A DNA stretch of 64,000 nucleotides from Pseudonocardia sp. SCN 73-27 (GTDB lineage Bacteria > Actinomycetota > Actinomycetes > Mycobacteriales > Pseudonocardiaceae): positions 154,608 to 218,607 of the forward strand of contig MEGH01000008.1 of assembly GCA_001725415.1 (NCBI GenBank), given 5' to 3'. The position numbers and the translations under genes were made by a program. Positions 1 to 64,000 of this stretch are shown piece after piece. Position 1 is the stretch's first letter; every line of letters starts with the position of its first letter. The notes under the pieces were generated by a model. The model did not search any database. It was not told where the DNA came from and was given only the letters and a program-made list of their open reading frames with translations.

Positions 1-5
1 CGCCG

Positions 6-1496
6 ATGACCGCCAGCGGCATGATCGGGCTCGCGCGCGCCGTCATCTCCGAGGGCCTCGACGACGCGACCGTCCAGATGCGGCTCATCCAGCCCATGCC
101 GACTGTCAGATCCCGCAACCGCAGCGACCGCAAGCTCCCGCTCGCCCCGCTGCCGCAGCGCACCAGCGCCGACGACGGCCGCAACGCCACCGACGAGACC
201 ATCGTCATGAAGGCGATCACGCCCGACACGCCGCCGCCCGCCGCCTCGGAGAAGGCTCCGGCCGCGACCGCGGACGCGGAGCAGACGGTCACGACGCAGG
301 CCACGGCCGGCAGCGGTGCCGACCTGTTCGCCGCGCCCGACGACTCCTCCCGCGACGCGACGGTCACCAGCGACGGCCGACGCTGGAGCGGCCGTCTCGA
401 GAGCCTGCAACCGACGGCGCCCGCCGCCGGGAGTACGGCCGACGCGGGCAGGGCCGACGCGGGCAGGACGGGCTCGGGGACATCCGATGTGGACGCACCC
501 GGCGCGGGCAGGCCGCCGGCTGCGGTCCAACCGCCCGCTCCGCCGAAGCCGCCTGCTCCCGCGACGCCGCCTGCTGCTGCGACGCCGCCCGCTCCCGTGA
601 AGTCCGACGCGTCCGCCGATCCCGAGGCGACCCACGCCCAGGCGCCGGTCCCGTCGAAGCCGGGCGCCGACGCCGAGGCCACGACCGTCACGCGCTCGGT
701 CCCCCCGACCCCGCCCGCCACCGGCGGCACCGCTCCCCGGCGCCCGTCGCCGCGGCCGCGTCCCGCCCCGCGCGACGACGCCGCACAGCCGTCGGGAGAC
801 CCCTCGGCGACCGCAAAGGTCCCTGCGGCCCCCGAGAAGGACCGGTCCACACCGGAGCCGGCCCAGCCGTCGAAGCCCGCGAAGCCCGTCCAGCCCGCGA
901 AGGCGGCGCAGCGGCCGGCTGCACCCGCACCCGGGAAGCGGGCGCCCGACCATCCGGGTGCGGCCCCGAAGAGCGGCCCCGCCGATGAGGAGACGCGGAA
1001 GCTGGCCGCCCGGCCCCCGCAGGCGCCGGCGAAGCCGGCCTCGAGCGGCACGCCGCCCCGCAACGCGCCGGGTAGTGCACCGCACACGACGGGCCCCGAG
1101 CCCGCACCGCCGAAGCCCGGCGTCCCGAACGGTGCGCCGCCGAAGAGCCCGAACGGTGCGCCGCCGACGAGCCCGGGCGGGCCTCCGAACAGTTCGAAGG
1201 GCGCGCCTCCGAGCAGCAGCCCGAACGGCGCCCCGCCGAAGGGCCCGAACGGCGCGCCCCCGCACAGCAGCCCGAACGCTGCTCCGCCCACGGGCCCGAG
1301 CGGCGCTCCGCCGCGGACCCCGGGTCCGAACGGCCCGCAGCCGGCCGGACCGGGAACCAACGGCAGCCGGCCGAAGGGCAGCAACGGGTCCGGACCGGCA
1401 GGCGGTACCCCACAGGGAGACAACGGATCGGCCCCGCGCCCGTCCCCGCGCCCCCGTCCGCGACCGGCCCCGTCGGACGGCAACCCTCAGAAGTAG
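6..1496 (+). CDS. Pro/Ala-rich disordered protein, 5' truncated by the window edge
   Basis: The frame is open to the left edge, so the ATG at 6 is probably internal and the true N-terminus lies outside the window. About the first 70 residues are ordinary sequence; the rest is extremely rich in Pro, Ala, Gly, Ser and Lys and should be unstructured. DNA 1120-1340 encodes an irregular tandem repeat with core N-G-A-P-P followed by two to four residues. No membrane segment or catalytic motif is visible in the part present. A surface or wall-spanning tail of a larger protein would fit, because a polysaccharide locus follows, but this is inference. It is convergent with the deacetylase gene, and the 170 bases between them hold nothing recognised. 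Confidence 0.6.
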   Translation: MTASGMIGLARAVISEGLDDATVQMRLIQPMPTVRSRNRSDRKLPLAPLPQRTSADDGRNATDETIVMKAITPDTPPPAASEKAPAATADAEQTVTTQATAGSGADLFAAPDDSSRDATVTSDGRRWSGRLESLQPTAPAAGSTADAGRADAGRTGSGTSDVDAPGAGRPPAAVQPPAPPKPPAPATPPAAATPPAPVKSDASADPEATHAQAPVPSKPGADAEATTVTRSVPPTPPATGGTAPRRPSPRPRPAPRDDAAQPSGDPSATAKVPAAPEKDRSTPEPAQPSKPAKPVQPAKAAQRPAAPAPGKRAPDHPGAAPKSGPADEETRKLAARPPQAPAKPASSGTPPRNAPGSAPHTTGPEPAPPKPGVPNGAPPKSPNGAPPTSPGGPPNSSKGAPPSSSPNGAPPKGPNGAPPHSSPNAAPPTGPSGAPPRTPGPNGPQPAGPGTNGSRPKGSNGSGPAGGTPQGDNGSAPRPSPRPRPRPAPSDGNPQK

Positions 1497-1666
1497 TCCG
1501 GCACCGGCACAGATCGTCGCGGCCCGCACGACCGTGAGGTTGCGCGCGGGAGGTCGGGCACGCCCTCGTCGCCGCGGGCAGTCGCACGGACAGGGGACGG
1601 GGCCGGACGCGCGAGCGCCCGCCCCGCGACGCGGGACGGGCACACGGGCAGAAGAGGGACCCCGGC

Positions 1667-2479
1667 CTAGTACCACTCTTCCCAGCGGTCGTAGGCGCCA
1701 CCGAGGGCGGCGCGGAAGATGCGGTCGTCGTCGAAGCGGGTCACGAAGGTGCGGGGGACCGTGCCGGTGGGGCGGCGGTCCATCGACTGCGCGTAGACCG
1801 TCGTGTAGCCCGCGTCGGCGGCGGCGCGGCGGGCGGTCTCGGGCCAGTCGCGAGACTGTCCGAAGGGGATCGCGAACTCGGTGGTCTCGATGCCCAGCCG
1901 GTCGCGCAGCGCGTCGCGGGAGCGTTCGAGCTCGTCGACGGTCTGGGCGGCGGTGAGCGTCGCGAAGTTGGGGTGGGTGACCGAGTGGCTGGCGATCGTG
2001 ACGCCGCGCTCGGCGAGGCCCTCGATCTCACGCCAGTCGAGGTAGTCGTCGTGGCCCTTGTCGCCGTCGGCGAGCCCGCTGCAGACGAAGGCGGTCCACG
2101 GGATGTCGAGCTCGCGCAGCAGCGGCTCGACGGTGGTGAGGATGCTGCGGAAGCCGTCGTCGAAGGTCAGCGCGATGCGGCGGTCACCGGGGGTGGTGTC
2201 CTCGGGCTGTGCGACGAGCTCGGTGGCGGGCACGAACCGGTAGCCGGCGATCTTCGTCATCTCGAGCTGGCGGCGGATGCGCTGCAGCGAGATGTCGTTG
2301 AGACCCATCTTGGGCATGCCGACGGTGTGGTACGCGAGGATGCGGCTGGTCGGCGCCTGGGGGGCCCGGGTGCGGGCGATGAGCTGCCGCTCGGTGAAGG
2401 CGCGGCCGAGGGCGGCGCGGTCGCGGGCCATCTCGGTCCGCCAGGCCAGCGAGTCGCGAATACGTTCCTGCAGGCTCAC
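1667..2479 (-). CDS. polysaccharide deacetylase family protein (NodB homology)
   Basis: This 270-residue carbohydrate esterase 4-type enzyme is expected to remove N-acetyl groups from a glycan. The metal-binding TFDDG motif is at residues 105-109 and the SHSVTHP motif at 164-170; the catalytic Asp and both metal His residues are therefore present. There is no clear signal peptide, so it may act on a cytoplasmic intermediate. The GTG start at 2479 is preceded by a GGAGAGA ribosome site. It lies 18 bases after the GT2 gene and is the last gene of a minus-strand operon that reads from 8513 down, which suggests tailoring of the sugar chain made by its neighbours. Confidence 0.85.
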   Translation of the reverse strand: MSLQERIRDSLAWRTEMARDRAALGRAFTERQLIARTRAPQAPTSRILAYHTVGMPKMGLNDISLQRIRRQLEMTKIAGYRFVPATELVAQPEDTTPGDRRIALTFDDGFRSILTTVEPLLRELDIPWTAFVCSGLADGDKGHDDYLDWREIEGLAERGVTIASHSVTHPNFATLTAAQTVDELERSRDALRDRLGIETTEFAIPFGQSRDWPETARRAAADAGYTTVYAQSMDRRPTGTVPRTFVTRFDDDRIFRAALGGAYDRWEEWY

Positions 2480-2497
2480 GTCTCTCCGTTCACGTGT

Positions 2498-3559
2498 CTA
2501 GACGCCGCGGTGCAGCTGCACGCGGTCGCGGGTCTCCTGACGGAGCTTGCGGCGCGCGGCGGCGACGACGGGCGGGCGGACGACGGCGGCGAGCCGCGGT
2601 CCGAGGTTGTGGCGGCGGCGCAGGGCGCGGCCCTCGGGGCTGTGGATGGAGCGGCTGCACGTGGCGCGGGCGAACTCGGCGAGGGCGTCGGCGGTGTCGC
2701 CGAGGGGGATGTTCTTGTCGGCGGCCCGGTCGAGGCGCATGAGTGCCTCGCGCGAGAGGGCGCGGCGCATGCGCTGCCGGAGCCGGTCGACGTCGGGCAG
2801 CCGCGTGGCGCCGCGGTCGAGGACCGCGTCGAACGCGAGCAGCCGCATGCGCAGGTCGTCGAGGCCCTGGTCGGACTCCAGGTAGGCCGACGACATGTTC
2901 TTCTCGTGGACGCGGGTGATCGACTGGTCGACGCCGGCGACGAAGCCCACGTCGGCGTGGAGCGACATGCGCAGCCACATCTCGAGGTCGCTGGTGTGCA
3001 GCATGCGGGCGTCGTAGCCGCCGACCTGCTGCTGCAGCGCCGTGCGCACGACGACCGACGGCGAGTAGACCGGGTTGGTGGCCGACGCGCAGCGCCGCCG
3101 CAGCCAGGTGTGTCCCCCGTAAACGATCGGGCGCCAGCGGCCGGTGCGCAGGGCGGGGCGGCCGTCGTCCTCGGGCTCCCACATCTGGGAGTTGCCGTAG
3201 GCGAAGCCGACGCCCGGGTTGTCCTCGAGCAGCGTGGTGGCGCGCTGCAGGGCGCCGGGGGCGAGCTCGTCGTCGGCGGAGATCAGGAGGGTGTAGGGCG
3301 CGGACGCCCAGTCGATGACGCCCTCGTTGAACGTCCGGATGTGGCCGCGGTTCTCGGCGTGGACCTCCACCGAGACACGGGCGTCGGCCGCGGCGAGCGA
3401 GTGGGCGACGTCGGCGCTGCCGTCGCCGGACGCGTCGTCGATGATCAGGACCCGGACGTCGACGCCGTCCTGCGCGAGGACGCTGCGCACCGACGACGGC
3501 AGCAGCTCCCCGTACCTGTAGCAGGGAATGACGACGTCGACCTTCGGTCCTTCGGTCAT
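2498..3559 (-). CDS. family 2 glycosyltransferase
   Basis: A 353-residue GT-A fold glycosyltransferase. The N-terminus reads VDVVIPCYRYGELL, followed by the nucleotide-binding IIDDASGDGSADV segment and an SADDE metal site near residue 100. The start was placed at the ATG at 3559 because this ATG shares the bases ATGA with the stop of the acetyltransferase gene and begins directly before the GT2 fold; a longer frame upstream runs through that gene. The second GT2 at 8803-9861 is the same length (352) with the same motifs, so the two are clear paralogues. Donor and acceptor cannot be read from sequence. It probably adds one sugar of the repeat unit made by this operon. Confidence 0.88.
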   Translation of the reverse strand: MTEGPKVDVVIPCYRYGELLPSSVRSVLAQDGVDVRVLIIDDASGDGSADVAHSLAAADARVSVEVHAENRGHIRTFNEGVIDWASAPYTLLISADDELAPGALQRATTLLEDNPGVGFAYGNSQMWEPEDDGRPALRTGRWRPIVYGGHTWLRRRCASATNPVYSPSVVVRTALQQQVGGYDARMLHTSDLEMWLRMSLHADVGFVAGVDQSITRVHEKNMSSAYLESDQGLDDLRMRLLAFDAVLDRGATRLPDVDRLRQRMRRALSREALMRLDRAADKNIPLGDTADALAEFARATCSRSIHSPEGRALRRRHNLGPRLAAVVRPPVVAAARRKLRQETRDRVQLHRGV

Positions 3560-4125
3560 GCCGGGACGAGCCCCCGTTCGCTCTCGCGGTAGCGCTCCCC
3601 GCACTGCGTGCAGGTGAGCTCGCTGTCGAGACGGGCGCCGCAGCGGCAGACCCATCCCTTGTGGACGGCGGGATTACCGGCGACGAACGCGTGGGCCGGG
3701 ACGTCGCGGGTGACGACGGCTCCGGCCGCGGCGAACGCGTACTCGCCGATCTCCGTGCCGCACACAACGACCGTGCCCGCTCCGAGTGACGCTCCCCGCC
3801 GCACGAGAGTGGTGACGAGGGCGTCGGGGTCGACCTTGTTGGCGGCGCGGGGCCGCAGGTCGTTGGTGAACAGCACGTTGGGTCCGAGGAAGACGTCGTC
3901 CTCGCACGTGACGCCGCGGAAGACCAGCGTGCCGTTCTTGACGGTGACGTTGTCGCCGAGGGTCGCGCCGTCCTCGACGAACGCGCAGTCGCAGATGTTG
4001 CAGTCGCGGCCGACGCGGGCGCCGGGCAGGACGTGGGCGAACGCCCACACCCGGGTGCCCTCGCCGACGTCGTCGCTCTCGCAGAGTCCCTGCGGGTGCA
4101 CGCGCACCCCGGCGACCGCGGTCAT
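3556..4125 (-). CDS. sugar N-acetyltransferase, WbpD/WlbB-like, left-handed beta helix
   Basis: A 189-residue hexapeptide-repeat acetyltransferase. The opening V-H-P-Q-G-L-C followed by repeats such as DCNICDCAFVEDGATLG and a FTNDLRPRA loop are typical of enzymes that acetylate the 3-amino group of UDP-2-acetamido-3-amino-2,3-dideoxyglucuronate. The C-terminus carries a zinc-ribbon pattern (CRCG then CTQCG), about residues 163-181, also common in this family. The ATG at 4125 overlaps the stop of the aminotransferase by four bases and the gene end overlaps the GT2 start by four, so the three are probably translationally coupled. A dTDP-3-amino-sugar acetyltransferase is the main alternative. 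Confidence 0.85.
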   Translation of the reverse strand: MTAVAGVRVHPQGLCESDDVGEGTRVWAFAHVLPGARVGRDCNICDCAFVEDGATLGDNVTVKNGTLVFRGVTCEDDVFLGPNVLFTNDLRPRAANKVDPDALVTTLVRRGASLGAGTVVVCGTEIGEYAFAAAGAVVTRDVPAHAFVAGNPAVHKGWVCRCGARLDSELTCTQCGERYRESERGLVPA

Positions 4126-5231
4126 CGAACGACGGCCTTGGCGAGCACCTCGACGACGCGCTCCTGCTGGGCCTCGGTGATGCCCGGGAACAGCGGCAGC
4201 GACAGGATCTCGCCGGCGAGGGTCTCGGACGCGGGGAACGCGCCTTCCGAGAAGCCGAGGTCGGCGAACGCGCCGGTCAGGTGCACCGGCGTCGGGTAGT
4301 GGATGCCCGCGCCGATGCCGGCGGCGTGCAGGTCGGCCAGCACGCGGTCGCGCTCGGCGACGCGGACCACGTAGAGGTGCCAGACGTGCTCGTTGCCCTC
4401 GGCGGTGACCGGGGCGACGACGCCGTCGACGTCGGCGAGCAGGGTGGCGTAGCGGTCGGCGGCGGCGCGGCGCTGCGCGTTCCACTCGTCGAGGCGGCGC
4501 AGCTTGGTCGACAGGACGACGGCCTGCAGCGCGTCCATGCGGCTGTTGAAGCCGACCACGGTGTGCTCGTACTTGCGGGGCGAGCCGTGCTCGCCGAGCA
4601 GCCGGACCGCGGTGGCGAGCTCGGGGTCGGACGTGAGGACCGCGCCCGCGTCGCCGTAGGCGCCGAGGTTCTTGCCCGGGTAGAAGCTGGTCGCGGCCAG
4701 CACACCGAGGGTGCCGGTGGGCTCGCCGTTGCGGCGGGCACCCTGCGACTGCGCGGCGTCCTCGACGATCGGCACGTCGCCCACGGCGGCGCGGATCGCC
4801 TCGACGGGGGCGGCCTGGCCGTAGAGGTGCACGGGCAGGATCGCCTTGGTGCGGGAGGTGACGGCGGCACCGGCGGCCGTGGGGTCGAGCAGCGCGGTGG
4901 CCTCGTCGCAGTCGGCCAGCACGACGGTGGCACCGGTGCGGGCCACGGCCTCGGCCGTCGCGATGAAGGTGTTGGCGGGAACGACGCACTCGTCGCCGTG
5001 GCCGACGCCCAGCGCGCGCAGAGCCATCTCGATGGCGTCGGTGCCGTTGCCGACACCGATGCAGTGCGCGGCGCCGGTGTAGGAGGCGTAGGCCTCCTCG
5101 AACTCCTTCACCGCCGCACCGCCGACGAACGCGGTGCGGGAGAGGACGGCGGCCCAGCCCTCGGCGACCTCGTCGGCCACCTGGCGGTGCTGGACGCCGA
5201 GATCGACGAGGGGAACGGGGGAGTCGGTCAC
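4122..5231 (-). CDS. DegT/DnrJ/EryC1/StrS aminotransferase, WbpE/WlbC-like
   Basis: This 369-residue PLP-dependent sugar aminotransferase opens with VPLVDLGVQHRQV and carries the Lys that binds PLP in the SFYPGKNLGAYGDAGA segment. The family transfers an amino group from glutamate to a keto-sugar nucleotide. Lying directly before a WbpD-like acetyltransferase and downstream of a WbpB-like dehydrogenase, it is best read as the 3-keto to 3-amino step. GTG at 5231 is the start, overlapping the upstream gene's stop (GTGA); the 3' end overlaps the acetyltransferase start. A second enzyme of the same family precedes it, so two amino sugars, or two positions of one sugar, may be made. Confidence 0.88.
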   Translation of the reverse strand: MTDSPVPLVDLGVQHRQVADEVAEGWAAVLSRTAFVGGAAVKEFEEAYASYTGAAHCIGVGNGTDAIEMALRALGVGHGDECVVPANTFIATAEAVARTGATVVLADCDEATALLDPTAAGAAVTSRTKAILPVHLYGQAAPVEAIRAAVGDVPIVEDAAQSQGARRNGEPTGTLGVLAATSFYPGKNLGAYGDAGAVLTSDPELATAVRLLGEHGSPRKYEHTVVGFNSRMDALQAVVLSTKLRRLDEWNAQRRAAADRYATLLADVDGVVAPVTAEGNEHVWHLYVVRVAERDRVLADLHAAGIGAGIHYPTPVHLTGAFADLGFSEGAFPASETLAGEILSLPLFPGITEAQQERVVEVLAKAVVR

Positions 5232-6361
5232 GATGCTCCAGTCGGGACGGCGAGTGCGGCGGTCAGCGAGCCGACGACGTGGTCCTGGTCGGCCGCGGTC
5301 AGCTCGTGGTGCAACGGCAGGATGATCGTGCGCCGCGTCAGGTACTCGGTCACGGGCAGCGGGACGTGCGGGTGCCCGTCGTAGGCCGGTTCGAGGTGGG
5401 CGGCCATGATGCCGCGCCGGGCGGAGACGCCGGCGTCGGCGAGGGCCTGCAGGACCTCGGTCGAGTCGGGGGCACCGTCGGGCAGGTGCACCCAGTACGA
5501 CTGGAAGTTGCTGGTCCCGAACTCGGGGTCGCCGACGGGGCGCAGGCCCTGCTCCGCGAGGAGCCCGGCGTAGCGAGCGGCGAGCGAACGACGCTGCTGG
5601 ACCATCCCCGGCAAGCGGCCGAGCTGGACCAGGCCCATGGCGGCCTGCATGTCGGTCATCCGGTAGTTGAACGCCGTCTCGAGGTAGGCCTCGAGCCTGA
5701 CCGTGTTGCCCGCGGCGTGGCGGTCGGCGGCGGAGACGGACATGCCGTGCTCGCGCAGCCGCCGCAGCCGGGTGGCCTGCTCGGCGTCGTCGGTGGTGAC
5801 CATGCCGCCCTCACCGGTGGTGAGGAGCTTGCGGGGATGGAACGACCACGCGGCGAGCGTGGCGCCGGTGCCGACCGGCGCACCACGCAGCGTCGAGCCG
5901 GCGGCGCAGGCGGCGTCCTCGAGGACCGGGACGTCGCCGGCGACGGCGCGCAGGGCGGCGATGTCGGCGGGCTGCCCGCCCTGGTGGACGGCCAGCACGG
6001 CCTTGGTCCGCGGTGTCATGACCGCGGCCACCGAGGCCGGGTCGAGGTTGCCGCCTGCCTCCAGCACGTCGGCGAACACCGGGGTGGCCCCGACGTAGCG
6101 GACGCAGTTGGCCGTCGCGATGAACGAGAACGACGGCACCACGACCTCGTCGCCCGCCCCGACGCCCAGCAGGTGCAGCATCAGGTGCAGGCCGGTGGTG
6201 CAGTTGGACACCGCGACACCGTGCTCGGCGCCCACCGCGGCGGCGAACGCCTTCTCGAACTCGGCGACCTTCGGGCCCTGCGCCACCCAGCCGGAGCGCA
6301 CGACGTCGGCGACCGCCGCCGCCTCCTCCTCACCGAGGAGGGGCTTCATGACGGGGATCAC
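5228..6361 (-). CDS. DegT/DnrJ/EryC1/StrS aminotransferase (second copy)
   Basis: A 377-residue PLP aminotransferase beginning VIPVMKPLLGEEE. The PLP Lys lies in WSFHPRKLLTTGEGGM; the SFHPRK form is typical of PseC/ArnB/perosamine-synthase-like members that act at C4, whereas the neighbour has SFYPGKN. I chose GTG at 6361 because it overlaps the stop of the epimerase gene (GTGA); ATG at 6349 is a possible shorter start. It is not a recent duplicate of its neighbour. The pair suggests that the glycan contains more than one amino substitution. The exact substrate is unknown. Confidence 0.85.
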   Translation of the reverse strand: MIPVMKPLLGEEEAAAVADVVRSGWVAQGPKVAEFEKAFAAAVGAEHGVAVSNCTTGLHLMLHLLGVGAGDEVVVPSFSFIATANCVRYVGATPVFADVLEAGGNLDPASVAAVMTPRTKAVLAVHQGGQPADIAALRAVAGDVPVLEDAACAAGSTLRGAPVGTGATLAAWSFHPRKLLTTGEGGMVTTDDAEQATRLRRLREHGMSVSAADRHAAGNTVRLEAYLETAFNYRMTDMQAAMGLVQLGRLPGMVQQRRSLAARYAGLLAEQGLRPVGDPEFGTSNFQSYWVHLPDGAPDSTEVLQALADAGVSARRGIMAAHLEPAYDGHPHVPLPVTEYLTRRTIILPLHHELTAADQDHVVGSLTAALAVPTGAS

Positions 6362-7374
6362 GCGGGCGCCCCCGCGGCCGCGGTGGCGGCGGTCTCGGCG
6401 CGCCACCACGCGACCAGGTCGCGCAGGCCCGGGACCAGCTCGATCTTCGGGCGCCAGCCCAGGTCGCGCTCGGCCGCGGAGATGTCGGCGAGGCGGCGGG
6501 TCACGTTGTTGACCTTGCGCGCCGGGCCGAACTCGGGCTGGAGGTCGGAGTCCATCGCCGCGAGCAGCGCCTCGGCCAGGCCGAGCAGGCTCGTCTCGAC
6601 GCTGGACGCGATGTTGTAGACGGTGTCCGTCGCGTCGGCGCGCGCCGCGAGGATGTTGGCGCGGGCGATGTCGTGGACGTGGACGAAGTCCATCGTCTGC
6701 GTGCCGTCGCCGAAGATCAACGGGGCCTCGCCGCGGGCGACGCGCTCCATCCAGCGGATCAGCACCTCGGTGTAGACGCCGTAGGTGTCCATCCGCGGGC
6801 CGTACACGTTGAAGTAGCGCAGCGCGACGTAGTCGAGGTCGCGCATCGACTTGAAGCTGCGCAGCATGCCCTCGTTGAACGCCTTGGCCGCGCCGTAGAA
6901 CGTGTCGTTGTTGTACGGGTGGTGGCGCTCGGTCGTCGGGAACGACTCGGCCAGCCCGTACACCGACGCCGACGAGCTGGCGACGATCTTCTTCACGCCC
7001 GCGTCGGCCGCGGCCTCGATGATGTTGAAGGTGCCGTCGACCAGCGACTCGAGCGCGGTGCGTGGCTCCTCGGCGCACTGCGTGATGCGCAGCGCGGCCA
7101 GGTGGAACACGACGTCGATGCCCTCGGTCAGCGAGGTGACGAGCGCGCGGTCGTTGATGTCGCCCTCGACGACGCGCAGCCGGTCGCCCGCGGCGGACGC
7201 GGCGTCGGCCAGGTTCTCCCGGCGGCCGCGCACGAAGTTGTCGACGACGACGATCTCGGCGGCGTCGGCGGCCACGAGCTGGTCGACGATCGCGGACCCG
7301 ATCGTGCCGGCGCCCCCGGTCACGAGGATGCGCTGGCCCTCGAGGGGCTGGGCCGTGCTCTGCTCGGCGGTCAC
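6358..7374 (-). CDS. NAD-dependent nucleotide-sugar epimerase/dehydratase
   Basis: A 338-residue extended short-chain dehydrogenase. The Rossmann motif GGAGTIG is near residue 16, SSSASVYG carries the catalytic Ser/Thr region and YGAAK supplies the catalytic Tyr and Lys. RYFNVYGPRMD is typical of UDP-glucose/GlcNAc 4-epimerases and related enzymes. The GTG start at 7374 overlaps the dehydrogenase stop, and the 3' end overlaps the next aminotransferase start, each by four bases. It probably epimerises or dehydrates the nucleotide sugar that the flanking enzymes oxidise and aminate. Sequence alone does not separate a C4 epimerase from a 4,6-dehydratase here. Confidence 0.87.
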   Translation of the reverse strand: MTAEQSTAQPLEGQRILVTGGAGTIGSAIVDQLVAADAAEIVVVDNFVRGRRENLADAASAAGDRLRVVEGDINDRALVTSLTEGIDVVFHLAALRITQCAEEPRTALESLVDGTFNIIEAAADAGVKKIVASSSASVYGLAESFPTTERHHPYNNDTFYGAAKAFNEGMLRSFKSMRDLDYVALRYFNVYGPRMDTYGVYTEVLIRWMERVARGEAPLIFGDGTQTMDFVHVHDIARANILAARADATDTVYNIASSVETSLLGLAEALLAAMDSDLQPEFGPARKVNNVTRRLADISAAERDLGWRPKIELVPGLRDLVAWWRAETAATAAAGAPA

Positions 7375-8513
7375 ACCGTCACCTCTCCGCGGCCGCGCCG
7401 CGACTCGTCGATCGTGGAGGCGGCCGCGCTGCCACCGATGGGCTGGGGGGTCCGCTCGCGCACGATGTCGGGGACCGGGACGTACACGCCGTCCTTGGCC
7501 AGGCTCGTGGCCGCGGCCTCGAGCAGTGCCAGTACCCGCAGGCCGGAGCGGCCGTCGGTGAGCGGGGCGCGGTTCTCGTTGATCGAGTCGCGGAACTCGA
7601 CCATCACGCTGCGCAGCGCCTCGGTGTTGGCCAGCGCCGGGGCGACGGTGTCGCCGGTGCGGTAGGAGACGATCGTGCGGCCGCGGTTGTCGGGGCCGAG
7701 CGTCGTCGGGTCGGAGGTGTCGACGCCCCGGTCGTGCACCGACAGCCGCTGCGTCGGGTTGAGGTCGTCCCACACGATCATCCGGTTCGACCCGCCTACG
7801 ATCATCGTGCGGATCTTGGTGGGGGACAGCCAGTTGACGTGCACGTGGGCGAGCGCCCCGTTGGACAGCTGGATCGTCAGGTGCGCGACGCAGGCGTGGC
7901 CGGCGCCGACCGGGTCGGACCCGTGGGCGGAGACCGCGACGGGGAACAGGTCGTCGGGCAGGATCGCGTCGAAGATCGACAGGTCGTGCGGGGCGAGGTC
8001 CCACAGCACGTCGACGTCGGGCTGGACGAGGCCGAGGTTGATCCGGACCGAGTCGAGGTACTGCAGCTCGCCGAGCTCGCCGCTGCGGAGGCGGTCGCGG
8101 ATGTAGCCGACCGTCGAGGTGTAGCAGTAGGTGTGGTCGAGCATGAGGATGCGGCCGTGCTTGTCGGCCGTCTCGACCAGCGCCTTGCCCTCCTCGAACG
8201 TCGGCGCCAGTGGCTTCTCGACCAGCACGTGCTTACCGGCCTCGAGGGCGGCGGTGGCGACGGCGGAGTGGGTGGCGGCCGGGGTGGCGATGGCCACCGC
8301 GTCGACCGCGGGGTCGGCCAGGACCTCGTCGAGCGACGGCGTGGTCGCCACCGTCGAGTACTCACCGAGGACGGTGCGGGCCCGCTTCTCGTCGATGTCG
8401 CACAGGTACCGCAGCCGCAGGCCGGGCGTCGCCTGGGCGTTGCGCACCAGGTTGGGGCCCCAGTACCCGGCTCCGACGACGGCGATCCCGATCTGTGGGT
8501 TTTCGGTGGTCAC
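7371..8513 (-). CDS. Gfo/Idh/MocA oxidoreductase, WbpB/WlbA-like sugar 3-dehydrogenase
   Basis: A 380-residue NAD(P)-dependent sugar oxidoreductase. It has a Rossmann start (IAVVGAGYWGPNLVRN), the family EKPLA motif near residue 100 and the substrate-domain segment LWDLAPHDLSI. WbpB-type enzymes oxidise C3 of UDP-GlcNAcA to the keto form used by a WbpE aminotransferase and WbpD acetyltransferase, both present downstream. No UDP-GlcNAc 6-dehydrogenase (WbpA) is in the window, so it must lie elsewhere if this pathway holds. GTG at 8513 has an AGGAAGGA ribosome site and is the first gene of the minus-strand operon. The divergent GT2 gene starts 289 bases away. Confidence 0.87.
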   Translation of the reverse strand: MTTENPQIGIAVVGAGYWGPNLVRNAQATPGLRLRYLCDIDEKRARTVLGEYSTVATTPSLDEVLADPAVDAVAIATPAATHSAVATAALEAGKHVLVEKPLAPTFEEGKALVETADKHGRILMLDHTYCYTSTVGYIRDRLRSGELGELQYLDSVRINLGLVQPDVDVLWDLAPHDLSIFDAILPDDLFPVAVSAHGSDPVGAGHACVAHLTIQLSNGALAHVHVNWLSPTKIRTMIVGGSNRMIVWDDLNPTQRLSVHDRGVDTSDPTTLGPDNRGRTIVSYRTGDTVAPALANTEALRSVMVEFRDSINENRAPLTDGRSGLRVLALLEAAATSLAKDGVYVPVPDIVRERTPQPIGGSAAASTIDESRRGRGEVTV

Positions 8514-8802
8514 GTTGGTCCTTCCTACGCCAGGCCCGGTTCGGGGAGGGAACGGGGTCCGGGGTGGAACCCCCGCCGTGCGGCGTCGGCGTCGACGGTC
8601 CAACGATAGGGTGAGGGTCGGAGACGCCGACCGGCGGGCCCCGGGCCGCGCGGCCCGGCGCCGTCGTCTCCGCCCGCAGCGGCGACCCGAGGCCGCACCG
8701 GCGGGCCCGGCCCAGGCACGCACGGAGTCGCGTGTACGGACCCGGGTCGCTCCCCGCTTCCGCCGGCGCATCCCGCCGGGTCCCGCCACGAGCTACGGAG
8801 GA
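8514..8802. promoter_or_regulatory. divergent intergenic region with an 18-base palindrome
   Basis: This gap separates the divergent dehydrogenase operon and the second GT2 gene and must carry both promoters. At 8641-8658 lies a perfect palindrome, CCGGGCCGCGCGGCCCGG, which could be a regulator site or simply a GC-rich hairpin. No confident -35/-10 pair was recognised. Confidence 0.4.
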
Positions 8803-9861
8803 ATGTTGGGACTCCCGACGTTTGACGTCGCCATCCCGTGCTACCGCTACGGCGCCATGCTCCCGACGGCGGTGCGCAGCGTGCTGGACCAGGAGGGTGT
8901 CGAGGTCCGGGTCAGGATCATCGACGACGCGTCCGGCGACGGCAGCGCGGACGTCGCACGCGAGCTGGCCGCGGCCGACCCGCGGGTCGAGGTCGTCGAG
9001 CACGCCGAGAACAAGGGGCACATCGCCACGTTCACCGAGGGCGTCATCGACTTCCCGACGGGTGACTACACGCTGCTGATGTCGGCCGACGACGCGCTCA
9101 CCCCGGGTGCGCTGCGCCGCGCGGCCGACCTGTTCCACGAGCGCCCGGACGTCGTGCTGGTCTACGGCAACGCGATCGACTGGGACGGCTCCGACCCGTT
9201 GCCGCCCGCGCGGACGGGCCCGGCGCGCCACGTCGTGCACGACGGCCGGGAGTGGCTGCGCCGCCGGTTCGCGATCGGCGCCAACTGCGCCGCGTCGCCC
9301 GCGGTGATCACGCGCACCGAGACCCAGCAGAAGGCCGGCGGGTACGACGCGAAGTGCCTGCACACCAGCGACTTCGAGATGTGGATGCGGCTGTCGCTCT
9401 ACGGCTCGGTGGGCTTCCTCGCCGACGTCGACCAGGCCTACTGCCGCGGTCACGGCGAGAACATGTCGGTGCAGTACGAGGAGCGCGACGGCGGCGTCGG
9501 CGACCTGCGGATGCGGCTGCTGGCCTGCACGGTGCTGCTGGAGAAGGCGGGCGACATGCTGCCCGACGCCGACAAGCTCGACCGCACCGTCCGCCGCCGG
9601 CTGGCCGCCGACGCCCTGCAGCGGGTGTCGCGGTCCTACGACAAGGGCACGGCCGTCGAGGAGGCCAACGCGCAGCTCGTCGCGTTCGCCCGCGAGACCG
9701 TCGGCGACCTGGCGTCGCTGCCGGAGTGGCACACCCTCAAGCTGCGTGAACGCCTCGGCCCGAAGGTGGCCCACGCGGTCAGCCCGCTCGTCGTGACGGC
9801 CGCGGGCAGGCGCGTGCGCCAGATCTGGCGCGACCGGCGTCTCGACCGCGCCGGCGTGTGA
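8803..9861 (+). CDS. family 2 glycosyltransferase (paralogue of 2498-3559)
   Basis: A 352-residue GT2 enzyme with FDVAIPCYRYGAML at the N-terminus, IIDDASGDGSADV and SADDA at the donor/metal site. It shares the FEMWMRLSLY and HGENMSVQYE regions with the minus-strand paralogue (FEMWLRMSLH, HEKNMSSAYL), so the two arose by duplication and flank the amino-sugar genes. ATG at 8803 has an ideal ACGGAGGA ribosome site; longer upstream frames enter non-coding DNA. Its stop overlaps the GTG of the next gene, indicating coupled translation. The sugar transferred is unknown. Confidence 0.88.
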   Translation: MLGLPTFDVAIPCYRYGAMLPTAVRSVLDQEGVEVRVRIIDDASGDGSADVARELAAADPRVEVVEHAENKGHIATFTEGVIDFPTGDYTLLMSADDALTPGALRRAADLFHERPDVVLVYGNAIDWDGSDPLPPARTGPARHVVHDGREWLRRRFAIGANCAASPAVITRTETQQKAGGYDAKCLHTSDFEMWMRLSLYGSVGFLADVDQAYCRGHGENMSVQYEERDGGVGDLRMRLLACTVLLEKAGDMLPDADKLDRTVRRRLAADALQRVSRSYDKGTAVEEANAQLVAFARETVGDLASLPEWHTLKLRERLGPKVAHAVSPLVVTAAGRRVRQIWRDRRLDRAGV

Positions 9862-10961
9862 GGCGGATCGCTGCGATGGATCTCACCGACGGCGTCCTGG
9901 GCGCTCGTGGTCTCGCCGAGGAATGGGACGACCTCGCGGCCCGCACCGCGTCGACCCCGTTCCACCGGCACGGCTGGTACGCCGCGTGGTGGGCGTCGTT
10001 CGGGCCGGCCGCGGGACGGCTGGAGATCCTCACGGCGCGTCGCGAGGGCAAGCTCGTCGGCGTCTTGCCCGTCGTCGACCGGTACGGGGTGCTGTCGGCG
10101 CCGGCCAACTGGCACACGTTCGTCCACGGGCCGCTGGCCCAGGACGAGGAGGCGGCCCGTGAGCTGTGGGCGCGTCACCTCGACCGGTGCCGGTTCACCG
10201 CGCACGTCGCGCACCTGCCGGCGGCCGACCGGGCGCAGCTCGTCGGGGTCGCGCACGACCGCCGGGTCACCGCCGTCGCGGACACGATGCAGCGGGCGCC
10301 CTACATCGCGATCGACGGCGCGTTCGACGACTACGCCGCCACCCGCGACACCCGGTGGCTGCGCCAGCTCGAGTCCCGCCGCCGCAAGCTGGCCAAGGCA
10401 GGCGAGGTGCGCCTGGACATCCACGACGGCTCCGGTGACCCGCTGGAGCTCGACCGGGTGCTCACCGAGCTGTTCCGCGTCGAGGCGCTGGGCTGGAAGT
10501 CCGAGGCCGGCACGGCGATCGTGTCGCGGCCGGACACGTACCGCTTCTACGCGGCGCTCGCCCGCTGGGCGGCGTCGGCGGGGCTGCTGCGGGTTGCGCT
10601 GATGACCCTCGACGGGCGCACCGTTGCCGCCGACCTCGCCCTCGAGGACGAGCGGTCGCACTACTTCCTCAAGACGGGGTTCGACCCGGAGCTGCGCACG
10701 CTCGCCCCGGGACTGATCCTGCGCCGCGACATGGTGGCGCGGGCGTTCGACCTCGGGCTCGACACCTACGAGTTCCTCGGCTCGGCCGACCGCTACAAGC
10801 TCGACTGGACCGACACGGTCCACGAGATCGACGAGGTGCGGCTTTTCCCGCGCAGCGCGGGCGGGCTCGCGGCGCGCGGCGCCCGCGACGGGGCGCGGCT
10901 GGCCCGCCGCGCCGCGCGCGAGGCGGCGGGCCTGGCGCGCAGGGTCACGCGCCGGGCGTGA
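9858..10961 (+). CDS. CelD/BcsL-like GNAT acyltransferase (FemAB fold, Acetyltransf_6)
   Basis: This 367-residue protein belongs to the group often annotated as cellulose-biosynthesis acetyltransferase. The N-terminal half has EEWDDLAARTASTPFHRHGWY, a recurrent signature of these proteins, and the C-terminal half the GNAT fold, with LRVALMTLDGRTVAADLAL and YEFLGSADRYKLDW. It would acylate a sugar or add an amino acid to it. The GTG at 9858 overlaps the GT2 stop; ATG at 9876 with GAGGCGG in front is an equally plausible start. A paralogue is encoded at 11914-13083. The last 17 bases overlap the 3' end of the convergent epimerase gene. Confidence 0.8.
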   Translation: MRRIAAMDLTDGVLGARGLAEEWDDLAARTASTPFHRHGWYAAWWASFGPAAGRLEILTARREGKLVGVLPVVDRYGVLSAPANWHTFVHGPLAQDEEAARELWARHLDRCRFTAHVAHLPAADRAQLVGVAHDRRVTAVADTMQRAPYIAIDGAFDDYAATRDTRWLRQLESRRRKLAKAGEVRLDIHDGSGDPLELDRVLTELFRVEALGWKSEAGTAIVSRPDTYRFYAALARWAASAGLLRVALMTLDGRTVAADLALEDERSHYFLKTGFDPELRTLAPGLILRRDMVARAFDLGLDTYEFLGSADRYKLDWTDTVHEIDEVRLFPRSAGGLAARGARDGARLARRAAREAAGLARRVTRRA

Positions 10962-11904
10962 CCGTCCGCACCCAGTCGAGCGTGGCGCGCAGGCCGTCGG
11001 CCAGCGGCGTGGGCGCACCGAGGCCGAGGTCGGTCCGGGCGCGGGTGACGTCGAGGCAGCTGCGCAGCACCTCGCCGTGGCGGGCCTCGGCGAGTTCGGC
11101 GGTGAACCCTCCCGGCGCGAGCCCGGCGGCGACGCCCACGGCCTCGACCAGCTCCAGCACGCTCACCTCGGTGCCGGTGCCGACGTTGTAGCGGTCGAAC
11201 CCGGGTGCCTCGGCGCGGGCGGCAGCGAGGTTGGCGGCGACGATGTCGCCCACGAACACGTAGTCGCGTGTCTGCGAGCCGTCGCCGAACACGGTGGGGC
11301 GCCGCCCGGTGAGCACCCGGTCGCAGAAGATCGCGATGACGCCCGCGTCGCCCGCCGGGTCCTGCCGCGGCCCGTAGACGTTGCCGTAGCGCAGCGTCAC
11401 GGTGTCGAGGCCGTGTGCGGCGCGGAACCAGGCGGCGTACTCCTCGGCGGTGCGCTTGGACAGCCCGTAGGCCGACAGCGGCTGCGCGGGCTCGGTCTCC
11501 GGCGTCGGCACCGTGGTGGTCTCGCCGTAGATGGCGCCGCCGGTCGAGGTGTTGACCACCCGACGCGCGCCGGCCTCGAGGGCGGCGGACAGGATGTTCA
11601 CCGAGCCGACGACGTTGGTGGTCGCGTCGAGGGCCGGCTCGCGCATGGACACGCGCACGTCGATCTGCGCGGCCAGGTGGAACACGACCTCGGGGGAGAA
11701 GGCGGTCACGGCCTTGGTGACGGCCGCGCCGTCGCGCACGTCGAGCTGCTCCAGCCGGGTCCCGGCGGCGAACGCCGCGGCGAGGTTGGCCTCCGAGCCG
11801 TGGCTGAGGTCGTCGAGGACGAGCACCTCGTCGCCCGCGGCGACGAGCCCGTCGACGAGGTTGGACCCGATGAACCCGGCACCGCCGGTGACGATTGCGC
11901 GCAC
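10945..11904 (-). CDS. UDP-glucose 4-epimerase family protein
   Basis: A 319-residue extended SDR with GGAGFIGSN at the N-terminus, FHLAAQIDVRVS, the NTSTGGAIYGE catalytic region and the YGLSK motif holding Tyr and Lys. RYGNVYGPRQDP and the RDYVFVGDI segment are typical of GalE-like actinobacterial enzymes. It would supply UDP-galactose or UDP-GalNAc to the neighbouring glycosyltransferases. It starts with ATG at 11904, nine bases before the end of the minus-strand acyltransferase gene, so both may be in one transcript. Substrate preference between glucose and GlcNAc is not determined. Confidence 0.87.
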   Translation of the reverse strand: MRAIVTGGAGFIGSNLVDGLVAAGDEVLVLDDLSHGSEANLAAAFAAGTRLEQLDVRDGAAVTKAVTAFSPEVVFHLAAQIDVRVSMREPALDATTNVVGSVNILSAALEAGARRVVNTSTGGAIYGETTTVPTPETEPAQPLSAYGLSKRTAEEYAAWFRAAHGLDTVTLRYGNVYGPRQDPAGDAGVIAIFCDRVLTGRRPTVFGDGSQTRDYVFVGDIVAANLAAARAEAPGFDRYNVGTGTEVSVLELVEAVGVAAGLAPGGFTAELAEARHGEVLRSCLDVTRARTDLGLGAPTPLADGLRATLDWVRTVTPGA

Positions 11905-11913
11905 GCTGCGAGC

Positions 11914-13083
11914 CTACGAGGGCGCGGGACCCGTCCCGTCGGCACCCGTGGCCGGGGTCGTGTCACCGGACCGGGATCCCCTGCTCACGACACCACCGAT
12001 GGCCCGCACCGGGCGGTCGGCCAGCCGGCCCGCGACCGAGCCCGCCCGTCGCCCGGCCTTCGCCCCGAGACCCGCGAGCCGCGCGGCCCGCCCACCGACG
12101 GTCGGCGGGAACAGCCGGACCTGCTCGATGCAGCGGGTCTCCCCGGTCCAGCGCAACTTGTCCTCCGACGCCGACCCCATGAACTCGAACGTCGCGAGAC
12201 CCTGGGAGAAGGAGCGTTCGATGAGGTCGTGGGCGAGGATGAACCCGGGCCCGGCCGAGCGGAACTCGGGGTCGATGCCCATCTTCAGGCCGTAGTGCGA
12301 CTGGCCGTCGACCAGCGCCAGCTCGGCGGCGATCGTGCGGCCCCCGAGCGTCAGCAGCGACACCTCCAGCACGCCCGCCGAGGCGGCCCAGCCGGTGACC
12401 GAGCGGTAGAACCGGTGGGTCGAGTCCTGGGCGATGATCGACGAGCCCTGCTCGGCCTTCCAGCCGAGGTTCTCGATGCGCAGCAGCTCGCGCAGCGCAC
12501 CCTCGGCGTCGTCGGGCGCGGTGTGCACCTGCAGGCGCAGCTCACCGGCCTGCTCCAGCTTGCGCCGCCGCGACCGGATGCGGCCGACGAACTTCGAGCT
12601 CAGACCGCTGCGGTAGGTGTCGAACGTCCCGTCGAGGGGGACGTAGGGCGACCGCTGCACCAGCGAGCGGCGCACCCGGCAGCCCCGGTCGACGGCGAGC
12701 GAGGCGACGTGCTCGGCGTCGTCGCTGCTGAGGTGCCCGAGGTCGGCCGACAGCCCGGCCGCGCTGATCGCGCGGTCGACCAGTGACGACCGCGTCGCGG
12801 CGTCCTCGGCGAGCGGGCCGCACAGGAAGCTGTGCCAGTTGTCGAGCGTCGTGACCCGGCCCCAGCGGCGCATCACCGGCAGCACCCCGGCGAGGCGGCC
12901 GTCGCGGCGGACCTGCACGAGCCGCACCGAGCTGGTGCCGAACGCCGACCACCACGCCCGGTACCAGCCGGGACGCTGGAAGGGGGTCGCGCCGACGCGG
13001 TCGGCGAGGTCGTCCCATTCGGCGAGCAGCGCCTCGTCGGCGAGGACGGCGGTGCCCGGCGAGGCGAGCAGCGCGGCGGTCAT
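11914..13083 (-). CDS. CelD/BcsL-like GNAT acyltransferase (paralogue of 9858-10961)
   Basis: A 389-residue homologue of the plus-strand acyltransferase; matching segments include LLAEWDDLADRVGATPFQRPGWY, SRRRKLEQAGELRL and FEFMGSASEDKLRW. It has a C-terminal extension of about 40 Gly/Ser/Thr/Pro-rich residues that the paralogue lacks. Both genes flank the GalE-like gene, which suggests local duplication with inversion. The likely role is N- or O-acylation of the same glycan, perhaps on a different residue. No signal peptide or membrane helix is visible, so it acts in the cytoplasm. Confidence 0.8.
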   Translation of the reverse strand: MTAALLASPGTAVLADEALLAEWDDLADRVGATPFQRPGWYRAWWSAFGTSSVRLVQVRRDGRLAGVLPVMRRWGRVTTLDNWHSFLCGPLAEDAATRSSLVDRAISAAGLSADLGHLSSDDAEHVASLAVDRGCRVRRSLVQRSPYVPLDGTFDTYRSGLSSKFVGRIRSRRRKLEQAGELRLQVHTAPDDAEGALRELLRIENLGWKAEQGSSIIAQDSTHRFYRSVTGWAASAGVLEVSLLTLGGRTIAAELALVDGQSHYGLKMGIDPEFRSAGPGFILAHDLIERSFSQGLATFEFMGSASEDKLRWTGETRCIEQVRLFPPTVGGRAARLAGLGAKAGRRAGSVAGRLADRPVRAIGGVVSRGSRSGDTTPATGADGTGPAPS

Positions 13084-13282
13084 CGGACGCCCGAGTCGGA
13101 GGTTCGTGCCGTCGACGGCCGTGGCAGCGACAGGTGGAACGACAAAGCCGGAACTCCTCGGTCTCGAGAGCGGGTTGGCTCAGTTTCGTCGGGTCCCGCA
13201 GCAGGTGTTACCGCTGGGACCACAGCTCGCACACAGCATCGACCGACGGACGAGCCGGTGCGTCGAACGGTTGAACGTCCGT

Positions 13283-14467
13283 TCAGCCGTGGCGCCCACG
13301 CAGGGCGTGCAGTGCTGCCTTGGCCGGGCGGGCGACGGGGGCTGCCGCCGCGGCGCGACGCAGCCGTCCGTAGCCGAGGTAGGCGCCCGGCAGGCGGCGC
13401 ACGAGCGTCCGCCTGCGGTTGATGAGCAGCCGCGCGAAGTCGGGTGCGGGGTGGGCGATGTGGCGGGGGACGTCCTCGAACCAGCGGGCGCTGCCGCGGG
13501 CCTCGGTGACCAGCGGCGCGATCTCCGACGTGCGGCGCAGCCCGTAGGCGGCGAGCGCCGCGGCGACGGTGTCGTGCCGGCCGATCTCGGCGGCGAGCGC
13601 GATCGAGTCCTCCAGCGCCAGCCGGGTGCCGGAGCCGATGGTGAAGTGCGTGGTGTGCGCGGCGTCGCCGAGCAGGGCGACGTTGCCGTCGAACCAGCGC
13701 TCGTTGCGCACGGTGCGGAACCGCAGCCACGGCAGCGTGTCGCCGGTGGCCTGCGGTGCCTGCAGCGGGTGCCCGTCGAGCTGCGCGGAGAAGAGGTCGC
13801 CGACGAGGGCGAGTGCGTCGGGGGTGGGCATCGTGTCGAGGCCGAGCGCCGCGTGCGTCGCCGCGGTGGTCTCGACGACGAACGTGCTGGCCCCGGCGGT
13901 GTAGCCGTAGGCGTGTGCCCACAGCCAGCCGTGCGCGGACTCCACGAAGGGGAAGGTGAACGAGTCGAACACCTTGCTCGTGCCCAGCCACACGTAGCGG
14001 TTGTCGCCCGGGGTCACGGTGGTGCCGAAGCTCCCGGCCGCGCGCACGGTGCTGCCCACCCCGTCGGCACCCACGACGACGTCGTAGGAGGCGAGCGTCG
14101 CGGAGTCGGGCTCCTCGCCGAACCGCACGTCGACGCCGACCTCGCGGGCGCGCGCGGTGAGCAGCGCGCGCAGCTCGGCCCGGCCGGTGCTGTGGCCGTG
14201 CCCGCCGAGGTTGACCGGCTGGCCACCCGCGACGTCGATGACCTGGTCGTGCCAGGTGAACGCGACGTCGCGCAGGGCACGGGCGGTCGGGGCGTCGGCG
14301 GCGGCGAGGTCGTCGAGCAGCTCGTCCCAGAAGACCACGCCCCAGCCGTAGGTGACACCCTCCGGCGACCGCTCGAAGACGGTGACCTCGTCGACCCGGG
14401 GCAGCTGCGCGGCCAGGATGGAGAAGAACAGTCCGCCGGGGCCCCCGCCGATGGTTGCGATGCGCAC
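13283..14467 (-). CDS. FAD-dependent aromatic monooxygenase
   Basis: A 394-residue class A flavin monooxygenase. The GGGPGG dinucleotide-binding motif lies at the N-terminus, VVGADGVGSTVR is the DG motif near residue 145, and NVALLGDAAHTTHFTIGSG is the GD motif that contacts FAD. The early YGWGVVFWDELLDDL segment resembles the oxygenase part of salicylyl-CoA and anthraniloyl-CoA hydroxylases, so a CoA-thioester or free aromatic acid is a plausible substrate. It has no obvious partner gene and is divergent from the FkbM gene. It may be unrelated to the glycan locus. Confidence 0.82.
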   Translation of the reverse strand: MRIATIGGGPGGLFFSILAAQLPRVDEVTVFERSPEGVTYGWGVVFWDELLDDLAAADAPTARALRDVAFTWHDQVIDVAGGQPVNLGGHGHSTGRAELRALLTARAREVGVDVRFGEEPDSATLASYDVVVGADGVGSTVRAAGSFGTTVTPGDNRYVWLGTSKVFDSFTFPFVESAHGWLWAHAYGYTAGASTFVVETTAATHAALGLDTMPTPDALALVGDLFSAQLDGHPLQAPQATGDTLPWLRFRTVRNERWFDGNVALLGDAAHTTHFTIGSGTRLALEDSIALAAEIGRHDTVAAALAAYGLRRTSEIAPLVTEARGSARWFEDVPRHIAHPAPDFARLLINRRRTLVRRLPGAYLGYGRLRRAAAAAPVARPAKAALHALRGRHG

Positions 14468-14597
14468 GGCGTGACGTTAAGAGATCACGGACGGTGAACC
14501 CGATGGGGTGCACGTCACACCTGTGGTCGCCACGCTTTGCCGTCCGCTAACCCGTGCCACCGCGGTGGTTTACATCGTTCGGGCTACCGTCGATCCC

Positions 14598-15536
14598 ATG
14601 GCAGTGGTCGAAGCGGACAACCCGGCACACGGCACCACTCCCTCACGGAGCGTCACGCCACGCCGTTCGGGGCCGACACGCCGACCCGTCGCGCATCTCG
14701 TGCCTCGTCGGATCCGCACGTTCGTGCGCCGCACGGGCGGCGAGCTGCGCTCGGCGGTCAGCAAGGCTGCGCTCGTCGGCACCGTGACCGGACCGAGCCG
14801 GCCGCGCATGGCCTCCCTCGTCGCCAGCACCCTGCTCGCACCGGAGGCCCGCCGGCCCTCCGCGCGGTCGGCCCGCCCGGTCCGCGTCCCCGACCACGAC
14901 GGTGCCCTCTACCTGCGTCCCCGCTCCCGCGACGTGCTCGCGCTGCAGTTCGTGTTCGCCGAGGGTCACCACCTCCCGCCGGCCGATCTCGACGGTCCGG
15001 TCGAGCGGATCGCCGTCTTCGGCGCCAACATCGGACTGCCGATGGCCGATCTCGCCGACCGCTACCCCGACGCCCGGCTGCTCGGGATCGAGCCCGACGC
15101 CGACAACGTCCGCCTCGCCCGGGCCAACCTGGCCGGTGTCGCGGACCGCGCGTCCGTCGTCGAGGCCGCCGTGTGGCACACCGCCGGGCCGCTGTCGCTG
15201 GGCTGGGAGACCGACGCGTGGGGCCTGTCGGTGGCACCGGCAGAGTCCGACGGCACCGAGACCGTCGTCGAGGCCGTCGCGGCCGCCGACGTCGTCGACG
15301 GGTTCGCCGACGACGGCCCGATCGACTACCTGCTCGTGAACATCGAGGGCGGCTGGCACGACCTGCTCGCCCGCGACGCCGGCTGGGCCCGCTCGGTGCG
15401 CTGCATCAAGGTCGAGGTCCAGGACCGCTACGACGAGGCCGTCGCCCTGATCGACGGGCTCGGGTTCGACACGACGATCGAGCGGCTCCCGTGGGGCGCG
15501 TTCGTGACCGGCATCCGCCGGCCCGAGGCGGCGTAG
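14598..15536 (+). CDS. FkbM family SAM-dependent methyltransferase
   Basis: A 312-residue protein with an Arg-rich N-terminus of about 75 residues and then an FkbM-type fold: IAVFGANIGLPMADLADRYPDARLLGIEPD is split by the SAM motif, and LLVNIEGGWHDLL is the family's later acidic motif. FkbM enzymes O-methylate sugars or polyketides. I start at ATG 14598; the frame extends to 14508, but the extra residues have no family character. It is transcribed away from the monooxygenase and faces the PAP2 gene tail to tail. O-methylation of the local glycan is the likeliest role. Confidence 0.78.
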   Translation: MAVVEADNPAHGTTPSRSVTPRRSGPTRRPVAHLVPRRIRTFVRRTGGELRSAVSKAALVGTVTGPSRPRMASLVASTLLAPEARRPSARSARPVRVPDHDGALYLRPRSRDVLALQFVFAEGHHLPPADLDGPVERIAVFGANIGLPMADLADRYPDARLLGIEPDADNVRLARANLAGVADRASVVEAAVWHTAGPLSLGWETDAWGLSVAPAESDGTETVVEAVAAADVVDGFADDGPIDYLLVNIEGGWHDLLARDAGWARSVRCIKVEVQDRYDEAVALIDGLGFDTTIERLPWGAFVTGIRRPEAA

Positions 15537-15564
15537 GCGGTCTGGCCCGGCGTCGGAACCGGCG

Positions 15565-16268
15565 TCAGGCCCTGTCGGCCCGCCGGATCAGGGTCCGGTC
15601 GGTCACCCGGTCGACCACCAGCGCCACCGTGAGCACCGCGACCAGCGCCGTGCACGCGCCGCCGACGGTGTCGGTCGGATAGTGCACGTGCTGCACGACC
15701 AGCGCCGTCGCCATCGTCGCCGCCACCACCAGCGTGAGGACGACGACGATCACGATCCGTGCCGCCGTCGACCGCACCGCGGACGCCAGCAGCAGCGCCA
15801 CGACCAGCGTCAACGCCGTCGCCGCCCCGGTGTGGCCGCTCGGATAGGACTCGGCGCCGTCGATCGTGCGCCCCACGAGCGGCTTGAGCAGGATCGACGT
15901 CAGCACCCCGGTGAGCGCCGGCCCGGCCAGCGCGAGCAGCGCGATCCGCGGCCGGCCCACGGCCAGGCACACCGCGGCCACCACGACGACGAACACCACC
16001 ATCGACGCCAGGTTGCCCAGCGCGACGACCACGGGGAAGAAGCCGGCGCGGCCTGCGCGGACCGCGGCGAGCGACGCCTCGATCCGCTCGTCGACGGCGC
16101 TGCCGTAGTCGTGCCCCGCGACCAGCACCGCGCCCACGACGAGCACGATCAGCGCGGCGACGACCACGACCATCGCGATCACGTCCAGCGGTCGGGGCAG
16201 GACGACGCGGTCCCAGCGCAGGGTGGTGACGGCCTCCCGTGCCTCGGACCGCAGCCGTTCCGCCCCGG

Positions 16269-16272
<4 letters not shown>
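15565..16272 (-). CDS. PAP2 superfamily membrane phosphatase
   Basis: This 235-residue integral membrane protein has about five or six hydrophobic helices. The phosphatase signature is split in the usual way: KPLVGR (K-x6-RP-like), YPSGHTG (PSGH) and HVHYPTDTVGG (SR-x5-H-x3-D-like). It is expected to dephosphorylate a lipid phosphate such as undecaprenyl diphosphate or phosphatidate outside the membrane, which would recycle the carrier lipid used by the glycan genes. GTG at 16272 overlaps the pepN stop by four bases, so the gene is co-translated with the aminopeptidase. Confidence 0.82.
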
Positions 16273-18845
<2,573 letters not shown>

Positions 18846-18954
18846 GCGCTCTCTCAGACTCCTCCGGGGGGCGGTTGCGACGGGTGGAATCCAATCACGG
18901 AACGGACGCCGCGTCGCGCGCGATCCCGCCGGGGAGCTGACCCCCGTCGCCCGG

Positions 18955-20055
18955 TCAGACCGTGGTGCCCGCGGGCACCCAGCGCCCACCCGCGGCCTCG
19001 ACCTCCGGCAGCGCGCGGCGCACCTCGTCCATCAGATCGGGGACGAACAGCACGACCACCCCCGGCTCGGCGGCGAGCAGGTCGGCGGGCGGTACGACCG
19101 GGATCCCCGACCCCGGCATCCGGCAGCCGTGCTTGGCGGGGGAGGCGTCGGCGACGGCGGTCAAGGTGTCGGGGCCGACCCCGGCCATGTGCAGCAACGC
19201 CACGGCCCGTGAGGCCGCGCTGTAGCCCATGACGCGACCGCCCGAGGCGACCGCGGCGTCGACCGTCTCGCGCAGCGCCGTCGCCGACGTGCCCACCGAC
19301 TCCTGCAGCGCCCCGGCCCGGACCGGGTCGTGCACCCCGCCGGTGAGCTCGGCGTCGACGACCTCGGCGACCGACGGCCCTGCGCTGCCCCCGCGGCGCG
19401 CGGCCAGCAGCACGGTGCCGCCGTAGAGCGGGAACGTCCACGCGTCGGTGACGGTGAGCCCGCGCTCGGCGAGCATCGCGACGGCCGTCGGCGTCGAGTA
19501 GTAGGCGAAGTGCCCGTGCCGCACAGCGTTCCACTGCCCGTGGCGCAGGATCGCGGCGAAGGTGTGGAACTGGAAGAGGAAGACGCCGTCGTCGGCGAGG
19601 CGGGCCAGCAGTCCGTCGAGCGCGGCGGGCTGGTCGCGGGCGTGCATCAGTCCGAACGACCCGTCGACGACCACGTCCGCCCGCGCACCGGGCCCGGCGG
19701 GGTGGAAGCCGCGGTCGGCCAGCTCCGGCAGCCACGACCCGCCGTGCGGTGTCGGGCCCTCGACGACGGTCCCGCCCGCCGGCAGCAGACCTGCCGCAGC
19801 GACGGCGGCCACGGCGTCGCGGCGCTGGTCGGTGAGTGCCCGCGGCTCGATGCCCTCCGGCTGTTCGGGGACCTCGTCGTCGTCGGGGAGCTGGGCCAGC
19901 CCGCACCCCGCGCAAAGCCAGAGCCGCAGCGGGTACAGCGGGTCCGGGCCCGGTTCGGTGATCGGCGGGAAGTACTCGCTCGCGGGCTGGGAGCCCAGGT
20001 CGAGGACGAGCTCACCACGGTCGCCGCCGCACCAGCGGCACACGATCGACGACAC
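18955..20055 (-). CDS. zinc-binding sugar C-methyltransferase family protein with altered SAM motif
   Basis: A 366-residue protein of the NovU/TylCIII type. The N-terminal zinc site is CRWCGG plus CAGCGLAQL; HGHFAYYST and the C-terminal VMGYSAASRAVALL match the family's catalytic and closing domains. The glycine motif for SAM, normally ExGSNDG, reads VVEGPTPHGGSW, and the usual N-x-FAH region reads FGLMHARD, so SAM binding may be changed or lost. GTG at 20055 has GGAAGGA in front. The divergent RmlC-like epimerase suggests a shared deoxysugar substrate. Compare the canonical homologue at 22497-23792. Confidence 0.75.
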   Translation of the reverse strand: MSSIVCRWCGGDRGELVLDLGSQPASEYFPPITEPGPDPLYPLRLWLCAGCGLAQLPDDDEVPEQPEGIEPRALTDQRRDAVAAVAAAGLLPAGGTVVEGPTPHGGSWLPELADRGFHPAGPGARADVVVDGSFGLMHARDQPAALDGLLARLADDGVFLFQFHTFAAILRHGQWNAVRHGHFAYYSTPTAVAMLAERGLTVTDAWTFPLYGGTVLLAARRGGSAGPSVAEVVDAELTGGVHDPVRAGALQESVGTSATALRETVDAAVASGGRVMGYSAASRAVALLHMAGVGPDTLTAVADASPAKHGCRMPGSGIPVVPPADLLAAEPGVVVLFVPDLMDEVRRALPEVEAAGGRWVPAGTTV

Positions 20056-20177
20056 GGACCGGTCCTTCCGCAGGGGGTGCCGGCGACCCGGCCGGCACCG
20101 GGTCACTCGGCGCCCGGCCCCGAGGTGTTACCCGACCCTGCGGTGTCACACGGTCGTGGGTGCAGCAGAGTGGACAC

Positions 20178-20720
20178 GTGGACGTTCGCACCTGCGCCAT
20201 CGAGGGCGTACTGCTGTTCGTACCGACGCCGTTCCGCGACGACAGAGGCCTGTTCACCCGCACCTTCGACGCGGCGATCGGCGCGGTCCACGGGGTCGAC
20301 CTCGGCCCGCTGGCGCAGGACAGCCAGTCCCGGTCGCGGCTCGGCACGATCCGGGGCATGCACGGCCGCCGCGGCGAGGGCGAGGCGAAGCTCGTCCGCG
20401 CCGCCCACGGCGCCGTGCACGACGTGCTCGTCGACGCCCGAGCAGGCTCGCCGACCTTCGGCACCGTCGCCTCGTTCCGGCTCGACGACGAGGAGTTCCA
20501 CCACCTCTACGTCCCCGCCGGGCTGCTGCACGGGTTCCAGGCGCTCACCGAGGTCGCCGACGTCTGCTACCGCATCGACCGCCCCCACGCGCCGGGGGAG
20601 GACGTGTCGGTCGCCCACGACGACCCCGACCTCGCGATCGCCTGGCCGCTGCCGGTCACGGCGATCAGCGACCGCGACCGCGCGGCCGGCAGCTGGGCCG
20701 CCCTCGTCGCGGCGACGTGA
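20178..20720 (+). CDS. dTDP-4-dehydrorhamnose 3,5-epimerase-like (RmlC cupin)
   Basis: A 180-residue cupin epimerase. IEGVLLFVPTPFRDDRGLFTRTF opens the fold, GTIRGMHGRRGEGEAKLVR holds the catalytic His (RGxH), and VPAGLLHGFQAL and YRIDRPHAPGEDVSVAHDDPDLAIAWP match later RmlC motifs. It epimerises a 4-keto-6-deoxy sugar nucleotide at C3, C5 or both. GTG at 20178 lies six bases after a CAGAGT -10-like hexamer, which suggests a leaderless transcript; GTG at 20160 is an alternative. C-methyltransferases of the NovU type often pair with such epimerases, and two are nearby. Confidence 0.82.
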   Translation: MDVRTCAIEGVLLFVPTPFRDDRGLFTRTFDAAIGAVHGVDLGPLAQDSQSRSRLGTIRGMHGRRGEGEAKLVRAAHGAVHDVLVDARAGSPTFGTVASFRLDDEEFHHLYVPAGLLHGFQALTEVADVCYRIDRPHAPGEDVSVAHDDPDLAIAWPLPVTAISDRDRAAGSWAALVAAT

Positions 20721-20808
20721 GAGCGACGGCCGCTGCGGGGCAACCGTCGTCAGCGGCAGCCGCCGCCGGCGGCGGCCGGACCGGGCGGCAGACCTCGCTC
20801 ACAGGGGT

Positions 20809-21831
20809 CTATGCCGGGCGCAGGGTCGCGTCCAGGGTCCCGGCGGCCTGGCGGTCGGCGAGCACCGCGAGGCGGGTGAAGCGCCGGTCGAACGCCTCCT
20901 GGGTCAGGCCGTGCGTCCGGTAGGCCTGGGCCAGCTCGGCCGCGCCGTCGGCGACCGACCACCCGGCCCGGAAGTCGGGCAGCAGTTTGCCGATCTTGGT
21001 GAAGTCGACGCGGTAGGAGCGCGGGTCGCCGCCGGTCTCCCCGGTGACCAGCAGCTCGGCCTCGGGGACGACCTTCTTCACCTCGGACGCGATGTCGCTG
21101 ACCTGCACGTTGTTGTCGGTCGACCCGACGTTGAACGCCTCGCCGCGCACGACGTCGGCCGGTGCGGCCAGGGCGGCGACGACGGCACCTGCGATGTCGC
21201 GGGCGTGTACGAGCGGCCGCCACGGCGTGCCGTCGCTGAGCACCTTGATCGTGTTGGACAGGATCGCGTGCCCGACGAGGTTGTTGAGAACGATGTCGGC
21301 GCGCAGCCGCGGGGAGAACCCGAACGCGGTGGCGTTGCGCAGCGACACGGGTACGAAGTCGGCGTCGGCGAGGTCCACGAGGTCACCCTCGACGCGGACC
21401 TTCGACTCCGCGTACGGGGTCACGGGCCGCATGGGGGCGTTCTCGTCGAGGATGTCGTCGGTACCGGAGGCGCCGTAGACCGAGCACGTCGAGGCGTAGA
21501 CGAACCGCCCGACACCGGCCTCCTTCGCGAGCCGCGCGAGTCGCGTCGACGCGTGGTGGTTGATGTCGTAGGTGTGCTGCGGCGCAAGGGAACCGAGGGG
21601 GTCGTTGGACAGCGCCGCGAGGTGCACGACGGCGTCGAACCCGGTGAGCGCGTCGACCTCGACGTCGCGCAGGTCGACCGCGATGCCCGGCGGGTCGGAC
21701 GGCGCCGGGCCGAGGACGGAGGTCGCGTAGAGGCCCGAGTCGAGGCCGACGACGTCGTGGCCGGCGTCGGCGAGGATCGGGGCCATGAGCGTGCCGAGGT
21801 AGCCCTGGTGGCCGGTGAGCAGGACGCGCAT
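20809..21831 (-). CDS. NAD-dependent epimerase/dehydratase of a deoxysugar pathway
   Basis: A 340-residue extended SDR. GHQGYLGTLMA is a variant of the usual GGxGFxG NAD site; HLAALSNDPLG, YASTCSVYGASG and PYAESK hold the active-site Ser/Tyr/Lys. The variant occurs in SDR enzymes of branched-sugar and heptose clusters. It starts at ATG 21831, 15 bases after the PIG-L gene stop, so it is third in the operon C-methyltransferase, PIG-L deacetylase, epimerase. It probably acts on the same nucleotide sugar, perhaps as a 4-reductase or 4-epimerase after C-methylation. Confidence 0.82.
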   Translation of the reverse strand: MRVLLTGHQGYLGTLMAPILADAGHDVVGLDSGLYATSVLGPAPSDPPGIAVDLRDVEVDALTGFDAVVHLAALSNDPLGSLAPQHTYDINHHASTRLARLAKEAGVGRFVYASTCSVYGASGTDDILDENAPMRPVTPYAESKVRVEGDLVDLADADFVPVSLRNATAFGFSPRLRADIVLNNLVGHAILSNTIKVLSDGTPWRPLVHARDIAGAVVAALAAPADVVRGEAFNVGSTDNNVQVSDIASEVKKVVPEAELLVTGETGGDPRSYRVDFTKIGKLLPDFRAGWSVADGAAELAQAYRTHGLTQEAFDRRFTRLAVLADRQAAGTLDATLRPA

Positions 21832-21846
21832 CGCGCAGTTCCCCTT

Positions 21847-22497
21847 TCAGGCGCCTGGAGCGCCGACGATCATCCGGGTGGGGTGGAAGCCCTCGGCGTA
21901 GCGGCGGCCGCACTGGACGCCGCGGACGCGGGCGAGGCCGCGGAAGGTCTCCTCGTCGAACCAGTGCCGGGCCTTCTGCGACGGGTAGTGCGCGTGCAGC
22001 AGCCGCACCTTCTCGTCGACGACGTCGGCGTCGACGGGCCACAGCACCGCCGGCTGGGCGAGGTCGGGCTCGGCCTTGAGGATCTCGTAGCCGAGGATCA
22101 GGTGGTCGCGGAACACGGTCGGCGCGAGCCGGGCGAGGCCGCGGTGGTCCTGGTGGTCGTCGTGGCGCGACGTGCACAGCACCAGATCCGGTTGGCAGGT
22201 CCGCCGGAACTCCTCCAGCGCCTCCTTGGCCCGGTTCCAGTGCGCGGGCAGCCGGCCGTCGGGGACGTCGAGGACCGTGACCGACAGGTCCGCGTCGGGG
22301 CAGAACGCCGCGAGGGCGGCGCGCTCCTCGTCCTCACGGTCGGTGCCGGCCCCGGAGAGGACGAACGCGCGTACCCGCAGCCCGGGCCGCGACCGGCACA
22401 GCGACAGGACGGTCCCGCCCGCCCCGATCGCGATGTCGTCGCAGTGCGCGCCGAGCAGGACCAGCTCGTCGAGTGCCTCGGGCGCGAGTCCCCGCAT
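21847..22497 (-). CDS. PIG-L/LmbE family deacetylase
   Basis: A 216-residue zinc deacetylase. LLGAHCDDIAIGAGG replaces the commoner HPDDE with HCDDI, a form I regard as normal for sugar-cluster members; HDDHQDH supplies the third metal ligand. The family removes N-acetyl groups from GlcNAc-containing substrates, as MshB does in mycothiol synthesis. Its ATG shares one base with the stop of the C-methyltransferase (TGATG), so translation is coupled. It likely unmasks an amino sugar before further modification. Confidence 0.83.
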   Translation of the reverse strand: MRGLAPEALDELVLLGAHCDDIAIGAGGTVLSLCRSRPGLRVRAFVLSGAGTDREDEERAALAAFCPDADLSVTVLDVPDGRLPAHWNRAKEALEEFRRTCQPDLVLCTSRHDDHQDHRGLARLAPTVFRDHLILGYEILKAEPDLAQPAVLWPVDADVVDEKVRLLHAHYPSQKARHWFDEETFRGLARVRGVQCGRRYAEGFHPTRMIVGAPGA

Positions 22498-23792
22498 CAG
22501 GACCCGGTACCGGGGTCGACGACCTCCAGCACGGGGATCGGGAACACCAGCTTCCCGCCCCACGCACCCACGACCGGGGCGAGCTGCGCGGTGATCTCCT
22601 CGCGCAGGTTCCACGGCAGGACCAGCACGTAGTCGGGGCGGTCGGCCTCGATCCGCTCCGGGGAGTGGATCGGGATCCGCGTGCCCGGCGTGTACCGGCC
22701 GTGCTTGTACGGGTTGCGGTCGACGGTGTAGCCGAGCAGGTCGGGGCGGATGCCGCAGTAGTTGAGCAGGGTGTTGCCCTTGCCCGGCGCGCCGTAGCCG
22801 ACGACGGTCCTCCCGGCGTCGGCGGCGTCGATGAGGAAGCGCATCAGGTCGTTGCGGATGCGGGAGACGTCGCGGGCGAACCCGGCGTGCCCCTCGACGC
22901 TGTCCAGGCCCGCGGCAGCCTCCGCGGCCAGCACCTCGGCGACCGCGGGGGCGGGCTCGGCCCCCAGCTCCGACGGTCGCGCCCACAGCCGGATCGAGCC
23001 GCCGTGGGTGGGGACGAGCTCCACGTCGACGACGGCGAGGCCACCTGCCGCGAGCGCCTTCTGCGCCGTCGCGACCGTGTAGTACTGGAAGTGCTCGTGG
23101 TAGATCGTGTCGAACTGGCGCAGCTGCACCAATGTCAGCAGGTGCTGCACCTCGATCGACACCCAGCCGTCGTCGGCGACCATGGCGCGCAGGCCCCGGG
23201 CGAACCCGACGACGTCGGGGATGTGGGCGAACACGTTGTTGGCGACGACGAGCCCCGCCGGACCGTTCCCGGCCCGCACCCGGGCACCGGTCTCGGGCGA
23301 CAGGAACGCGGTGAGCGTAGGGACGCCCTTCTCCCGCGCGGCCTCGCCGACGTTGACGCTCGGTTCGACCCCCAGCGCGCGGATGCCGCGCGCGACGACG
23401 TGTTGCAGGAGGTACCCGTCGTTGCTGGCGGCCTCGACGACGAGCGAGTCCGGGCCCAGGCCGGCCCGCTCGACCGCGGCGTCGACGAACCGGCGCGCGT
23501 GCTCGACCCACGAGGAGGAGAACGAGGAGAAGTAGGCGTACTCGGTGAACGTCTCGCCGGGGTCGATCAGCGGGGGCAGCTGCACCAGCAGACAGTTCGC
23601 GCACACCCGCGGGTGCAGGGGGAACGTGGCCTCGGCGCGCTCGAGCGCCTCGGCGGTGAGGAACAGCTCGCACGGCGGCGTCGCGCCGAGGTCGACGAAG
23701 CTGCGCAGGTCGGTCGAGCCGCAGAGCCGGCAGCTCAGCGCGACGTCGGGCGCCTGCGCGGTGGCCGGGCGTTCGGTGGTCGACGACGTCAT
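22497..23792 (-). CDS. zinc-binding sugar C-methyltransferase (NovU/TylCIII type)
   Basis: A 431-residue protein with all family features: zinc site CRLCGS and CANCLLVQL, acceptor motif [18 protein letters not shown] motif [15 protein letters not shown], the catalytic YHEHFQYYT and the C-terminal [16 protein letters not shown]. Such enzymes add a methyl group to C3 or C5 of a 4-keto deoxysugar nucleotide. ATG at 23792 has a strong GGAGGAA site. It heads the minus-strand operon with the PIG-L and SDR genes and points to a branched-chain sugar in the product. Confidence 0.88.
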
Positions 23793-24016
23793 CGGTTCCT
23801 CCGGTCGACGGATCGTGTCCCCCGTGGTCTCGGATCGGCGGCCGATTACGTTTCGTGAGGCTCGCGACGTCGTGCGGTCCCGAGGGGAAGGGGAACACGT
23901 CCGGGGGACCGGTGGTTGTCGCCTACGGGGAGGCACGTCCAGGTCGGAGAGCTCCGCATCCCGGGCCGGTTCGCGGACCCCCACGACGAACCCGGAGATC
24001 GACGAACGGAGAGAAC

Positions 24017-24643
24017 GTGAGCAGCACCGAGTCCGCACGGACGCGTGTCGACGTCTGGTTCGACCCGCGGTGCCCGTGGGCCTGGCTGACATCGCGCTGG
24101 ATCCTCGAGGTCGAGAAGGTCCGCGACATCGACCTGAACTTCCACGTGATGAGCCTGTCGGTCCTCAACGAGAACCGTGAGGACCTGTCGGAGAAGTACA
24201 AGGCCGCGCTCGGCCCGGGCTTCGGCCCGGTGCGGGTGTGCATCGCCGCCGCACGTGACCACGGCCAGGAGATCCTCCGCCCGCTGTACACGGCGATGGG
24301 GGAGCGGCTGCACAACAAGCAGATCAAGGACCTCGACGTCGTCATCAAGGAGTCGCTGGCGGAGCTGGGTCTGCCCGAGTCGCTCGCCGAGGCGGCCACC
24401 AGCACGGACTACGACGAGGAGCTGCGCGCGAGCCACCACCGAGGCATGGACGCGGTGGGCACGGAGGTCGGCACCCCGACCATCCACGTCGACGGCATCG
24501 CCTACTTCGGCCCGGTCATCTCACGGGTCCCGAAGGGTGAGCAGGCGGGCAAGATCTTCGACGGGGCCCGGCTGCTCGCCGAGTACCCGTACTTCTTCGA
24601 GCTGAAGCGCACCCGTACCGACGACCCGCACTTCGACTACTGA
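24017..24643 (+). CDS. DsbA-fold protein, mycothiol-dependent reductase (Rv2466c) like
   Basis: A 208-residue thioredoxin-fold protein. The N-terminus [19 protein letters not shown] carries a CPWA active site with one cysteine, and [16 protein letters not shown] holds the cis-Pro loop. [14 protein letters not shown] and the end [12 protein letters not shown] match actinobacterial DsbA proteins grouped with mycobacterial Rv2466c, which uses mycothiol as reductant. A single-Cys site would fit glutathionylation-like chemistry with mycothiol rather than disulfide exchange. GTG at 24017 has GGAGAGA in front. No signal peptide, so cytoplasmic. It ends before a strong shared terminator. Confidence 0.82.
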
Positions 24644-24660
24644 TCTTCCCGCACACGCGC

Positions 24661-24692
24661 AACGGCCCGCCACGTCCGTGTGGCGGGCCGTT
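24661..24692. terminator. bidirectional hairpin terminator
   Basis: A perfect 13-base-pair stem, AACGGCCCGCCAC with its complement, encloses the loop GTCCGT. It lies between the convergent DsbA-like and CBS genes and can end transcription from both sides. There is no long T run, as is usual in actinobacteria. Confidence 0.85.
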
Positions 24693-24710
24693 CTGCGCTC
24701 AGGGGGTGGG

Positions 24711-25145
24711 TCAGCGGGCGGCGATGTAGGCGTCGCGCAGCACGCCCGTCTGCAGCTCCATCTCGCGCACCCGGTGCTGCACGAGGTCTCCGATGCTCAC
24801 CATCCCGACCAGCCGGCCGCGGTCGACGACCGGCAGGTGCCGGTAGCGGCCGCGGGTCATGAGGGCCATGGCGTGGGTGAGCGACTCGGTCGACGAGACC
24901 GTGGAGACGTTGCGCGTCATGATGTCCTCCACGTTGGCGGCCAGCAGGCGCGTGCCACGCCTGGCCAGCTCGCGGATGACGTCGCGCTCGGAGACGATCC
25001 CGGCGATGCGGCCGTCGCCGTCGCTGACGAGCAGCGCTCCGATCCGGTGCTTCTCGAGGCGTTCGACAGCCTCTGCCACGGTCGCCCAGGGCACCACGCT
25101 GTGCACGGTCCGCCCCTTGGCATCGAGGACATCGGCGATGTTCAT
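24711..25145 (-). CDS. CBS-pair domain protein
   Basis: A 144-residue protein made almost only of two CBS motifs, residues about 7-60 and 75-130: HRIGALLVSDGDGRIAGIVSERD and GRYRHLPVVDRGRLVGMVSIGD. Stand-alone CBS pairs bind adenosyl ligands (AMP, ATP, SAM) and sense energy state or modulate partner proteins. No attached enzyme domain is present, and no partner is obvious nearby. It starts with ATG at 25145, preceded by an AGGAGGTT site, and is convergent with the DsbA-like gene. Confidence 0.9.
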   Translation of the reverse strand: MNIADVLDAKGRTVHSVVPWATVAEAVERLEKHRIGALLVSDGDGRIAGIVSERDVIRELARRGTRLLAANVEDIMTRNVSTVSSTESLTHAMALMTRGRYRHLPVVDRGRLVGMVSIGDLVQHRVREMELQTGVLRDAYIAAR

Positions 25146-25476
25146 GAGAACCTCCTCGCAGTGGCGAGCCCCAATGATGAGGCGGAGATCATGTTCGGGC
25201 AGGAGCGCGTGACCTGCCTCACCGCTGTGGGGGAACTCAGGGGCGGACTTCGACCGCTTCGGGTGCGGCCGCGAGCACGTGCCGACGATCTGCCGTCACC
25301 CGGACGGCCACTCCCAGGAGCAGCACCGCGGCCAGGCCGAACACGGTCCCGCCACGGCGGCGCCGGCACGGATGGCCTACGACCGGACCCCGGTGTGACG
25401 GATGTCGTGGCACGGGGGTCGGATCGGCCCCGCTCGACACGGCACGACCCGGGGCAACCGTGTGAGGATCGGGCGC
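25146..25476. promoter_or_regulatory. divergent intergenic region; -10 of the aldehyde dehydrogenase
   Basis: 331 bases between the CBS gene and the dehydrogenase. The hexamer GAGGAT at 25464-25469 ends seven bases before the ATG at 25477, the spacing of a leaderless promoter. A short minus-strand frame ending at 25237 could encode about 35 residues with one hydrophobic helix, but it has no ribosome site and was not called. Confidence 0.4.
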
Positions 25477-26901
25477 ATGGCAGCACCGACGCTGAACACA
25501 GCCGGACACTGGATCGCAGGAGAGACGGTCGCCGCGACGGGCGAGACGATCGACGTCGTCAACCCGGCGACGGGCGAGGTCGTCGGCACGGTTCCCGCGG
25601 GCACCGCCGAGGACGTGGACCGCGCGGTGCGCGCGGCACGGGCCGTGCAGCGGGAGTGGGCGGACGTCGACGTCGCCGAGCGCGCGGCCGTCGTCCAGCG
25701 CATCTCCGACGGCCTGAAGGTCCGCGCGGAGGACGTCGCGTCGTCGATCACCGCGGAGATGGGCTCGCCGATCACCTTCTCGCGCAAGGTGCAGGCCACC
25801 ATGCCGGTCGGGTCGTCGCGCGGGTTCGCGAAGCTCGCCGCCGACTTCCCGTGGCAGGAGGAGATCGGCAACTCCCTCGTCGTGAAGGAGCCGATCGGTG
25901 TGGTCGGGGCGATCACGCCCTGGAACTACCCCCTGCACCAGATCGTCGCGAAGGTCGCGCCGGCGCTGCTGGCGGGCAACACCGTCGTCCTCAAGCCGAC
26001 GGAGATCGCCCCGCTCACGGCGCAGCTGCTGGCGGAGGTCGCCGCGGAGGCGGGCCTGCCCGCGGGGGCGTTCAACATCGTGCACGGCACCGGGCCGGTC
26101 GTCGGCGAGGCGATCGCTGCGCACCCCGACGTCGACATGGTGTCGTTCACCGGCTCGACGCGGGCGGGCAAGCGGGTTTCGGTCGTCGCCTCGGAGACGG
26201 TGAAGCGGGTCGCGCTGGAGCTGGGCGGCAAGTCCGCCAACGTGATCCTCCCCGACGCCGACCTGAGCAAGGCCGTGAAGCTCGGCATGGGCAACGCCTG
26301 GATCAACGGCGGCCAGACGTGCACGGCGTGGACGCGGATGCTCGTCCCCGCCGACAAGCAGGACGAGATCCTGGAGATGGTCGAGGCTGCGGCGGCGAAG
26401 TACACCGTCGGCGACCCGGCCGAGGAGACCACCCGGATCGGCCCGATGTCGTCGGAGTCCCAGCGGCAGCGGGTGCACGGCTACATCGAGCGCGGCATCG
26501 CCGACGGCGCGCGCGTCGTGTTCGGCGGCGCCGGGCAGGTCGAGGGGATGGAGTCCGGCGCCTACGTGCGGCCGACCGTGTTCGCCGACGTCGCCCCCGA
26601 CGCTGTCATCGCCCGCGAGGAGATCTTCGGCCCGGTGCTGTCGGTGATCCCGTACCGCGACGAGGAGCAGGCCGTCGCGATCGCGAACGACACCGTGTAC
26701 GGCCTCGCGGGTGCGGTGTTCGGCGAGGACGACCACGCGCTCGCGGTGGCCCGCCGGATCCGGGCCGGGCAGATCGACGTCAATGGCGGCGCCTTCAACA
26801 TCATGGCGCCCTTCGGTGGCTACAAGCAGTCGGGCAACGGCCGCGAGCTGGGCCGTTACGGGCTGGAGGAGTTCCTGGAGACCAAGGCCATCCAGCGCTG
26901 A
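25477..26901 (+). CDS. NAD(P)-dependent aldehyde dehydrogenase
   Basis: A 474-residue ALDH that oxidises an aldehyde to the acid. The cofactor segment [20 protein letters not shown], general base Glu248 in [10 protein letters not shown] and nucleophile Cys282 in GGQTCTAW are all present, as is [10 protein letters not shown]. Family members of this type are often called betaine- or succinate-semialdehyde dehydrogenases, but the substrate is not clear. The start at ATG 25477 follows a leaderless -10 element. A decayed fragment of a different ALDH gene lies at 57950-58122; its closing GPEEFLET-VIQ is similar to [12 protein letters not shown] here. Confidence 0.92.
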
Positions 26902-26989
26902 CAGGGTGACCGACCGCGTCGCTGAGGGTGACGAACCGGGCCGAACCGGACGGGGTGCATCCCCGCCCGGACGGCCCGGCGTCGCTCGA

Positions 26990-26995
26990 TAGGAT
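26990..26995 (+). promoter_or_regulatory. candidate -10 element of the kinase gene
   Basis: TAGGAT lies 39 bases upstream of the kinase ATG and matches the actinobacterial TANNNT consensus. No clear -35 hexamer is seen. Confidence 0.4.
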
Positions 26996-27034
26996 CGTCG
27001 GAAGCCGAACCGCGACCCTCCACGCTGGAGTTCG

Positions 27035-28612
27035 ATGAGCCCGCCCGAGTCCGATATCCGCCCCGAGAACTCCACGGTCCGGCGGATCGGGAACCGGTAT
27101 CGGCTCGACGAGCGCATCGCCGCCGGAGCGATGGGCGCGGTGTGGCGCGGCACCGACGAGCTGCTCAACCGCACGGTCGCGCTCAAGGAGCTGCTCGCCG
27201 CCGCCTCGCCCGGCGAGGAGGACACCCTCGAGGAGTCCCGGCAGCGGATCCTGCGCGAGGGCCGGATCGGCGCACGGCTGCAGCACGCGCACGTCATCAG
27301 CATGTTCGACGTCGTGGTGCACGACGACCGGCCGTGGCTCGTCATGGAGTACCTGCCGTCGCGGTCGTTCGCGGCGGTCCTGGCCGAGAAGGGCCCGATG
27401 GCGCCGCGGGAGGCCGCGGCGGTCGGGGAGCAGGTGGCCGACGGGCTGGCGGCCGCGCACGCGGCGGGCGTCGTGCACCGCGACGTGAAGCCCGGCAACG
27501 TGCTCATCGCCGAGAACGGCACCGCCAAGATCACCGACTTCGGCGTCTCCCGCGCGGTGGACGACGTGCAGCTCACCCGCACCGGCATGATCGCGGGCAC
27601 CCCGGCGTTCCTGGCGCCGGAGATCGCGCGTGGCGGCCAGCCGACGCCGGCGTCCGACGTGTTCGCGCTCGGCGCCACGATCTACACCGCCGTCGAGGGG
27701 CTGCCCCCGTTCGGCCTCGACGACAACGCCTACGCGTTGCTGCACAAGGTCGCCACGGGTGCGGTGAACCCGCCCTCGTCGGCGGGCGAGCTCGCCCCGG
27801 TGCTGTCGACGCTGCTGGCGCCCGACCCCGCGAACCGGCCCACCGCCGGGCAGGCGCGGGCTGCGCTCGCCGCCGTCGCCGCCGGGCGTGAGCCCTCGGG
27901 GTTGCCCGCGGGCACCGCGTTCGCCGTCGGCGAGGACGCCGACCCCGAGGCCACCCGCCCGGCCACCGCGTTGGTCGCCCCGGCGGTCACCCCACCCGCC
28001 GCGACGCCGACGTTGACCGCCCCGTCGCCCGTGCCCCTGGCCGCCCCGGCCGTGCCGCCGAGCGGTGGCCCGGAGGACGCCGGCGGGCGTCGCCGTCGCC
28101 CGCTGGTCGTCGCCGTCGTCGCCGTGCTGGCGGTCCTCGTCGTCGCCGCGGGCGTGATCATCGGGCTGGTCCGCTCGTCGGGCAGCCCGCAGGAGCCCGG
28201 CGCGCTGGGCGGCACGTCGACGGTGTCGGCCGCCCCGCCGAGCGGCGCCGCGCCCACCACGACGCCGCCCCCGCCGCCGACGACGACCCCGACCACCCCG
28301 GGCTCCGGGATGGCGTCGGTCGAGTTCGTGCAGCAGTACTACGGGATGCTGCCCGGCAACGTCGACGGCGCCTGGAACCTGCTCGGCCCGGACGCCCAGG
28401 CCGCATCCGGTGGGTACGACCGGTTCAAGGCGTTCTACTCCGGCCTGAGCAAGGTGTGGGCCGAGACGCTGCGGGCCGTCGACGCCGACACCGTGACGGC
28501 GACGATCGTGTTCCTGCGCCCCGACGGCACGACGACCCGCGAGCCCTACCGGTTCGAGGTGTCCGGCGGGCCGGGCTCGCAGAAGATCGAGTCGTTCACC
28601 AAGACCGGCTGA
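27035..28612 (+). CDS. membrane serine/threonine protein kinase (PknB type)
   Basis: A 525-residue receptor-like kinase. The kinase domain spans about residues 18-285: glycine loop AAGAMGAVWRG, ATP Lys in VALKELL, catalytic HRDVKPGN near 150, TDFGVSR near 168 and GTPAFLAPE. A Pro/Ala/Thr-rich linker follows, then a single transmembrane helix at about 355-376 after an RRRRP stop-transfer signal. The outside part has a PPPPPTTTPTT stretch and a compact domain of about 95 residues (VEFVQQYYGMLPGNVDGAWNLL) like the small sensor domains of actinobacterial kinases. It has no PASTA repeats. Its own promoter is likely; no partner phosphatase is adjacent. Confidence 0.93.
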   Translation: MSPPESDIRPENSTVRRIGNRYRLDERIAAGAMGAVWRGTDELLNRTVALKELLAAASPGEEDTLEESRQRILREGRIGARLQHAHVISMFDVVVHDDRPWLVMEYLPSRSFAAVLAEKGPMAPREAAAVGEQVADGLAAAHAAGVVHRDVKPGNVLIAENGTAKITDFGVSRAVDDVQLTRTGMIAGTPAFLAPEIARGGQPTPASDVFALGATIYTAVEGLPPFGLDDNAYALLHKVATGAVNPPSSAGELAPVLSTLLAPDPANRPTAGQARAALAAVAAGREPSGLPAGTAFAVGEDADPEATRPATALVAPAVTPPAATPTLTAPSPVPLAAPAVPPSGGPEDAGGRRRRPLVVAVVAVLAVLVVAAGVIIGLVRSSGSPQEPGALGGTSTVSAAPPSGAAPTTTPPPPPTTTPTTPGSGMASVEFVQQYYGMLPGNVDGAWNLLGPDAQAASGGYDRFKAFYSGLSKVWAETLRAVDADTVTATIVFLRPDGTTTREPYRFEVSGGPGSQKIESFTKTG

Positions 28613-28631
28613 GCGGGGGCGGCCCACCCGG

Positions 28632-30524
28632 TCAGGCTGTCCGGGTACTCGCCTCGGACAGGTGCCCGCCCACCCAGTTCACGACCTCGCGCACGAACAC
28701 CGCGCGGTTGACCAGGTCGTGCACCTCGTGGCCCTCGTCGTCGAAGAACAGGTAGGAGTACGGGACACCGCGCTCGCGCAGCGCCGCGACGACCTGCTCC
28801 GGCTCGCACACCGGGACGTTGGTGTCGTGGCGGCCGTGCACCACCAGCAGCGGCGCGGTGAGCCGGTCGATGAGGTGGATGGGTGAGAGCCGCCGCAGCA
28901 GCTCGGCGTCGGTGCGCGGGTCGCCGTACTTGGTCGTCGCGGCCTCGGCGATCCACGGCTCGGTCCGGGCGTAGAACGTCTCGAGGTCGGCCATGCCGCA
29001 CACGTCGACACCCACACGGAACAGGTCCGGGTAGCGCACCAGCGCGGCCAGGGTCAGATAGCCGCCGTAGGATCGCCCGGCGACGCCGATCCGGGCGGGA
29101 TCGGCCAGCCCGGAGCGTGACAGGAAGTCGACGACGGCGCGCACGTCGTCGATCGCGGCGAAGCGCAGGTCGACGTCGTCGGCACGGGAGAAGGCCCGCC
29201 CGAACCCGGCGGAGCCGCGCACGTTGGGCGCGAACACCGCGATCCCGGCCGCGGCCAGGGCCTGGAACAGCGGCTGGAAGACGGGTCGCTCCTGCGCCTC
29301 GGGGCCACCGTGCAGCCACACCAGTGTCGGCGTCGCGCCCAGGGTGCCGCGCGGGCGGAAGAGCCAGCCGGTGAGGGTGAGGCCGTCGTCGGCGCGGAAC
29401 TCGTGCAGCGTCGGCGTGACCAGCAGGTCGGGCGCGTCGTCCTCGTCGTCGGGTGCCGGGGGGAGGACCGCGTCCGCCTCGGGGCCGGGCAGCCCGTCGA
29501 CCAGCGGCACCAGCGACAGGTGCGGCGCGACCGTCGGACCCTCGCCGGCAAGCAGCAGCCCCCCACCGTCGCGGGTGAACGCCGCATCGGTGACGACGTC
29601 GCCCGCCGCGTCGGGCAGCGGCGACAGCATGCCGCTGCGCAGGTCGAGCATCTCGGCCTCGCTGCGGCCGTCGACGTTCCACACCAGGACCGCGCGGGCC
29701 CCGGCCGGGTCGAGGGCGACGACATCGAGGTCGTCGTGCGAGCGCTCGGCCACCGGCGACGCGATCCCCGGCCGGCCCGCGTTCAACGGCACCGCGAGCA
29801 GCGCCGGACGGTCACGGCCGGCGTCGGTGTGCAGGTAGACCATGCCGCCGGTGACGCCGAAGCGGGCGTCGGCGACCGTCGCGCCACCGGGGACGAGCTC
29901 GACGCGCACCCCGGTGCGCAGGTCGACCAGCTCCAGGTGGCGGTCGCCGCGGCGGCCGTGGCGCACCACGACGCGGTGCCCGTCGCCCGACACCGCGCAC
30001 ACCACCGCGGCAGGCCCGGACGCGAGGACCGTCGACGTGCCGTCGCGCAGGTCGACCAGACACGCCTGGCCCTCGCCGCGGCCCTCCCCGTAGATCGTGA
30101 CGCCCAGGTGCGACCCGCTCGGCGACCACGACCCCAGCACCACCGCGGCCGCGCCGGGCGCGATCTCGTGGCGGCGGGCGCCGTCGGGGGAGACCAGCAG
30201 CACGCGGGTGCGCTCACCGCCGCCGGGCGCGAGCTGGCAGGCCAGCCACGAGCCGTCGGGGGACCAGGCGACACCGTCGACGTCTGCGGGCGGCAGGGCG
30301 GGGTCGTCGAGATCGGTGGGGACGAACCCGTGCGGCTCGACGACCGCCCCGGCGTCGAGCTCGCCGACGTAGAGCCGGGGCCGCCCGTCGCGGTCGGAGA
30401 TCCAGGCCAGCGACCGGCCGTCGGGACCCGGACGGGGTGCCCGGTACGAGGCGGCACGCAGCACGTCCCCGGCCGGTCCGGTGTCGGCCACGAGACGCTC
30501 CAGGCGACGATCCGCCAACGTCAT
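28632..30524 (-). CDS. S9 family prolyl-oligopeptidase-like serine peptidase
   Basis: A 630-residue enzyme with an N-terminal beta-propeller of WSPDGSW-type repeats and a C-terminal alpha/beta hydrolase. The nucleophile is about Ser485 in GRSYGGYLTLAAL; the acid and base come from HGRHDTNVP and DDEGHEV. S9 peptidases of this type cleave short peptides or acyl-peptides. The ATG at 30524 follows the TAG stop of the amidotransferase with no gap (TAGATG), so the two are translationally coupled. That suggests turnover or maturation of the small peptide made by the two upstream enzymes. It could also be a general acylaminoacyl peptidase. Confidence 0.88.
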   Translation of the reverse strand: MTLADRRLERLVADTGPAGDVLRAASYRAPRPGPDGRSLAWISDRDGRPRLYVGELDAGAVVEPHGFVPTDLDDPALPPADVDGVAWSPDGSWLACQLAPGGGERTRVLLVSPDGARRHEIAPGAAAVVLGSWSPSGSHLGVTIYGEGRGEGQACLVDLRDGTSTVLASGPAAVVCAVSGDGHRVVVRHGRRGDRHLELVDLRTGVRVELVPGGATVADARFGVTGGMVYLHTDAGRDRPALLAVPLNAGRPGIASPVAERSHDDLDVVALDPAGARAVLVWNVDGRSEAEMLDLRSGMLSPLPDAAGDVVTDAAFTRDGGGLLLAGEGPTVAPHLSLVPLVDGLPGPEADAVLPPAPDDEDDAPDLLVTPTLHEFRADDGLTLTGWLFRPRGTLGATPTLVWLHGGPEAQERPVFQPLFQALAAAGIAVFAPNVRGSAGFGRAFSRADDVDLRFAAIDDVRAVVDFLSRSGLADPARIGVAGRSYGGYLTLAALVRYPDLFRVGVDVCGMADLETFYARTEPWIAEAATTKYGDPRTDAELLRRLSPIHLIDRLTAPLLVVHGRHDTNVPVCEPEQVVAALRERGVPYSYLFFDDEGHEVHDLVNRAVFVREVVNWVGGHLSEASTRTA

Positions 30525-32306
30525 CTACACCCCCCTCTCCTGCAGCCACATCTCCAGCAGCGCCACCTGCCACAACGCGTTGGAACCCAGGTTGGTGCGC
30601 TGTGTGTTCGGGTCGGCCAGCATGGCCTCGAGCCAGTCGCCCCGGACCAGGCCCCGCGCCTTCGCCACCGGGTCTGTGACGGCGTCGCGGACCCGCTCCA
30701 GGAACGGCCCCTCGAGGTGTCTGATGGCCGGTACCGGGAAGTATCCCTTCGGCCTGTCGATCACCGCGTCCGGGACCACCCCGCGCGCCGCCTCCTTGAG
30801 CACGCCCTTGCCGCCGTGGGCGAGCTTGAGCTCCGGCGGGCACGCCGCGGCCAGCTCGACGAACTCGTGGTCCAGGAACGGCACCCGCGCCTCCAGCCCC
30901 CACGCCATCGTCATGTTGTCGACGCGTTTCACCGGGTCGTCGACGAGCATCACCGTGCTGTCGAGGCGCAGCGCGGCGTCGAGGGTGTCGGTGGCGCCGT
31001 CGCGGGCGAAGTGCTCGGCGACGAACTCCCGGCTCGGGTCGTGGTCGAGCAGCCACTCCGGCTCGAGGATCGACGCCAGGTCGGCGTGCGGGCGGTCGGT
31101 GAACACGCGGGTGTACTCGTCGACGGCCCGCTCCCGCGGCACTCCGGCCAGCGGCGGGTACCAGTTGTAGCCGGCGAGCACCTCGTCGGCACCCTGCCCC
31201 GACTGCACGACGGTGACGCTCTTCGCGACCTCCTCCGACAACAGGTGGAACGCGACACAGTCGTGGCTGACCATGGGCTCGGCCATGGCCGCGATCGTGT
31301 GGTCGACCGCCGGGAGCATCCGGGCGGGGTCGACGAGGATCTTCCGGTGGTCGGTGCCGAACTCGTCGACGACGCGGTCGGAGTACCGGAACTCGTCGCC
31401 GGCCTCGCCGCCCGCGGCGTGGAAGCCGACGCTGAACGTCTTCAGCCCGGTCTGGCCTTCCTGCGCGAGCAGCCCGACGATCAGCGACGAGTCCAGCCCG
31501 CCCGAGAGCAGCACCCCGACCGGCACGTCGGCGACCATCCGCCGCCGCACCGCCGTCCGCAGCGAGGACAGGATCGCGTCACGCCAGTCGGCGGCGGACA
31601 TCCCGGCGTCCGAATGGCGGCGTTCGTGGCGTGGCGACCAGTACTCGCGGTCGGTCGTCGTGCCGTCGGCCAGGATCGTGCGCACCGTCGCCGGCGGCAG
31701 CTTGCGGATGCCCGCGAGGATCGTGCGCGGCGCCGGGACGACCGAGTGGAACGTCATGTAGTGGTGCAGCGCAACAGGATCAACCGAGGTGTCGACGTCC
31801 CCGCCCGCCAGCAGCGCCGGCAGCGACGACGCGAACCGCACCCGCCCCGGCCGCTCCGCGGTGTACAGCGGTTTGATGCCGAGCCGGTCACGGCCCAGCA
31901 CCACCGTGCCCGAGTCACGCTCGTGCACGGCGAACGCGAACATCCCGTAGAAGTGGTCGACGCACGTGTCGCCCCAGCGGTGGTAGGCCTTGAGCAGCGT
32001 CTCGGTGTCGGAGTCGGAGAAGAACCGGTAGCCGTGCCCCTGCAGCTCCTCCCGCAGCTCCCGGAAGTTGTAGATGCAGCCGTTGAACACCGCGGCCAGC
32101 CCCAGCTCGGGGTCGACCATCGGCTGCGCGCCCCGCTCCGACAGGTCGATGATCTTCAGCCGCCGGTGCCCCAGCGCGACCGGCCCCGCCGCGTGCACCC
32201 CGTGCCCGTCGGGCCCGCGGCGGGCCAGCGCGTCGGTGATCCGGGCGACGGCTGTGACGTCCGCGCCCGCGCCGTCGAACCGGATCTCGCCGGCGATCCC
32301 GCACAT
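30525..32306 (-). CDS. glutamine-dependent amidotransferase, N-acetylglutaminylglutamine (AsnO) type
   Basis: A 593-residue AsnB-fold enzyme. The N-terminal glutaminase begins MCGIAGE, giving the nucleophile Cys2, with RRGPDGHG and NGCIYNFREL; the synthetase half has the PP-loop LLSGGLDSSL and SGQGADEVLAGYNWY. The GYNWY form and overall length match amidotransferases that convert N-acetyl-Glu-Gln to the osmolyte amide NAGGN in Pseudomonas and others. It starts 21 bases after a ligase fusion and is coupled to an S9 peptidase. The usual second gene of the NAGGN pathway (GNAT/ATP-grasp Ngg) is missing, so the product here may be a related small amide. Confidence 0.85.
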   Translation of the reverse strand: MCGIAGEIRFDGAGADVTAVARITDALARRGPDGHGVHAAGPVALGHRRLKIIDLSERGAQPMVDPELGLAAVFNGCIYNFRELREELQGHGYRFFSDSDTETLLKAYHRWGDTCVDHFYGMFAFAVHERDSGTVVLGRDRLGIKPLYTAERPGRVRFASSLPALLAGGDVDTSVDPVALHHYMTFHSVVPAPRTILAGIRKLPPATVRTILADGTTTDREYWSPRHERRHSDAGMSAADWRDAILSSLRTAVRRRMVADVPVGVLLSGGLDSSLIVGLLAQEGQTGLKTFSVGFHAAGGEAGDEFRYSDRVVDEFGTDHRKILVDPARMLPAVDHTIAAMAEPMVSHDCVAFHLLSEEVAKSVTVVQSGQGADEVLAGYNWYPPLAGVPRERAVDEYTRVFTDRPHADLASILEPEWLLDHDPSREFVAEHFARDGATDTLDAALRLDSTVMLVDDPVKRVDNMTMAWGLEARVPFLDHEFVELAAACPPELKLAHGGKGVLKEAARGVVPDAVIDRPKGYFPVPAIRHLEGPFLERVRDAVTDPVAKARGLVRGDWLEAMLADPNTQRTNLGSNALWQVALLEMWLQERGV

Positions 32307-32327
32307 GCCCGTCCCCTTACCTCGTGC

Positions 32328-34889
32328 CTACCGCAGTACCCAGGTGTCCTTCGCGCCGCCACCCCGCGACGAGTTGACGACGAGGCTGCCCGCCGGCGCA
32401 ACCCGCGACAGCGCCGCCGGCGCCACGTCGACGCGCGTACGGTCGCCCACCCGCGACTGGAACGCGAAGACCCGCAGGTCGACGGCCCGCGGCTGCAGCG
32501 CCGAGCCCGTGAACGTCGGATGCGTCGACAGCTGGACCAGCTCCTGGGCGACCCAGCCATCCGGACGGGCCCGGATCGCCGCCGCCGCGTCCGCCAGCTC
32601 CGCCCGCGTCGCGTCCGGCCCGATCACGATGCCCTGCCCGCCGTAGCCGTCCACCGGCTTCACGACGAGCTCTCCCAGCCGGTCGAGCACCTCCGCCCGC
32701 TGCCGCGGGTCCGCGCACGAGTACGTCGGCACGTTGTCCAGCAACGGCGTCTCGCCCAGGTAGTAGTCGATCATCGCCGGCACGTATGCGTAGACGAGCT
32801 TGTCGTCGGCGACACCGTTGCCGGGCGCGTTGCACAGCCGCACCGTCCCCGACGCCGCCGCACGCAGCAGCGCCCGCCCGATCGGACGCTCGTCGGCACC
32901 CGTCGCGTCCAGCAGATCCTGCTCGTCGAGGCGGCGGTACAGCGCCGACAACCGGCGCCGCCCACCCGGACCCACCGCGAACACACCCTCCCGGGTCACC
33001 TGCAGGTCCCGCGGCGTCACCACCGGCACACCCATCCGGTCGGCCAGCAACGTGTGCTCGAACCACGCCGGATCCACCGGACCCGACGACAGCAGCGCCA
33101 CCTCGTCGGCACCCGCCGCGACCGGGTCGGCCACCGCCGACAGCAACGCCGCCTTCAGCATCCGCGGCACGTCGTCCACCCCGACCACACCCGCCGGCGG
33201 CTCCAGGTCCGGCAACACGCTGCGCACCAGCCGCCGCGAGATGATCGAGAACCCGATCCCCGACGGCACCCGCAGGTTGTCCTCCAGCACGAACCAGCGG
33301 TCCGCCCTGTCCCGCACCAGGTCGATCCCCGCGACGCTGATGCGCACCGCGTCCGCCGGCATCAACGCACCCGTCCGGCTGCGCCCCGGCGCCCCGTCGA
33401 CCACCCGCGCCGGCACCACCCCGTCCGCCACGATCTCCCGCGGCCCGTACACGTCGCGCACGAACCGCTCCAACGCCCGCACCCGCTGCGCCAGCCCCGC
33501 CGACAGCACCGACCAGTCCTCGGCCGTCACGATGCGCGGCACCAGATCCAGCGGGAACAGCCGGTCCGGCTCGTCGCCCACGCGGAACGTCACCCCGCGC
33601 GCCCGCTGCTCCGTCCGCAACGCCGACTCCGCCGCCGTCATCCCGCGCGGCCCCAACCGGTCCAGCACCCGGAACATGAAGCCGTAGTGCGGCAACACCT
33701 GCCCGCGCTCCGACACCGCCTCGTCGAACGCCGACGGCCGGTACCCGCCCAGCAGCGCGGGCGGGGGAGGCGCCACCGGGACCGCGACCCCTGTCGGCGT
33801 CCGGCCCTGCGTCGTCTCCACCAGGCCGTCGACGACGTCGACCAGCTCCCCGCGCGACCCGAACGCGCGCCGCTGCCGCGCCGCCGCGCTGCCCCGCGCC
33901 AATGTCTGGCGCGACAGCTCCAGCACCTGCTCCCAGTCGCCCGCCGCCTCCAGGTGCCCGCGCAACGAGTCGACCAGCTGCCCCACCAGCAACGCCGGCG
34001 ACACCAGCGCCGGACCCACCAGCTCGACCAGGTCACCCTCCAGACCCGACCGCGCCGCCCGCCAGTTCGCCGACCGCAACAGCTCGTGGCGCGCCGCAGG
34101 CAACGGCAGCCCTGCCCGCGCCTCCTCGCTCGCCCGCGCCACCAACGCCCGGAAGAGGCCCGCGATCAGCACCACGTCGTCGACGTCCGGGCAGGCGTCG
34201 CACACCCGCAGCTCCACCGTCGGCAGGTGGGCGCTGGGCCGGATGTCGAAGTAGACCATCCCCGGGTCGCTGATCGTCCCCGACGCGATCAGGTCCTCGA
34301 CCATCCGGTCGTAGTCGTCGGCCGTCTCCACGTCGCCCGGCGGGCCCGCCGTCGGCCACCGCGACCACACCATCGACCGGTAGCTCGCATACCCCGTGTC
34401 CTCGCCCCGCCAGTACGGCGAGCTCGCCGAGATCGCCAGCAGCACCGGCAGGTGCGGCGCGACCCGGCGCACCACCTGTACCGCCGTGTCCCGGTCCGGC
34501 ACGTCGACGTGCACCTGCGCCCCGCAGATGTGCTGCTCGCGCACGAGCATCTGGTACTCGTGCTGCATCCGCTCGTACCGGGCGCCCGCCGAGATGTCGG
34601 TCCCCGACAGCTCGACCAGCGGCACCGTCCCCGAGGCGACCACCCCCAGCCCCAGCGGGTGCGCCACCTTCTCCAAGGTCCCCCGCAGCCGCTGCACGTG
34701 CTCGCGCAGCTCGTCGAGCGTCCGGCACGGCGGCGTGTTCGTTTCGACGAGGGAGCGTTGCAGCTCCGGCGCGAACTCGTCGCCGGCCAGCTTGCCCAGC
34801 AGCGCGTCGACCTCCGGTGCGGCACGGCGGGTCTCCAGGTCGACGACGTGGAACTCCTCCTCGACGCCGATCTGAGGCAGGTCGCTCAT
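32328..34889 (-). CDS. carboxylate-amine ligase (GCS2) fused to a circularly permuted ATP-grasp
   Basis: An 853-residue fusion. Residues about 1-370 are a YbdK/GCS2 glutamate-cysteine-ligase-like domain: GVEEEFHVVD, ETNTPPCRT, GAQVHVDVPD and VELRVCDACP. Residues about 400-850 are a circularly permuted ATP-grasp (DUF404/DUF407 type): HYGFMFRVLDRLG, RWFVLEDNLRVPSG, LVYAYVPAMIDYYLGE, VVKPVDGYGGQG and LVVNSSRGGGAKDTWVL. Both domains form amide bonds using ATP, so the protein may perform two successive ligations. ATG at 34889 matches the family N-terminus; the frame continues upstream without homology. It precedes the amidotransferase, consistent with a short-peptide pathway. The transglutaminase and alpha-E genes often next to such ATP-grasps are absent. 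Confidence 0.87.
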   Translation of the reverse strand: MSDLPQIGVEEEFHVVDLETRRAAPEVDALLGKLAGDEFAPELQRSLVETNTPPCRTLDELREHVQRLRGTLEKVAHPLGLGVVASGTVPLVELSGTDISAGARYERMQHEYQMLVREQHICGAQVHVDVPDRDTAVQVVRRVAPHLPVLLAISASSPYWRGEDTGYASYRSMVWSRWPTAGPPGDVETADDYDRMVEDLIASGTISDPGMVYFDIRPSAHLPTVELRVCDACPDVDDVVLIAGLFRALVARASEEARAGLPLPAARHELLRSANWRAARSGLEGDLVELVGPALVSPALLVGQLVDSLRGHLEAAGDWEQVLELSRQTLARGSAAARQRRAFGSRGELVDVVDGLVETTQGRTPTGVAVPVAPPPPALLGGYRPSAFDEAVSERGQVLPHYGFMFRVLDRLGPRGMTAAESALRTEQRARGVTFRVGDEPDRLFPLDLVPRIVTAEDWSVLSAGLAQRVRALERFVRDVYGPREIVADGVVPARVVDGAPGRSRTGALMPADAVRISVAGIDLVRDRADRWFVLEDNLRVPSGIGFSIISRRLVRSVLPDLEPPAGVVGVDDVPRMLKAALLSAVADPVAAGADEVALLSSGPVDPAWFEHTLLADRMGVPVVTPRDLQVTREGVFAVGPGGRRRLSALYRRLDEQDLLDATGADERPIGRALLRAAASGTVRLCNAPGNGVADDKLVYAYVPAMIDYYLGETPLLDNVPTYSCADPRQRAEVLDRLGELVVKPVDGYGGQGIVIGPDATRAELADAAAAIRARPDGWVAQELVQLSTHPTFTGSALQPRAVDLRVFAFQSRVGDRTRVDVAPAALSRVAPAGSLVVNSSRGGGAKDTWVLR

Positions 34890-35004
34890 CGCCCAGACCG
34901 TAGGGGTCCGCTGTGACGAACACATGTCCGAGACGTCACCTCCGCCCGCGCGTCGTAGCGCGGCGGCGTGTCGGTTGCGCCGTTCGGCCTCACGACCCCG
35001 TCGG

Positions 35005-35027
35005 GCGGGCCGAACCGTTCGGCCCGC
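35005..35027. terminator. 11-base inverted repeat between the ligase and hydrolase genes
   Basis: GCGGGCCGAAC and its exact complement GTTCGGCCCGC are separated by one C. It lies downstream of the minus-strand metallo-hydrolase gene and could end its transcript, or act as an operator upstream of the ligase fusion. Confidence 0.45.
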
Positions 35028-35118
35028 TGCCGGGCCGGGGTCCGGCACGTGGTGGTCCAACGTGTGATGAGCGCCGTCCGCGTGCGCTGGTGACACGCCC
35101 GGGTCCGACGGCGCGGGT

Positions 35119-35892
35119 TCAGGCCGGCCAGGGGACGTTCGGGAACGGGGAGCGTGCCTGCGCTCCTGCGGGGTCGAGGTCTCCGCGTCCCACCGCCTCG
35201 TACAGCGCGGCGACCTCCGCCAGGCCGTCGCGCTGCGCCTCCACGTCCTCGCGCGACATCGGGTCGCCGTGGCCCGCCACGAACGTCGACGCCCCGAGCC
35301 CGAGCAACCGGGTGACCGTCGCCGGCCAGTCCGCGACCGCCGCGTCCGCGAAGTCCGGGGGAGCGCCCTGCTCGACGAGATCGCCCGCGAACACCACGTC
35401 CCCCGCGACGGCGACGACGTCGTGGTCGGTGTGTCCGCGCCCCGGGTGCAGCAACGTCACGGTGCGGCCGCCGAGGTCGACCTGCAGCTGCGGCTCGACG
35501 GTCGGCTCCGGCAGCGGTGGGTCGGTCGCGGCCAGGGCGTCGGCCGTCGCGTCGTCGCCACGGTCCCGGTAGTACAGGGTCCACTCCTCGCGCTGCGCTG
35601 CGGCGGTCTCGACGATCGACGCCCGGCACCTCGGGTGCGCGTGCACGGCGCAGGGCGGGAACGAGCCCGTCCCGAAACAGTGGTCGAAGTGCGCATGCGT
35701 GACCGCGACGACCAGCGGCAGCCTCGTCACCTCCCGGACCGCCGCGTACAGCCGGGAGCCTTGCGCCGAGTCGCCGGCGGTGTCGACGACCAGCGCCCGC
35801 TCCCCGCCGACCACCAACCCGGTGGTGAGGTCCAGCTCCTTGTGCCGCCGGGCCAGCACCCCGTCCCCGACCTCCACCCACCGGTCCGCCAC
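35119..35892 (-). CDS. metallo-beta-lactamase fold hydrolase
   Basis: A 257-residue MBL-fold protein. The zinc motif THAHFDH is near residue 75; HPGRGHTDHD and VFAGDLVEQG carry the third His and bridging Asp, and VAGHGDPM the last His. The order fits glyoxalase II/Quinoprotein-relay-like hydrolases rather than true beta-lactamases. There is no signal peptide. GTG at 35892 was chosen because VADRWVEVGDGVLA begins the fold; the frame upstream to 36036 has no homology. Substrate unknown; no functional link with the ligase operon is clear, though both are on the minus strand. Confidence 0.85.
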   Translation of the reverse strand: MADRWVEVGDGVLARRHKELDLTTGLVVGGERALVVDTAGDSAQGSRLYAAVREVTRLPLVVAVTHAHFDHCFGTGSFPPCAVHAHPRCRASIVETAAAQREEWTLYYRDRGDDATADALAATDPPLPEPTVEPQLQVDLGGRTVTLLHPGRGHTDHDVVAVAGDVVFAGDLVEQGAPPDFADAAVADWPATVTRLLGLGASTFVAGHGDPMSREDVEAQRDGLAEVAALYEAVGRGDLDPAGAQARSPFPNVPWPA

Positions 35893-36014
35893 CGCCCCAG
35901 TCTGCCGGGGCTCCCGGCGTGGCTCTCGGGGGTGATCGTCGACCCGGGACCTGGGCGACGGAGGTGACGCTCGTGTCCCGGAGCGGCGGGAGCACAGGAG
36001 GGCGCCGGGCGCTT

Positions 36015-36043
36015 GCGGGACATGCGCGACGTTCATGTCCCGC
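36015..36043. repeat. 10-base inverted repeat with 9-base spacer
   Basis: GCGGGACATG and CATGTCCCGC flank CGCGACGTT. It lies about 120 bases upstream of the metallo-hydrolase start and downstream of the secreted protein, so it may be a hairpin terminator for the latter or an operator. Confidence 0.45.
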
Positions 36044-36101
36044 GTTCGGCGATCACGACCCGACCGGGATGAGCCCCCGGCACCGCCGACCCACCTGGCC
36101 G

Positions 36102-36155
36102 AACGGCCCTCTCCCGCAATCGAGCTGCAGGAAAGGGCCGTTGGCGCTGCGGGAG
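36102..36155. other. interleaved inverted repeats able to form a pseudoknot
   Basis: AACGGCCCT (36102-36110) pairs with AGGGCCGTT (36134-36142), and CTCCCGCA (36111-36118) pairs with TGCGGGAG (36148-36155). The order a-b-a'-b' is that of an H-type pseudoknot. It lies directly after the stop of the secreted-protein gene (minus strand), so it would be in the 3' untranslated RNA. It may instead be a member of a genomic intergenic repeat family. Confidence 0.4.
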
Positions 36156-36159
36156 GGGC

Positions 36160-37542
36160 TCAGCCCACCGGCACCTCACCGGGGCTCGCGGGCACGACGG
36201 GAGCGGTGGTCGTCGGCACCACGGGCGCGGTCTGCGGCACGACCGGCGGCGCTTGCGGAACGACCCCCGCGGTCCGGGGGACCAGCGGAGCGGTCGGCGG
36301 AACAGCCGGCGTACCCGGCACTGCCGGAGCACCCGGGACGACGGCCGCGCCGCCGCCCGGGACACAGTCCGCAGGTGCGGCAGGGGTTGTCGGCGGGATC
36401 TGCTCGGTGTCGGCGGAGTCGTCGTCGGACGAGGAGGACGTGGAGGAGGACGAGTCCGGGTCGGCCGGGGTCGGCTGCGTGCCTCCGCTCCAGTCGGACA
36501 GGACCCGCAGCTTGTTCCACGGGATCGACTTGAGGCCGACGTAGTCACCGGACAGCCCGGCCTTCTCGTAGGCGTCGGAGTCCGGCGCGTACTCCGCGAT
36601 GAACGCCATCCGCGCGCCGCCGTTGTCGCCGACGTAGGCGCCGTAGGTCTGCAGTGCCGTGGCAATGGTCTTCTCCCCGGCGCTGATGCCGGGGATGGCG
36701 TCGACGTCGACGCTCGGGTCGAGCTGGACGCGGGCGCCCTCGGGGATCGGGGAGCCTGCACCGTCCATGTTGGAGCCGTCGGTCTTCGTCGCCGGGTAAC
36801 GGACCTCCTTGGGCTTGACGACGTTCGTCGAGAAGAACAACGCGTGCGGGATGTGCCCGTCGGCGATCTCCTCGGCGCGGACGACCGAGGCGTAGCGTGC
36901 GATGCCGGCGCCGGTGGAGGAGCCGTTGTGCTCGCGGCCGTCGCCGTCGAAGGGGACGGCGGCGCCCCAGTTGGCGCGCAGCCCGTTGCCGGACTTCTGG
37001 GTGACCCAGAGGTTGACGACGGTGTTGGACTTCTCGTCGGCGATCGCGACGTGTCCGTCGGAGCCCGGCGGGATCTTCAGGTCGGGCGGCACGGGCACCT
37101 GCAGGCCGGCGAGCGGGTCGGGTCCCCAGTTCTCCGACACGGGGACGGTGGAGCGGGGTGCGTCGTCGGGGATGTCGTCGGGGTCGACGAGGGCGACGCC
37201 GAAGTCGCCGGTGTTGAGGATGTGGTCGCCGGAGGACAGCTCCTCGGCCATCGCCGACGACTGGGGGTCGAGCTTCGCGCCGTCGGGGATCGGGTCCCAG
37301 AGCCAGTCGGCCTTCTGGAAGAACGGCCGCTTCGTGACGATCGCGGTGCCGGGGCAGGCGGCGGCGCCGGGGACGGTGGCGCTCCCGGCGCCGGCTGAGG
37401 AGCCGCCCGCGCAGGCGGGCGCGGTGACGGCGGCGGGGGTGGGGCAGGCCGCGGGGTCCACAGAGGTGGTGGTGACCGCGGGGGCGAGGCCGGCCGTCAC
37501 CAGGGCGGTGGCGGTGGCGGCGGCGAGGACGGTCAGGCCCAT
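36160..37542 (-). CDS. secreted protein of unknown function with Pro/Val/Thr-rich C-terminal tail
   Basis: A 460-residue protein. Residues 1-28 (MGLTVLAAATATALVTAG...) form a weakly charged signal peptide; a mature region rich in Asp, Gly and Pro follows, with the well-ordered core at about 70-345 (HALFFSTNVV, IPEGARVQLDPSVDVD, LQTYGAYVGDNGG). Then come a Ser/Asp-rich stretch and a tail of repeated VVP, PAV and PPTAP units. The core resembles secreted proteins seen in other soil bacteria, but I cannot name a function. The Pro-rich end may span or anchor in the wall. ATG at 37542 has GAAGGTGA in front. Confidence 0.75.
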   Translation of the reverse strand: MGLTVLAAATATALVTAGLAPAVTTTSVDPAACPTPAAVTAPACAGGSSAGAGSATVPGAAACPGTAIVTKRPFFQKADWLWDPIPDGAKLDPQSSAMAEELSSGDHILNTGDFGVALVDPDDIPDDAPRSTVPVSENWGPDPLAGLQVPVPPDLKIPPGSDGHVAIADEKSNTVVNLWVTQKSGNGLRANWGAAVPFDGDGREHNGSSTGAGIARYASVVRAEEIADGHIPHALFFSTNVVKPKEVRYPATKTDGSNMDGAGSPIPEGARVQLDPSVDVDAIPGISAGEKTIATALQTYGAYVGDNGGARMAFIAEYAPDSDAYEKAGLSGDYVGLKSIPWNKLRVLSDWSGGTQPTPADPDSSSSTSSSSDDDSADTEQIPPTTPAAPADCVPGGGAAVVPGAPAVPGTPAVPPTAPLVPRTAGVVPQAPPVVPQTAPVVPTTTAPVVPASPGEVPVG

Positions 37543-37976
37543 CGGGTCACCTTCGCGGGACACGCGGTGGGGACAGGGACGGTCGGCCGGGCACGGTGCG
37601 GCCCGCGGTCTATGGTGAGCATGGCAAGGCCCCTTTGTGGCAGGAGGGGAGAAGCCCCGGTTCGTCCGGGGCGCTGTCGTCGTCAGGGGTGCGACCCTGT
37701 CGGCGGTGCGACGTGACGACGGGGCGGTTCTTGGCGGAACCGTCCCGTCTCGCATGTGGAGCGCCTGTGCGGACCTCCCGGGGTGTGACGGGTGGTGTTT
37801 GTGTTGTCTGTGGGACCGTATCCCCATTCGGGCGCGCGTGGTCACTTCTCGGAGTCGCACCACCCACATCGGGCGCGATAGGCCCTCGTCCGGGTGACGA
37901 GATCGCGGGACCGCGTGGGAGGACGGGCTACGCGGAGTGTCTGCTTCGGACGCGGGTTCGGCGCTACGCTCCGGCC
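37543..37976. promoter_or_regulatory. 434-base divergent intergenic region with two hairpins and a leaderless promoter
   Basis: It contains a stem GCCCCGG/CCGGGGC with loop TTCGT at 37654-37672 and a larger 13-pair stem (one G-T pair) at 37718-37749. The hexamer TACGCT at 37965-37970 ends six bases before the ATG of the DUF937 gene and is its probable -10, giving a leaderless transcript. No further gene is supported here. Confidence 0.45.
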
Positions 37977-38528
37977 ATGAGTCCGGTGGACGAGATCCTG
38001 TCGCAGATCCCCTTGAGCGACCTCGCAGCCCAGCTGGGCACCGACGAGGCCACGGCCGAGCAGGCGACGCGGCAGGCGCTGCCCGCGCTGTTGGGCGGAA
38101 TCCAGGCCAACACCGACGATCCGGGTGGCGCGTCGTCGTTCGCACAGGCCGTCGATCAGCACAGCAGCTCCCTGATCGACGGCGGGGTGAACCTGAACGA
38201 TGTCGACACGAACGACGGTCAGAAGATCGTCGGCCACGTGTTCGGCGCGAACCAGGACCAGGTGATCAACCAGCTGTCGTTGGGTGGCGCCGGGGGCAGC
38301 GGGCTGATCGGCAAGCTGCTGCCGTTGCTGGCGCCGATCGTCATGTCCTATCTGGCCAAGAAGATGGGGGGCGGCGCGGCCGCGGGCGGTGCGGCGGCGG
38401 GCGGCGGGCTGGGCGACCTGCTCGGTGGTCTCCTCGGCGGGGGCGGCGGCCAGGCCGGTGGCGGCGCGCTCGGCGGTGGCCTGGGCGACCTGCTCGGCGG
38501 GCTGCTGGGCGGCGGCCGCAAGGAGTGA
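37977..38528 (+). CDS. DUF937 family protein
   Basis: A 183-residue protein. Residues 1-110 hold the DUF937 fold: VDEILSQIPLSDLAAQLG, a helix-rich segment and VFGANQDQVINQLS. The rest is a low-complexity Gly/Leu tail with GLGDLLGGLLGGG repeated twice. The family is related to YidB-like proteins and has no proven role. ATG at 37977 is at the predicted transcription start (TACGCT -10). The gene ends four bases before a 40-base palindrome. Confidence 0.85.
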   Translation: MSPVDEILSQIPLSDLAAQLGTDEATAEQATRQALPALLGGIQANTDDPGGASSFAQAVDQHSSSLIDGGVNLNDVDTNDGQKIVGHVFGANQDQVINQLSLGGAGGSGLIGKLLPLLAPIVMSYLAKKMGGGAAAGGAAAGGGLGDLLGGLLGGGGGQAGGGALGGGLGDLLGGLLGGGRKE

Positions 38529-38531
38529 GTC

Positions 38532-38571
38532 GTGAGCGGTGATGGTCGCCCTGGCGACCATCACCGCTCAC
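38532..38571. repeat. 40-base perfect palindrome, copy A
   Basis: Left arm GTGAGCGGTGATGGTCGCC, centre CT, then the exact complement. It lies between the convergent DUF937 and DUF429 genes and may terminate both. The same architecture with compensating changes recurs at 50572-50611. Confidence 0.85.
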
Positions 38572-38580
38572 ATGCTCTGG

Positions 38581-39249
38581 TCAGACCGCCACGAACATCG
38601 GGCGGCCGCGGTCGTCGTGTTCCGGGCCGAGGACGTCGGCCTCCCCGCGCGCCCATCGTTGGGCCGACCAGGCGGCGGCGAGGGCGTCGAGGATGTCGTC
38701 GAGGCGGGCGCCGGTCGGGAGATCGGCCAGCGCGAGGGCCGGGTCGACCCAGCGCGCGAGCGCCGCGATGCGTTGTCCCGCACCGCGTGCGGTCTTCTTC
38801 GACGTGAACGCGACGTCGGGGGCGAGCGTGCGCAGGGACAGCTCCGGATGCACCTCGACGACGTGCGCGGGCCGGTCGGTGACGGCGTCCCAGTCGAGGA
38901 TGCGCGGCGCGATGTGGAAGGTCTGCAGGCTGATCGCCTTGCCCGTCACCACCCGTGCGCGCTCGCACGCCGTCGGGTGGTCGGGCGCGGTGAGGACCTC
39001 CCGCGGCGGCGCCGGGAACACGGATGAGCGGGCCTTCCCGAGGCGGCGCGCTGTGGCGTCGTCACACTCCCGGCGTCCGGCGGTGGCGTGCACGCCGAGC
39101 GGGATGTCGACGCCCACGGCCGCGCACCCGGCCGTCACGTCCAGGACGGCCGCGGCGTCGGGCACCACGTCCCAGCGGACCGCCCCCGGGCGCACGCGGG
39201 CGACCACCCAGCCACCCGGCGCCCCGTCGACCCCCGCGACCTCCACCAT
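38581..39249 (-). CDS. DUF429 family protein (predicted RNase H-like fold)
   Basis: A 222-residue protein. The opening VAGVDGAPGGWVVAR and IPLG in VGVDIPLGVH are family hallmarks, with acidic residues expected at an RNase H-like metal site; RECDDATARRLG, SSVFPAPPRE and EVHPELSL follow. Biochemical function is unknown. ATG at 39249; the divergent rpiB starts 17 bases away, so the two promoters overlap. It ends ten bases before palindrome copy A. Confidence 0.87.
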   Translation of the reverse strand: MVEVAGVDGAPGGWVVARVRPGAVRWDVVPDAAAVLDVTAGCAAVGVDIPLGVHATAGRRECDDATARRLGKARSSVFPAPPREVLTAPDHPTACERARVVTGKAISLQTFHIAPRILDWDAVTDRPAHVVEVHPELSLRTLAPDVAFTSKKTARGAGQRIAALARWVDPALALADLPTGARLDDILDALAAAWSAQRWARGEADVLGPEHDDRGRPMFVAV

Positions 39250-39266
39250 GGGGCAGGATTCTCCCC

Positions 39267-39740
39267 GTGCGCGTGTATCTCGGATCTGACCATGCCGGTT
39301 TCGAGCTCAAGGCCGTGCTGATCGAGCACCTGTCGGGTGCCGGTCACGAAGTCGTCGACGTCGGGGCCCTGGCCTACGACGCGCAGGACGACTACCCGGC
39401 GTTCTGCTTGGAGACGGGCCGCCGCGTCGTCGCCGACGAGGGCTCGCTGGGCGTCGTGCTCGGCGGTTCGGGCAACGGCGAGCAGATCTCGGCCAACAAG
39501 GTTCCGGGCTGCCGTGCGGCACTGGCCTGGAACGTCGAGACGGCGACGCTGGCGCGGGAGCACAACGACGCGCACGTCGTCGGCATCGGCGCCCGGATGC
39601 ACACCGAGGACGAGGCGAAGGCGATCGTCGACGCGTTCGTGAACACCCCGTTCTCGAACGAGCCGCGCCACCAGCGCCGCATCGACATCCTGGCCGAGTT
39701 CGAGTCCGACCACGACTACCCGCCGCTGCCGAGCGCCTGA
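39267..39740 (+). CDS. rpiB: ribose-5-phosphate isomerase B
   Basis: A 157-residue RpiB/LacB family enzyme that interconverts ribose 5-phosphate and ribulose 5-phosphate in the pentose phosphate pathway. VRVYLGSDHAGFELK starts the fold, GGSGNGEQISANKVPGCRAAL holds the phosphate and catalytic region (GxGNG), and REHNDAHVVGIGARM follows. GTG at 39267 lies seven bases after a CAGGAT -10 hexamer, suggesting leaderless expression; longer upstream frames lack homology. Three bases separate it from the first glycosylase gene, so they form one transcript. Confidence 0.95.
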   Translation: MRVYLGSDHAGFELKAVLIEHLSGAGHEVVDVGALAYDAQDDYPAFCLETGRRVVADEGSLGVVLGGSGNGEQISANKVPGCRAALAWNVETATLAREHNDAHVVGIGARMHTEDEAKAIVDAFVNTPFSNEPRHQRRIDILAEFESDHDYPPLPSA

Positions 39741-39743
39741 CCC

Positions 39744-40580
39744 GTGCCAGAGGGCCACACGCTGCACCGGCTGGCGCGGCGGCACGGACGGCTGTTCGGG
39801 CGCGCGCCGGTGCGGGTGAGCAGCCCGCAGGGGCGGTTCGAGGCGTCTGCGGCGCTGCTCGACGGCGCCGTCCTCACCAAGGCCGACGCGCACGGCAAAC
39901 ACCTGTTCCACCGCTACGGCCGCGACCGGGTCGTGCACGTGCACCTCGGTCTGTACGGCACGTTCGACGAGACGGAGCTGCCCGAGCCGGGTGGCGCGCC
40001 ACCGGAGCCGCGCGGGCAGGTGCGGATGCGGATCGTCGGCACCACGCACTGGGCCGACCTGCGGGGCCCGACGGCGTGCGAGCTGATCACCGACGCCGAG
40101 GTGCGCGCGCTGCGGTCGAGGCTGGGCCCGGACCCGCTGCGCCGTGACGCCGACCCGGATCTGGCGTGGACACGGATCGGCCGCTCGGCGTCGCCGTTGG
40201 CGACGTTGCTGATGGACCAGAAGGTCGTCGCCGGCGTGGGGAACGTGTACCGGGCGGAGCTGCTGTTCCGGCACGGCATCGACCCGCAGCTGCCAGGGAA
40301 GGCGTTGCCGCGGGCGACGTGGGACGCGATGTGGGTCGATCTCGTCGCCCTGATGCGCGACGGGGTGCGCAAGGGCCGGATCGACACGGTCGCGCCGGAG
40401 CACGATCCGCGGCGGCGCGGTGAGCCGGGGCGCAAGGACCGGCACGGCGGCGAGGTCTACGTGTACCGGCGGCAAGGGATGCCGTGCCTGGTGTGCGGGA
40501 CGCCGGTCCTCACGGCCGAGCACGCCGCGCGCAACCTGTTCTGGTGTCCGACGTGCCAGCCCACCGTCGGCCGCCCCTGA
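39744..40580 (+). CDS. Fpg/Nei family DNA glycosylase (first of a tandem pair)
   Basis: A 278-residue bifunctional base-excision repair enzyme. After the GTG start comes PEGHTLHRL, giving the catalytic Pro2 and Glu3; DAHGKHLFH supplies the conserved Lys and VGNVYRAELLFRHGI the helix-two-turn-helix. The zinc finger is intact (CLVCGTPV and FWCPTCQ). The PEGHT start is typical of Nei/endonuclease VIII rather than Fpg (PELPE). It removes oxidised pyrimidines and cuts the strand. It follows rpiB by three bases and precedes a paralogue. Confidence 0.92.
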   Translation: MPEGHTLHRLARRHGRLFGRAPVRVSSPQGRFEASAALLDGAVLTKADAHGKHLFHRYGRDRVVHVHLGLYGTFDETELPEPGGAPPEPRGQVRMRIVGTTHWADLRGPTACELITDAEVRALRSRLGPDPLRRDADPDLAWTRIGRSASPLATLLMDQKVVAGVGNVYRAELLFRHGIDPQLPGKALPRATWDAMWVDLVALMRDGVRKGRIDTVAPEHDPRRRGEPGRKDRHGGEVYVYRRQGMPCLVCGTPVLTAEHAARNLFWCPTCQPTVGRP

Positions 40581-40662
40581 TCGGACCTCGACCGGGAACA
40601 CCGTCGAGCTCGGCGTCGTGGTTCGCCGCGCGCGCACGGCCCGGGCGGGGCAGGGTCGGGGG

Positions 40663-41469
40663 ATGCCCGAGGGCCACACGATCCACCGGCTCGCCCGGCT
40701 GCACCGTCGACGGTTCGGCGGGCAACCGGTCGCCCTGTCGAGCCCGCAGGGCCGCTTCGCCACCGACGCCGAGCTCGTCGACGGGCGGGTTCTGGAGTCG
40801 GTCGACGCGCACGGCAAGCACCTGTTCCACCGCTACGGCCCCGACCTCGTCGTGCACGTGCACCTCGGCCTGTACGGCCGGTTCGCGAGCCGGAAGCTTC
40901 CCGCGGAACCGCCGCGGGGCCAGGTCCGGATGCGGCTGCTCGGTCCCTCGCACTACGCCGACCTGCGCGGTCCCGCGATCTGCGAGCTGCTGACCGACGG
41001 CGAGGTCGCCGCGGTGCACGACCGGCTGGGCGCCGACCCGCTGCGCGCCGACGTCGACCCGGAGCGGGCCTGGGCGCGGATCGGGAAGTCGCGGTCGCCG
41101 ATCGCGACGTTGCTGATGAACCAGGCGGTCGTCGCCGGGGTGGGCAACGTGTACCGGGCCGAGGTGCTGTTCCGCCAGGGTGTGCACCCACAGACGGCGG
41201 GCCGCGATCTGGGCCGGGAGCGGTGGGACGCGATCTGGGCCGACCTCGTCGACCTCATGGCCGACGGCGCGCGGCGCGGGAGGATCGAGACGTTGCGGCC
41301 CGAGCACGACCCGCGGCTGCTGGAACCTGCGGACCGGGGCGCGGTGTGCGCGAAGACCGTCTACGCCTACCGGCGGACGGGCCGGCCGTGCCTGCAGTGC
41401 GGGACACCGATCGCCCATGCGACCCATGCCGCACGGAACCTCTTCTGGTGCCCGACCTGCCAGGCCTGA
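40663..41469 (+). CDS. Fpg/Nei family DNA glycosylase (second of a tandem pair)
   Basis: A 268-residue Nei-type glycosylase highly similar to the gene before it: PEGHTIHRLARLHRR, SVDAHGKHLFHRYG, VVAGVGNVYRAEVLFRQGV and a zinc finger CLQCGTPI/FWCPTCQ. Pro2, Glu3 and the Lys are all kept, so both copies should be active. It lacks the nine-residue Pro/Gly insertion (LPEPGGAPPEP) of copy one. The start is ATG 40663; the frame runs further upstream into the first gene but without homology. The pair is a tandem duplication that has diverged. Confidence 0.92.
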   Translation: MPEGHTIHRLARLHRRRFGGQPVALSSPQGRFATDAELVDGRVLESVDAHGKHLFHRYGPDLVVHVHLGLYGRFASRKLPAEPPRGQVRMRLLGPSHYADLRGPAICELLTDGEVAAVHDRLGADPLRADVDPERAWARIGKSRSPIATLLMNQAVVAGVGNVYRAEVLFRQGVHPQTAGRDLGRERWDAIWADLVDLMADGARRGRIETLRPEHDPRLLEPADRGAVCAKTVYAYRRTGRPCLQCGTPIAHATHAARNLFWCPTCQA

Positions 41470-41608
41470 TGCAGTCGGACCGGCACTGACAATCGTCGAC
41501 CGGCCCAGGGTTCGAACACACCGGGCCGGCCGACGGGGAATCCGGACGAGTCCGGTTGCATGGGGTCGGAGGCCATGTTGCCGCCGACAGGGGTGGATTG
41601 CCCCAAGA

Positions 41609-42391
41609 TCAGAAGTCGAAACCTCCGCCGCCGAAGTCGCCACCGCCGAAGTCGCCGCCGCCCCCGAAGTCGCCCCCGAAGTCCTGGCCGCCGGCGTCGC
41701 CACCGACGTCGCCGCCGTCGCCACCCCCGTCGCCGTAGTCGCCGCCGTCGGCGGCCATGCCGTCGGCGTACCCGTCGGCGTAGGCGACCCCGGACATCCC
41801 GGAGAACATGGCGCTGAACAGCATCATCGAGCCCAGGCCCCAGGCGCCGGCCACGAGCGCGGGCTTCCACCACGGCTCGGAGTACCAGCCCGCCGGGACC
41901 GGACGCCCGGCGACGTTGCCGCCAGGGTAGTAGTGGGAGTTGCGGTCGGACGGGTTCGGCGAGGCGCTGTAGGAGTGGCCCTCGACCTCGACGTCACGGT
42001 CCTCGGAGACGGCACCCGCACGCAGCTGGCCGGGCAGCGGCGGCAGCTCGGGGCCGGGGTCGATGCCCATCGCCGTCCGGGCCGCGCGCACGTAGTAGAG
42101 GCCCTCGTAGGCGGTCTCGGTGACCTGACGGCACTGAGCCGCGGTGCGGGCCTGCTCCATCTGCGAGCCGGCGGCGTTGTAGCGCTCGGACGCGTCGGCC
42201 ATGGCCTGCTTGGAGGCCTCGTCGGTACCGACGAGGTTGAGGACCTGACCGCCGAGGCGTTCGACCCAGCGGCGCGCCTCGGCCTTGGCGTCCTCGAGCT
42301 CACGGGCCTGCGACGCGGAACGCTGCCGCACGAGCCAGACCCCGCCGGCGACGATCGCCACCAGGATGATGATGGTCACGACCGTGCCCAT
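41609..42391 (-). CDS. membrane-anchored protein with Gly/Asp/Phe-rich tail
   Basis: A 260-residue protein. An N-terminal helix (VVTIIILVAIVAGGVWLV, residues 4-21) is followed by a predicted coiled coil to about residue 95 (SQARELEDAKAEARRWVERL), a Pro/Asp-rich linker, a second hydrophobic helix near 180-200 and a tail of DFGGGGD-type repeats. The start ATG at 42391 has GGAGGGGCTC in front. Similar proteins occur in actinobacteria as DUF1542-like or hypothetical proteins. A structural or envelope-associated role is plausible but unproven. The tail could form a low-complexity, assembly-prone segment. Confidence 0.75.
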   Translation of the reverse strand: MGTVVTIIILVAIVAGGVWLVRQRSASQARELEDAKAEARRWVERLGGQVLNLVGTDEASKQAMADASERYNAAGSQMEQARTAAQCRQVTETAYEGLYYVRAARTAMGIDPGPELPPLPGQLRAGAVSEDRDVEVEGHSYSASPNPSDRNSHYYPGGNVAGRPVPAGWYSEPWWKPALVAGAWGLGSMMLFSAMFSGMSGVAYADGYADGMAADGGDYGDGGGDGGDVGGDAGGQDFGGDFGGGGDFGGGDFGGGGFDF

Positions 42392-42507
42392 GAGCCCCTC
42401 CTCGTCGTGGGTCCGCCGTCGGCTACCCGATCCTAGGAATGGAACGGACGAGACGGGACGATCGTTCCCGGACAGCCGGGCGGAGGCATCGGGCCTACGC
42501 TGCGCGG

Positions 42508-43287
42508 ATGTCCGAGACGAGGCCCGTCGAGACGTGGATGACCGACATGGACGGCGTGCTGATGCACGAGGGTCGGCTGATCCCCGGTGCCGACGCGTTC
42601 GTGTCGCGGCTGCGCGAGTCCGCCACCCCGTTCCTGGTGTTGACGAACAATTCGATCCATACGCCGCGCGACCTGAGGTTCCGGTTGCTGCGCACGGGGA
42701 TCGACGTGCCGGAGGAAGCGATCTGGACCTCCGCCCTGGCCACGGCGTCGTTCCTGGAGGGGCAGCGGCCGGCGGGGACGGCGTTCGTCGTGGGCGAGGC
42801 GGGGCTGACGACGGCGCTGCACGAGATCGGGTACGTCCTCACCGACCGGGACCCCGACTACGTGGTGCTGGGGGAGACGCGCACCTACAGCTTCGAGGCG
42901 GTGACGACGGCGATCCGGCTCGTCGCCGCCGGTGCCCGGTTCGTCGCGACCAACCCCGACCCGACCGGCCCGTCGGCGGAGGGGCCGCTGCCCGCGACGG
43001 GTGCGGTGGCGGCGCTGGTCAGCAAGGCGACGGGGGTGCAGCCGTACTTCGTCGGGAAGCCCAACCCGCTGATGATGCGGGCTGCCCTCAACCGGCTCGG
43101 GGCCCATTCGGAGACGACCGTCATGGTCGGCGACCGGATGGACACCGACGTCGTCGCCGGCCTGGAGGCCGGGATGCAGACGGTGCTGGTGCTCACCGGG
43201 ATCACGCAGGCCGTCGACGTCGAGCGGTTCCCGTACCGGCCGGGGCGCGTTGTCGACTCGATCGCGGATCTCGTGCACGAAGTGTGA
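42508..43287 (+). CDS. HAD-IIA family phosphatase (NagD-like)
   Basis: A 259-residue HAD hydrolase. Motif I is TDMDGVLMHEG with the nucleophile Asp, motif II LVLTNNSI, the Lys is in VGKPNPLMMRAAL and motif IV is VGDRMDTDVVAGLEAG. The NagD branch dephosphorylates sugar phosphates and nucleotides. The hexamer TACGCT (42496-42501) ends six bases before ATG 42508, so translation is probably leaderless. It is followed by a strong hairpin at 43312. Confidence 0.92.
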   Translation: MSETRPVETWMTDMDGVLMHEGRLIPGADAFVSRLRESATPFLVLTNNSIHTPRDLRFRLLRTGIDVPEEAIWTSALATASFLEGQRPAGTAFVVGEAGLTTALHEIGYVLTDRDPDYVVLGETRTYSFEAVTTAIRLVAAGARFVATNPDPTGPSAEGPLPATGAVAALVSKATGVQPYFVGKPNPLMMRAALNRLGAHSETTVMVGDRMDTDVVAGLEAGMQTVLVLTGITQAVDVERFPYRPGRVVDSIADLVHEV

Positions 43288-43311
43288 CGGCAGCCGTCAT
43301 GGTCGCCCGGT

Positions 43312-43343
43312 GGTCCACGCCGGCGGGCACGCCGGCGTGGACC
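43312..43343. terminator. 14-base-pair hairpin downstream of the HAD gene
   Basis: GGTCCACGCCGGCG and its exact complement enclose the loop GGCA. It lies 25 bases after the stop and faces a convergent gene, so it may serve both. A weaker stem CGTGGGTCG/CGACCCACG follows at about 43343-43378. Confidence 0.75.
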
Positions 43344-43528
43344 GTGGGTCGTGGCGGGAGGGCGCCAACCGACCCACGGACGGGCCGGTCGACCGTGCCA
43401 TCCGCGATACCACCAGCGCACCGCGGATTCAGCGTCCGATCTGGGCTTTCCCGTCCGCCGATGCACTCGGTGAAGCGATGCTGTTCGTTAGCGCGACCGG
43501 CGCGGCCGGGGCGACGCGCCGTTGATGT

Positions 43529-44527
43529 TCAGCCGTCCGGATGCAGCAGACCGGCATCCGGCGGATGCCGTGCCCTCCAGACGTCGAGGGTGGGGGAGGG
43601 CCCGTCGGTGTGGAAAAGCTGACGCAGCGTCACGGCGACGGCGGCGCGGGACGCGGGGTCGCGCGGCAGCATCGTGAGGTCGGGGCCGACGCCGGCGCGG
43701 ACGGCGGCGATCGTCATGGCCTTGTGGGCGCCGGCGACGGGGTCGCCGAAGGCGTCGAGCAGCCGTTGGAAGGCGGCGTGGCGGGTCTCGTCGAAGTCGA
43801 CGGCGTGCCCGTTGGCGTTGGTGACCGGGTGGACGGGGTGCAGCGTCATGCAGGTGACGAGCCCGGGCCTGATCGGGGCGGTGCCGGGGTGGGTGTGCTC
43901 GGGGCGCAGCAGCTCGGGGCGGACGTGGGTGTGGGGGCCGTCGGGGGTGTCGGTGCCGGGCTGGGCGATGTGGGCGAACACCTCCACGCGACCGCAGGCG
44001 CCGACGAAGACGCGGTGGGGGCTGCGCCGCACGAGCGTCGTGACGGTCTCGGAGTCGAGCGGTTCGCCGCAGGCGTCCTCGAGCAGGTCGCGCAGGGCCG
44101 GGTCGGCGGTGCGCACGCAGGCGTCGACGGTGGGGATGCCCAGGCCGAGGTCGTAGAGGATCGCGGCCCGGTCGCGAGGGCGGATGGCGTCCTCGTCGGG
44201 CCCGAGGCGGGTGACGACGCTGCGGTTGCCGCGCCGGGCCTCCTCGGCGGGCAGGCAGAACGAGATGGCGTGGTCCCAGCGCCGGCCGGGCCCCGACGGG
44301 GTCTCGTAGGCGACGACCTCCACCCCGGCCGCCCGGTCCAGCCGCACCCCGCCGCGCGCGGTGACGACGCAGCGCGGGCCGCGCGCCGCGGGTTCGGCGG
44401 GGCGTCGTCGGAACTCGGCGATCGCGCCGCCGACGCCGACGGTCCACGTCGCGCCGGCGTCCGCGAGCTGGGACTCGATGAGGTCGGAGACGGGGTCGGC
44501 TGCGTCGGTGGCGTCCGTACCTGCCAT
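43529..44527 (-). CDS. conserved protein of unknown function
   Basis: A 332-residue soluble protein without a signal peptide or membrane helix. Codon use is normal for the genome and the frame is intact. Notable segments are VGVGGAIAEFRRRPAE near the N-terminus, DRAAILYDLGLG and the His-rich THVRPELLRPEHTHPG near residue 185. I recall similar proteins in proteobacteria and actinobacteria annotated only as DUFs; no catalytic motif is certain, though the His cluster could bind metal. It is divergent from the small zinc-ribbon gene. Confidence 0.7.
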   Translation of the reverse strand: MAGTDATDAADPVSDLIESQLADAGATWTVGVGGAIAEFRRRPAEPAARGPRCVVTARGGVRLDRAAGVEVVAYETPSGPGRRWDHAISFCLPAEEARRGNRSVVTRLGPDEDAIRPRDRAAILYDLGLGIPTVDACVRTADPALRDLLEDACGEPLDSETVTTLVRRSPHRVFVGACGRVEVFAHIAQPGTDTPDGPHTHVRPELLRPEHTHPGTAPIRPGLVTCMTLHPVHPVTNANGHAVDFDETRHAAFQRLLDAFGDPVAGAHKAMTIAAVRAGVGPDLTMLPRDPASRAAVAVTLRQLFHTDGPSPTLDVWRARHPPDAGLLHPDG

Positions 44528-44637
44528 CGGAAAAGCGTCGCAGCCAGGAGGTCTTCACGGCAAGCGGACGCCGACGACGACACGTCCTTCGCGTGGCGGA
44601 CGGGCGAACTACACGGATGTGGTTACCATCGGAGGCC

Positions 44638-44817
44638 ATGGATGCCGGAAAGAGCGCGATCGGATGGTGGACGTGCGTCCGCTGCGAGGTCGAGGCCGAG
44701 CTGCCCGGGATCGACGGCCTGGGTTTCCTGGTGCCGTGCCCGGAGTGCGGCGAGGAGATGACCGAGCAGTGGCTCTGGGACGGGGGGTCGACCGCGTCGG
44801 CCCACTCCGCCGCCTGA
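44638..44817 (+). CDS. small zinc-ribbon protein
   Basis: A 59-residue protein with WTCVRCEVEAEL and PCPECGEEM, two CxxC pairs that form a zinc ribbon spanning residues about 13-35. ATG 44638 was chosen because a TACCAT hexamer ends eight bases upstream, a leaderless layout; the adjacent GGAGG is too close to be a normal ribosome site. ATG 44617 is an alternative. The short acidic tail ends SAHSAA. Function unknown; such ribbons bind nucleic acid or act as protein adaptors. Confidence 0.6.
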   Translation: MDAGKSAIGWWTCVRCEVEAELPGIDGLGFLVPCPECGEEMTEQWLWDGGSTASAHSAA

Positions 44818-45016
44818 CCCGCGGCCCCTCCGCCGGTGCCGGTTCTCACCTGATCGACGGGCGAGGACCGACGGCGGCGCGCGCACTCCGCTGACCTGCC
44901 GATCCCCGCGTCGGGATCGGTCGCGTGCCCGCCAGGGCGGGCGATCACCGGCGAACTCGGGTTGCATCGACGCCCGGGGCTGTCGACGACGACGTCGGCG
45001 CCCGCGCGGAGGAGCG

Positions 45017-45877
45017 ATGGGGCCCAGCCAGCGGCCGATGATCGAGCGCGTCGTCGACACCGACCGGTTCCCGGTGGCGATACCGGGTGCGGGCCGCGAC
45101 GCGGTGGTGGCGCGGGTCCGTCGTGACCTCGCCGCCGACGGCTGCAGCGTGCTCCCGGGGTTCGTCCGCCCCGAGGTCCGCGGCGTCCTGGAGGCAGAGG
45201 GCGCGGCCGCGGCGGGGTCCGCCCACCACGACGTCGAGATCGTCAACGTCTACAACACCGACCCGGACCCTGCCCTGCCGCCCGGCCATCCTGCCCGGCG
45301 CACGACCGAGCGCGGCAACGCCTTCGTCGCACGCGATCGTGTCCCCGCCGACGCCGTCGTCCAGCGCCTCTACACCAGCACGGCGCTGCAGGAGTTCGTC
45401 GCCGCCTGCGTGGGCCTGCCGCGGGTGTTCGAGCTCGCCGACCCGCTCGCCGGGCTGACGCTCAACGTCGTCGTCCCCGGCCGCGGGCACCCGTGGCACT
45501 TCGACACCAACGAGTTCACGGTCTCCATGGTGACCCGCGAACCTGAGGCGGGCGGGGTGTTCGAGTACTGCCCGGGCATCCGCTCGGCCGACGACGAGAA
45601 CCTCACCGCTGTGACCGCGGTCCTCGACGGTGACGGCGGCGGCCTCGTGCGCCGGTTGCCGCTGCGCGTCGGTGACCTGCAGATCTTCGCCGGACGCTAT
45701 TCACTGCACCGGGTCACGACGGTCGGCGGCGCCCACGCCCGGCACTCCGCGATCCTCGCCTACAGCGCGCGGCCCGGCGTCGTCGGCGCCGTCACGCGCA
45801 CCCGGCAGCTGTTCGGCCGGGTCACCCCCGCCCACACCGACGCCGACCGCGTCCGTGTCGACTCGCTGATGGACTGA
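45017..45877 (+). CDS. Fe(II)/2-oxoglutarate-dependent oxygenase
   Basis: A 286-residue dioxygenase. The iron triad is His161 and Asp163 (HPWHFDTNEF) with His231 (YSLHRV); Arg242 is placed to bind 2-oxoglutarate. Because the second ligand is Asp and not Gly/Ala, hydroxylation or desaturation is expected, not the halogenation carried out by the related BesD family. ATG at 45017 has an ideal GGAGGAG site. It is the first gene of a tight operon with a carnitine-acyltransferase-like gene (2 bases away) and a methyltransferase, so it probably acts on an amino-acid-derived substrate of that pathway. Trimethyl-lysine or butyrobetaine-like compounds are a speculation. Confidence 0.87.
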   Translation: MGPSQRPMIERVVDTDRFPVAIPGAGRDAVVARVRRDLAADGCSVLPGFVRPEVRGVLEAEGAAAAGSAHHDVEIVNVYNTDPDPALPPGHPARRTTERGNAFVARDRVPADAVVQRLYTSTALQEFVAACVGLPRVFELADPLAGLTLNVVVPGRGHPWHFDTNEFTVSMVTREPEAGGVFEYCPGIRSADDENLTAVTAVLDGDGGGLVRRLPLRVGDLQIFAGRYSLHRVTTVGGAHARHSAILAYSARPGVVGAVTRTRQLFGRVTPAHTDADRVRVDSLMD

Positions 45878-45879
45878 CC

Positions 45880-47640
45880 GTGCGCACATTCGAGGCCGAG
45901 GACGCCCTGCCCCGCGTCCCGTTGCCGACATTGGCCGACAGCTGCTCCCGTTTCCTCGACTGGTGCGCGCCGCTGCTGTCCGCGGCCGAGCGCGTCGCGA
46001 CCCGGGAGGCCGTCGCCGGGTTCGCCCGCCCGGGTGGCGACGGGGAACGGCTGCACGCCGAGCTCGCCCGCTACGACGCCACCCCCGGCGTGCACAGCTG
46101 GCTCGACACGTTCTGGCCCTACCGCTACCTGGGCCGCCGCGACCGGATCGCGCTGAACGCCAACTTCTTCTTCCTGTTCGAGGGGTCGCGGCTCGGGCAG
46201 GTGGACCGGGCGGCGGCGCTGGTCGAGGGGATCGTGGCGTACAAGGCGCGGATCGACGACGAGTCGCTCGAACCCGCACAGGGCCGCGGTGGGCCGCTGT
46301 CGATGGTGCAGCACCGCTATCTGTTCTCCTCGACGCGCATCCCCGGTGTCGACCGCGACTCCGCCCGCACCCCCTACAGCGACGCGCACCCCGGGCCGTC
46401 ACGGGCCCGCCACATCGTGGTCCTGCTGCGCGGCAACGTGTTCTGTCTCGACGTGATCGCCCCCGACGGGCGTCCGCACACCCGGGCCGAGATCGCCGCG
46501 GGGCTGCGCGCCGTGCAGGCGGCCGCGGTGCAGGGCGAGGGCGTCGGCGCGTTGACGACGATGGCGCGCGCGGACTGGGCCCGCGCCCGCGCGCGGCTGC
46601 GCGACCACGACCCGGCCGACGCGGCCGCGTTGGAGACGATCGAGTCGGCGCTGTTCTGCGTGTGCCTGGAGGACGAGATCCCCTCCTCGCCGCTCGCGGC
46701 CTGCGACGCGCTGCTGGCCGGGAACAGTGCGAACCGCTGGTTCGACACGGCCGTCTCGCTGATCGTGTTCGGCGACGGCACCGCCGGCTACAACGGCGAG
46801 CACTGCAACCTCGACGGCACGACGGTGATCGCGCTGCTCGACGCGGTCCTGGCGGCGACGGCCGACCTCGGTCCGGCCCCGGCCGCGGCGGGCGTCCCGG
46901 AGTTCGCGGCCGTGCCCTGGGTGCTCGACGAGACGTTGCGCGCCATCGTCACCGACGCCGCCAAGGCGTTCGCCGACTACGCCGCTGCCACCGCGACGAC
47001 CACCGTCTCGCTCGACTTCGGCAGCGACCGGGCCAAGACCCTCGGCATCTCCCCGGACGCGTTCGCGCAGCTGGTGTTCCAGGTCGCGCACCGGCGTGCG
47101 ACGGGCCGGGTCGGCGCCACCTACGAGTCGATCGCGACCAGGCACTTCCATCACGGCCGGACCGAGGCGATGCGCGTCGTCACCCCCGAGATCGTCGCGT
47201 TCACCGCCGCGATGGACGACCCTTCGGTGCCGGCCCCGGTGCGTCGCGACGCCCTGCGCGCCGCCGCCGATGCGCATGTCCGCCGCGCCCGTGAGTGCCG
47301 GGCCGGGCAGGCCCCCGAGCAGCACCTCTGGGAGCTGCAGATGATCGCGACCCGGCGCGGCGAAGCGTCCCCCGCGCTGTTCGGCTCGCCGGGCTGGCGC
47401 ATCCTGCGCGACGACCACCTCTCCACCAGCTCCGTGCCCTCCCCGCACGTGCGGTACTGGGGGTTCGGGTCGACGAGCACGCACTGCATCGGCGTCGGCT
47501 ACGCCCTGATGCCCACCCGGTTCGACCTGTACCTGAGCACGCCGCGGTCGGTCGCCGCGGCGATGGAGGCGTTCGCCCGGGAGCTGCCCGTGGCGGTCGC
47601 TGAGATGGAAGCCCTGCTGGGGGAGGACAGCGATGGTTGA
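45880..47640 (+). CDS. choline/carnitine O-acyltransferase family protein
   Basis: A 586-residue member of a family that is mainly eukaryotic. PRVPLPTLADSCSRFLDWC is the family N-terminus, YNGEHCNLDG carries the catalytic His308, YESIATRHFHHGRTEAMR matches the CoA/carboxylate region (YESxxTRxFxxGRTE), and LSTSSVP matches the STS motif before the final strand. Length is normal for carnitine acetyltransferases. It would move an acyl group between CoA and a hydroxylated small molecule. GTG at 45880 is two bases after the oxygenase stop, and the gene end overlaps the methyltransferase start by eight bases. The acceptor in this organism is unknown. Confidence 0.88.
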   Translation: MRTFEAEDALPRVPLPTLADSCSRFLDWCAPLLSAAERVATREAVAGFARPGGDGERLHAELARYDATPGVHSWLDTFWPYRYLGRRDRIALNANFFFLFEGSRLGQVDRAAALVEGIVAYKARIDDESLEPAQGRGGPLSMVQHRYLFSSTRIPGVDRDSARTPYSDAHPGPSRARHIVVLLRGNVFCLDVIAPDGRPHTRAEIAAGLRAVQAAAVQGEGVGALTTMARADWARARARLRDHDPADAAALETIESALFCVCLEDEIPSSPLAACDALLAGNSANRWFDTAVSLIVFGDGTAGYNGEHCNLDGTTVIALLDAVLAATADLGPAPAAAGVPEFAAVPWVLDETLRAIVTDAAKAFADYAAATATTTVSLDFGSDRAKTLGISPDAFAQLVFQVAHRRATGRVGATYESIATRHFHHGRTEAMRVVTPEIVAFTAAMDDPSVPAPVRRDALRAAADAHVRRARECRAGQAPEQHLWELQMIATRRGEASPALFGSPGWRILRDDHLSTSSVPSPHVRYWGFGSTSTHCIGVGYALMPTRFDLYLSTPRSVAAAMEAFARELPVAVAEMEALLGEDSDG

Positions 47641-48511
47641 CCCAGGTTCCGGAAAGGCCGACTTCACCGACATCTACTCGCGCCCCGATCCGCGCGCCTA
47701 CTTCACGACGCTCGGCCCGCTCGACTACCAGGTGCCCCGGCACGCGGAACCCGTCGTCGAAGCGGTCCTCGACGCCCGTCCGGGTGCCACCGTGCTCGAC
47801 GTGTGCTGCTCCTACGGCATCAACGCCGCGTTGCTGCGCGGGACCGTCGGCTACGACGACCTCGTCGCCCGCCACACCGACCCCGCCCGCGCCGGCCTGC
47901 CGTCGGCGCAGGTCGTTGCCGACGACGCCGCGTTCCACGCCGCACACCGTCATCCCGCGGGCCCGCACGTCGTCGGGCTGGACGCGTCGGCACCCGCCGT
48001 CGGCTACGGCACCGCGACCGGGCTGCTCGACGCCGGGTTCGCCGAGGACCTCGAGACCACCGAGCCGTCGCCCGCGCTCACCGCGGCGCTCGCCGGCGTC
48101 GACGTGATCGTGTGCACCGGCGGCATCGGCTACGTCGGCCCGACGACGTTCCGGCGCCTCCTCGACGCCGCCGCCCGCCCCGAGCGCATGTTCGTCGTCG
48201 CGTTCGTGCTGCGCGTCTTCGACTACGGCCCGATCGTCGCCGTCCTCGACGGGTTCGGGCTGGTCACCGAACGAATCCCCGCCGCGGCGTGCCGGCAGCG
48301 CCGGTTCGCCGACGCCGACGAACGCGCCGCCGCCTGCCGCGACGTCGCCGCCCGCGGCCTCGACCCCGGCGGGCACGAGGCCGCCGGCTGGTACCACGCC
48401 GACTGCTTCCTCACCCGCCCCGCCGACGCCGCGCCGCCCTTGCCCGGAGTGCTCGTCACAGCGTCGCCGGCAGCCCGTGATCGGCGAAGTGCGACGGCCC
48501 GAACGTCGTGA
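47633..48511 (+). CDS. class I SAM-dependent methyltransferase-like protein
   Basis: A 292-residue Rossmann-fold protein. DARPGATVLDVCCSYGINAALLRG is motif I with an unusual Cys-Cys where Gly is usual; VVGLDASAPAVGYG is motif II and VDVIVCTGGIGYVG a later motif. The ATG at 47633 overlaps the acyltransferase stop and has GGGGGAGGA in front, so translation is coupled. It probably methylates the small molecule handled by the operon. The last 56 bases are antisense to the end of the sigma-factor gene, and the terminal DRRSATARTS has no family character. Confidence 0.8.
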   Translation: MVDPGSGKADFTDIYSRPDPRAYFTTLGPLDYQVPRHAEPVVEAVLDARPGATVLDVCCSYGINAALLRGTVGYDDLVARHTDPARAGLPSAQVVADDAAFHAAHRHPAGPHVVGLDASAPAVGYGTATGLLDAGFAEDLETTEPSPALTAALAGVDVIVCTGGIGYVGPTTFRRLLDAAARPERMFVVAFVLRVFDYGPIVAVLDGFGLVTERIPAAACRQRRFADADERAAACRDVAARGLDPGGHEAAGWYHADCFLTRPADAAPPLPGVLVTASPAARDRRSATARTS

Positions 48512-49391
48512 TCTCGGCGATCTTCCCGTCGACGATCCGCAGCACGTCGAGCTTGAACGGCACGTACTCGTCGGAGCCCGTGACGCGCAGGTAGCTCGCC
48601 GCTGCCGGCATCCGGTTGGCCGCCGTGGGCAGCAGCCGCCACTCGCCGTCGGTCCCCGACGTCGCCCGCTCGAACAGCGGCCACAGCTCGTCGAGGCCGT
48701 TGTACTCCAGCGGGTACGGCGGCATGGTGACGCGGATGTCGTGACGCACGAGCGCCACCATCTCGTCCGGGTCGCCCGTGGTGTGCGCACGGACGAACCG
48801 ATCCAGCAACGCCCGCTCGTCCTCGGTCGGCGACGGCGCCTGCCACGACCCGTGGTCCTCGGGGAGCCGCTCGCGCAGCGTCGCCCGCGCACGCTGCAGC
48901 GCGCTGTTGGCCGCCGGGACCGACATCCCCAGCAGGTCCGCGGTCTCGGCGGCCGACCACTCCAGCACGTCACGCAGCACCAGCACCGCCCGCTGCCGCG
49001 CCGGCAGCAGCTGGATCGCCGCGAGGAACGCCAGCCCGATCGTCTCCCGCGCGATCGCGACGACGTCGGGCCGCTCGGCGCTGGGCGCCACCGCGTCGAG
49101 CAGCTCGTCCGGGTAGGGCTGCAGCCACGTCACCTCCGCCGGGCTCTCCGACTTCGGCGTCGCCCTCTTCCTGCGGCGCAGCACGTCCAGGCACGCGTTC
49201 GTCGCGATCTTGTAGAGCCAGGCCCGCAGGTTCGTCGCCTCGTCGAACGACTCCCGCGCCTTCCAGGCCCGCAGGAACGTCTCCTGCACCAGGTCCTCGG
49301 CCTCGTCGAACGAGCCGAGCATCCGGTAGCAGTGCACGTGCAGCTCGCGGCGGTGCTCCTGCATCCGCGCGGTGAAGGCGTCGTCGCTCAT
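48456..49391 (-). CDS. ECF RNA polymerase sigma factor with SnoaL-like C-terminus (SigG type)
   Basis: A 311-residue ECF sigma factor. Region 2 is at about 10-75 (HVHCYRMLGSFDEAEDLVQETFLRAWK), region 4 at about 130-185 (LPARQRAVLVLRDVLEWSAAETADLLG), and a SnoaL/NTF2-like domain at about 195-311 (RFVRAHTTGDPDEMVALV). Such C-terminal domains replace a separate anti-sigma factor in SigG/SigJ-type proteins. It follows the DUF899 gene by 43 bases on the same strand, so they may be co-transcribed. No anti-sigma gene is adjacent. Convergent 56-base overlap with the methyltransferase. Confidence 0.9.
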   Translation of the reverse strand: MSDDAFTARMQEHRRELHVHCYRMLGSFDEAEDLVQETFLRAWKARESFDEATNLRAWLYKIATNACLDVLRRRKRATPKSESPAEVTWLQPYPDELLDAVAPSAERPDVVAIARETIGLAFLAAIQLLPARQRAVLVLRDVLEWSAAETADLLGMSVPAANSALQRARATLRERLPEDHGSWQAPSPTEDERALLDRFVRAHTTGDPDEMVALVRHDIRVTMPPYPLEYNGLDELWPLFERATSGTDGEWRLLPTAANRMPAAASYLRVTGSDEYVPFKLDVLRIVDGKIAEITTFGPSHFADHGLPATL

Positions 49392-49434
49392 GTCCGTGTC
49401 AACGACGTGCGGGCCCGGAACTCATCGGTCGATC

Positions 49435-50169
49435 TCAGGAGGCGAAGTCCGGCTGGTTCGTCCGCGCATGGTCGGCGCGGCCCGCAGGCTTCTCCCAGTC
49501 CTCCTGGCGGCCGAGCGCGGTGAGGTCGAGGAAGTAGTACGAACCGCCCGTCGACTCCGCACCCCGCGCGTACTGCGAGTACGTGTGGAAGACGCGGTCG
49601 CCGTCGCGCAGGAAGCAGCTGAGGCCGGGCATCTCGAACGGCTGCGCGTCACCGGTCCACGTCGGGCCGTACTCCGCAGCCGGACGGTAGTTGTACTCGG
49701 CGGGCAGCACCGACTCGTCGAGCGTCACATGGAAGTCGTGGTTGAAGTCGCTGCCGTTCGACGAGTACCACCGGAACGTCCAGCCCTTCTTCGCCTTGTA
49801 GCGCTCGATCTTCGCCAGCGGCGCCCGCGACACGTACGCCAGCGAGGTGTCGCGCGTCGCCAGGTGGTCGAGCAGGCCCTGCGACATCTCGTCGGCACCC
49901 GCCGAGCAGCTGGGGCAGCCGTCCTCCCACGACGGGTCGAACATGAAGTGCCCCACCATGAGCTGGCGACGGCCCTCGAACATGTCGAGCAGCCTCACCT
50001 CGCCCTCGGGGCCGGTGAAGCGGTAGTCCTTCTCGATCTCCACCATCGGCAGCTCGCGGCGCTGCGTGTTCAGCGCGTCGCGGGCGCGGGTGAGCTCCTT
50101 CTCCTTCACGAGCAGGTCCTTGCGGGCGGTCAGCCACTCGTCGCGGCTCGCGATCCGGGGCAGTGCCAT
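49435..50169 (-). CDS. DUF899 family thioredoxin-like protein
   Basis: A 244-residue protein. [24 protein letters not shown] is the usual DUF899 start, [21 protein letters not shown] carries a CPSC site and [14 protein letters not shown] and [18 protein letters not shown] follow. The fold is thioredoxin-like but the reaction is not known. ATG at 50169 has AAAGGAGAA in front. It is divergent from the TfoX-like gene and precedes the sigma-factor gene; DUF899 and SigG-like genes often occur together, which hints at shared control. Confidence 0.9.
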
Positions 50170-50248
50170 CGTGTTCTCCTTTCGTCGCCACGAGTACCGA
50201 CGACCCGGGCGCCGCGAACTCATCGGTGTGCCGTGGTCTGCTTCGCGG

Positions 50249-50575
50249 GTGGAGACGGTGGAGCAGCTGTTCGAGACGCTCGTCGACGAGTTCGTGTCCC
50301 GCCCCGGCGTCACGCCCCCGGGCTCGACGGGCCGGTTCGGGTCGCACGCGCTGAAGGTCGACGGCTCGATCTTCGCGATGGTGGTCCGGGGCACGCTGGT
50401 GCTCAAGCTCCCGCGCGACCGCGTCGCCGGGCTCGTCGCGGCGGGCGACGGCGGCCCGTTCGACGCCAACAAGGGCACACCGATGAAGGAGTGGGTGTCC
50501 GTCCGAGCCACCGACCTCGACACCTGGCGCACCCTCGCCGACGAGGCCTACCGCTTCGTGCGCAAGACCCTGTGA
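50249..50575 (+). CDS. TfoX N-terminal/MmcQ-like small protein
   Basis: A 108-residue protein. [39 protein letters not shown] and [16 protein letters not shown] resemble TfoX N-terminal domain proteins, small alpha/beta proteins with unproven roles. The GTG at 50249 is preceded by a purine-poor region; earlier in-frame GTG codons are possible. It is divergent from DUF899. Its stop codon lies inside palindrome copy B, so that element likely ends its transcript. Confidence 0.75.
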
Positions 50576-50611
50576 GCGGTAATAGTCGCTATAGCGACTA
50601 TTACCGCTCAC
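50572..50611. repeat. 40-base perfect palindrome, copy B
   Basis: Left arm GTGAGCGGTAATAGTCGCT, centre AT, then the exact complement. Compared with copy A (38532-38571) there are three changes in each arm and every one is matched by the partner base. It includes the stop codon of the TfoX-like gene. Confidence 0.85.
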
Positions 50612-50666
50612 GAGGGGTGCACACGTCGCTCTTGATTTCGGTCGGGGATCGGCGCACGGTCGGGAC

Positions 50667-51488
50667 ATGGCCGCGCCCGCTGAGACGACTCCCGCCGACA
50701 CCATGGAGGCGTTCGAGTCCGGGCAGGAGGGCATCTCGCTGCCCCGGCCCCCGGTGTTCGCGACGAGCGCGGAGGAACGCCGGCACCGCAAGGAACAGGT
50801 CGCCGGGGCGTGCCGCATCTTCGGGCGCTTCGGGTTCGGCGAGGGCATCGCCGGGCACATCACCGCGCGCGACCCCGAGGACCCGGACACGTTCTGGGTC
50901 AACCCCTTCGGGATGTCGTTCCGGCACGTCCGGGCCTCGGACCTGCTGCGGGTCGACCACACGGGCCGCATCCTGCACGGCAACCGTCCGGTCAACCGCG
51001 CGGGCTTCGTCATCCACTCCGCGATCCACGAGGCCCGTCCCGACGTCGTCGCCGCCTGCCACGCGCACGCCGTGCACGGCAAGGCCTGGTCGTCGCTGGG
51101 CCGGGTGCTCGACCCGATCACCCAGGACGCCTGCGCCCTCTTCGAGAACCACGTCGTCGTGACGGACGGCGCGGGTGCGGTCGTCATCGACGAGGAAGCC
51201 GGCCGGCGGCTGGCCGAGGGCCTGGGGGACAAGCGAGCCGCGATCCACCGCAACCACGGCATCTTCACCGTCGGCGACACCGTCGCGGAGGCGGCTTGGT
51301 GGTTCGTGCAGATGGAGCGCAACGCCCAGGCCCAGCTCATGGCCGAAGCCGCAGGCACCCCGACGCTCATCGACGAGGAGAACGCCCGCTTCACCCGCGA
51401 GCAGACCGGGAGCCCGTATGCCGGCTGGTTCTCCTTCCAGCCGCTGTGGGACGAGATCGTCCGCACCGACCCCGATCTCTTCGACTGA
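50667..51488 (+). CDS. class II aldolase/adducin family protein
   Basis: A 273-residue protein. FGFGEGIAGHITARDPED holds the substrate loop, HSAIHEARPDVVAACHAHAVHG the zinc-binding His pair and HRNHGIFTVG the third His. Members include fuculose-phosphate and rhamnulose-phosphate aldolases and decarboxylases. ATG 50667; no sugar-catabolic partner is close, so the substrate is unknown. It ends ten bases before the AraC gene on the opposite strand. Confidence 0.9.
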   Translation: MAAPAETTPADTMEAFESGQEGISLPRPPVFATSAEERRHRKEQVAGACRIFGRFGFGEGIAGHITARDPEDPDTFWVNPFGMSFRHVRASDLLRVDHTGRILHGNRPVNRAGFVIHSAIHEARPDVVAACHAHAVHGKAWSSLGRVLDPITQDACALFENHVVVTDGAGAVVIDEEAGRRLAEGLGDKRAAIHRNHGIFTVGDTVAEAAWWFVQMERNAQAQLMAEAAGTPTLIDEENARFTREQTGSPYAGWFSFQPLWDEIVRTDPDLFD

Positions 51489-51497
51489 GCTCTGCGC

Positions 51498-52250
51498 TCA
51501 GTCCGCCGCGGCGGCGGAGCGGTGGGTGCCGGGGGTGTGGCCCATCGTCCGCGTGAAGGTGTCGACGAACGCGCTCGGCGTCGCCCAGCCGCACAGGTGC
51601 GCGGTCTCGGTGACGGTCGCGCCTTCAGCGAGGTGGATCATCGCGTGGAACACCCGGATCGCGGTGCGCCACTGCGGGTAGGTCATGCCGAACCCGGTGC
51701 GGAACAGCCGCGTCAACGTCCGCTCGCTGGTCCCGACCGCCCGCGCCAGCTCTCCGAGCGACCGCGGATGCGCCAGGTCCTGCTCGACGACCGCGCAGGC
51801 GTCGGCGAGCCGGGCGTCGACGGGCGTGGGCAGCACCAGCGGCTGGACGACGGCGCGCCGGAGCCGATCAGCGAGCACGGCGCGCAACCGGCCCGCCTCG
51901 GGTCCGGGCAGGTCGGGCTCGGTGCAGGCGATGAGCAGCTCGCGCAGCAGCCCGCCGACGGCCAGGACGGTCGGCGAGTCGTCGGGCAGCGGGGCGTCGT
52001 CGAGGGGGAAGCCGAGCGAGTGCAGGGAGGTCTGCCCGTAGAAGCGGTGCTCGTGCCAGATGCCGGCCGGCACCCAGACGGCGCGGTCGCTGGACGCCAC
52101 CCAGGCGCCGCGGGCGGTACTGATCGCGAGGACGCCGGTGCTGACGTAGATGAGCTGGTGGTCGTCGTGGCGGTGCCGGTCGATGACGTCGCCGGCCTCG
52201 TGTGCCTCGACCAGGGTGGGCGCGTGGGGTGAGTGGCGGATCTGCGACAT
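51498..52250 (-). CDS. AraC family regulator with cupin domain
   Basis: A 250-residue transcription factor. The N-terminal cupin (HRHDDHQLIYVSTGVL to GIWHEHRFYGQTS) would bind an effector; the C-terminal pair of helix-turn-helix units is RSLGELARAVGTSERTLTRLFR and TVTETAHLCGWATPSAFVDTF. ATG 52250. It is divergent from the MFS gene with 53 bases between starts, the classic arrangement for a local activator of an efflux gene. Confidence 0.92.
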   Translation of the reverse strand: MSQIRHSPHAPTLVEAHEAGDVIDRHRHDDHQLIYVSTGVLAISTARGAWVASSDRAVWVPAGIWHEHRFYGQTSLHSLGFPLDDAPLPDDSPTVLAVGGLLRELLIACTEPDLPGPEAGRLRAVLADRLRRAVVQPLVLPTPVDARLADACAVVEQDLAHPRSLGELARAVGTSERTLTRLFRTGFGMTYPQWRTAIRVFHAMIHLAEGATVTETAHLCGWATPSAFVDTFTRTMGHTPGTHRSAAAAD

Positions 52251-52303
52251 CGAACGGCAGATTATCGGAAGCCCGTCGCTCCGGCAGCAGCGATCGTCGC
52301 CGT

Positions 52304-53470
52304 GTGAGCATTTCCGAGACCATCGCGCCGGTCGCGGCAACGCCGTGGCGGCGCATGCGGCTGTGGGCCGCCGCCCACGCCGTCGACGACTTCTACCAGG
52401 GCCTCGTGCCCGCGGCCGTCCCGTACCTCGTGCTGCAGCGCGACGTCGGCTACCTCGGCGCGTCCGGCCTCGCCCTGGCCGCGACGTTCGGCAGCTCCCT
52501 GCCCCAGATCGCCGTCGGCCTGCTCGCCGACAAGCGGCGGATGCCGTGGATGTCGCCGCTCGGGCTGGCGCTCGCCGGGATCGGCGCGGGCGTGGCGGGG
52601 CTCGTGCCGTCGTACCCGCTGATGTTCCTGTCGTTGCTGGTCTCGGGGCTGGGCGTGGCGATGTTCCATCCGCCCGCGGGTCGCGACGCCCGCCTCGCCG
52701 CCGGGGGCAGTGCGACCGCGATGAGCTGGTTCGCGGCGGGCGGCAGCATCGGCTTCTTCGTGGCCCCCGCGCTCGCGACCCCTGCGCTCGACGCGTTCGG
52801 CGTCGGCGCCACCGCGTTGTTCATCCCGCCCGCGGTGCTGATGGCATTCGTGCTGCTGCGTCACCAGCGCCGGACGAACCGGCCGGCGACGGCGTCGGTC
52901 CGCGCGACGGGCGTCGACAGGCCGCGCCTGTTCGCGACGCTGACCGCCGTCGAGGTCGTCCGGTCGACGGTGGCGTTCGGGCTCAACACGTTCATCGCGC
53001 TCTACTGGATCCGCACCCTGGGCTCGACGCCCTGGCTGGGCGGCCTGGCGCTGACGTTGCAGCTGGGTGGAGGGGTGCTGGGGACGCTGGCGGGCGGCCG
53101 GATCGCCGACCGCATCGGCATGGTCCGCACCGTCCGGCTCGGCAACGTCCTGCTGATCCCCGCGCTCGTCGCGATGCTGTTGTGCGGCAACCGGTACGTG
53201 GCGCTGCCGTTCGCGTTGCTGGTCGGGCTGGTCACCAACATCCCGTTCGCGGTCCTGGTGAAGCTGGGGCAGGACTACCTGCCGACGCGTCCCGGCACCG
53301 CCGCCGGCGTCACGCTCGGCCTGGCGGTCAGCGCGGGGGGACTGTTCCTGCCGCTGCTGGGCCTGGTCGCGGAGGCGCACGGCCCCCGCGGCGCACTGGT
53401 CGTGCTCGCCGTCGTCCCCCTCGTGGCCGTCGTGCTGTCGGCGTTCCTCCGGGAGCCTGCCGCTCGGTAG
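52304..53470 (+). CDS. MFS transporter, fosmidomycin-resistance (Fsr) like
   Basis: A 388-residue membrane protein with about 12 helices. AAHAVDDFYQGLVPAAVPYLV is the Fsr-like first helix and FHPPAGRDARLAAGGSATAMSWFAAGGS the motif between helices 4 and 5; GGRIADRIGMVRTVRLGN is the loop after helix 8. It likely exports a small drug or metabolite and is probably regulated by the divergent AraC protein. GTG 52304 matches the protein start. Its last 196 bases run opposite the end of trpS. Confidence 0.9.
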   Translation: MSISETIAPVAATPWRRMRLWAAAHAVDDFYQGLVPAAVPYLVLQRDVGYLGASGLALAATFGSSLPQIAVGLLADKRRMPWMSPLGLALAGIGAGVAGLVPSYPLMFLSLLVSGLGVAMFHPPAGRDARLAAGGSATAMSWFAAGGSIGFFVAPALATPALDAFGVGATALFIPPAVLMAFVLLRHQRRTNRPATASVRATGVDRPRLFATLTAVEVVRSTVAFGLNTFIALYWIRTLGSTPWLGGLALTLQLGGGVLGTLAGGRIADRIGMVRTVRLGNVLLIPALVAMLLCGNRYVALPFALLVGLVTNIPFAVLVKLGQDYLPTRPGTAAGVTLGLAVSAGGLFLPLLGLVAEAHGPRGALVVLAVVPLVAVVLSAFLREPAAR

Positions 53471-54504
53471 CGCATCCCCATCGCCTCCCGGACCTCGTCG
53501 AGGGTGGCGTCGGCGATCGCGTCGGCGCGTTCGTTGCCGCGCTCCAGGATCTCGTCGACGAGGTCGGGCTCGGCGGCCAGCTCGGCGCGGCGGGCCCGGT
53601 GCGGCGCGAGGTAGGTGTTGACGGCCTCCGTCGTCACCTTCTTGAGCAGCCCGGCGCCGCCGTCGCCGATCTCGTCGGCGATCTCCTCCTGTGTGCGCCC
53701 GCTGCAGAGCGCGGCCGTCGACAACAGACCGAAGACGCCGGGACGGGTGTCCGGGTCGACGGTGATGCGCCGGTCGCTGTCGGTGCGCGCCTTGCGGATC
53801 AGCGCGGCGGTCTCGTCGGCCGACATGCCGAGGACGATCGCGTTGCCCCGCGACTTCGACATCTTCTGCCCGTCGAGGCCGGGGATGTCGGGGGCGTCGG
53901 TGAGCATCGGCTCCGGCACCCGGAAGACGGGGGCGTAGCGCTCGGCGAAGCGGCGCGCGATCACCCGGGTCAGCTCGACGTGGGGGAGCTGGTCCTTCCC
54001 GACGGGCACGAGGTCCGCCTTGCAGAACAGGATGTCGGCGGCCTGGTGCACGGGGTAGGTGAGCATCAGCCCCGACAGCGCGCGGCCCGACAGCGCGTGC
54101 TCGGCGCGGACCGTCGGGTTGCGGTGCAGCTCCGCCTCCGAGACGAGGCTCAGGAACGGCAACATCAGCTGGTTGAGCGCGGGCACGGCGGAGTGCACGA
54201 AGAACGTCGTGGCCTGCGGGTCGAGCCCGGCGGCGAGCTGGTCGAGCACCGCGCCGCGTACGTACTCGGGCAGACGCTCCGCGACCTCGCGGTCGGTGAT
54301 CACCTGGTAGTCGGCCAGGATCACGACGGTCTCGACGCCGGCGCGCTGCAGCCGGACCCGCTCCACGATCGTGCCCAGCAGGTGCCCGAGGTGCAGCGGG
54401 CCGGTCGGCCGTTCACCCGTCAGGACCCGGTGCTTCTCCGGTGCTGCGGCGATCGCGTCGCGCAGTGCGGGCATGCGCGCGACGGTGGCGGCGTAGGAAT
54501 CCAT
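53275..54504 (-). CDS. trpS: tryptophanyl-tRNA synthetase, probably an auxiliary copy, with C-terminal extension
   Basis: A 409-residue class I synthetase that charges tRNA-Trp. PLHLGHL is the HIGH motif near residue 40 and KMSKSRGNAI the KMSKS loop; LTYPVHQAADILFCKADLVPVGKDQLPH is the Trp site. Typical enzymes end near residue 340 (LDEVREAMGM); here about 65 Ser/Thr/Pro/Arg-rich residues follow, coded opposite the MFS gene. ATG 54504 has GAGGAGA in front. A Trp leader peptide and attenuator lie upstream, as for the second, indolmycin-resistant TrpRS of Streptomyces, so low charged tRNA-Trp should raise expression. Whether another trpS exists is not visible here. Confidence 0.93.
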   Translation of the reverse strand: MDSYAATVARMPALRDAIAAAPEKHRVLTGERPTGPLHLGHLLGTIVERVRLQRAGVETVVILADYQVITDREVAERLPEYVRGAVLDQLAAGLDPQATTFFVHSAVPALNQLMLPFLSLVSEAELHRNPTVRAEHALSGRALSGLMLTYPVHQAADILFCKADLVPVGKDQLPHVELTRVIARRFAERYAPVFRVPEPMLTDAPDIPGLDGQKMSKSRGNAIVLGMSADETAALIRKARTDSDRRITVDPDTRPGVFGLLSTAALCSGRTQEEIADEIGDGGAGLLKKVTTEAVNTYLAPHRARRAELAAEPDLVDEILERGNERADAIADATLDEVREAMGMRYRAAGSRRNADSTTATRGTTASTTSAPRGPCASATRPSSGRNSPPALTARPSVTPAAVPGRVGR

Positions 54505-54566
54505 GGTCGTCTCCTCGGGATCGGGGCCGCACGCGCAGCCGACCGGTCTCCTGCGAGGAGGGGGCA

Positions 54567-54586
54567 CGGGCTGCTCGAGCAGCCCG
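54567..54586 (-). terminator. attenuator terminator hairpin of trpS
   Basis: A perfect 20-base palindrome (CGGGCTGCTCGAGCAGCCCG) 12 bases after the leader stop codon and about 60 bases before trpS. In the leader RNA it is segment 3:4. Its left half can instead pair with GCAGCC of the earlier hairpin, giving the antiterminator. Confidence 0.7.
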
Positions 54587-54597
54587 CGGACATGCGC

Positions 54598-54648
54598 CTA
54601 TCCGGCTGCGACGAGCAGCCGCCACCAGGTGAGCCGAGTGGAACGCAC
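54598..54648 (-). CDS. Trp leader peptide of the trpS attenuator
   Basis: A 16-residue peptide, MRSTRLTWWRLLVAAG, with two adjacent TGG codons, from a GTG start. The GTG sits six bases after the -10 TATCCT and no ribosome site precedes it, so the RNA is leaderless. Codons right after the Trp pair form arm 1 of a hairpin; a ribosome stalled on Trp codons would mask it. This fits ribosome-mediated transcriptional attenuation. Confidence 0.75.
   Translation of the reverse strand: MRSTRLTWWRLLVAAG
54603..54621 (-). promoter_or_regulatory. 1:2 hairpin of the trpS attenuator
   Basis: CGGCTGC and GCAGCCG pair around TCGTC inside the leader coding region, directly after the Trp codons. Stalling on the Trp codons would disrupt it and free GCAGCC to pair with GGCTGC of the terminator. 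Confidence 0.65.
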
Positions 54649-54654
54649 GAGGCG

Positions 54655-54682
54655 AGGATAGCCGCGGATCACAGCGCCGCAA
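54655..54682 (-). promoter_or_regulatory. promoter of the trpS leader
   Basis: TTGCGG (-35, 54677-54682) and TATCCT (-10, 54655-54660) are separated by 16 bases on the minus strand. The predicted transcription start coincides with the leader GTG at 54648. The -35 lies inside the end of the upstream hydrolase gene. Confidence 0.65.
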
Positions 54683-55382
54683 GGACCGCCGCGGTCTCGG
54701 TGGGGTGGGTGATCATGCAGTCGTGCGGGCCCTCGACCTCGACGTAGCTCCACGCCGGGTCGGCCTTGGTGCGCGCCGCGATCTCGGTGAACAGGTCCAC
54801 GCGGGGCTTGACCGTGGCGTAGACGTACGTCGCCGGGATGCCCGCCTCGGTGGCCGGCCGGCGCATCGACGCCTTGTCGGTGAACGTCGCCAGCGGCTGC
54901 GGGCTGGCCCGGCGCCGGACCCACTCCCGGTCGCCCGGCTCGACCAGTCCCCACCGGTCGAGCGACTCCTCGTCGAGCGGGATCACGCCCGCGTCCTCGT
55001 CGGCCCGGTCGAGGAAGTAGCCCCCTGCAGGGCCGAGCAGGTCGATCACCGACCGGCCGTCCTCGGGGACGAGTGCGTCGAGGTAGACGACTCGGCGGAA
55101 CGCCTCCGGCCGCCGGTCGACCACACTGCCCACCACCACGCCCGCGTAGCTGTGCCCGACCAGCACCACCTCGCTGAGCTCCTCCGCGTCGACCAGCGCG
55201 AGGACGTCGTCGACATGGGTCTGCAGGCCGATCCCCGTCGACGTCGTGAGGTGCGCCCGCTCGCCCATCCCGGTCAGCGACGGCGTGAACACCGTGTGGT
55301 GCCTGTCGCGCAACAGCTTCGCGGTCCGCGGCCAGCACCATCCGCCGTGGAACGAGCCGGCCACCAGGATGAAGGTCGTCAC
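54669..55382 (-). CDS. alpha/beta hydrolase, esterase type
   Basis: A 237-residue hydrolase. FILVAGSFHGGWCW holds the oxyanion His-Gly-Gly, GHSYAGVV the nucleophile Ser near residue 77, and GPHDCMITHP the catalytic His. The pattern matches plant-like methylesterase/salicylate-esterase relatives common in actinobacteria. ATG 55382. It is upstream of trpS, whose promoter overlaps its 3' end, so the two are not necessarily one unit. Substrate unknown. Confidence 0.88.
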   Translation of the reverse strand: MTTFILVAGSFHGGWCWPRTAKLLRDRHHTVFTPSLTGMGERAHLTTSTGIGLQTHVDDVLALVDAEELSEVVLVGHSYAGVVVGSVVDRRPEAFRRVVYLDALVPEDGRSVIDLLGPAGGYFLDRADEDAGVIPLDEESLDRWGLVEPGDREWVRRRASPQPLATFTDKASMRRPATEAGIPATYVYATVKPRVDLFTEIAARTKADPAWSYVEVEGPHDCMITHPTETAAVLAAL

Positions 55383-55389
55383 CGGCCGA

Positions 55390-55566
55390 TCATAGGTCGG
55401 CTCCGGTCGTCAGCCCGTCGTCAGCGCAGCGTCGACGCATGCGGTTCTCGTGGCGGCGCACCGCGTAAGCGTGGGCGTCGTCGAGGAGGCCCTTCACCGC
55501 CGTCCAGATGCGGTCCGGATTCAGCACACACACCCAGTGGTAGCCGCCGTGGACGGGATGGGGCAC
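55390..55566 (-). CDS. small hypothetical protein
   Basis: A 58-residue frame from GTG 55566. It has unusual Trp/Tyr/His content (GGYHWVCVLNPDRIWTAVKGLLDDAHAYAVRRHE) that looks protein-like rather than random GC-rich sequence, and the frame stays open upstream (IIRRQDGTRRLVPHP). It ends seven bases before the hydrolase start on the same strand and could be co-transcribed with it. The ribosome site is weak. It is divergent from the AraC-type gene. No family recognised. Confidence 0.35.
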   Translation of the reverse strand: MPHPVHGGYHWVCVLNPDRIWTAVKGLLDDAHAYAVRRHENRMRRRCADDGLTTGADL

Positions 55567-55607
55567 GAGACGTCGAGTGCCGTCCTGCCGACGGATAATC
55601 TGCCGCG

Positions 55608-56318
55608 GTGGGGCTGCGGTTCGAGACGCGACGATCCGACTCGCCGTGGGTCGACAGCGTCTGGACCTGCACCAGCGAGCGGGTCACCGAGATGACGTCG
55701 GTCGCCGGCGTGCGATGGGGACTCGTGTTCTGGGAGCAGGCCGGCGTCGCGTACGCGGGCGTCACGGGCCCCGAGACCCGTACCGGCACCGCCCCGGTCC
55801 CCGAGGGCGCAACCTTCACCGGCATCGAGTTCGCCCTCGGCACCTCACTGCGCGCGGTGCCCACCGCGGCGCTCGTCGACGGCGGCATCGTCCTGCCCGA
55901 CACCACGTCCCGGACCTTCCGCATCGACGGCGCCCGCCTGGAGACGCCTGGCCCCGACGACGCCGAGGCCCTCGTCGAACGGCTCGTCCGCACCGGAACC
56001 GTCGTGCGCGACCCGCTCGTCGCCGACGTCCTCCGCGGCCACGATCGCGCGGTGTCGGCGCGCACCGTCGAACGCCGGTTCCGCGCCGCGACCGGACTGA
56101 CCCGTGGCGCCGTCCGCCAGATCGAACGCGCCCGCGTGGCGGCCGAACGGCTCGGCTCAGGCGACAAGACGGCCGACGTCGTCGCCGACCTCGACTACTT
56201 CGACGAGCCGCACCTCGCCCGGGCGCTGCGTGCCTACGTCGGCCGCACCGTCGGCCAGCTCCGCGCCGGCGTCGGCGGCGCGATCGCCCTCGACCTCGAT
56301 CAGTGCGTGACCTCGTAG
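55608..56318 (+). CDS. AraC family transcriptional regulator
   Basis: A 236-residue regulator with an N-terminal domain unlike the common cupin form and a C-terminal HTH pair (ARTVERRFRAATGLTRGAVRQIERARVA, then DYFDEPHLARALRAYVGRT). A GATAAT -10 at 55594-55599 ends eight bases before the GTG, so the transcript is probably leaderless. The last 19 bases overlap the convergent reductase-like gene, which may be its target or simply a neighbour. Confidence 0.87.
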   Translation: MGLRFETRRSDSPWVDSVWTCTSERVTEMTSVAGVRWGLVFWEQAGVAYAGVTGPETRTGTAPVPEGATFTGIEFALGTSLRAVPTAALVDGGIVLPDTTSRTFRIDGARLETPGPDDAEALVERLVRTGTVVRDPLVADVLRGHDRAVSARTVERRFRAATGLTRGAVRQIERARVAAERLGSGDKTADVVADLDYFDEPHLARALRAYVGRTVGQLRAGVGGAIALDLDQCVTS

Positions 56319-56875
56319 ACGAGCTTCAGGATCCCGTTCGAGTACGTCTCCGATTCCCGCAGTGTGAGCATGTGCTTGTCGCGGTCGGCCCGCCCGAACA
56401 GGCTCTTCCCCGCGCCGAGAAGTACCGGGAACACGAGCAGGTTGTACCGGTCGATCAAGCCGGCGTCCGACAGGTTCCGCGCCAGCTCCGCGCTCCCGTG
56501 GATGAAGATCGCGCCACCGTCACCGAACTTCAGCGCGGCCACGTCCTCGACCGAGCGCAGCACCGTGGTCGGACCCCATCCGTCGACGAGCGCGTCGTCG
56601 GAGATCGACGTCGACACCACGTACTTGGGCAGCTCCTTGTAGGCGGCATGGTCCTCCGACCCCGGCCACACCGACCCGAACGCCTCGTAGCTGCGACGCC
56701 CGAACATCAACGCCGACGTGTCGGCCAGCTCGTCGCCCTTGAGCGACCACGCCTCCGGGACGAACTCGAGGTCCTTGAACACCCACCCGCCGGCTCGGTG
56801 CCCCTCCTCCGGCCCGCCGGGGGAGTCCACGACACCGTCGAGCGACATGAAACCGGTGTAGACCAGGTCACGCAT
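56300..56875 (-). CDS. dihydrofolate reductase/RibD C-terminal family protein
   Basis: A 191-residue protein. VYTGFMSLDGVVDSPGG opens the fold, ALMFGRRSYEAF and KYVVSTS lie in the NADPH region, and FIHGSAELARNL and GLIDRYNLLVFPVLLGAGKSLF complete the RibD C-terminal pattern. Members are stand-alone reductases of unknown substrate, not the true folate enzyme. ATG 56875. Convergent 19-base overlap with the AraC gene. Confidence 0.9.
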   Translation of the reverse strand: MRDLVYTGFMSLDGVVDSPGGPEEGHRAGGWVFKDLEFVPEAWSLKGDELADTSALMFGRRSYEAFGSVWPGSEDHAAYKELPKYVVSTSISDDALVDGWGPTTVLRSVEDVAALKFGDGGAIFIHGSAELARNLSDAGLIDRYNLLVFPVLLGAGKSLFGRADRDKHMLTLRESETYSNGILKLVYEVTH

Positions 56876-56971
56876 CCTGCTGTCTCCCGTCCTCGGCCGT
56901 ACCGCCGAGGGCCACGCTAGAACGCGACGAGACCGATGTCGTGGACGGAAACGACAGTGTGCCGGTCGTGG

Positions 56972-57045
56972 TCGGGGTGGCGGGATTTGAACCCACGGCC
57001 CCTCGCTCCCAAAGCGAGTGCGCTACCAAGCTGCGCCACACCCCG
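56972..57045 (-). tRNA. tRNA-Pro (anticodon TGG)
   Basis: A 74-base cloverleaf on the minus strand. The acceptor arm is CGGGGTG/CACCCCG with discriminator A. The anticodon loop TTTGGGA lies in the stem CTCGC/GCGAG, and the T arm has GGTTCAAAT. CCA is not encoded. Confidence 0.95.
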
Positions 57046-57217
57046 TCGGCGGCAGTGTATGCCCGCTCGTCCGCATCGGGGCATCCGGATAGAGGCGGTG
57101 CGTCGCCGGCCGGTCGCGACGCATGATCGTCGGCGTCGAGCTGGGGGAGCTGCGGTGGGGGCGGACCGACCCGCTGAGGCGGTCCGCTAGGCTGGAGGCG
57201 GCCGGGAAACCGGTCAT

Positions 57218-57291
57218 GCGGGCGTAGCTCAATGGTAGAGCCCTAGTCTTCCAAACTAGCTACGCGGGTTCGATTCCCGTCGCCCGCTCCA
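57218..57291 (+). tRNA. tRNA-Gly (anticodon TCC)
   Basis: Acceptor arm GCGGGCG/CGCCCGC, D arm with GCTCAATGGTAGAGC, anticodon loop CTTCCAA in stem CTAGT/ACTAG, T loop TTCGATT. The discriminator is T and CCA is encoded in the DNA. It borders a region of decayed mobile DNA. Confidence 0.95.
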
Positions 57292-57449
57292 TACCTTGAC
57301 CAGCGGAAACACTGGTCCATGATCGTCGGGTACCGACACATGGAACGGTCTGTGGCACGAGTCGAGCTAATTTCCGCTGCTTGACCGGACGCAAGGGTTC
57401 CAGGACACGACGTTCCACGGGCTGCATCGAGCAGCTCCCCCGCGGGGCT

Positions 57450-57830
57450 CTGCGAGCGATCCCGACCGGCTGGGGCGAGCCCGTCCCGACTCGGCACGTG
57501 GAGTCCGCGGCCAGGCTGGGGCAGTACTTCCTCGGCCACGCCCTGGCCGTCTTCGACCAGATGGGCGCGGATCCGGTCGTCGACGATGCCCATGCCGTCC
57601 TGGACTGGATCGCCCGCATTCATCCGCGGACCTTCAGCCGACGGGACGCCTTCACCAGGTTGTCCTGCGCGCGGTTCCGTAAGATCGCCGACCTCGACCC
57701 GGCCCTGCAGCTGCTGGAGGACCACGGCTTCACCCGTCCCGAGGAGCAGCCCCAGCGCTCGGGGCCAGGGCGCCGGCCGTCGCCGCGCTGGGAGGTTCAT
57801 CCCCGTTCCGCAGAAACCGCGAAAAGATGA
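57450..57830 (+). pseudogene. 3' fragment of a DUF3987-type mobile-element gene
   Basis: About 127 residues remain from the C-terminus of a DUF3987-like protein (common on prophages and integrative elements). Recognisable parts are VESAARLGQYFLGHALAVFDQMG, AVLDWIARIHPRTFSRRDAF, RFRKIADLDPALQLLEDHG and the closing PGRRPSPRWEVHP. The N-terminal ATP-binding part is missing, so the gene is truncated. It lies 160 bases after tRNA-Gly, a common integration target, and points to a past insertion. The frame itself is intact to its TGA stop. Confidence 0.65.
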
Positions 57831-57853
57831 CGGGAATTCCGCGGTTTCTGCGG
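57808..57853. terminator. 14-base-pair hairpin at the end of the DUF3987 fragment
   Basis: CCGCAGAAACCGCG and its exact complement are separated by 18 bases. It spans the stop codon of the fragment and probably was its terminator. Confidence 0.65.
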
Positions 57854-57949
57854 CTTCTGCGGCACGACCCGCCCGGTGACGGCGGCGGTGAGCCGGAAGG
57901 CGTAGGCGATCCTGGCACTGGCCTCGCCGGCGTGGTACGGACGCGGACC

Positions 57950-58122
57950 GGGACAGCGGGGTCGCCTTCACTTGGAAGGTCCGCACCGGCAAGTCGTCGT
58001 CGACGGCGGCCGCTTCAACCGGGTCGCCCCTTCTCGGCGGGCGCAAGCGAACCTGCGTCGGGCAGGAGCTGGGCGTCGGGGGACCCGAGGAGTTCCTTGA
58101 GACCAGGGTCATTCAGCTCTGA
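57950..58122 (+). pseudogene. frameshifted 3' remnant of an aldehyde dehydrogenase gene
   Basis: Reading across frames gives WKVRTG, then QVVVDGGRFNRVAP, then LLGGRKRTCVGQELGVG and GPEEFLETRVIQL before TGA. This follows the last 50 or so residues of an ALDH in order (compare [43 protein letters not shown] at 26755-26898). At least two frameshifts separate the pieces, so it is dead. Its end overlaps the convergent MmgE/PrpD gene by ten bases. The source gene is not the intact copy in this window, because the residues differ. Confidence 0.65.
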
Positions 58123-59438
58123 GCGGCCTGCCGAAGCAACGGGAGCAATCCGCCGAGGTCGGAGGCCGAGGGCAGGCCGGTCACCGCGTCGGCCACGGCC
58201 CGTGCCGTCCGTTCATCGACCACCTCACCTGCGAGGTCGAAGTACTTGCGCTCGATCTCGTCGGCCGTCGCCGGGTTGTCGGCATTGCCCCGGAACGTCG
58301 GCTCGAACCGGGTCAACCTCCGCCCGTCCCGCAGCACGAGCTCGACCTCGGCTCCGAGACGCGCGTCCGGGTCGCCGAAGTCCCGCCCGACCGCCGTGAC
58401 CCTCTCGGCGAGGGCACCGAGCGTGGCATCGGACCACCGCGCGGGGTCAAGGTACGCGGACAGCTTGTTGTGTCCCTCCGTCAGCAGCAACGCCATGCTG
58501 AACCGCAGGCTGGCCTGGGCACCGACCGCGTCCTTCGGCGGCCCGGCGGGATCGGCGTGACCCATCGCCCAGCGAGGCAGACCGACGACGACCTCGGCGA
58601 CGTCCTGACCGTGGACACCGTGGTCGGCGACGAGCCGTGCAGCCGCGTCGAGGGCGGCGTGATGGCGTGCCACCAGCGGATACAGCCTGAAGATGACGTC
58701 TCGCAGGTGGTACTCGCCCGACCAGATCCGCTCGCTCGCGTTGTCGTCCCCACCCGCGAACAGGGCATAGAGACCGCGCTCGCCCTCCAGCGCCCGACGT
58801 GGTCCCGCCATGCCGCGGTGCGCGAGCACCGCGGCCGTCACCCCGGCTCTCGTCGCCGAGGCCGGGTGGAGCAACTTGACATCGCCTCCGGACGAGGCGA
58901 ACTCCGTCGTCCCACACGCGTCACTCGCAGCGATGGCCAGGGCGTTGGCCACGCCTTCCGCGTCCGATCCCAGCAGGGACGCGGCCGCCGCCGCCGCCCC
59001 GAAGACTCCGCCGACCTTCGTCCCGTCCCAGCCGTTGCGCATCAGCGCGGCGTGGACCGGCCCGATCGCCAGCACCTCGGCCTCGTACCCCGCGACGACG
59101 GCGCGAAGGACCGCGTCGCCGCTGGAGCCCAGACGCCCACCCACACCCAGCGCGGCCGAGACGACGCAGCAACCCGGGTGGCCACAGTCGAAGTGGCAGT
59201 CGTCGAACTCGCAGCTGTGGCCGAGGGCGGCTCCGGCGAACTCGGAGTAGGTGGTCGCCGGACCGTCGTACTCCGGCGCGAGCACGGGTGCCACGACGGG
59301 CAGGCTCGCCGCTCGCAGCTGGATGCCCATCTGGTCGAGTATGCACGCCGTCGCCCTCGCCACCACGTCCGCGGGAAGCTCCCCGGTCCTGATGGCGCAC
59401 ACCCGGTCGGAGATGCGCTGCACCGCCGGCCGGGTCAC
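58113..59438 (-). CDS. MmgE/PrpD family protein
   Basis: A 441-residue protein of the 2-methylcitrate dehydratase/cis-aconitate decarboxylase superfamily. HSCEFDDCHFDCGHPGCCVVSAAL is the characteristic helical active-site region near residue 75, and GWDGTKVGGVFGAAAAAASLLG and SDACGTTEFASSGGDVKLLHP follow. It would dehydrate or decarboxylate a branched tricarboxylic or hydroxy acid. GTG 59438 overlaps the RraA-like stop (GTGA). It is the last gene of the catabolic operon on the tRNA-linked island. Confidence 0.88.
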   Translation of the reverse strand: MTRPAVQRISDRVCAIRTGELPADVVARATACILDQMGIQLRAASLPVVAPVLAPEYDGPATTYSEFAGAALGHSCEFDDCHFDCGHPGCCVVSAALGVGGRLGSSGDAVLRAVVAGYEAEVLAIGPVHAALMRNGWDGTKVGGVFGAAAAAASLLGSDAEGVANALAIAASDACGTTEFASSGGDVKLLHPASATRAGVTAAVLAHRGMAGPRRALEGERGLYALFAGGDDNASERIWSGEYHLRDVIFRLYPLVARHHAALDAAARLVADHGVHGQDVAEVVVGLPRWAMGHADPAGPPKDAVGAQASLRFSMALLLTEGHNKLSAYLDPARWSDATLGALAERVTAVGRDFGDPDARLGAEVELVLRDGRRLTRFEPTFRGNADNPATADEIERKYFDLAGEVVDERTARAVADAVTGLPSASDLGGLLPLLRQAAQS

Positions 59439-60100
59439 GACCTCGCGCCCTTCAGCCCGGGGCGCTGCACCTCCTCGCGGGCTTCCGCGACCGTCCTGCC
59501 CGCCCAAACCGCGGCGACGATCTGCTCCTCGACATCGTGGATCTTCCGAGCGATCCCGAGGACCTCGTCGACCCGTTCCCGGGGAACGACCACCACACCG
59601 TCGTCGTCCCCGACCACGAGGTCACCGGGGCGGACGCGCACACCGCCGAGCGACACGGTGGCACCCCTCGCCTCGGCTCTAACCCGGCCGTTGCCGGTGC
59701 GCATCCAGGCGTTCCGCCCGAACAGTGGATAGCCCGCCGCCTCCGCGCTCGCCGTGTCCCTGCAGATGCCGTCCGCGACCGTCCCGGCCAGTCCACGCGC
59801 CAGAGCCGTCTGGGTCAGCACGCCGCCCCAGACCGACCCGACCTCGCGGCCGGCGTTGTCGAGGACGACCACACTGCCCGACGGGACCTCGTCGATGTAG
59901 TCGCCGAGCGGGCCTTCACCCGGCTCGCAGGGGACGAATCGCACCGTGAACGCCGGACCTGCGACGCGGAGCCCTCGACCGAAAGCACGGACGCCCACCA
60001 CCTGCCCGGTGATGCCGAGGTTGTCGAGGGCGTCGCTGATGTGGCTGGTGGCGAAGCCGGCCAGGATCTCGGCGGACCGCGTGGGGTCTGTCGTCGTCAC
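59435..60100 (-). CDS. RraA-like aldolase/decarboxylase family protein
   Basis: A 221-residue protein. SHISDALDNLG is the usual start; GSVWGGVLTQTALARGLAGTVADGICRD carries the GGxLT and DGxxRD residues that bind metal and pyruvate in HMG/CHA aldolases, and GDLVVGDDDGVVVVP closes the family pattern. Class II HMG/CHA aldolases cleave 4-hydroxy-2-oxo acids to pyruvate. GTG 60100 overlaps the dehydrogenase stop; the 3' end overlaps the MmgE gene, so the three are coupled. An aldol cleavage step in the degradation of a branched acid is likely. Confidence 0.87.
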   Translation of the reverse strand: MTTTDPTRSAEILAGFATSHISDALDNLGITGQVVGVRAFGRGLRVAGPAFTVRFVPCEPGEGPLGDYIDEVPSGSVVVLDNAGREVGSVWGGVLTQTALARGLAGTVADGICRDTASAEAAGYPLFGRNAWMRTGNGRVRAEARGATVSLGGVRVRPGDLVVGDDDGVVVVPRERVDEVLGIARKIHDVEEQIVAAVWAGRTVAEAREEVQRPGLKGARS

Positions 60101-60969
60101 AGCTCGCCGTCCGGGGTGTTCGAGCCCAGCAGCAGGCGGGTCAGCCCGGAGGTCACCTCGTCGGCGAGGAAGTCCAGAGTGCTCAGCCGAACCCCGGGCA
60201 GTGCGGCGCACTCGCGGGCGAGCGCCAGGTCCTTCCGGGCCATGTCCGCCATCCCTCCCTCGGTCGTGTAGGTCCGCTCCTGCTGTTGCAGGTCCCTCCA
60301 GTTCTCCGAGACCCAGCTCGCCCCGACCCTGCCGTGGTCCACCATCGAGAGGACCGTCGTGACGTCCATGTCGTATCCCTTGGCGAGTTGGAGCGCCTCG
60401 TTGACCAGGATCGTGTTGCCGATGGACAGGAAGTTGGAGATCGCCTTGACCAGCATCCCGTTGCCGAGGGCGCCGACGGGGAGGATCTGGGACGCCATCG
60501 CCTCCAGCTGCGGACGGACGCGCTCGATGGCCTCGGACCGACCGCCGACGAAGAACGTCAGCCGGCCCCCCTCGGCGGCGAGGTGCCCGCCACCGGTCAT
60601 CGCCGCGTCGACGACGTCGATTTGGTACTTCTCGGCGCGGGCGGCGACGTCCCGGACGACCGCCGTCGAGATGGTGCTGTGGATGACGATGATCGCGCCC
60701 GGCGAGAGCGCGGCGAGCAACCCGTCGTCGCCGTGCTCGCCGAGGCAGATGCTGCGGACCTGCTCCGCTCCGAACGCCGCGACGAACACGACGTCCGACC
60801 GTGCTCCGAGCTCGGCCGGGCTCGACGCCTCCCGCGCGCCGAGCCCACGGAGCCGGTCGATCGGCTCGCGCCGGACGTCGTGCACCACGACGTCGAAGCC
60901 GTGGCTGACGAGGTTGGCGGCCATTCCGGAGCCCATGTTTCCGAGGCCGACGAATCCCACTGTGGGCAC
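60097..60969 (-). CDS. 3-hydroxyisobutyrate dehydrogenase family oxidoreductase
   Basis: A 290-residue beta-hydroxyacid dehydrogenase. VGFVGLGNMGSGMAANLV is the NAD(P) site, VDAAMTGGGHLAAEGGRLTFFVGG the substrate loop (normally DAPVSGG, here DAAMTGG), and GNGMLVKAISNFLSIGN holds the catalytic Lys. The GTG start at 60969 is 67 bases after the MFS stop. It would oxidise a hydroxymethyl acid or reduce a semialdehyde. The changed DAAMTGG loop suggests a substrate other than hydroxyisobutyrate. Confidence 0.88.
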   Translation of the reverse strand: MPTVGFVGLGNMGSGMAANLVSHGFDVVVHDVRREPIDRLRGLGAREASSPAELGARSDVVFVAAFGAEQVRSICLGEHGDDGLLAALSPGAIIVIHSTISTAVVRDVAARAEKYQIDVVDAAMTGGGHLAAEGGRLTFFVGGRSEAIERVRPQLEAMASQILPVGALGNGMLVKAISNFLSIGNTILVNEALQLAKGYDMDVTTVLSMVDHGRVGASWVSENWRDLQQQERTYTTEGGMADMARKDLALARECAALPGVRLSTLDFLADEVTSGLTRLLLGSNTPDGEL

Positions 60970-61036
60970 GAGCCACTCCGGTTCTGATCGAGGGGAGGCG
61001 GACGAGGGCGTCCGCCGGGCGGTGTGAGGGGGCTGG

Positions 61037-62410
61037 TCAGGGGCTGGCGAGCGCTGGACTCTCCGCGCCCGAGGCGGCGAGGCTGACTCCGTTCGACTCC
61101 GAGCTCCGCCACGCGGCCAGAGCGGCCAGCAGGCCCAGCACCGCGGTGATCAGCGCGACCCAGACGATGCCCATGGCGGCCCCGGCGACTGCGAGCAGAG
61201 ACGCGCCGACCAGCGGGGCGAGGCCCGCGACGACGCCGCTGCACTGATAGGCGATGGACACGCCGAGCGAGCGGGTGCGCAGCGGGAACAGCTCGCTGAG
61301 GAACTGGGCGAGCGCACCCTGCATGCCGACCGCGACGACGGAGATGACCACGATGAAGGCCACGTACATGAGTGGGGTGGACCCGAGCCCGATCACCAGG
61401 AAGAACGGGTACGCGACGATCGCGAACGTGACGGCGGCGGCGATGAAGACCGGCCGACGACCGATCCGGTCCGTGAGCGCGCCGGAGAAGGGCATCAACA
61501 CGATCGACACGGCGAGGCCGATGGTGAATGCCAGCAGTACGGACGGCTGCGAGTGGCCCTTGGTCGTGGCGTAGGCGATCGTGAAGGAGCCGAAGACGGT
61601 CCCGGCCAGGGGAATCGGGATGCTGATCGCGAACGCGCGGAGCAGCGCTCCGAGGTTCGAACCGAAGAGGGTGCCGAGGATCGCCCGGCCGCCACGCGCC
61701 GCCGGACCGCTCTCGACGAACAGCGGGCTCTCCGAGATGCGGCTGCGGACGTACAGGCTGATCGCGAGCAGCACAAAGCTGGCGAGGAAGGGGATGCGCC
61801 AGCCCCAGGACAGCAGCTGGTCGCGGGGGAGCAGCGTCACCGCGGCCAGGGCCAGCGAGGCGAGGATGCTCCCGGCCGGCATGCCGGCCTGACCGAGGGC
61901 AGAGTAGAAGCCGCGGCGGCGACCGTCGGAATGCTCGGCGATCATCAGCACGCTGCCGCCCCACTCGCCGCCCGCCGCGATCCCCTGAAGCAGTCTCAGC
62001 ACGATGAGCAGGATCGGTGCGGCCACGCCGATGGCCGATCGGGTGGGGAGCATGCCGATGAGCCCGCTTGCCACGCCCATCAGCGTCAGGGTGCTTATCA
62101 GGACGGCTTTGCGGCCCACCCGGTCGCCCAGGTACCCGAACACCATGCCCCCGATCGGTCGGGCGATGAACCCGGTCGCAAGGGTGCTGAACGAGGCGAT
62201 CGTCGCGAGAGCCGGGCTGAGGTTGCCGAAGAAGAGCGGCCCGAGCACCAGCGCCGCGGCTGAGCCGTAGAGGACGAAGTCGTAGATCTCGATCATGTTG
62301 CCGAGGAAGCCCGAGACGGCGACCCGACGGACCTCGCGGCTCCCGTCCTGAAGCTCCGCGTCACCCACCTCCGAGCTCGATGTGCCGTGCGACGGCTCTG
62401 CCCGGGTCAT
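61037..62410 (-). CDS. MFS transporter, metabolite:H+ symporter (MHS) type
   Basis: A 457-residue importer with 12 helices. FLGNMIEIYDFVLYGSAAALV is the MHS first helix, GYLGDRVGRKAVL the loop 2-3 motif and GGEWGGSVLMIAEHSDGRRRGF a hallmark of the MHS group (citrate, shikimate, dicarboxylate, osmolyte carriers). ATG 62410 has GAGGAGG in front. It is the first gene of the operon and supplies the organic acid degraded by the downstream enzymes. A palindrome upstream is the likely regulator site. Confidence 0.9.
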   Translation of the reverse strand: MTRAEPSHGTSSSEVGDAELQDGSREVRRVAVSGFLGNMIEIYDFVLYGSAAALVLGPLFFGNLSPALATIASFSTLATGFIARPIGGMVFGYLGDRVGRKAVLISTLTLMGVASGLIGMLPTRSAIGVAAPILLIVLRLLQGIAAGGEWGGSVLMIAEHSDGRRRGFYSALGQAGMPAGSILASLALAAVTLLPRDQLLSWGWRIPFLASFVLLAISLYVRSRISESPLFVESGPAARGGRAILGTLFGSNLGALLRAFAISIPIPLAGTVFGSFTIAYATTKGHSQPSVLLAFTIGLAVSIVLMPFSGALTDRIGRRPVFIAAAVTFAIVAYPFFLVIGLGSTPLMYVAFIVVISVVAVGMQGALAQFLSELFPLRTRSLGVSIAYQCSGVVAGLAPLVGASLLAVAGAAMGIVWVALITAVLGLLAALAAWRSSESNGVSLAASGAESPALASP

Positions 62411-63126
62411 CCCAGCCTCCTCGCAGCGATCCCGGCTCTGACGGCCCTGCTTCTGTTGGACGTCACGCTTCGTCTCCCTTGACCGGCGAGTTCGCTCCTA
62501 TCATAGGAGCGTAGCGGCATTACAGCATGCAAGCTCTAGAAGCTCAACCGTTCGGCCCCGGACTCCGACTGATCGATGGGCGGCAGTCTGTTCCTGCGCG
62601 GTGATTCTCAAATCGGCGGACGAATCAGACATCCTGCGGCCGTAGGGGGCAACGACGTCGAGATTCTGCCCGGGCAAGCGGGCCTGGCGAAGTCAGGTGC
62701 GCATGCCGGTGATCCTCGACGAGGTCCGCCGGGGCACGCGGTGAACACCGTCGCTGTATACCCGCGGGCCGTGATCCGGAGCGTGGTGCCGTGGTGTTGA
62801 AGATGGACACACGCCGACGACGATGACGTTCGTCATCGCTGCGTCAGTGGAGGTCGAGACCGTCTGGCGAGGTCACATCCGTTGCCACGAATGTGCGGCA
62901 GACGTCGACCGGGTACGCGTCCCCTCGTTTCCGGTCACCCGGCTCACCGGCATCGCGGCCGGGAACGATCGCACTTCCCTTGCGGCGCCGGCCGCAGGCG
63001 ACCTCCCCTGTGTCGCTGGCCCCGGCGATGATCACATGCTTGCTGCTCCTCGTGCGAGCGTGTCAGGCAAGGCGCCTCACTTCGAGGCTATCGAAGGGGG
63101 CCTGGGGCTGGGTGGGTTCGACCGAC
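62411..63126. promoter_or_regulatory. 716-base intergenic region upstream of the transporter
   Basis: No convincing gene is present, and GC content is lower than around it. It holds the palindrome at 62493-62511 and an 8-base inverted repeat CGATGACG/CGTCATCG at 62821-62838. A minus-strand frame at 62844-63035 opens IIAGASDTGE and ends TFVATDVTSPDGLD, faintly like an SDR N-terminus, and may be a decayed fragment. Confidence 0.4.
62493..62511. promoter_or_regulatory. candidate operator palindrome for the GntR regulator
   Basis: CGCTCCTA and TAGGAGCG flank TCA, 82 bases upstream of the transporter gene. A related CCTA-G-TAGG sits at 63939-63947 just before the regulator gene, so both could be bound by it. 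Confidence 0.45.
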
Positions 63127-63927
63127 TCAGGGGGCGAGGTCGCGCCAGCGTAACGGCTTCTCGTACGCCGCGGGAAAGTCGGTCGAGACGCGCGCGGTGA
63201 AGCGCCGCATGTGTTTACGCATCGCCCACCGTGCGCCTTCAGCGTCCTTTGCCCTGATTGCCTCGTAGATCTCGGCGTGAGAGCGGAGGACGGACTCCCG
63301 TCGCGAGGTCTCATAGCTCAGTCCGAGCGGCACTCCGTCGGTGATTGTGTGCATGGACGCGATGAGGAGCCCGAAGAGCTCGTTGCCAGCTGCAGACGCC
63401 ACGGCGGCGTGAAAGTGGTCGTTCTCGGCCAGGAAGTTCCGCTCGTCGTCGAGGAAGGCGCGCATTCCTTCGATCGAGTCCTCGATCTCGGCGGCCTGCT
63501 CCTCGCTGCGACGCTCGGCTGCAAGGCCGGCCAGTTCCGGCTCGAGGATCTCGCGCGCATCGACGATAGCCTTGAAGGGGACCTTCCGTAGCTGCAGGAA
63601 CAGTCCTAGAACACGGGCAAGATCCTCGCCATCCGGTGCCCCGACAATCGGGCCGCCCTGGGGACCTGCCTTGACCGCGATCGCGCCACTCATCTCGAGG
63701 AAGCGGAGGGACTCCCGCAACGTGCCACGGCCCGCGGAGAACCGCTCCAGCATGTCTCGCTCGCTCGCGAGCTTCGTTCCCGGACCGAGATCACCCTCGG
63801 TGATGTCGTCCACGATCTGCTGCGCGATGGTGAGCGCGACCTTATGGGCCCGACGGCTCTCGGGTCGGCGCCGTGGCGTCCGCTCGGCGGCCTCCTCGGG
63901 GCTGCCGCTCTTCTGCTGACGTTCCAC
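63127..63927 (-). CDS. FadR/GntR family transcriptional regulator
   Basis: A 266-residue regulator. The winged helix is at about 30-95 (IAQQIVDDITEGDLGPGTKLASERDMLERFSAGRGTLRESLRFLEMSGAI, split by motif), and the C-terminal all-helical FCD domain carries Asp/His metal ligands in DHFHAAVASAAGNELF and LRSHAEIYEAI. FCD proteins usually bind an organic acid and lift repression. GTG 63927 has GGAAGG at a good distance. It most likely controls the transporter operon downstream on the same strand. GC content is lower than in the rest of the window. Confidence 0.9.
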   Translation of the reverse strand: MERQQKSGSPEEAAERTPRRRPESRRAHKVALTIAQQIVDDITEGDLGPGTKLASERDMLERFSAGRGTLRESLRFLEMSGAIAVKAGPQGGPIVGAPDGEDLARVLGLFLQLRKVPFKAIVDAREILEPELAGLAAERRSEEQAAEIEDSIEGMRAFLDDERNFLAENDHFHAAVASAAGNELFGLLIASMHTITDGVPLGLSYETSRRESVLRSHAEIYEAIRAKDAEGARWAMRKHMRRFTARVSTDFPAAYEKPLRWRDLAP

Positions 63928-64000
63928 GAGCGAGCCTTCCTAGTAGGTCAACGATGATAACTGTAGGACATACCGGACGGCTACCGTCGGGACGCCCGAG

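Follow-up and report, generated by a model that had tools for sequence, protein, structure and literature searches.

Acyl esters of onium alcohols, such as acyl-carnitine and acetylcholine, are central in animals, and the eukaryotic carnitine route (TMLH, BBOX, CrAT) combines methylation, 2-oxoglutarate (2OG)-dependent hydroxylation and O-acylation. The hydroxylases of this route, TMLH and BBOX, are taken here to belong to the TauD-type family. In the acyltransferase CrAT, Arg518 is assumed to bind the carnitine carboxylate, and the roles of the other acceptor-site residues, including the onium-facing Phe566, are likewise assumed. A Gly at the position of CrAT Met564 presumably opens the acyl tunnel in the long-chain enzymes (CPT, COT), and we take choline acetyltransferase to have Val and Asn at the CrAT 465 and 518 positions. 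Searches of open-licence literature turned up no paper recognisable as dealing with the operon described here or with actinobacterial members of the choline/carnitine acyltransferase family PF00755.

The operon was analysed in the window, a stretch of 64,000 nucleotides from Pseudonocardia sp. SCN 73-27, where its three open reading frames, ORF1 for an oxygenase, ORF2 for an acyltransferase (cat) and ORF3 for a methyltransferase (MT), are all on the forward strand (Table 1). The three-gene operon of the initial annotation, with a 2-base gap between ORF1 and ORF2 and an 8-base overlap of ORF2 and ORF3, is borne out by the ORF coordinates, and the residues to which it had drawn attention (the HxD motif of the oxygenase, His308 of cat and the Cys-Cys variant of motif I in MT) were all found in the window proteins. 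Cat is also full length, as had been proposed, with model positions 1-572 of 574 of PF00755 covered. NCBIfam profiles matched the three operon proteins with 0 families, a promoter scan found 0 promoters, terminator-like sites numbered 1 versus 0.8 in shuffles, and an Rfam scan found two tRNAs and nothing else. Because the gene caller used for neighbourhoods, a simple third-position GC score, mis-called some loci (e.g. L037) and failed around the oxygenase in L197, operon genes were placed by BLAST or HMM. The reading that we favour, and to which we give slightly less than an even chance, is that the product of the operon is a hydroxylated, methylated zwitterion, either a betaine or something close to one but not carnitine, esterified with a short acyl chain that is most likely acetyl.

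Table 1. Genes of the operon, in window coordinates
Feature	Position	Strand	Details and basis
Fe(II)/2-oxoglutarate oxygenase, HxD type, BesD/HalD fold	45017..45877	+	286 aa; PF23169, Foldseek, H161/D163/H231
Choline/carnitine acyltransferase family protein (cat), R82/Q481 pocket, H308	45880..47640	+	586 aa, GTG start; PF00755, alignment to CrAT and CPT2
Class I SAM-dependent methyltransferase (MT), accessory, optional	47633..48511	+	292 aa; alignment, AlphaFold fold, presence/absence

The oxygenase matched the HalD family of Pfam (E 6e-10, 39.4 bits against a cut-off of 26), and no TauD-type Pfam match was obtained at E values up to 0.1, where only HalD and a sub-threshold WelO5 match were returned. 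The best Foldseek matches were HalB, HalD, BesD and a hydroxylase homologue (E 6.5e-15 to 3.3e-13), and the structures of HalA, HalB, HalD and the hydroxylase homologue were mostly solved with lysine or ornithine. H161, D163 and H231 were invariant in the 23 aligned oxygenases, and the iron motif of the window protein is H161-F162-D163. Assignment as a halogenase was rejected, as the iron site is HxD and not HxG. The oxygenase is predicted to be a hydroxylase of a methylated zwitterion.

Cat is a member of PF00755 (E 2.4e-151; 505.6 bits against a cut-off of 22.3). H308, S515 and T516 were present in 117/117 aligned rows and S517 in 116/117, with Thr in the outgroup, and the equivalents of CrAT His343, Tyr452, Thr465, Ser552, Thr553 and the onium-facing Phe566 were kept in all 117. 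At two other positions, CrAT Arg518 is replaced by Gln481 and CrAT Ala106 by Arg82 in all 115 distinct cats of the window type; an Arg at the 518 position is found in CrAT, in CPT2 and in the distant bacterial cat L053. CrAT Met564 corresponds to Trp in the window cat, to Phe or Trp in all cats of its type and to Gly in CPT2. Furthermore, CrAT Thr467 and Val569 are Ala430 and Thr532 in the window cat, and all cats of the window type have Thr428 and Gln481 at the CrAT 465 and 518 positions. The signature of a carnitine-specific acyltransferase (CrAT, COT, CPT) was not found, as Gln replaces the carboxylate-binding Arg in 115/115; nor was that of a long-chain acyltransferase (CPT, COT; CPT2 compared), with Phe or Trp instead of Gly, or that of choline acetyltransferase, with Thr428 and Gln481 instead of Val and Asn. 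Judged from these residues, the acceptor is probably not carnitine because Gln has replaced Arg518 and an Arg has appeared elsewhere in the pocket, and the acyl group is probably short because Phe or Trp sits where the acyl tunnel would open. Cat is predicted to be a short-acyl O-acyltransferase, in which Arg82 may serve as the carboxylate binder. The scan behind the 80 named loci described below relied on two patterns, and one of them, the peptide GRTEAMRV, biases those loci towards Ala430. Neither pattern covers Arg82 or Gln481, and the 32 cats of set A1, which came from a search without patterns, all have Arg82, Gln481 and Ala430.

The oxygenase was present in 49 of 51 cat-positive and in 0 of 99 cat-negative genomes among 150 genomes of the window's family, the Pseudonocardiaceae (Fisher p 1.3e-37, phylogeny ignored). 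In the named loci, which are the best 80 of 435 and overlap with the family sample, it adjoined cat every time (80 of 80). On these counts, chance adjacency of the two genes was rejected. The pair was found in Pseudonocardia, Actinomadura, Streptomyces, Saccharopolyspora, Amycolatopsis, Nocardia, Frankia, Salinispora and other genera. Cats without an oxygenase (L047/L179) sit directly behind an amino-acid permease. Of the 80 named loci, 63 had MT adjoining the pair; MT was missing beside 28 of 115 cats, with at least 12 changes of its presence on the tree, and a strict triad was rejected on that ground. When 16 family genomes were tested for MT, it was adjacent in 2, elsewhere in 1 (G030) and absent in 13, and in one genome MT and cat form a single open frame of 899 aa. 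Mirror-tree correlations, which partly reflect species phylogeny, were 0.87 for cat and oxygenase (87 loci), 0.87 for cat and MT, and 0.81 for oxygenase and MT (61 loci each). The conserved unit is the pair of oxygenase and cat, and MT is optional. Co-conservation of the genes, a check that had been set beforehand, is supported, with the near-obligate pair as the conserved unit and an MT that comes and goes. The acyltransferase family had also been called rare in bacteria. This was assessed in actinobacteria: a sample of the phylum contained it in 5 of 296 genomes, once as a 100-aa fragment, and in the window's family cat was found in 51 of 150 genomes. PF00755 was found in 0 of 14 control genomes, and a plasmid search with cat gave no match.

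In Pfam, ORF3 gave only methyltransferase matches below threshold, and its AlphaFold model has a class I SAM methyltransferase fold (mean pLDDT 88.0). The top Foldseek rows mixed N-, S- and C-methyltransferases at low TM, and VIA-align gave rows tied among methyltransferase types, N-, S-, O- and C- alike. A PDB sequence search with MT returned no match, and a repeat search returned weak or repeat-protein matches only. The Cys-Cys variant of motif I was found in 13 of 87 MTs and D-[IVL]-G-C-S-Y-G in 67 of 87, so that Cys-Cys is a local variant. MT relatives on plasmids had no shared partner gene, several of the records being without annotation, and the MT loci looked at in 5 of the 6 cat-negative family genomes with an MT match had no clear partner, as judged by eye. 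A complete OpuAC transporter adjoins one of the eight MT-relative loci examined (L205). By fold, the N-methylation of the initial annotation is not distinguished from the other types; MT may act in N- (or S-) methylation.

Beside the operon itself, families present in at least 8 of 100 loci, apart from the three genes, were confined to Actinomadura or Streptomyces, and the widest cross-genus neighbour was an AMP-binding ligase (7/100). A fourth conserved gene was rejected, as no family beyond the three exceeds 7/100 loci across genera. In agreement with the initial annotation, which saw no attached transporter or regulator, none recurs across genera in the 100 loci, and a betaine transporter was not found to recur there.

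A betaine-type substrate is suggested by the gene neighbourhoods of a sister group and of other oxygenase relatives. Three M24-associated oxygenases of Caballeronia (L137, L188 and L191; 93/86) join those of the operon (98/96) in a midpoint-rooted tree. The operon oxygenases are represented in the trees by 8 rows, those of 12 named rows that were present in a deduplicated set. The Caballeronia M24 operon continues with the OpuAC, permease and ATPase of a betaine-type transporter, and in Pseudomonas MPC6 an OpuAC lies 7.6 kb from the oxygenase relative. A DddP-like M24 is also adjacent to the oxygenase in L189 and in Pseudomonas L138. Against NCBIfam NF043017 (DddP; cut-off 600), the five M24 proteins adjoining oxygenases (L137, L138, L188, L189 and L191) scored 240 to 402 bits and that of L151 scored 314 bits, so by profile score these neighbours are to be called DddP-like only, below the cut-off for the DMSP lyase DddP. 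Among more distant relatives, one in Mesorhizobium has an MttB-family protein and a Rieske enzyme whose nearest PDB entry is carnitine monooxygenase, two in Rhodobacterales have an MttB-family protein and an ABC transporter, and DAO-type enzymes adjoin some others; the Rieske, MttB and M24 neighbours are all below the NCBIfam cut-offs for named enzymes. Because these betaine-context relatives are only about 34-50% identical to the operon oxygenases, a change of substrate may have accompanied the recruitment of cat. A prediction made beforehand for 11 actinobacterial oxygenase relatives was borne out in only 3 (M24); formaldehyde-activating enzyme (Fae), which was not predicted, was found in 4, and neither in 4. 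The Fae-associated oxygenases branch separately from those of the operon and M24 group (100/99). Near the Pantoea homologue lie genes for arginase, citrulline hydrolase and amino-acid transport; the Enterobacter and Acinetobacter loci share DUF2817 and binding-protein neighbours with the Pantoea locus, and among the Ensifer, Acinetobacter and Pantoea loci clear amino-acid genes occur only in Pantoea. The oxygenases of Pantoea, Acinetobacter and Enterobacter are not part of the group that holds those of the operon and most from M24 and MttB contexts (97/96), and a second tree split off Pantoea and Acinetobacter at 89/93, an open fork.

In the pathway that we propose, the oxygenase would hydroxylate the zwitterion at an unactivated carbon, cat would move an acyl group from CoA to the new hydroxyl with His308 as the general base, and MT, where present, would make or complete the methylated onium group. 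Hydroxylation followed by O-acylation is the simplest reading because the presumed hydroxyl-making enzyme adjoins a member of a hydroxyl-acylating family. We also infer hydroxylation rather than another oxidation, an acetyl donor, this order of steps, and biosynthesis rather than breakdown. At the cats without an adjacent MT, the methylated substrate must come from elsewhere. The acyl-betaine metabolite of the initial annotation gains support from the neighbourhoods of several oxygenase relatives and of one MT relative, but the acceptor pocket is not of the carnitine type, and because of this an acyl-carnitine-like product now reads as an ester of a different hydroxylated zwitterion. In a broader and more tentative proposal, which we think somewhat less likely than not, this chemistry is spread over probably hundreds of actinobacterial species: a BesD-fold hydroxylase and a cat with a moved Arg would give them an O-acyl (probably O-acetyl) ester of a hydroxylated zwitterion, either a betaine other than carnitine or a sulfonium compound, as an undescribed class of small molecule.

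It is unlikely that the acceptor is instead a hydroxylated free amino acid (e.g. of the hydroxylysine or hydroxyornithine type), formed by a BesD-like hydroxylase, with cat esterifying the side-chain hydroxyl and MT then methylating nitrogen, oxygen or carboxylate. Such a substrate would fit the structural resemblance of the oxygenase to a lysine hydroxylase and to HalA, HalB, HalD and BesD, most of these solved with lysine or ornithine, as well as the arginine/citrulline-type context of the Pantoea homologue, the permease in front of the oxygenase-less cats, and an MT that is not obligatory. However, the Pantoea, Acinetobacter and Enterobacter oxygenases branch outside the operon group, cat always keeps the equivalent of CrAT's onium-facing Phe, and the nearer relatives come with a betaine-type transporter and DddP-like enzymes. 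Acyl-betaine breakdown, in which the oxygenase would be an oxidative N-demethylase that hydroxylates an N-methyl and releases formaldehyde while cat adds acyl groups to an alcohol that is already present or removes them from it, is considered distinctly improbable. MttB-family, Rieske and DAO-type enzymes are known for demethylation or betaine breakdown, and their presence beside some relatives argues for it, together with the Fae genes directly adjoining 4 of the 11 actinobacterial relatives; against it, the Fae-associated oxygenases are a separate group, no family beyond the three genes is found in more than 7/100 operon loci across genera, and a demethylase beside a methyltransferase would counteract it.

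The chances are poorer still for a true bacterial carnitine module, in which gamma-butyrobetaine would be the substrate of the oxygenase, carnitine its product, and acetyl- or acyl-carnitine the product of cat. Membership of PF00755 with most acceptor-site residues kept, the reaction types of eukaryotic carnitine synthesis and the Rieske neighbour nearest to carnitine monooxygenase all speak for carnitine, but the exchange of both Arg518 and Ala106 in every distinct cat of the window type, when the distant L053 keeps the Arg, and the match of the oxygenase to HalD and to no TauD-type Pfam family speak against it. PF00755 is known in fungal megasynthases, and the carnitine-acyltransferase domain of a fungal polyketide synthase reportedly moves product off or on the carrier. 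That precedent and the richness of actinobacteria in such pathways would allow the three genes to be a tailoring cassette for a larger natural product or for a substrate bound to a carrier, where cat would transfer the product to or from the carrier; we regard this as very improbable, since neither a megasynthase nor any other additional gene recurs across genera in the 100 loci (the AMP-binding ligase being the most frequent) and BesD/HalD relatives act on free small molecules.

The ester of a non-carnitine zwitterion, if true, would provide actinobacteria with a new metabolite that might serve as an osmolyte, an acyl buffer or a signal, and the two enzymes would be a hydroxylase and an acyltransferase with new specificities. 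Such an ester would parallel acyl-carnitine or acetylcholine in bacteria, with an acceptor of its own. One bacterial cat branch combines a clear pocket signature with a near-fixed partner that should make its acceptor, and the question of the substrate thereby becomes testable with two purified enzymes and mass spectrometry. The Arg change in cat is in effect a natural test of how the carnitine acyltransferase fold selects its acceptor.

Among known systems, the eukaryotic carnitine route is alike in its reaction types, and the operon differs from it in an oxygenase of another family, a changed acceptor pocket, and the lack of an aldolase or aldehyde dehydrogenase step. The parallel drawn at the outset with the eukaryotic acyl-carnitine route does not extend to the family of the oxygenase, which has the BesD/HalD fold. 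In comparison with CrAT (PDB 1nm8), the window cat has a full-length sequence match, the catalytic His, the STS loop and the Tyr107, Tyr452, Thr465 and Phe566 equivalents in common, whereas the bacterial cat is nearly always found with a partner oxygenase in its operon. The window oxygenase shares its fold and the Pfam HalD family with the BesD/HalD halogenases and the hydroxylase homologue (PDB 6nie, 7u6h, 7u6j, 7jsd), but it is only 14-20% identical to these proteins and its gene is linked to an acyltransferase; its HxD matches the hydroxylase homologue, whereas HalB and HalD have HxG. In Caballeronia sp. SBC2 (L137), the oxygenase is 47.5% identical to that of the window, has the same iron motif and groups with the operon clade, and an M24 enzyme, a LysR regulator and a transporter, in what looks like a catabolic operon, take the place of the acyltransferase and methyltransferase.

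The oxygenase and the choline/carnitine acyltransferase homologue (cat) form a conserved unit, to which the SAM methyltransferase (MT) is an optional third gene. In a sample of 150 Pseudonocardiaceae genomes that included the window's own genome, cat was found in 51 and the oxygenase in 49. All 49 oxygenase-positive genomes also carried cat, none of the 99 cat-negative genomes carried the oxygenase, and cat stood without it in only two of the 51 (G040 and G074). The MT was present in 38/51 cat-positive genomes versus 6/99 cat-negative genomes, in one of these six as fragments. When GTDB genomes were scanned with the cat alignment, 435 stretches encoding relatives emerged; at the best 80 of these the oxygenase adjoined cat in every case (the genes diverge at two loci, and a contig end cuts one). 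The MT adjoined the pair at 63 of the 80, with the order oxygenase-MT-cat at 50 and the window's order at 13. On a tree of 115 cats, 28 of which lacked an adjacent MT, the label "MT adjacent" required at least 12 changes compared with a shuffled mean of 25. Of the three-gene operon proposed in the initial annotation, oxygenase and cat are the near-constant part and the MT comes and goes; the spacing described there, a 2-base gap between oxygenase and cat and an 8-base overlap of cat and MT, was confirmed from the ORFs.

The three operon genes aside, neighbour families found at 8 or more of 100 loci were limited to Actinomadura or to Streptomyces, and the commonest cross-genus neighbour was an AMP-binding ligase (7/100). 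In a phylum sample of 296 genomes, three (G000, G199 and G384) had a cat of this type, in all three cases together with oxygenase and MT. A further 11 genomes had oxygenase relatives but no full cat (in one of them, G359, a PF00755 fragment of 100 aa lies elsewhere), and a further 14 had MT relatives but no cat. At one locus (L036:8019-10718) MT and cat read as a single open frame of 899 aa, which may reflect either a genuine fusion or the loss of a stop codon. In the oxygenase-less cat-positive family genomes, cat lies directly behind an APC-family amino-acid permease (L047:7636-10789 and L179:5594-8741).

Coordinates of the operon genes, other window features and recurrent oxygenase pairs (L-numbers are loci of relatives, with positions within the locus)
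Feature	Position	Strand	Description
Oxygenase	45017-45877	+	ORF, 286 aa; Pfam HalD, E 6e-10
cat	45880-47640	+	ORF, 586 aa; PF00755, E 2.4e-151, model positions 1-572 of 574
MT	47633-48511	+	ORF, 292 aa; weak methyltransferase matches only (Pfam)
DUF6925 protein	43529-44527	-	family of unknown function
ECF-type sigma factor	48456-49391	-	C-terminal SnoaL-like domain
tRNA gene	56972-57045	-	
tRNA gene	57218-57288	+	
HalD-type oxygenase + Fae	L192:2280-3610, L193:5535-6953, L195:8087-9417, L196:7687-9011		directly adjacent; four actinobacterial genomes
HalD-type oxygenase + DddP-like M24	L188:7309-9386, L189:8372-10659, L191:8447-10484, L137:8992-11091, L138:8971-11205		recurrent

AlphaFold models of the oxygenase and the MT were confident (mean pLDDT 89.6 and 88.0). 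A structure search matched the oxygenase to HalB, HalD, BesD, HalA and a BesD hydroxylase homologue (best E 6.5e-15; TM 0.65-0.70 by target length, identity 14-20%), and the protein is a BesD/HalD-fold enzyme with a hydroxylase-type iron site. The MT model has the class I SAM methyltransferase fold, its nearest type not being clear from structure comparison. The Cys-Cys variant of motif I noted initially is present in the MT, but is shared by only 13 of 87 MTs, mostly from Pseudonocardia. On the opposite strand, the DUF6925 gene lies upstream of the operon, and the 3′ end of the sigma factor gene overlaps that of the MT by 56 bases. The window also has two tRNA genes.

To describe the cat pocket, positions of carnitine O-acetyltransferase (CrAT) were mapped through the cat-CrAT alignment; all 16 CrAT residues used as landmarks were at their expected places, a check on the numbering. 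Residues were compared across 117 rows: the window's protein, the outgroup L053 (a bacterial cat of 31% identity) and 115 distinct cats of the window's type, among them the window's own locus and L047. The catalytic His, Asp312 (CrAT Glu347), Thr532 (CrAT Val569) and the equivalents of CrAT Tyr107, Tyr452, Thr465, Ser552, Thr553 and Phe566 were invariant in all rows. According to structural work, CrAT positions 106, 465, 467 and 518 govern the choice between carnitine and choline, Arg518 binds the carnitine carboxylate, and position 564 gates the acyl tunnel. In every operon-type cat, Ala106 is replaced by Arg82, Arg518 by Gln481 and Thr467 by Ala430, and the Met564 position holds Phe or Trp (Gly in the long-chain enzyme CPT2); the L047 cat, which has no oxygenase, shares this signature. 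At positions 106, 518, 467 and 564 the outgroup carries Gly, Arg, Cys and Ala, respectively, and no oxygenase match was found in its genome (G288). The same gene, also recovered as L180:6504-8204 (-), is a distant actinobacterial cat retaining the carnitine-type Arg518. The simplest reading is that a positive charge has moved: on the geometry predicted from these residues, the pocket would seat an anionic acceptor otherwise than carnitine, retain the onium side and take a short acyl chain.

Neighbours of the oxygenase's relatives were varied. The nearest plasmid homologue (47.5%), from Caballeronia sp. SBC2, lies in the order LysR regulator, oxygenase, DddP-like M24 protein, followed by genes of a betaine-type transporter (OpuAC binding protein, permease and ATPase). 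In Pseudomonas sp. MPC6 the oxygenase also adjoins a DddP-like M24 protein, with an OpuAC protein 7.6 kb off. The Mesorhizobium sp. WSM1497 locus comprises an MttB-family protein, an Ldh-type dehydrogenase, the oxygenase and a Rieske enzyme. This Rieske enzyme is closest in the PDB to carnitine monooxygenase, and it does not reach the threshold that NCBIfam sets for glycine betaine monooxygenase. An MttB-family protein also occurs with the oxygenase in Rhodobacteraceae M382 and Alisedimentitalea, where the other neighbours are an ABC transporter and an FAD-dependent oxidoreductase. On the other hand, the Pantoea homologue is accompanied by LysR, DUF2817, arginase, citrulline hydrolase and amino-acid transport genes, the Enterobacter and Acinetobacter loci have regulator, DUF2817 and binding-protein neighbours in common, and the Ensifer homologue has an unspecific ABC transporter alongside. 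A Sinorhizobium M24 protein 45.5% identical to that of Caballeronia lies with an OpuAC transporter, with no oxygenase among its annotated neighbours.

Betaine-type neighbours had been predicted beforehand for 11 actinobacterial oxygenase relatives without cat. The comparison of neighbours covered BLAST against nine reference proteins and Pfam searches with ten selected proteins; contigs end within several of the loci, and in L197 gene calling broke down near the oxygenase. Three of the 11 (L188, L189 and L191) have a DddP-like M24 enzyme next to the oxygenase, and four (L192, L193, L195 and L196) have formaldehyde-activating enzyme (Fae), outside the predicted list. The remaining four (L187, L190, L194 and L197) had neither, L194 having a binding protein and a luciferase-like enzyme. 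Fae neighbours fit methylated amines and point to demethylation, and the oxygenase-Fae pair suggests 2OG-dependent demethylation feeding formaldehyde into C1 metabolism. The oxygenase-M24 pair may represent a module, not yet described, that breaks down betaines or sulfonium compounds. The M24 proteins were not called DddP because they scored 240-402 bits, well below the 600-bit cut-off. On the midpoint-rooted oxygenase tree, the operon oxygenases formed one group (100/99) that joined Caballeronia, L188 and L191 at 98/96, these three grouping together at 93/86; the Fae-associated oxygenases formed a separate group (100/99). Eight of 19 non-operon MT places were fetched; at one (L205:2592-7554) the MT relative adjoins all parts of an OpuAC-type betaine ABC transporter, a weak hint of onium compounds.

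From linkage alone, it is likely that the hydroxyl made by the oxygenase is esterified by cat. In the proposed pathway, a methylated zwitterion, partly made by the MT or obtained elsewhere, would enter the oxygenase and be hydroxylated, and cat would then acylate the product from a short acyl-CoA. The chance that the substrate is of betaine nature is about even; given O-acylation, acetyl is rather probably the group transferred. PMC11773067 reports delta-valerobetaine, a betaine of five carbons, together with "homocarnitine", its hydroxylated form; these would be a natural candidate for a moved-arginine pocket. No description of the oxygenase and cat combination was found in the open-licence literature searched. 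Compared with carnitine-type and long-chain PF00755 enzymes, cat is a member of the family, but by the residues tested it is of neither type.
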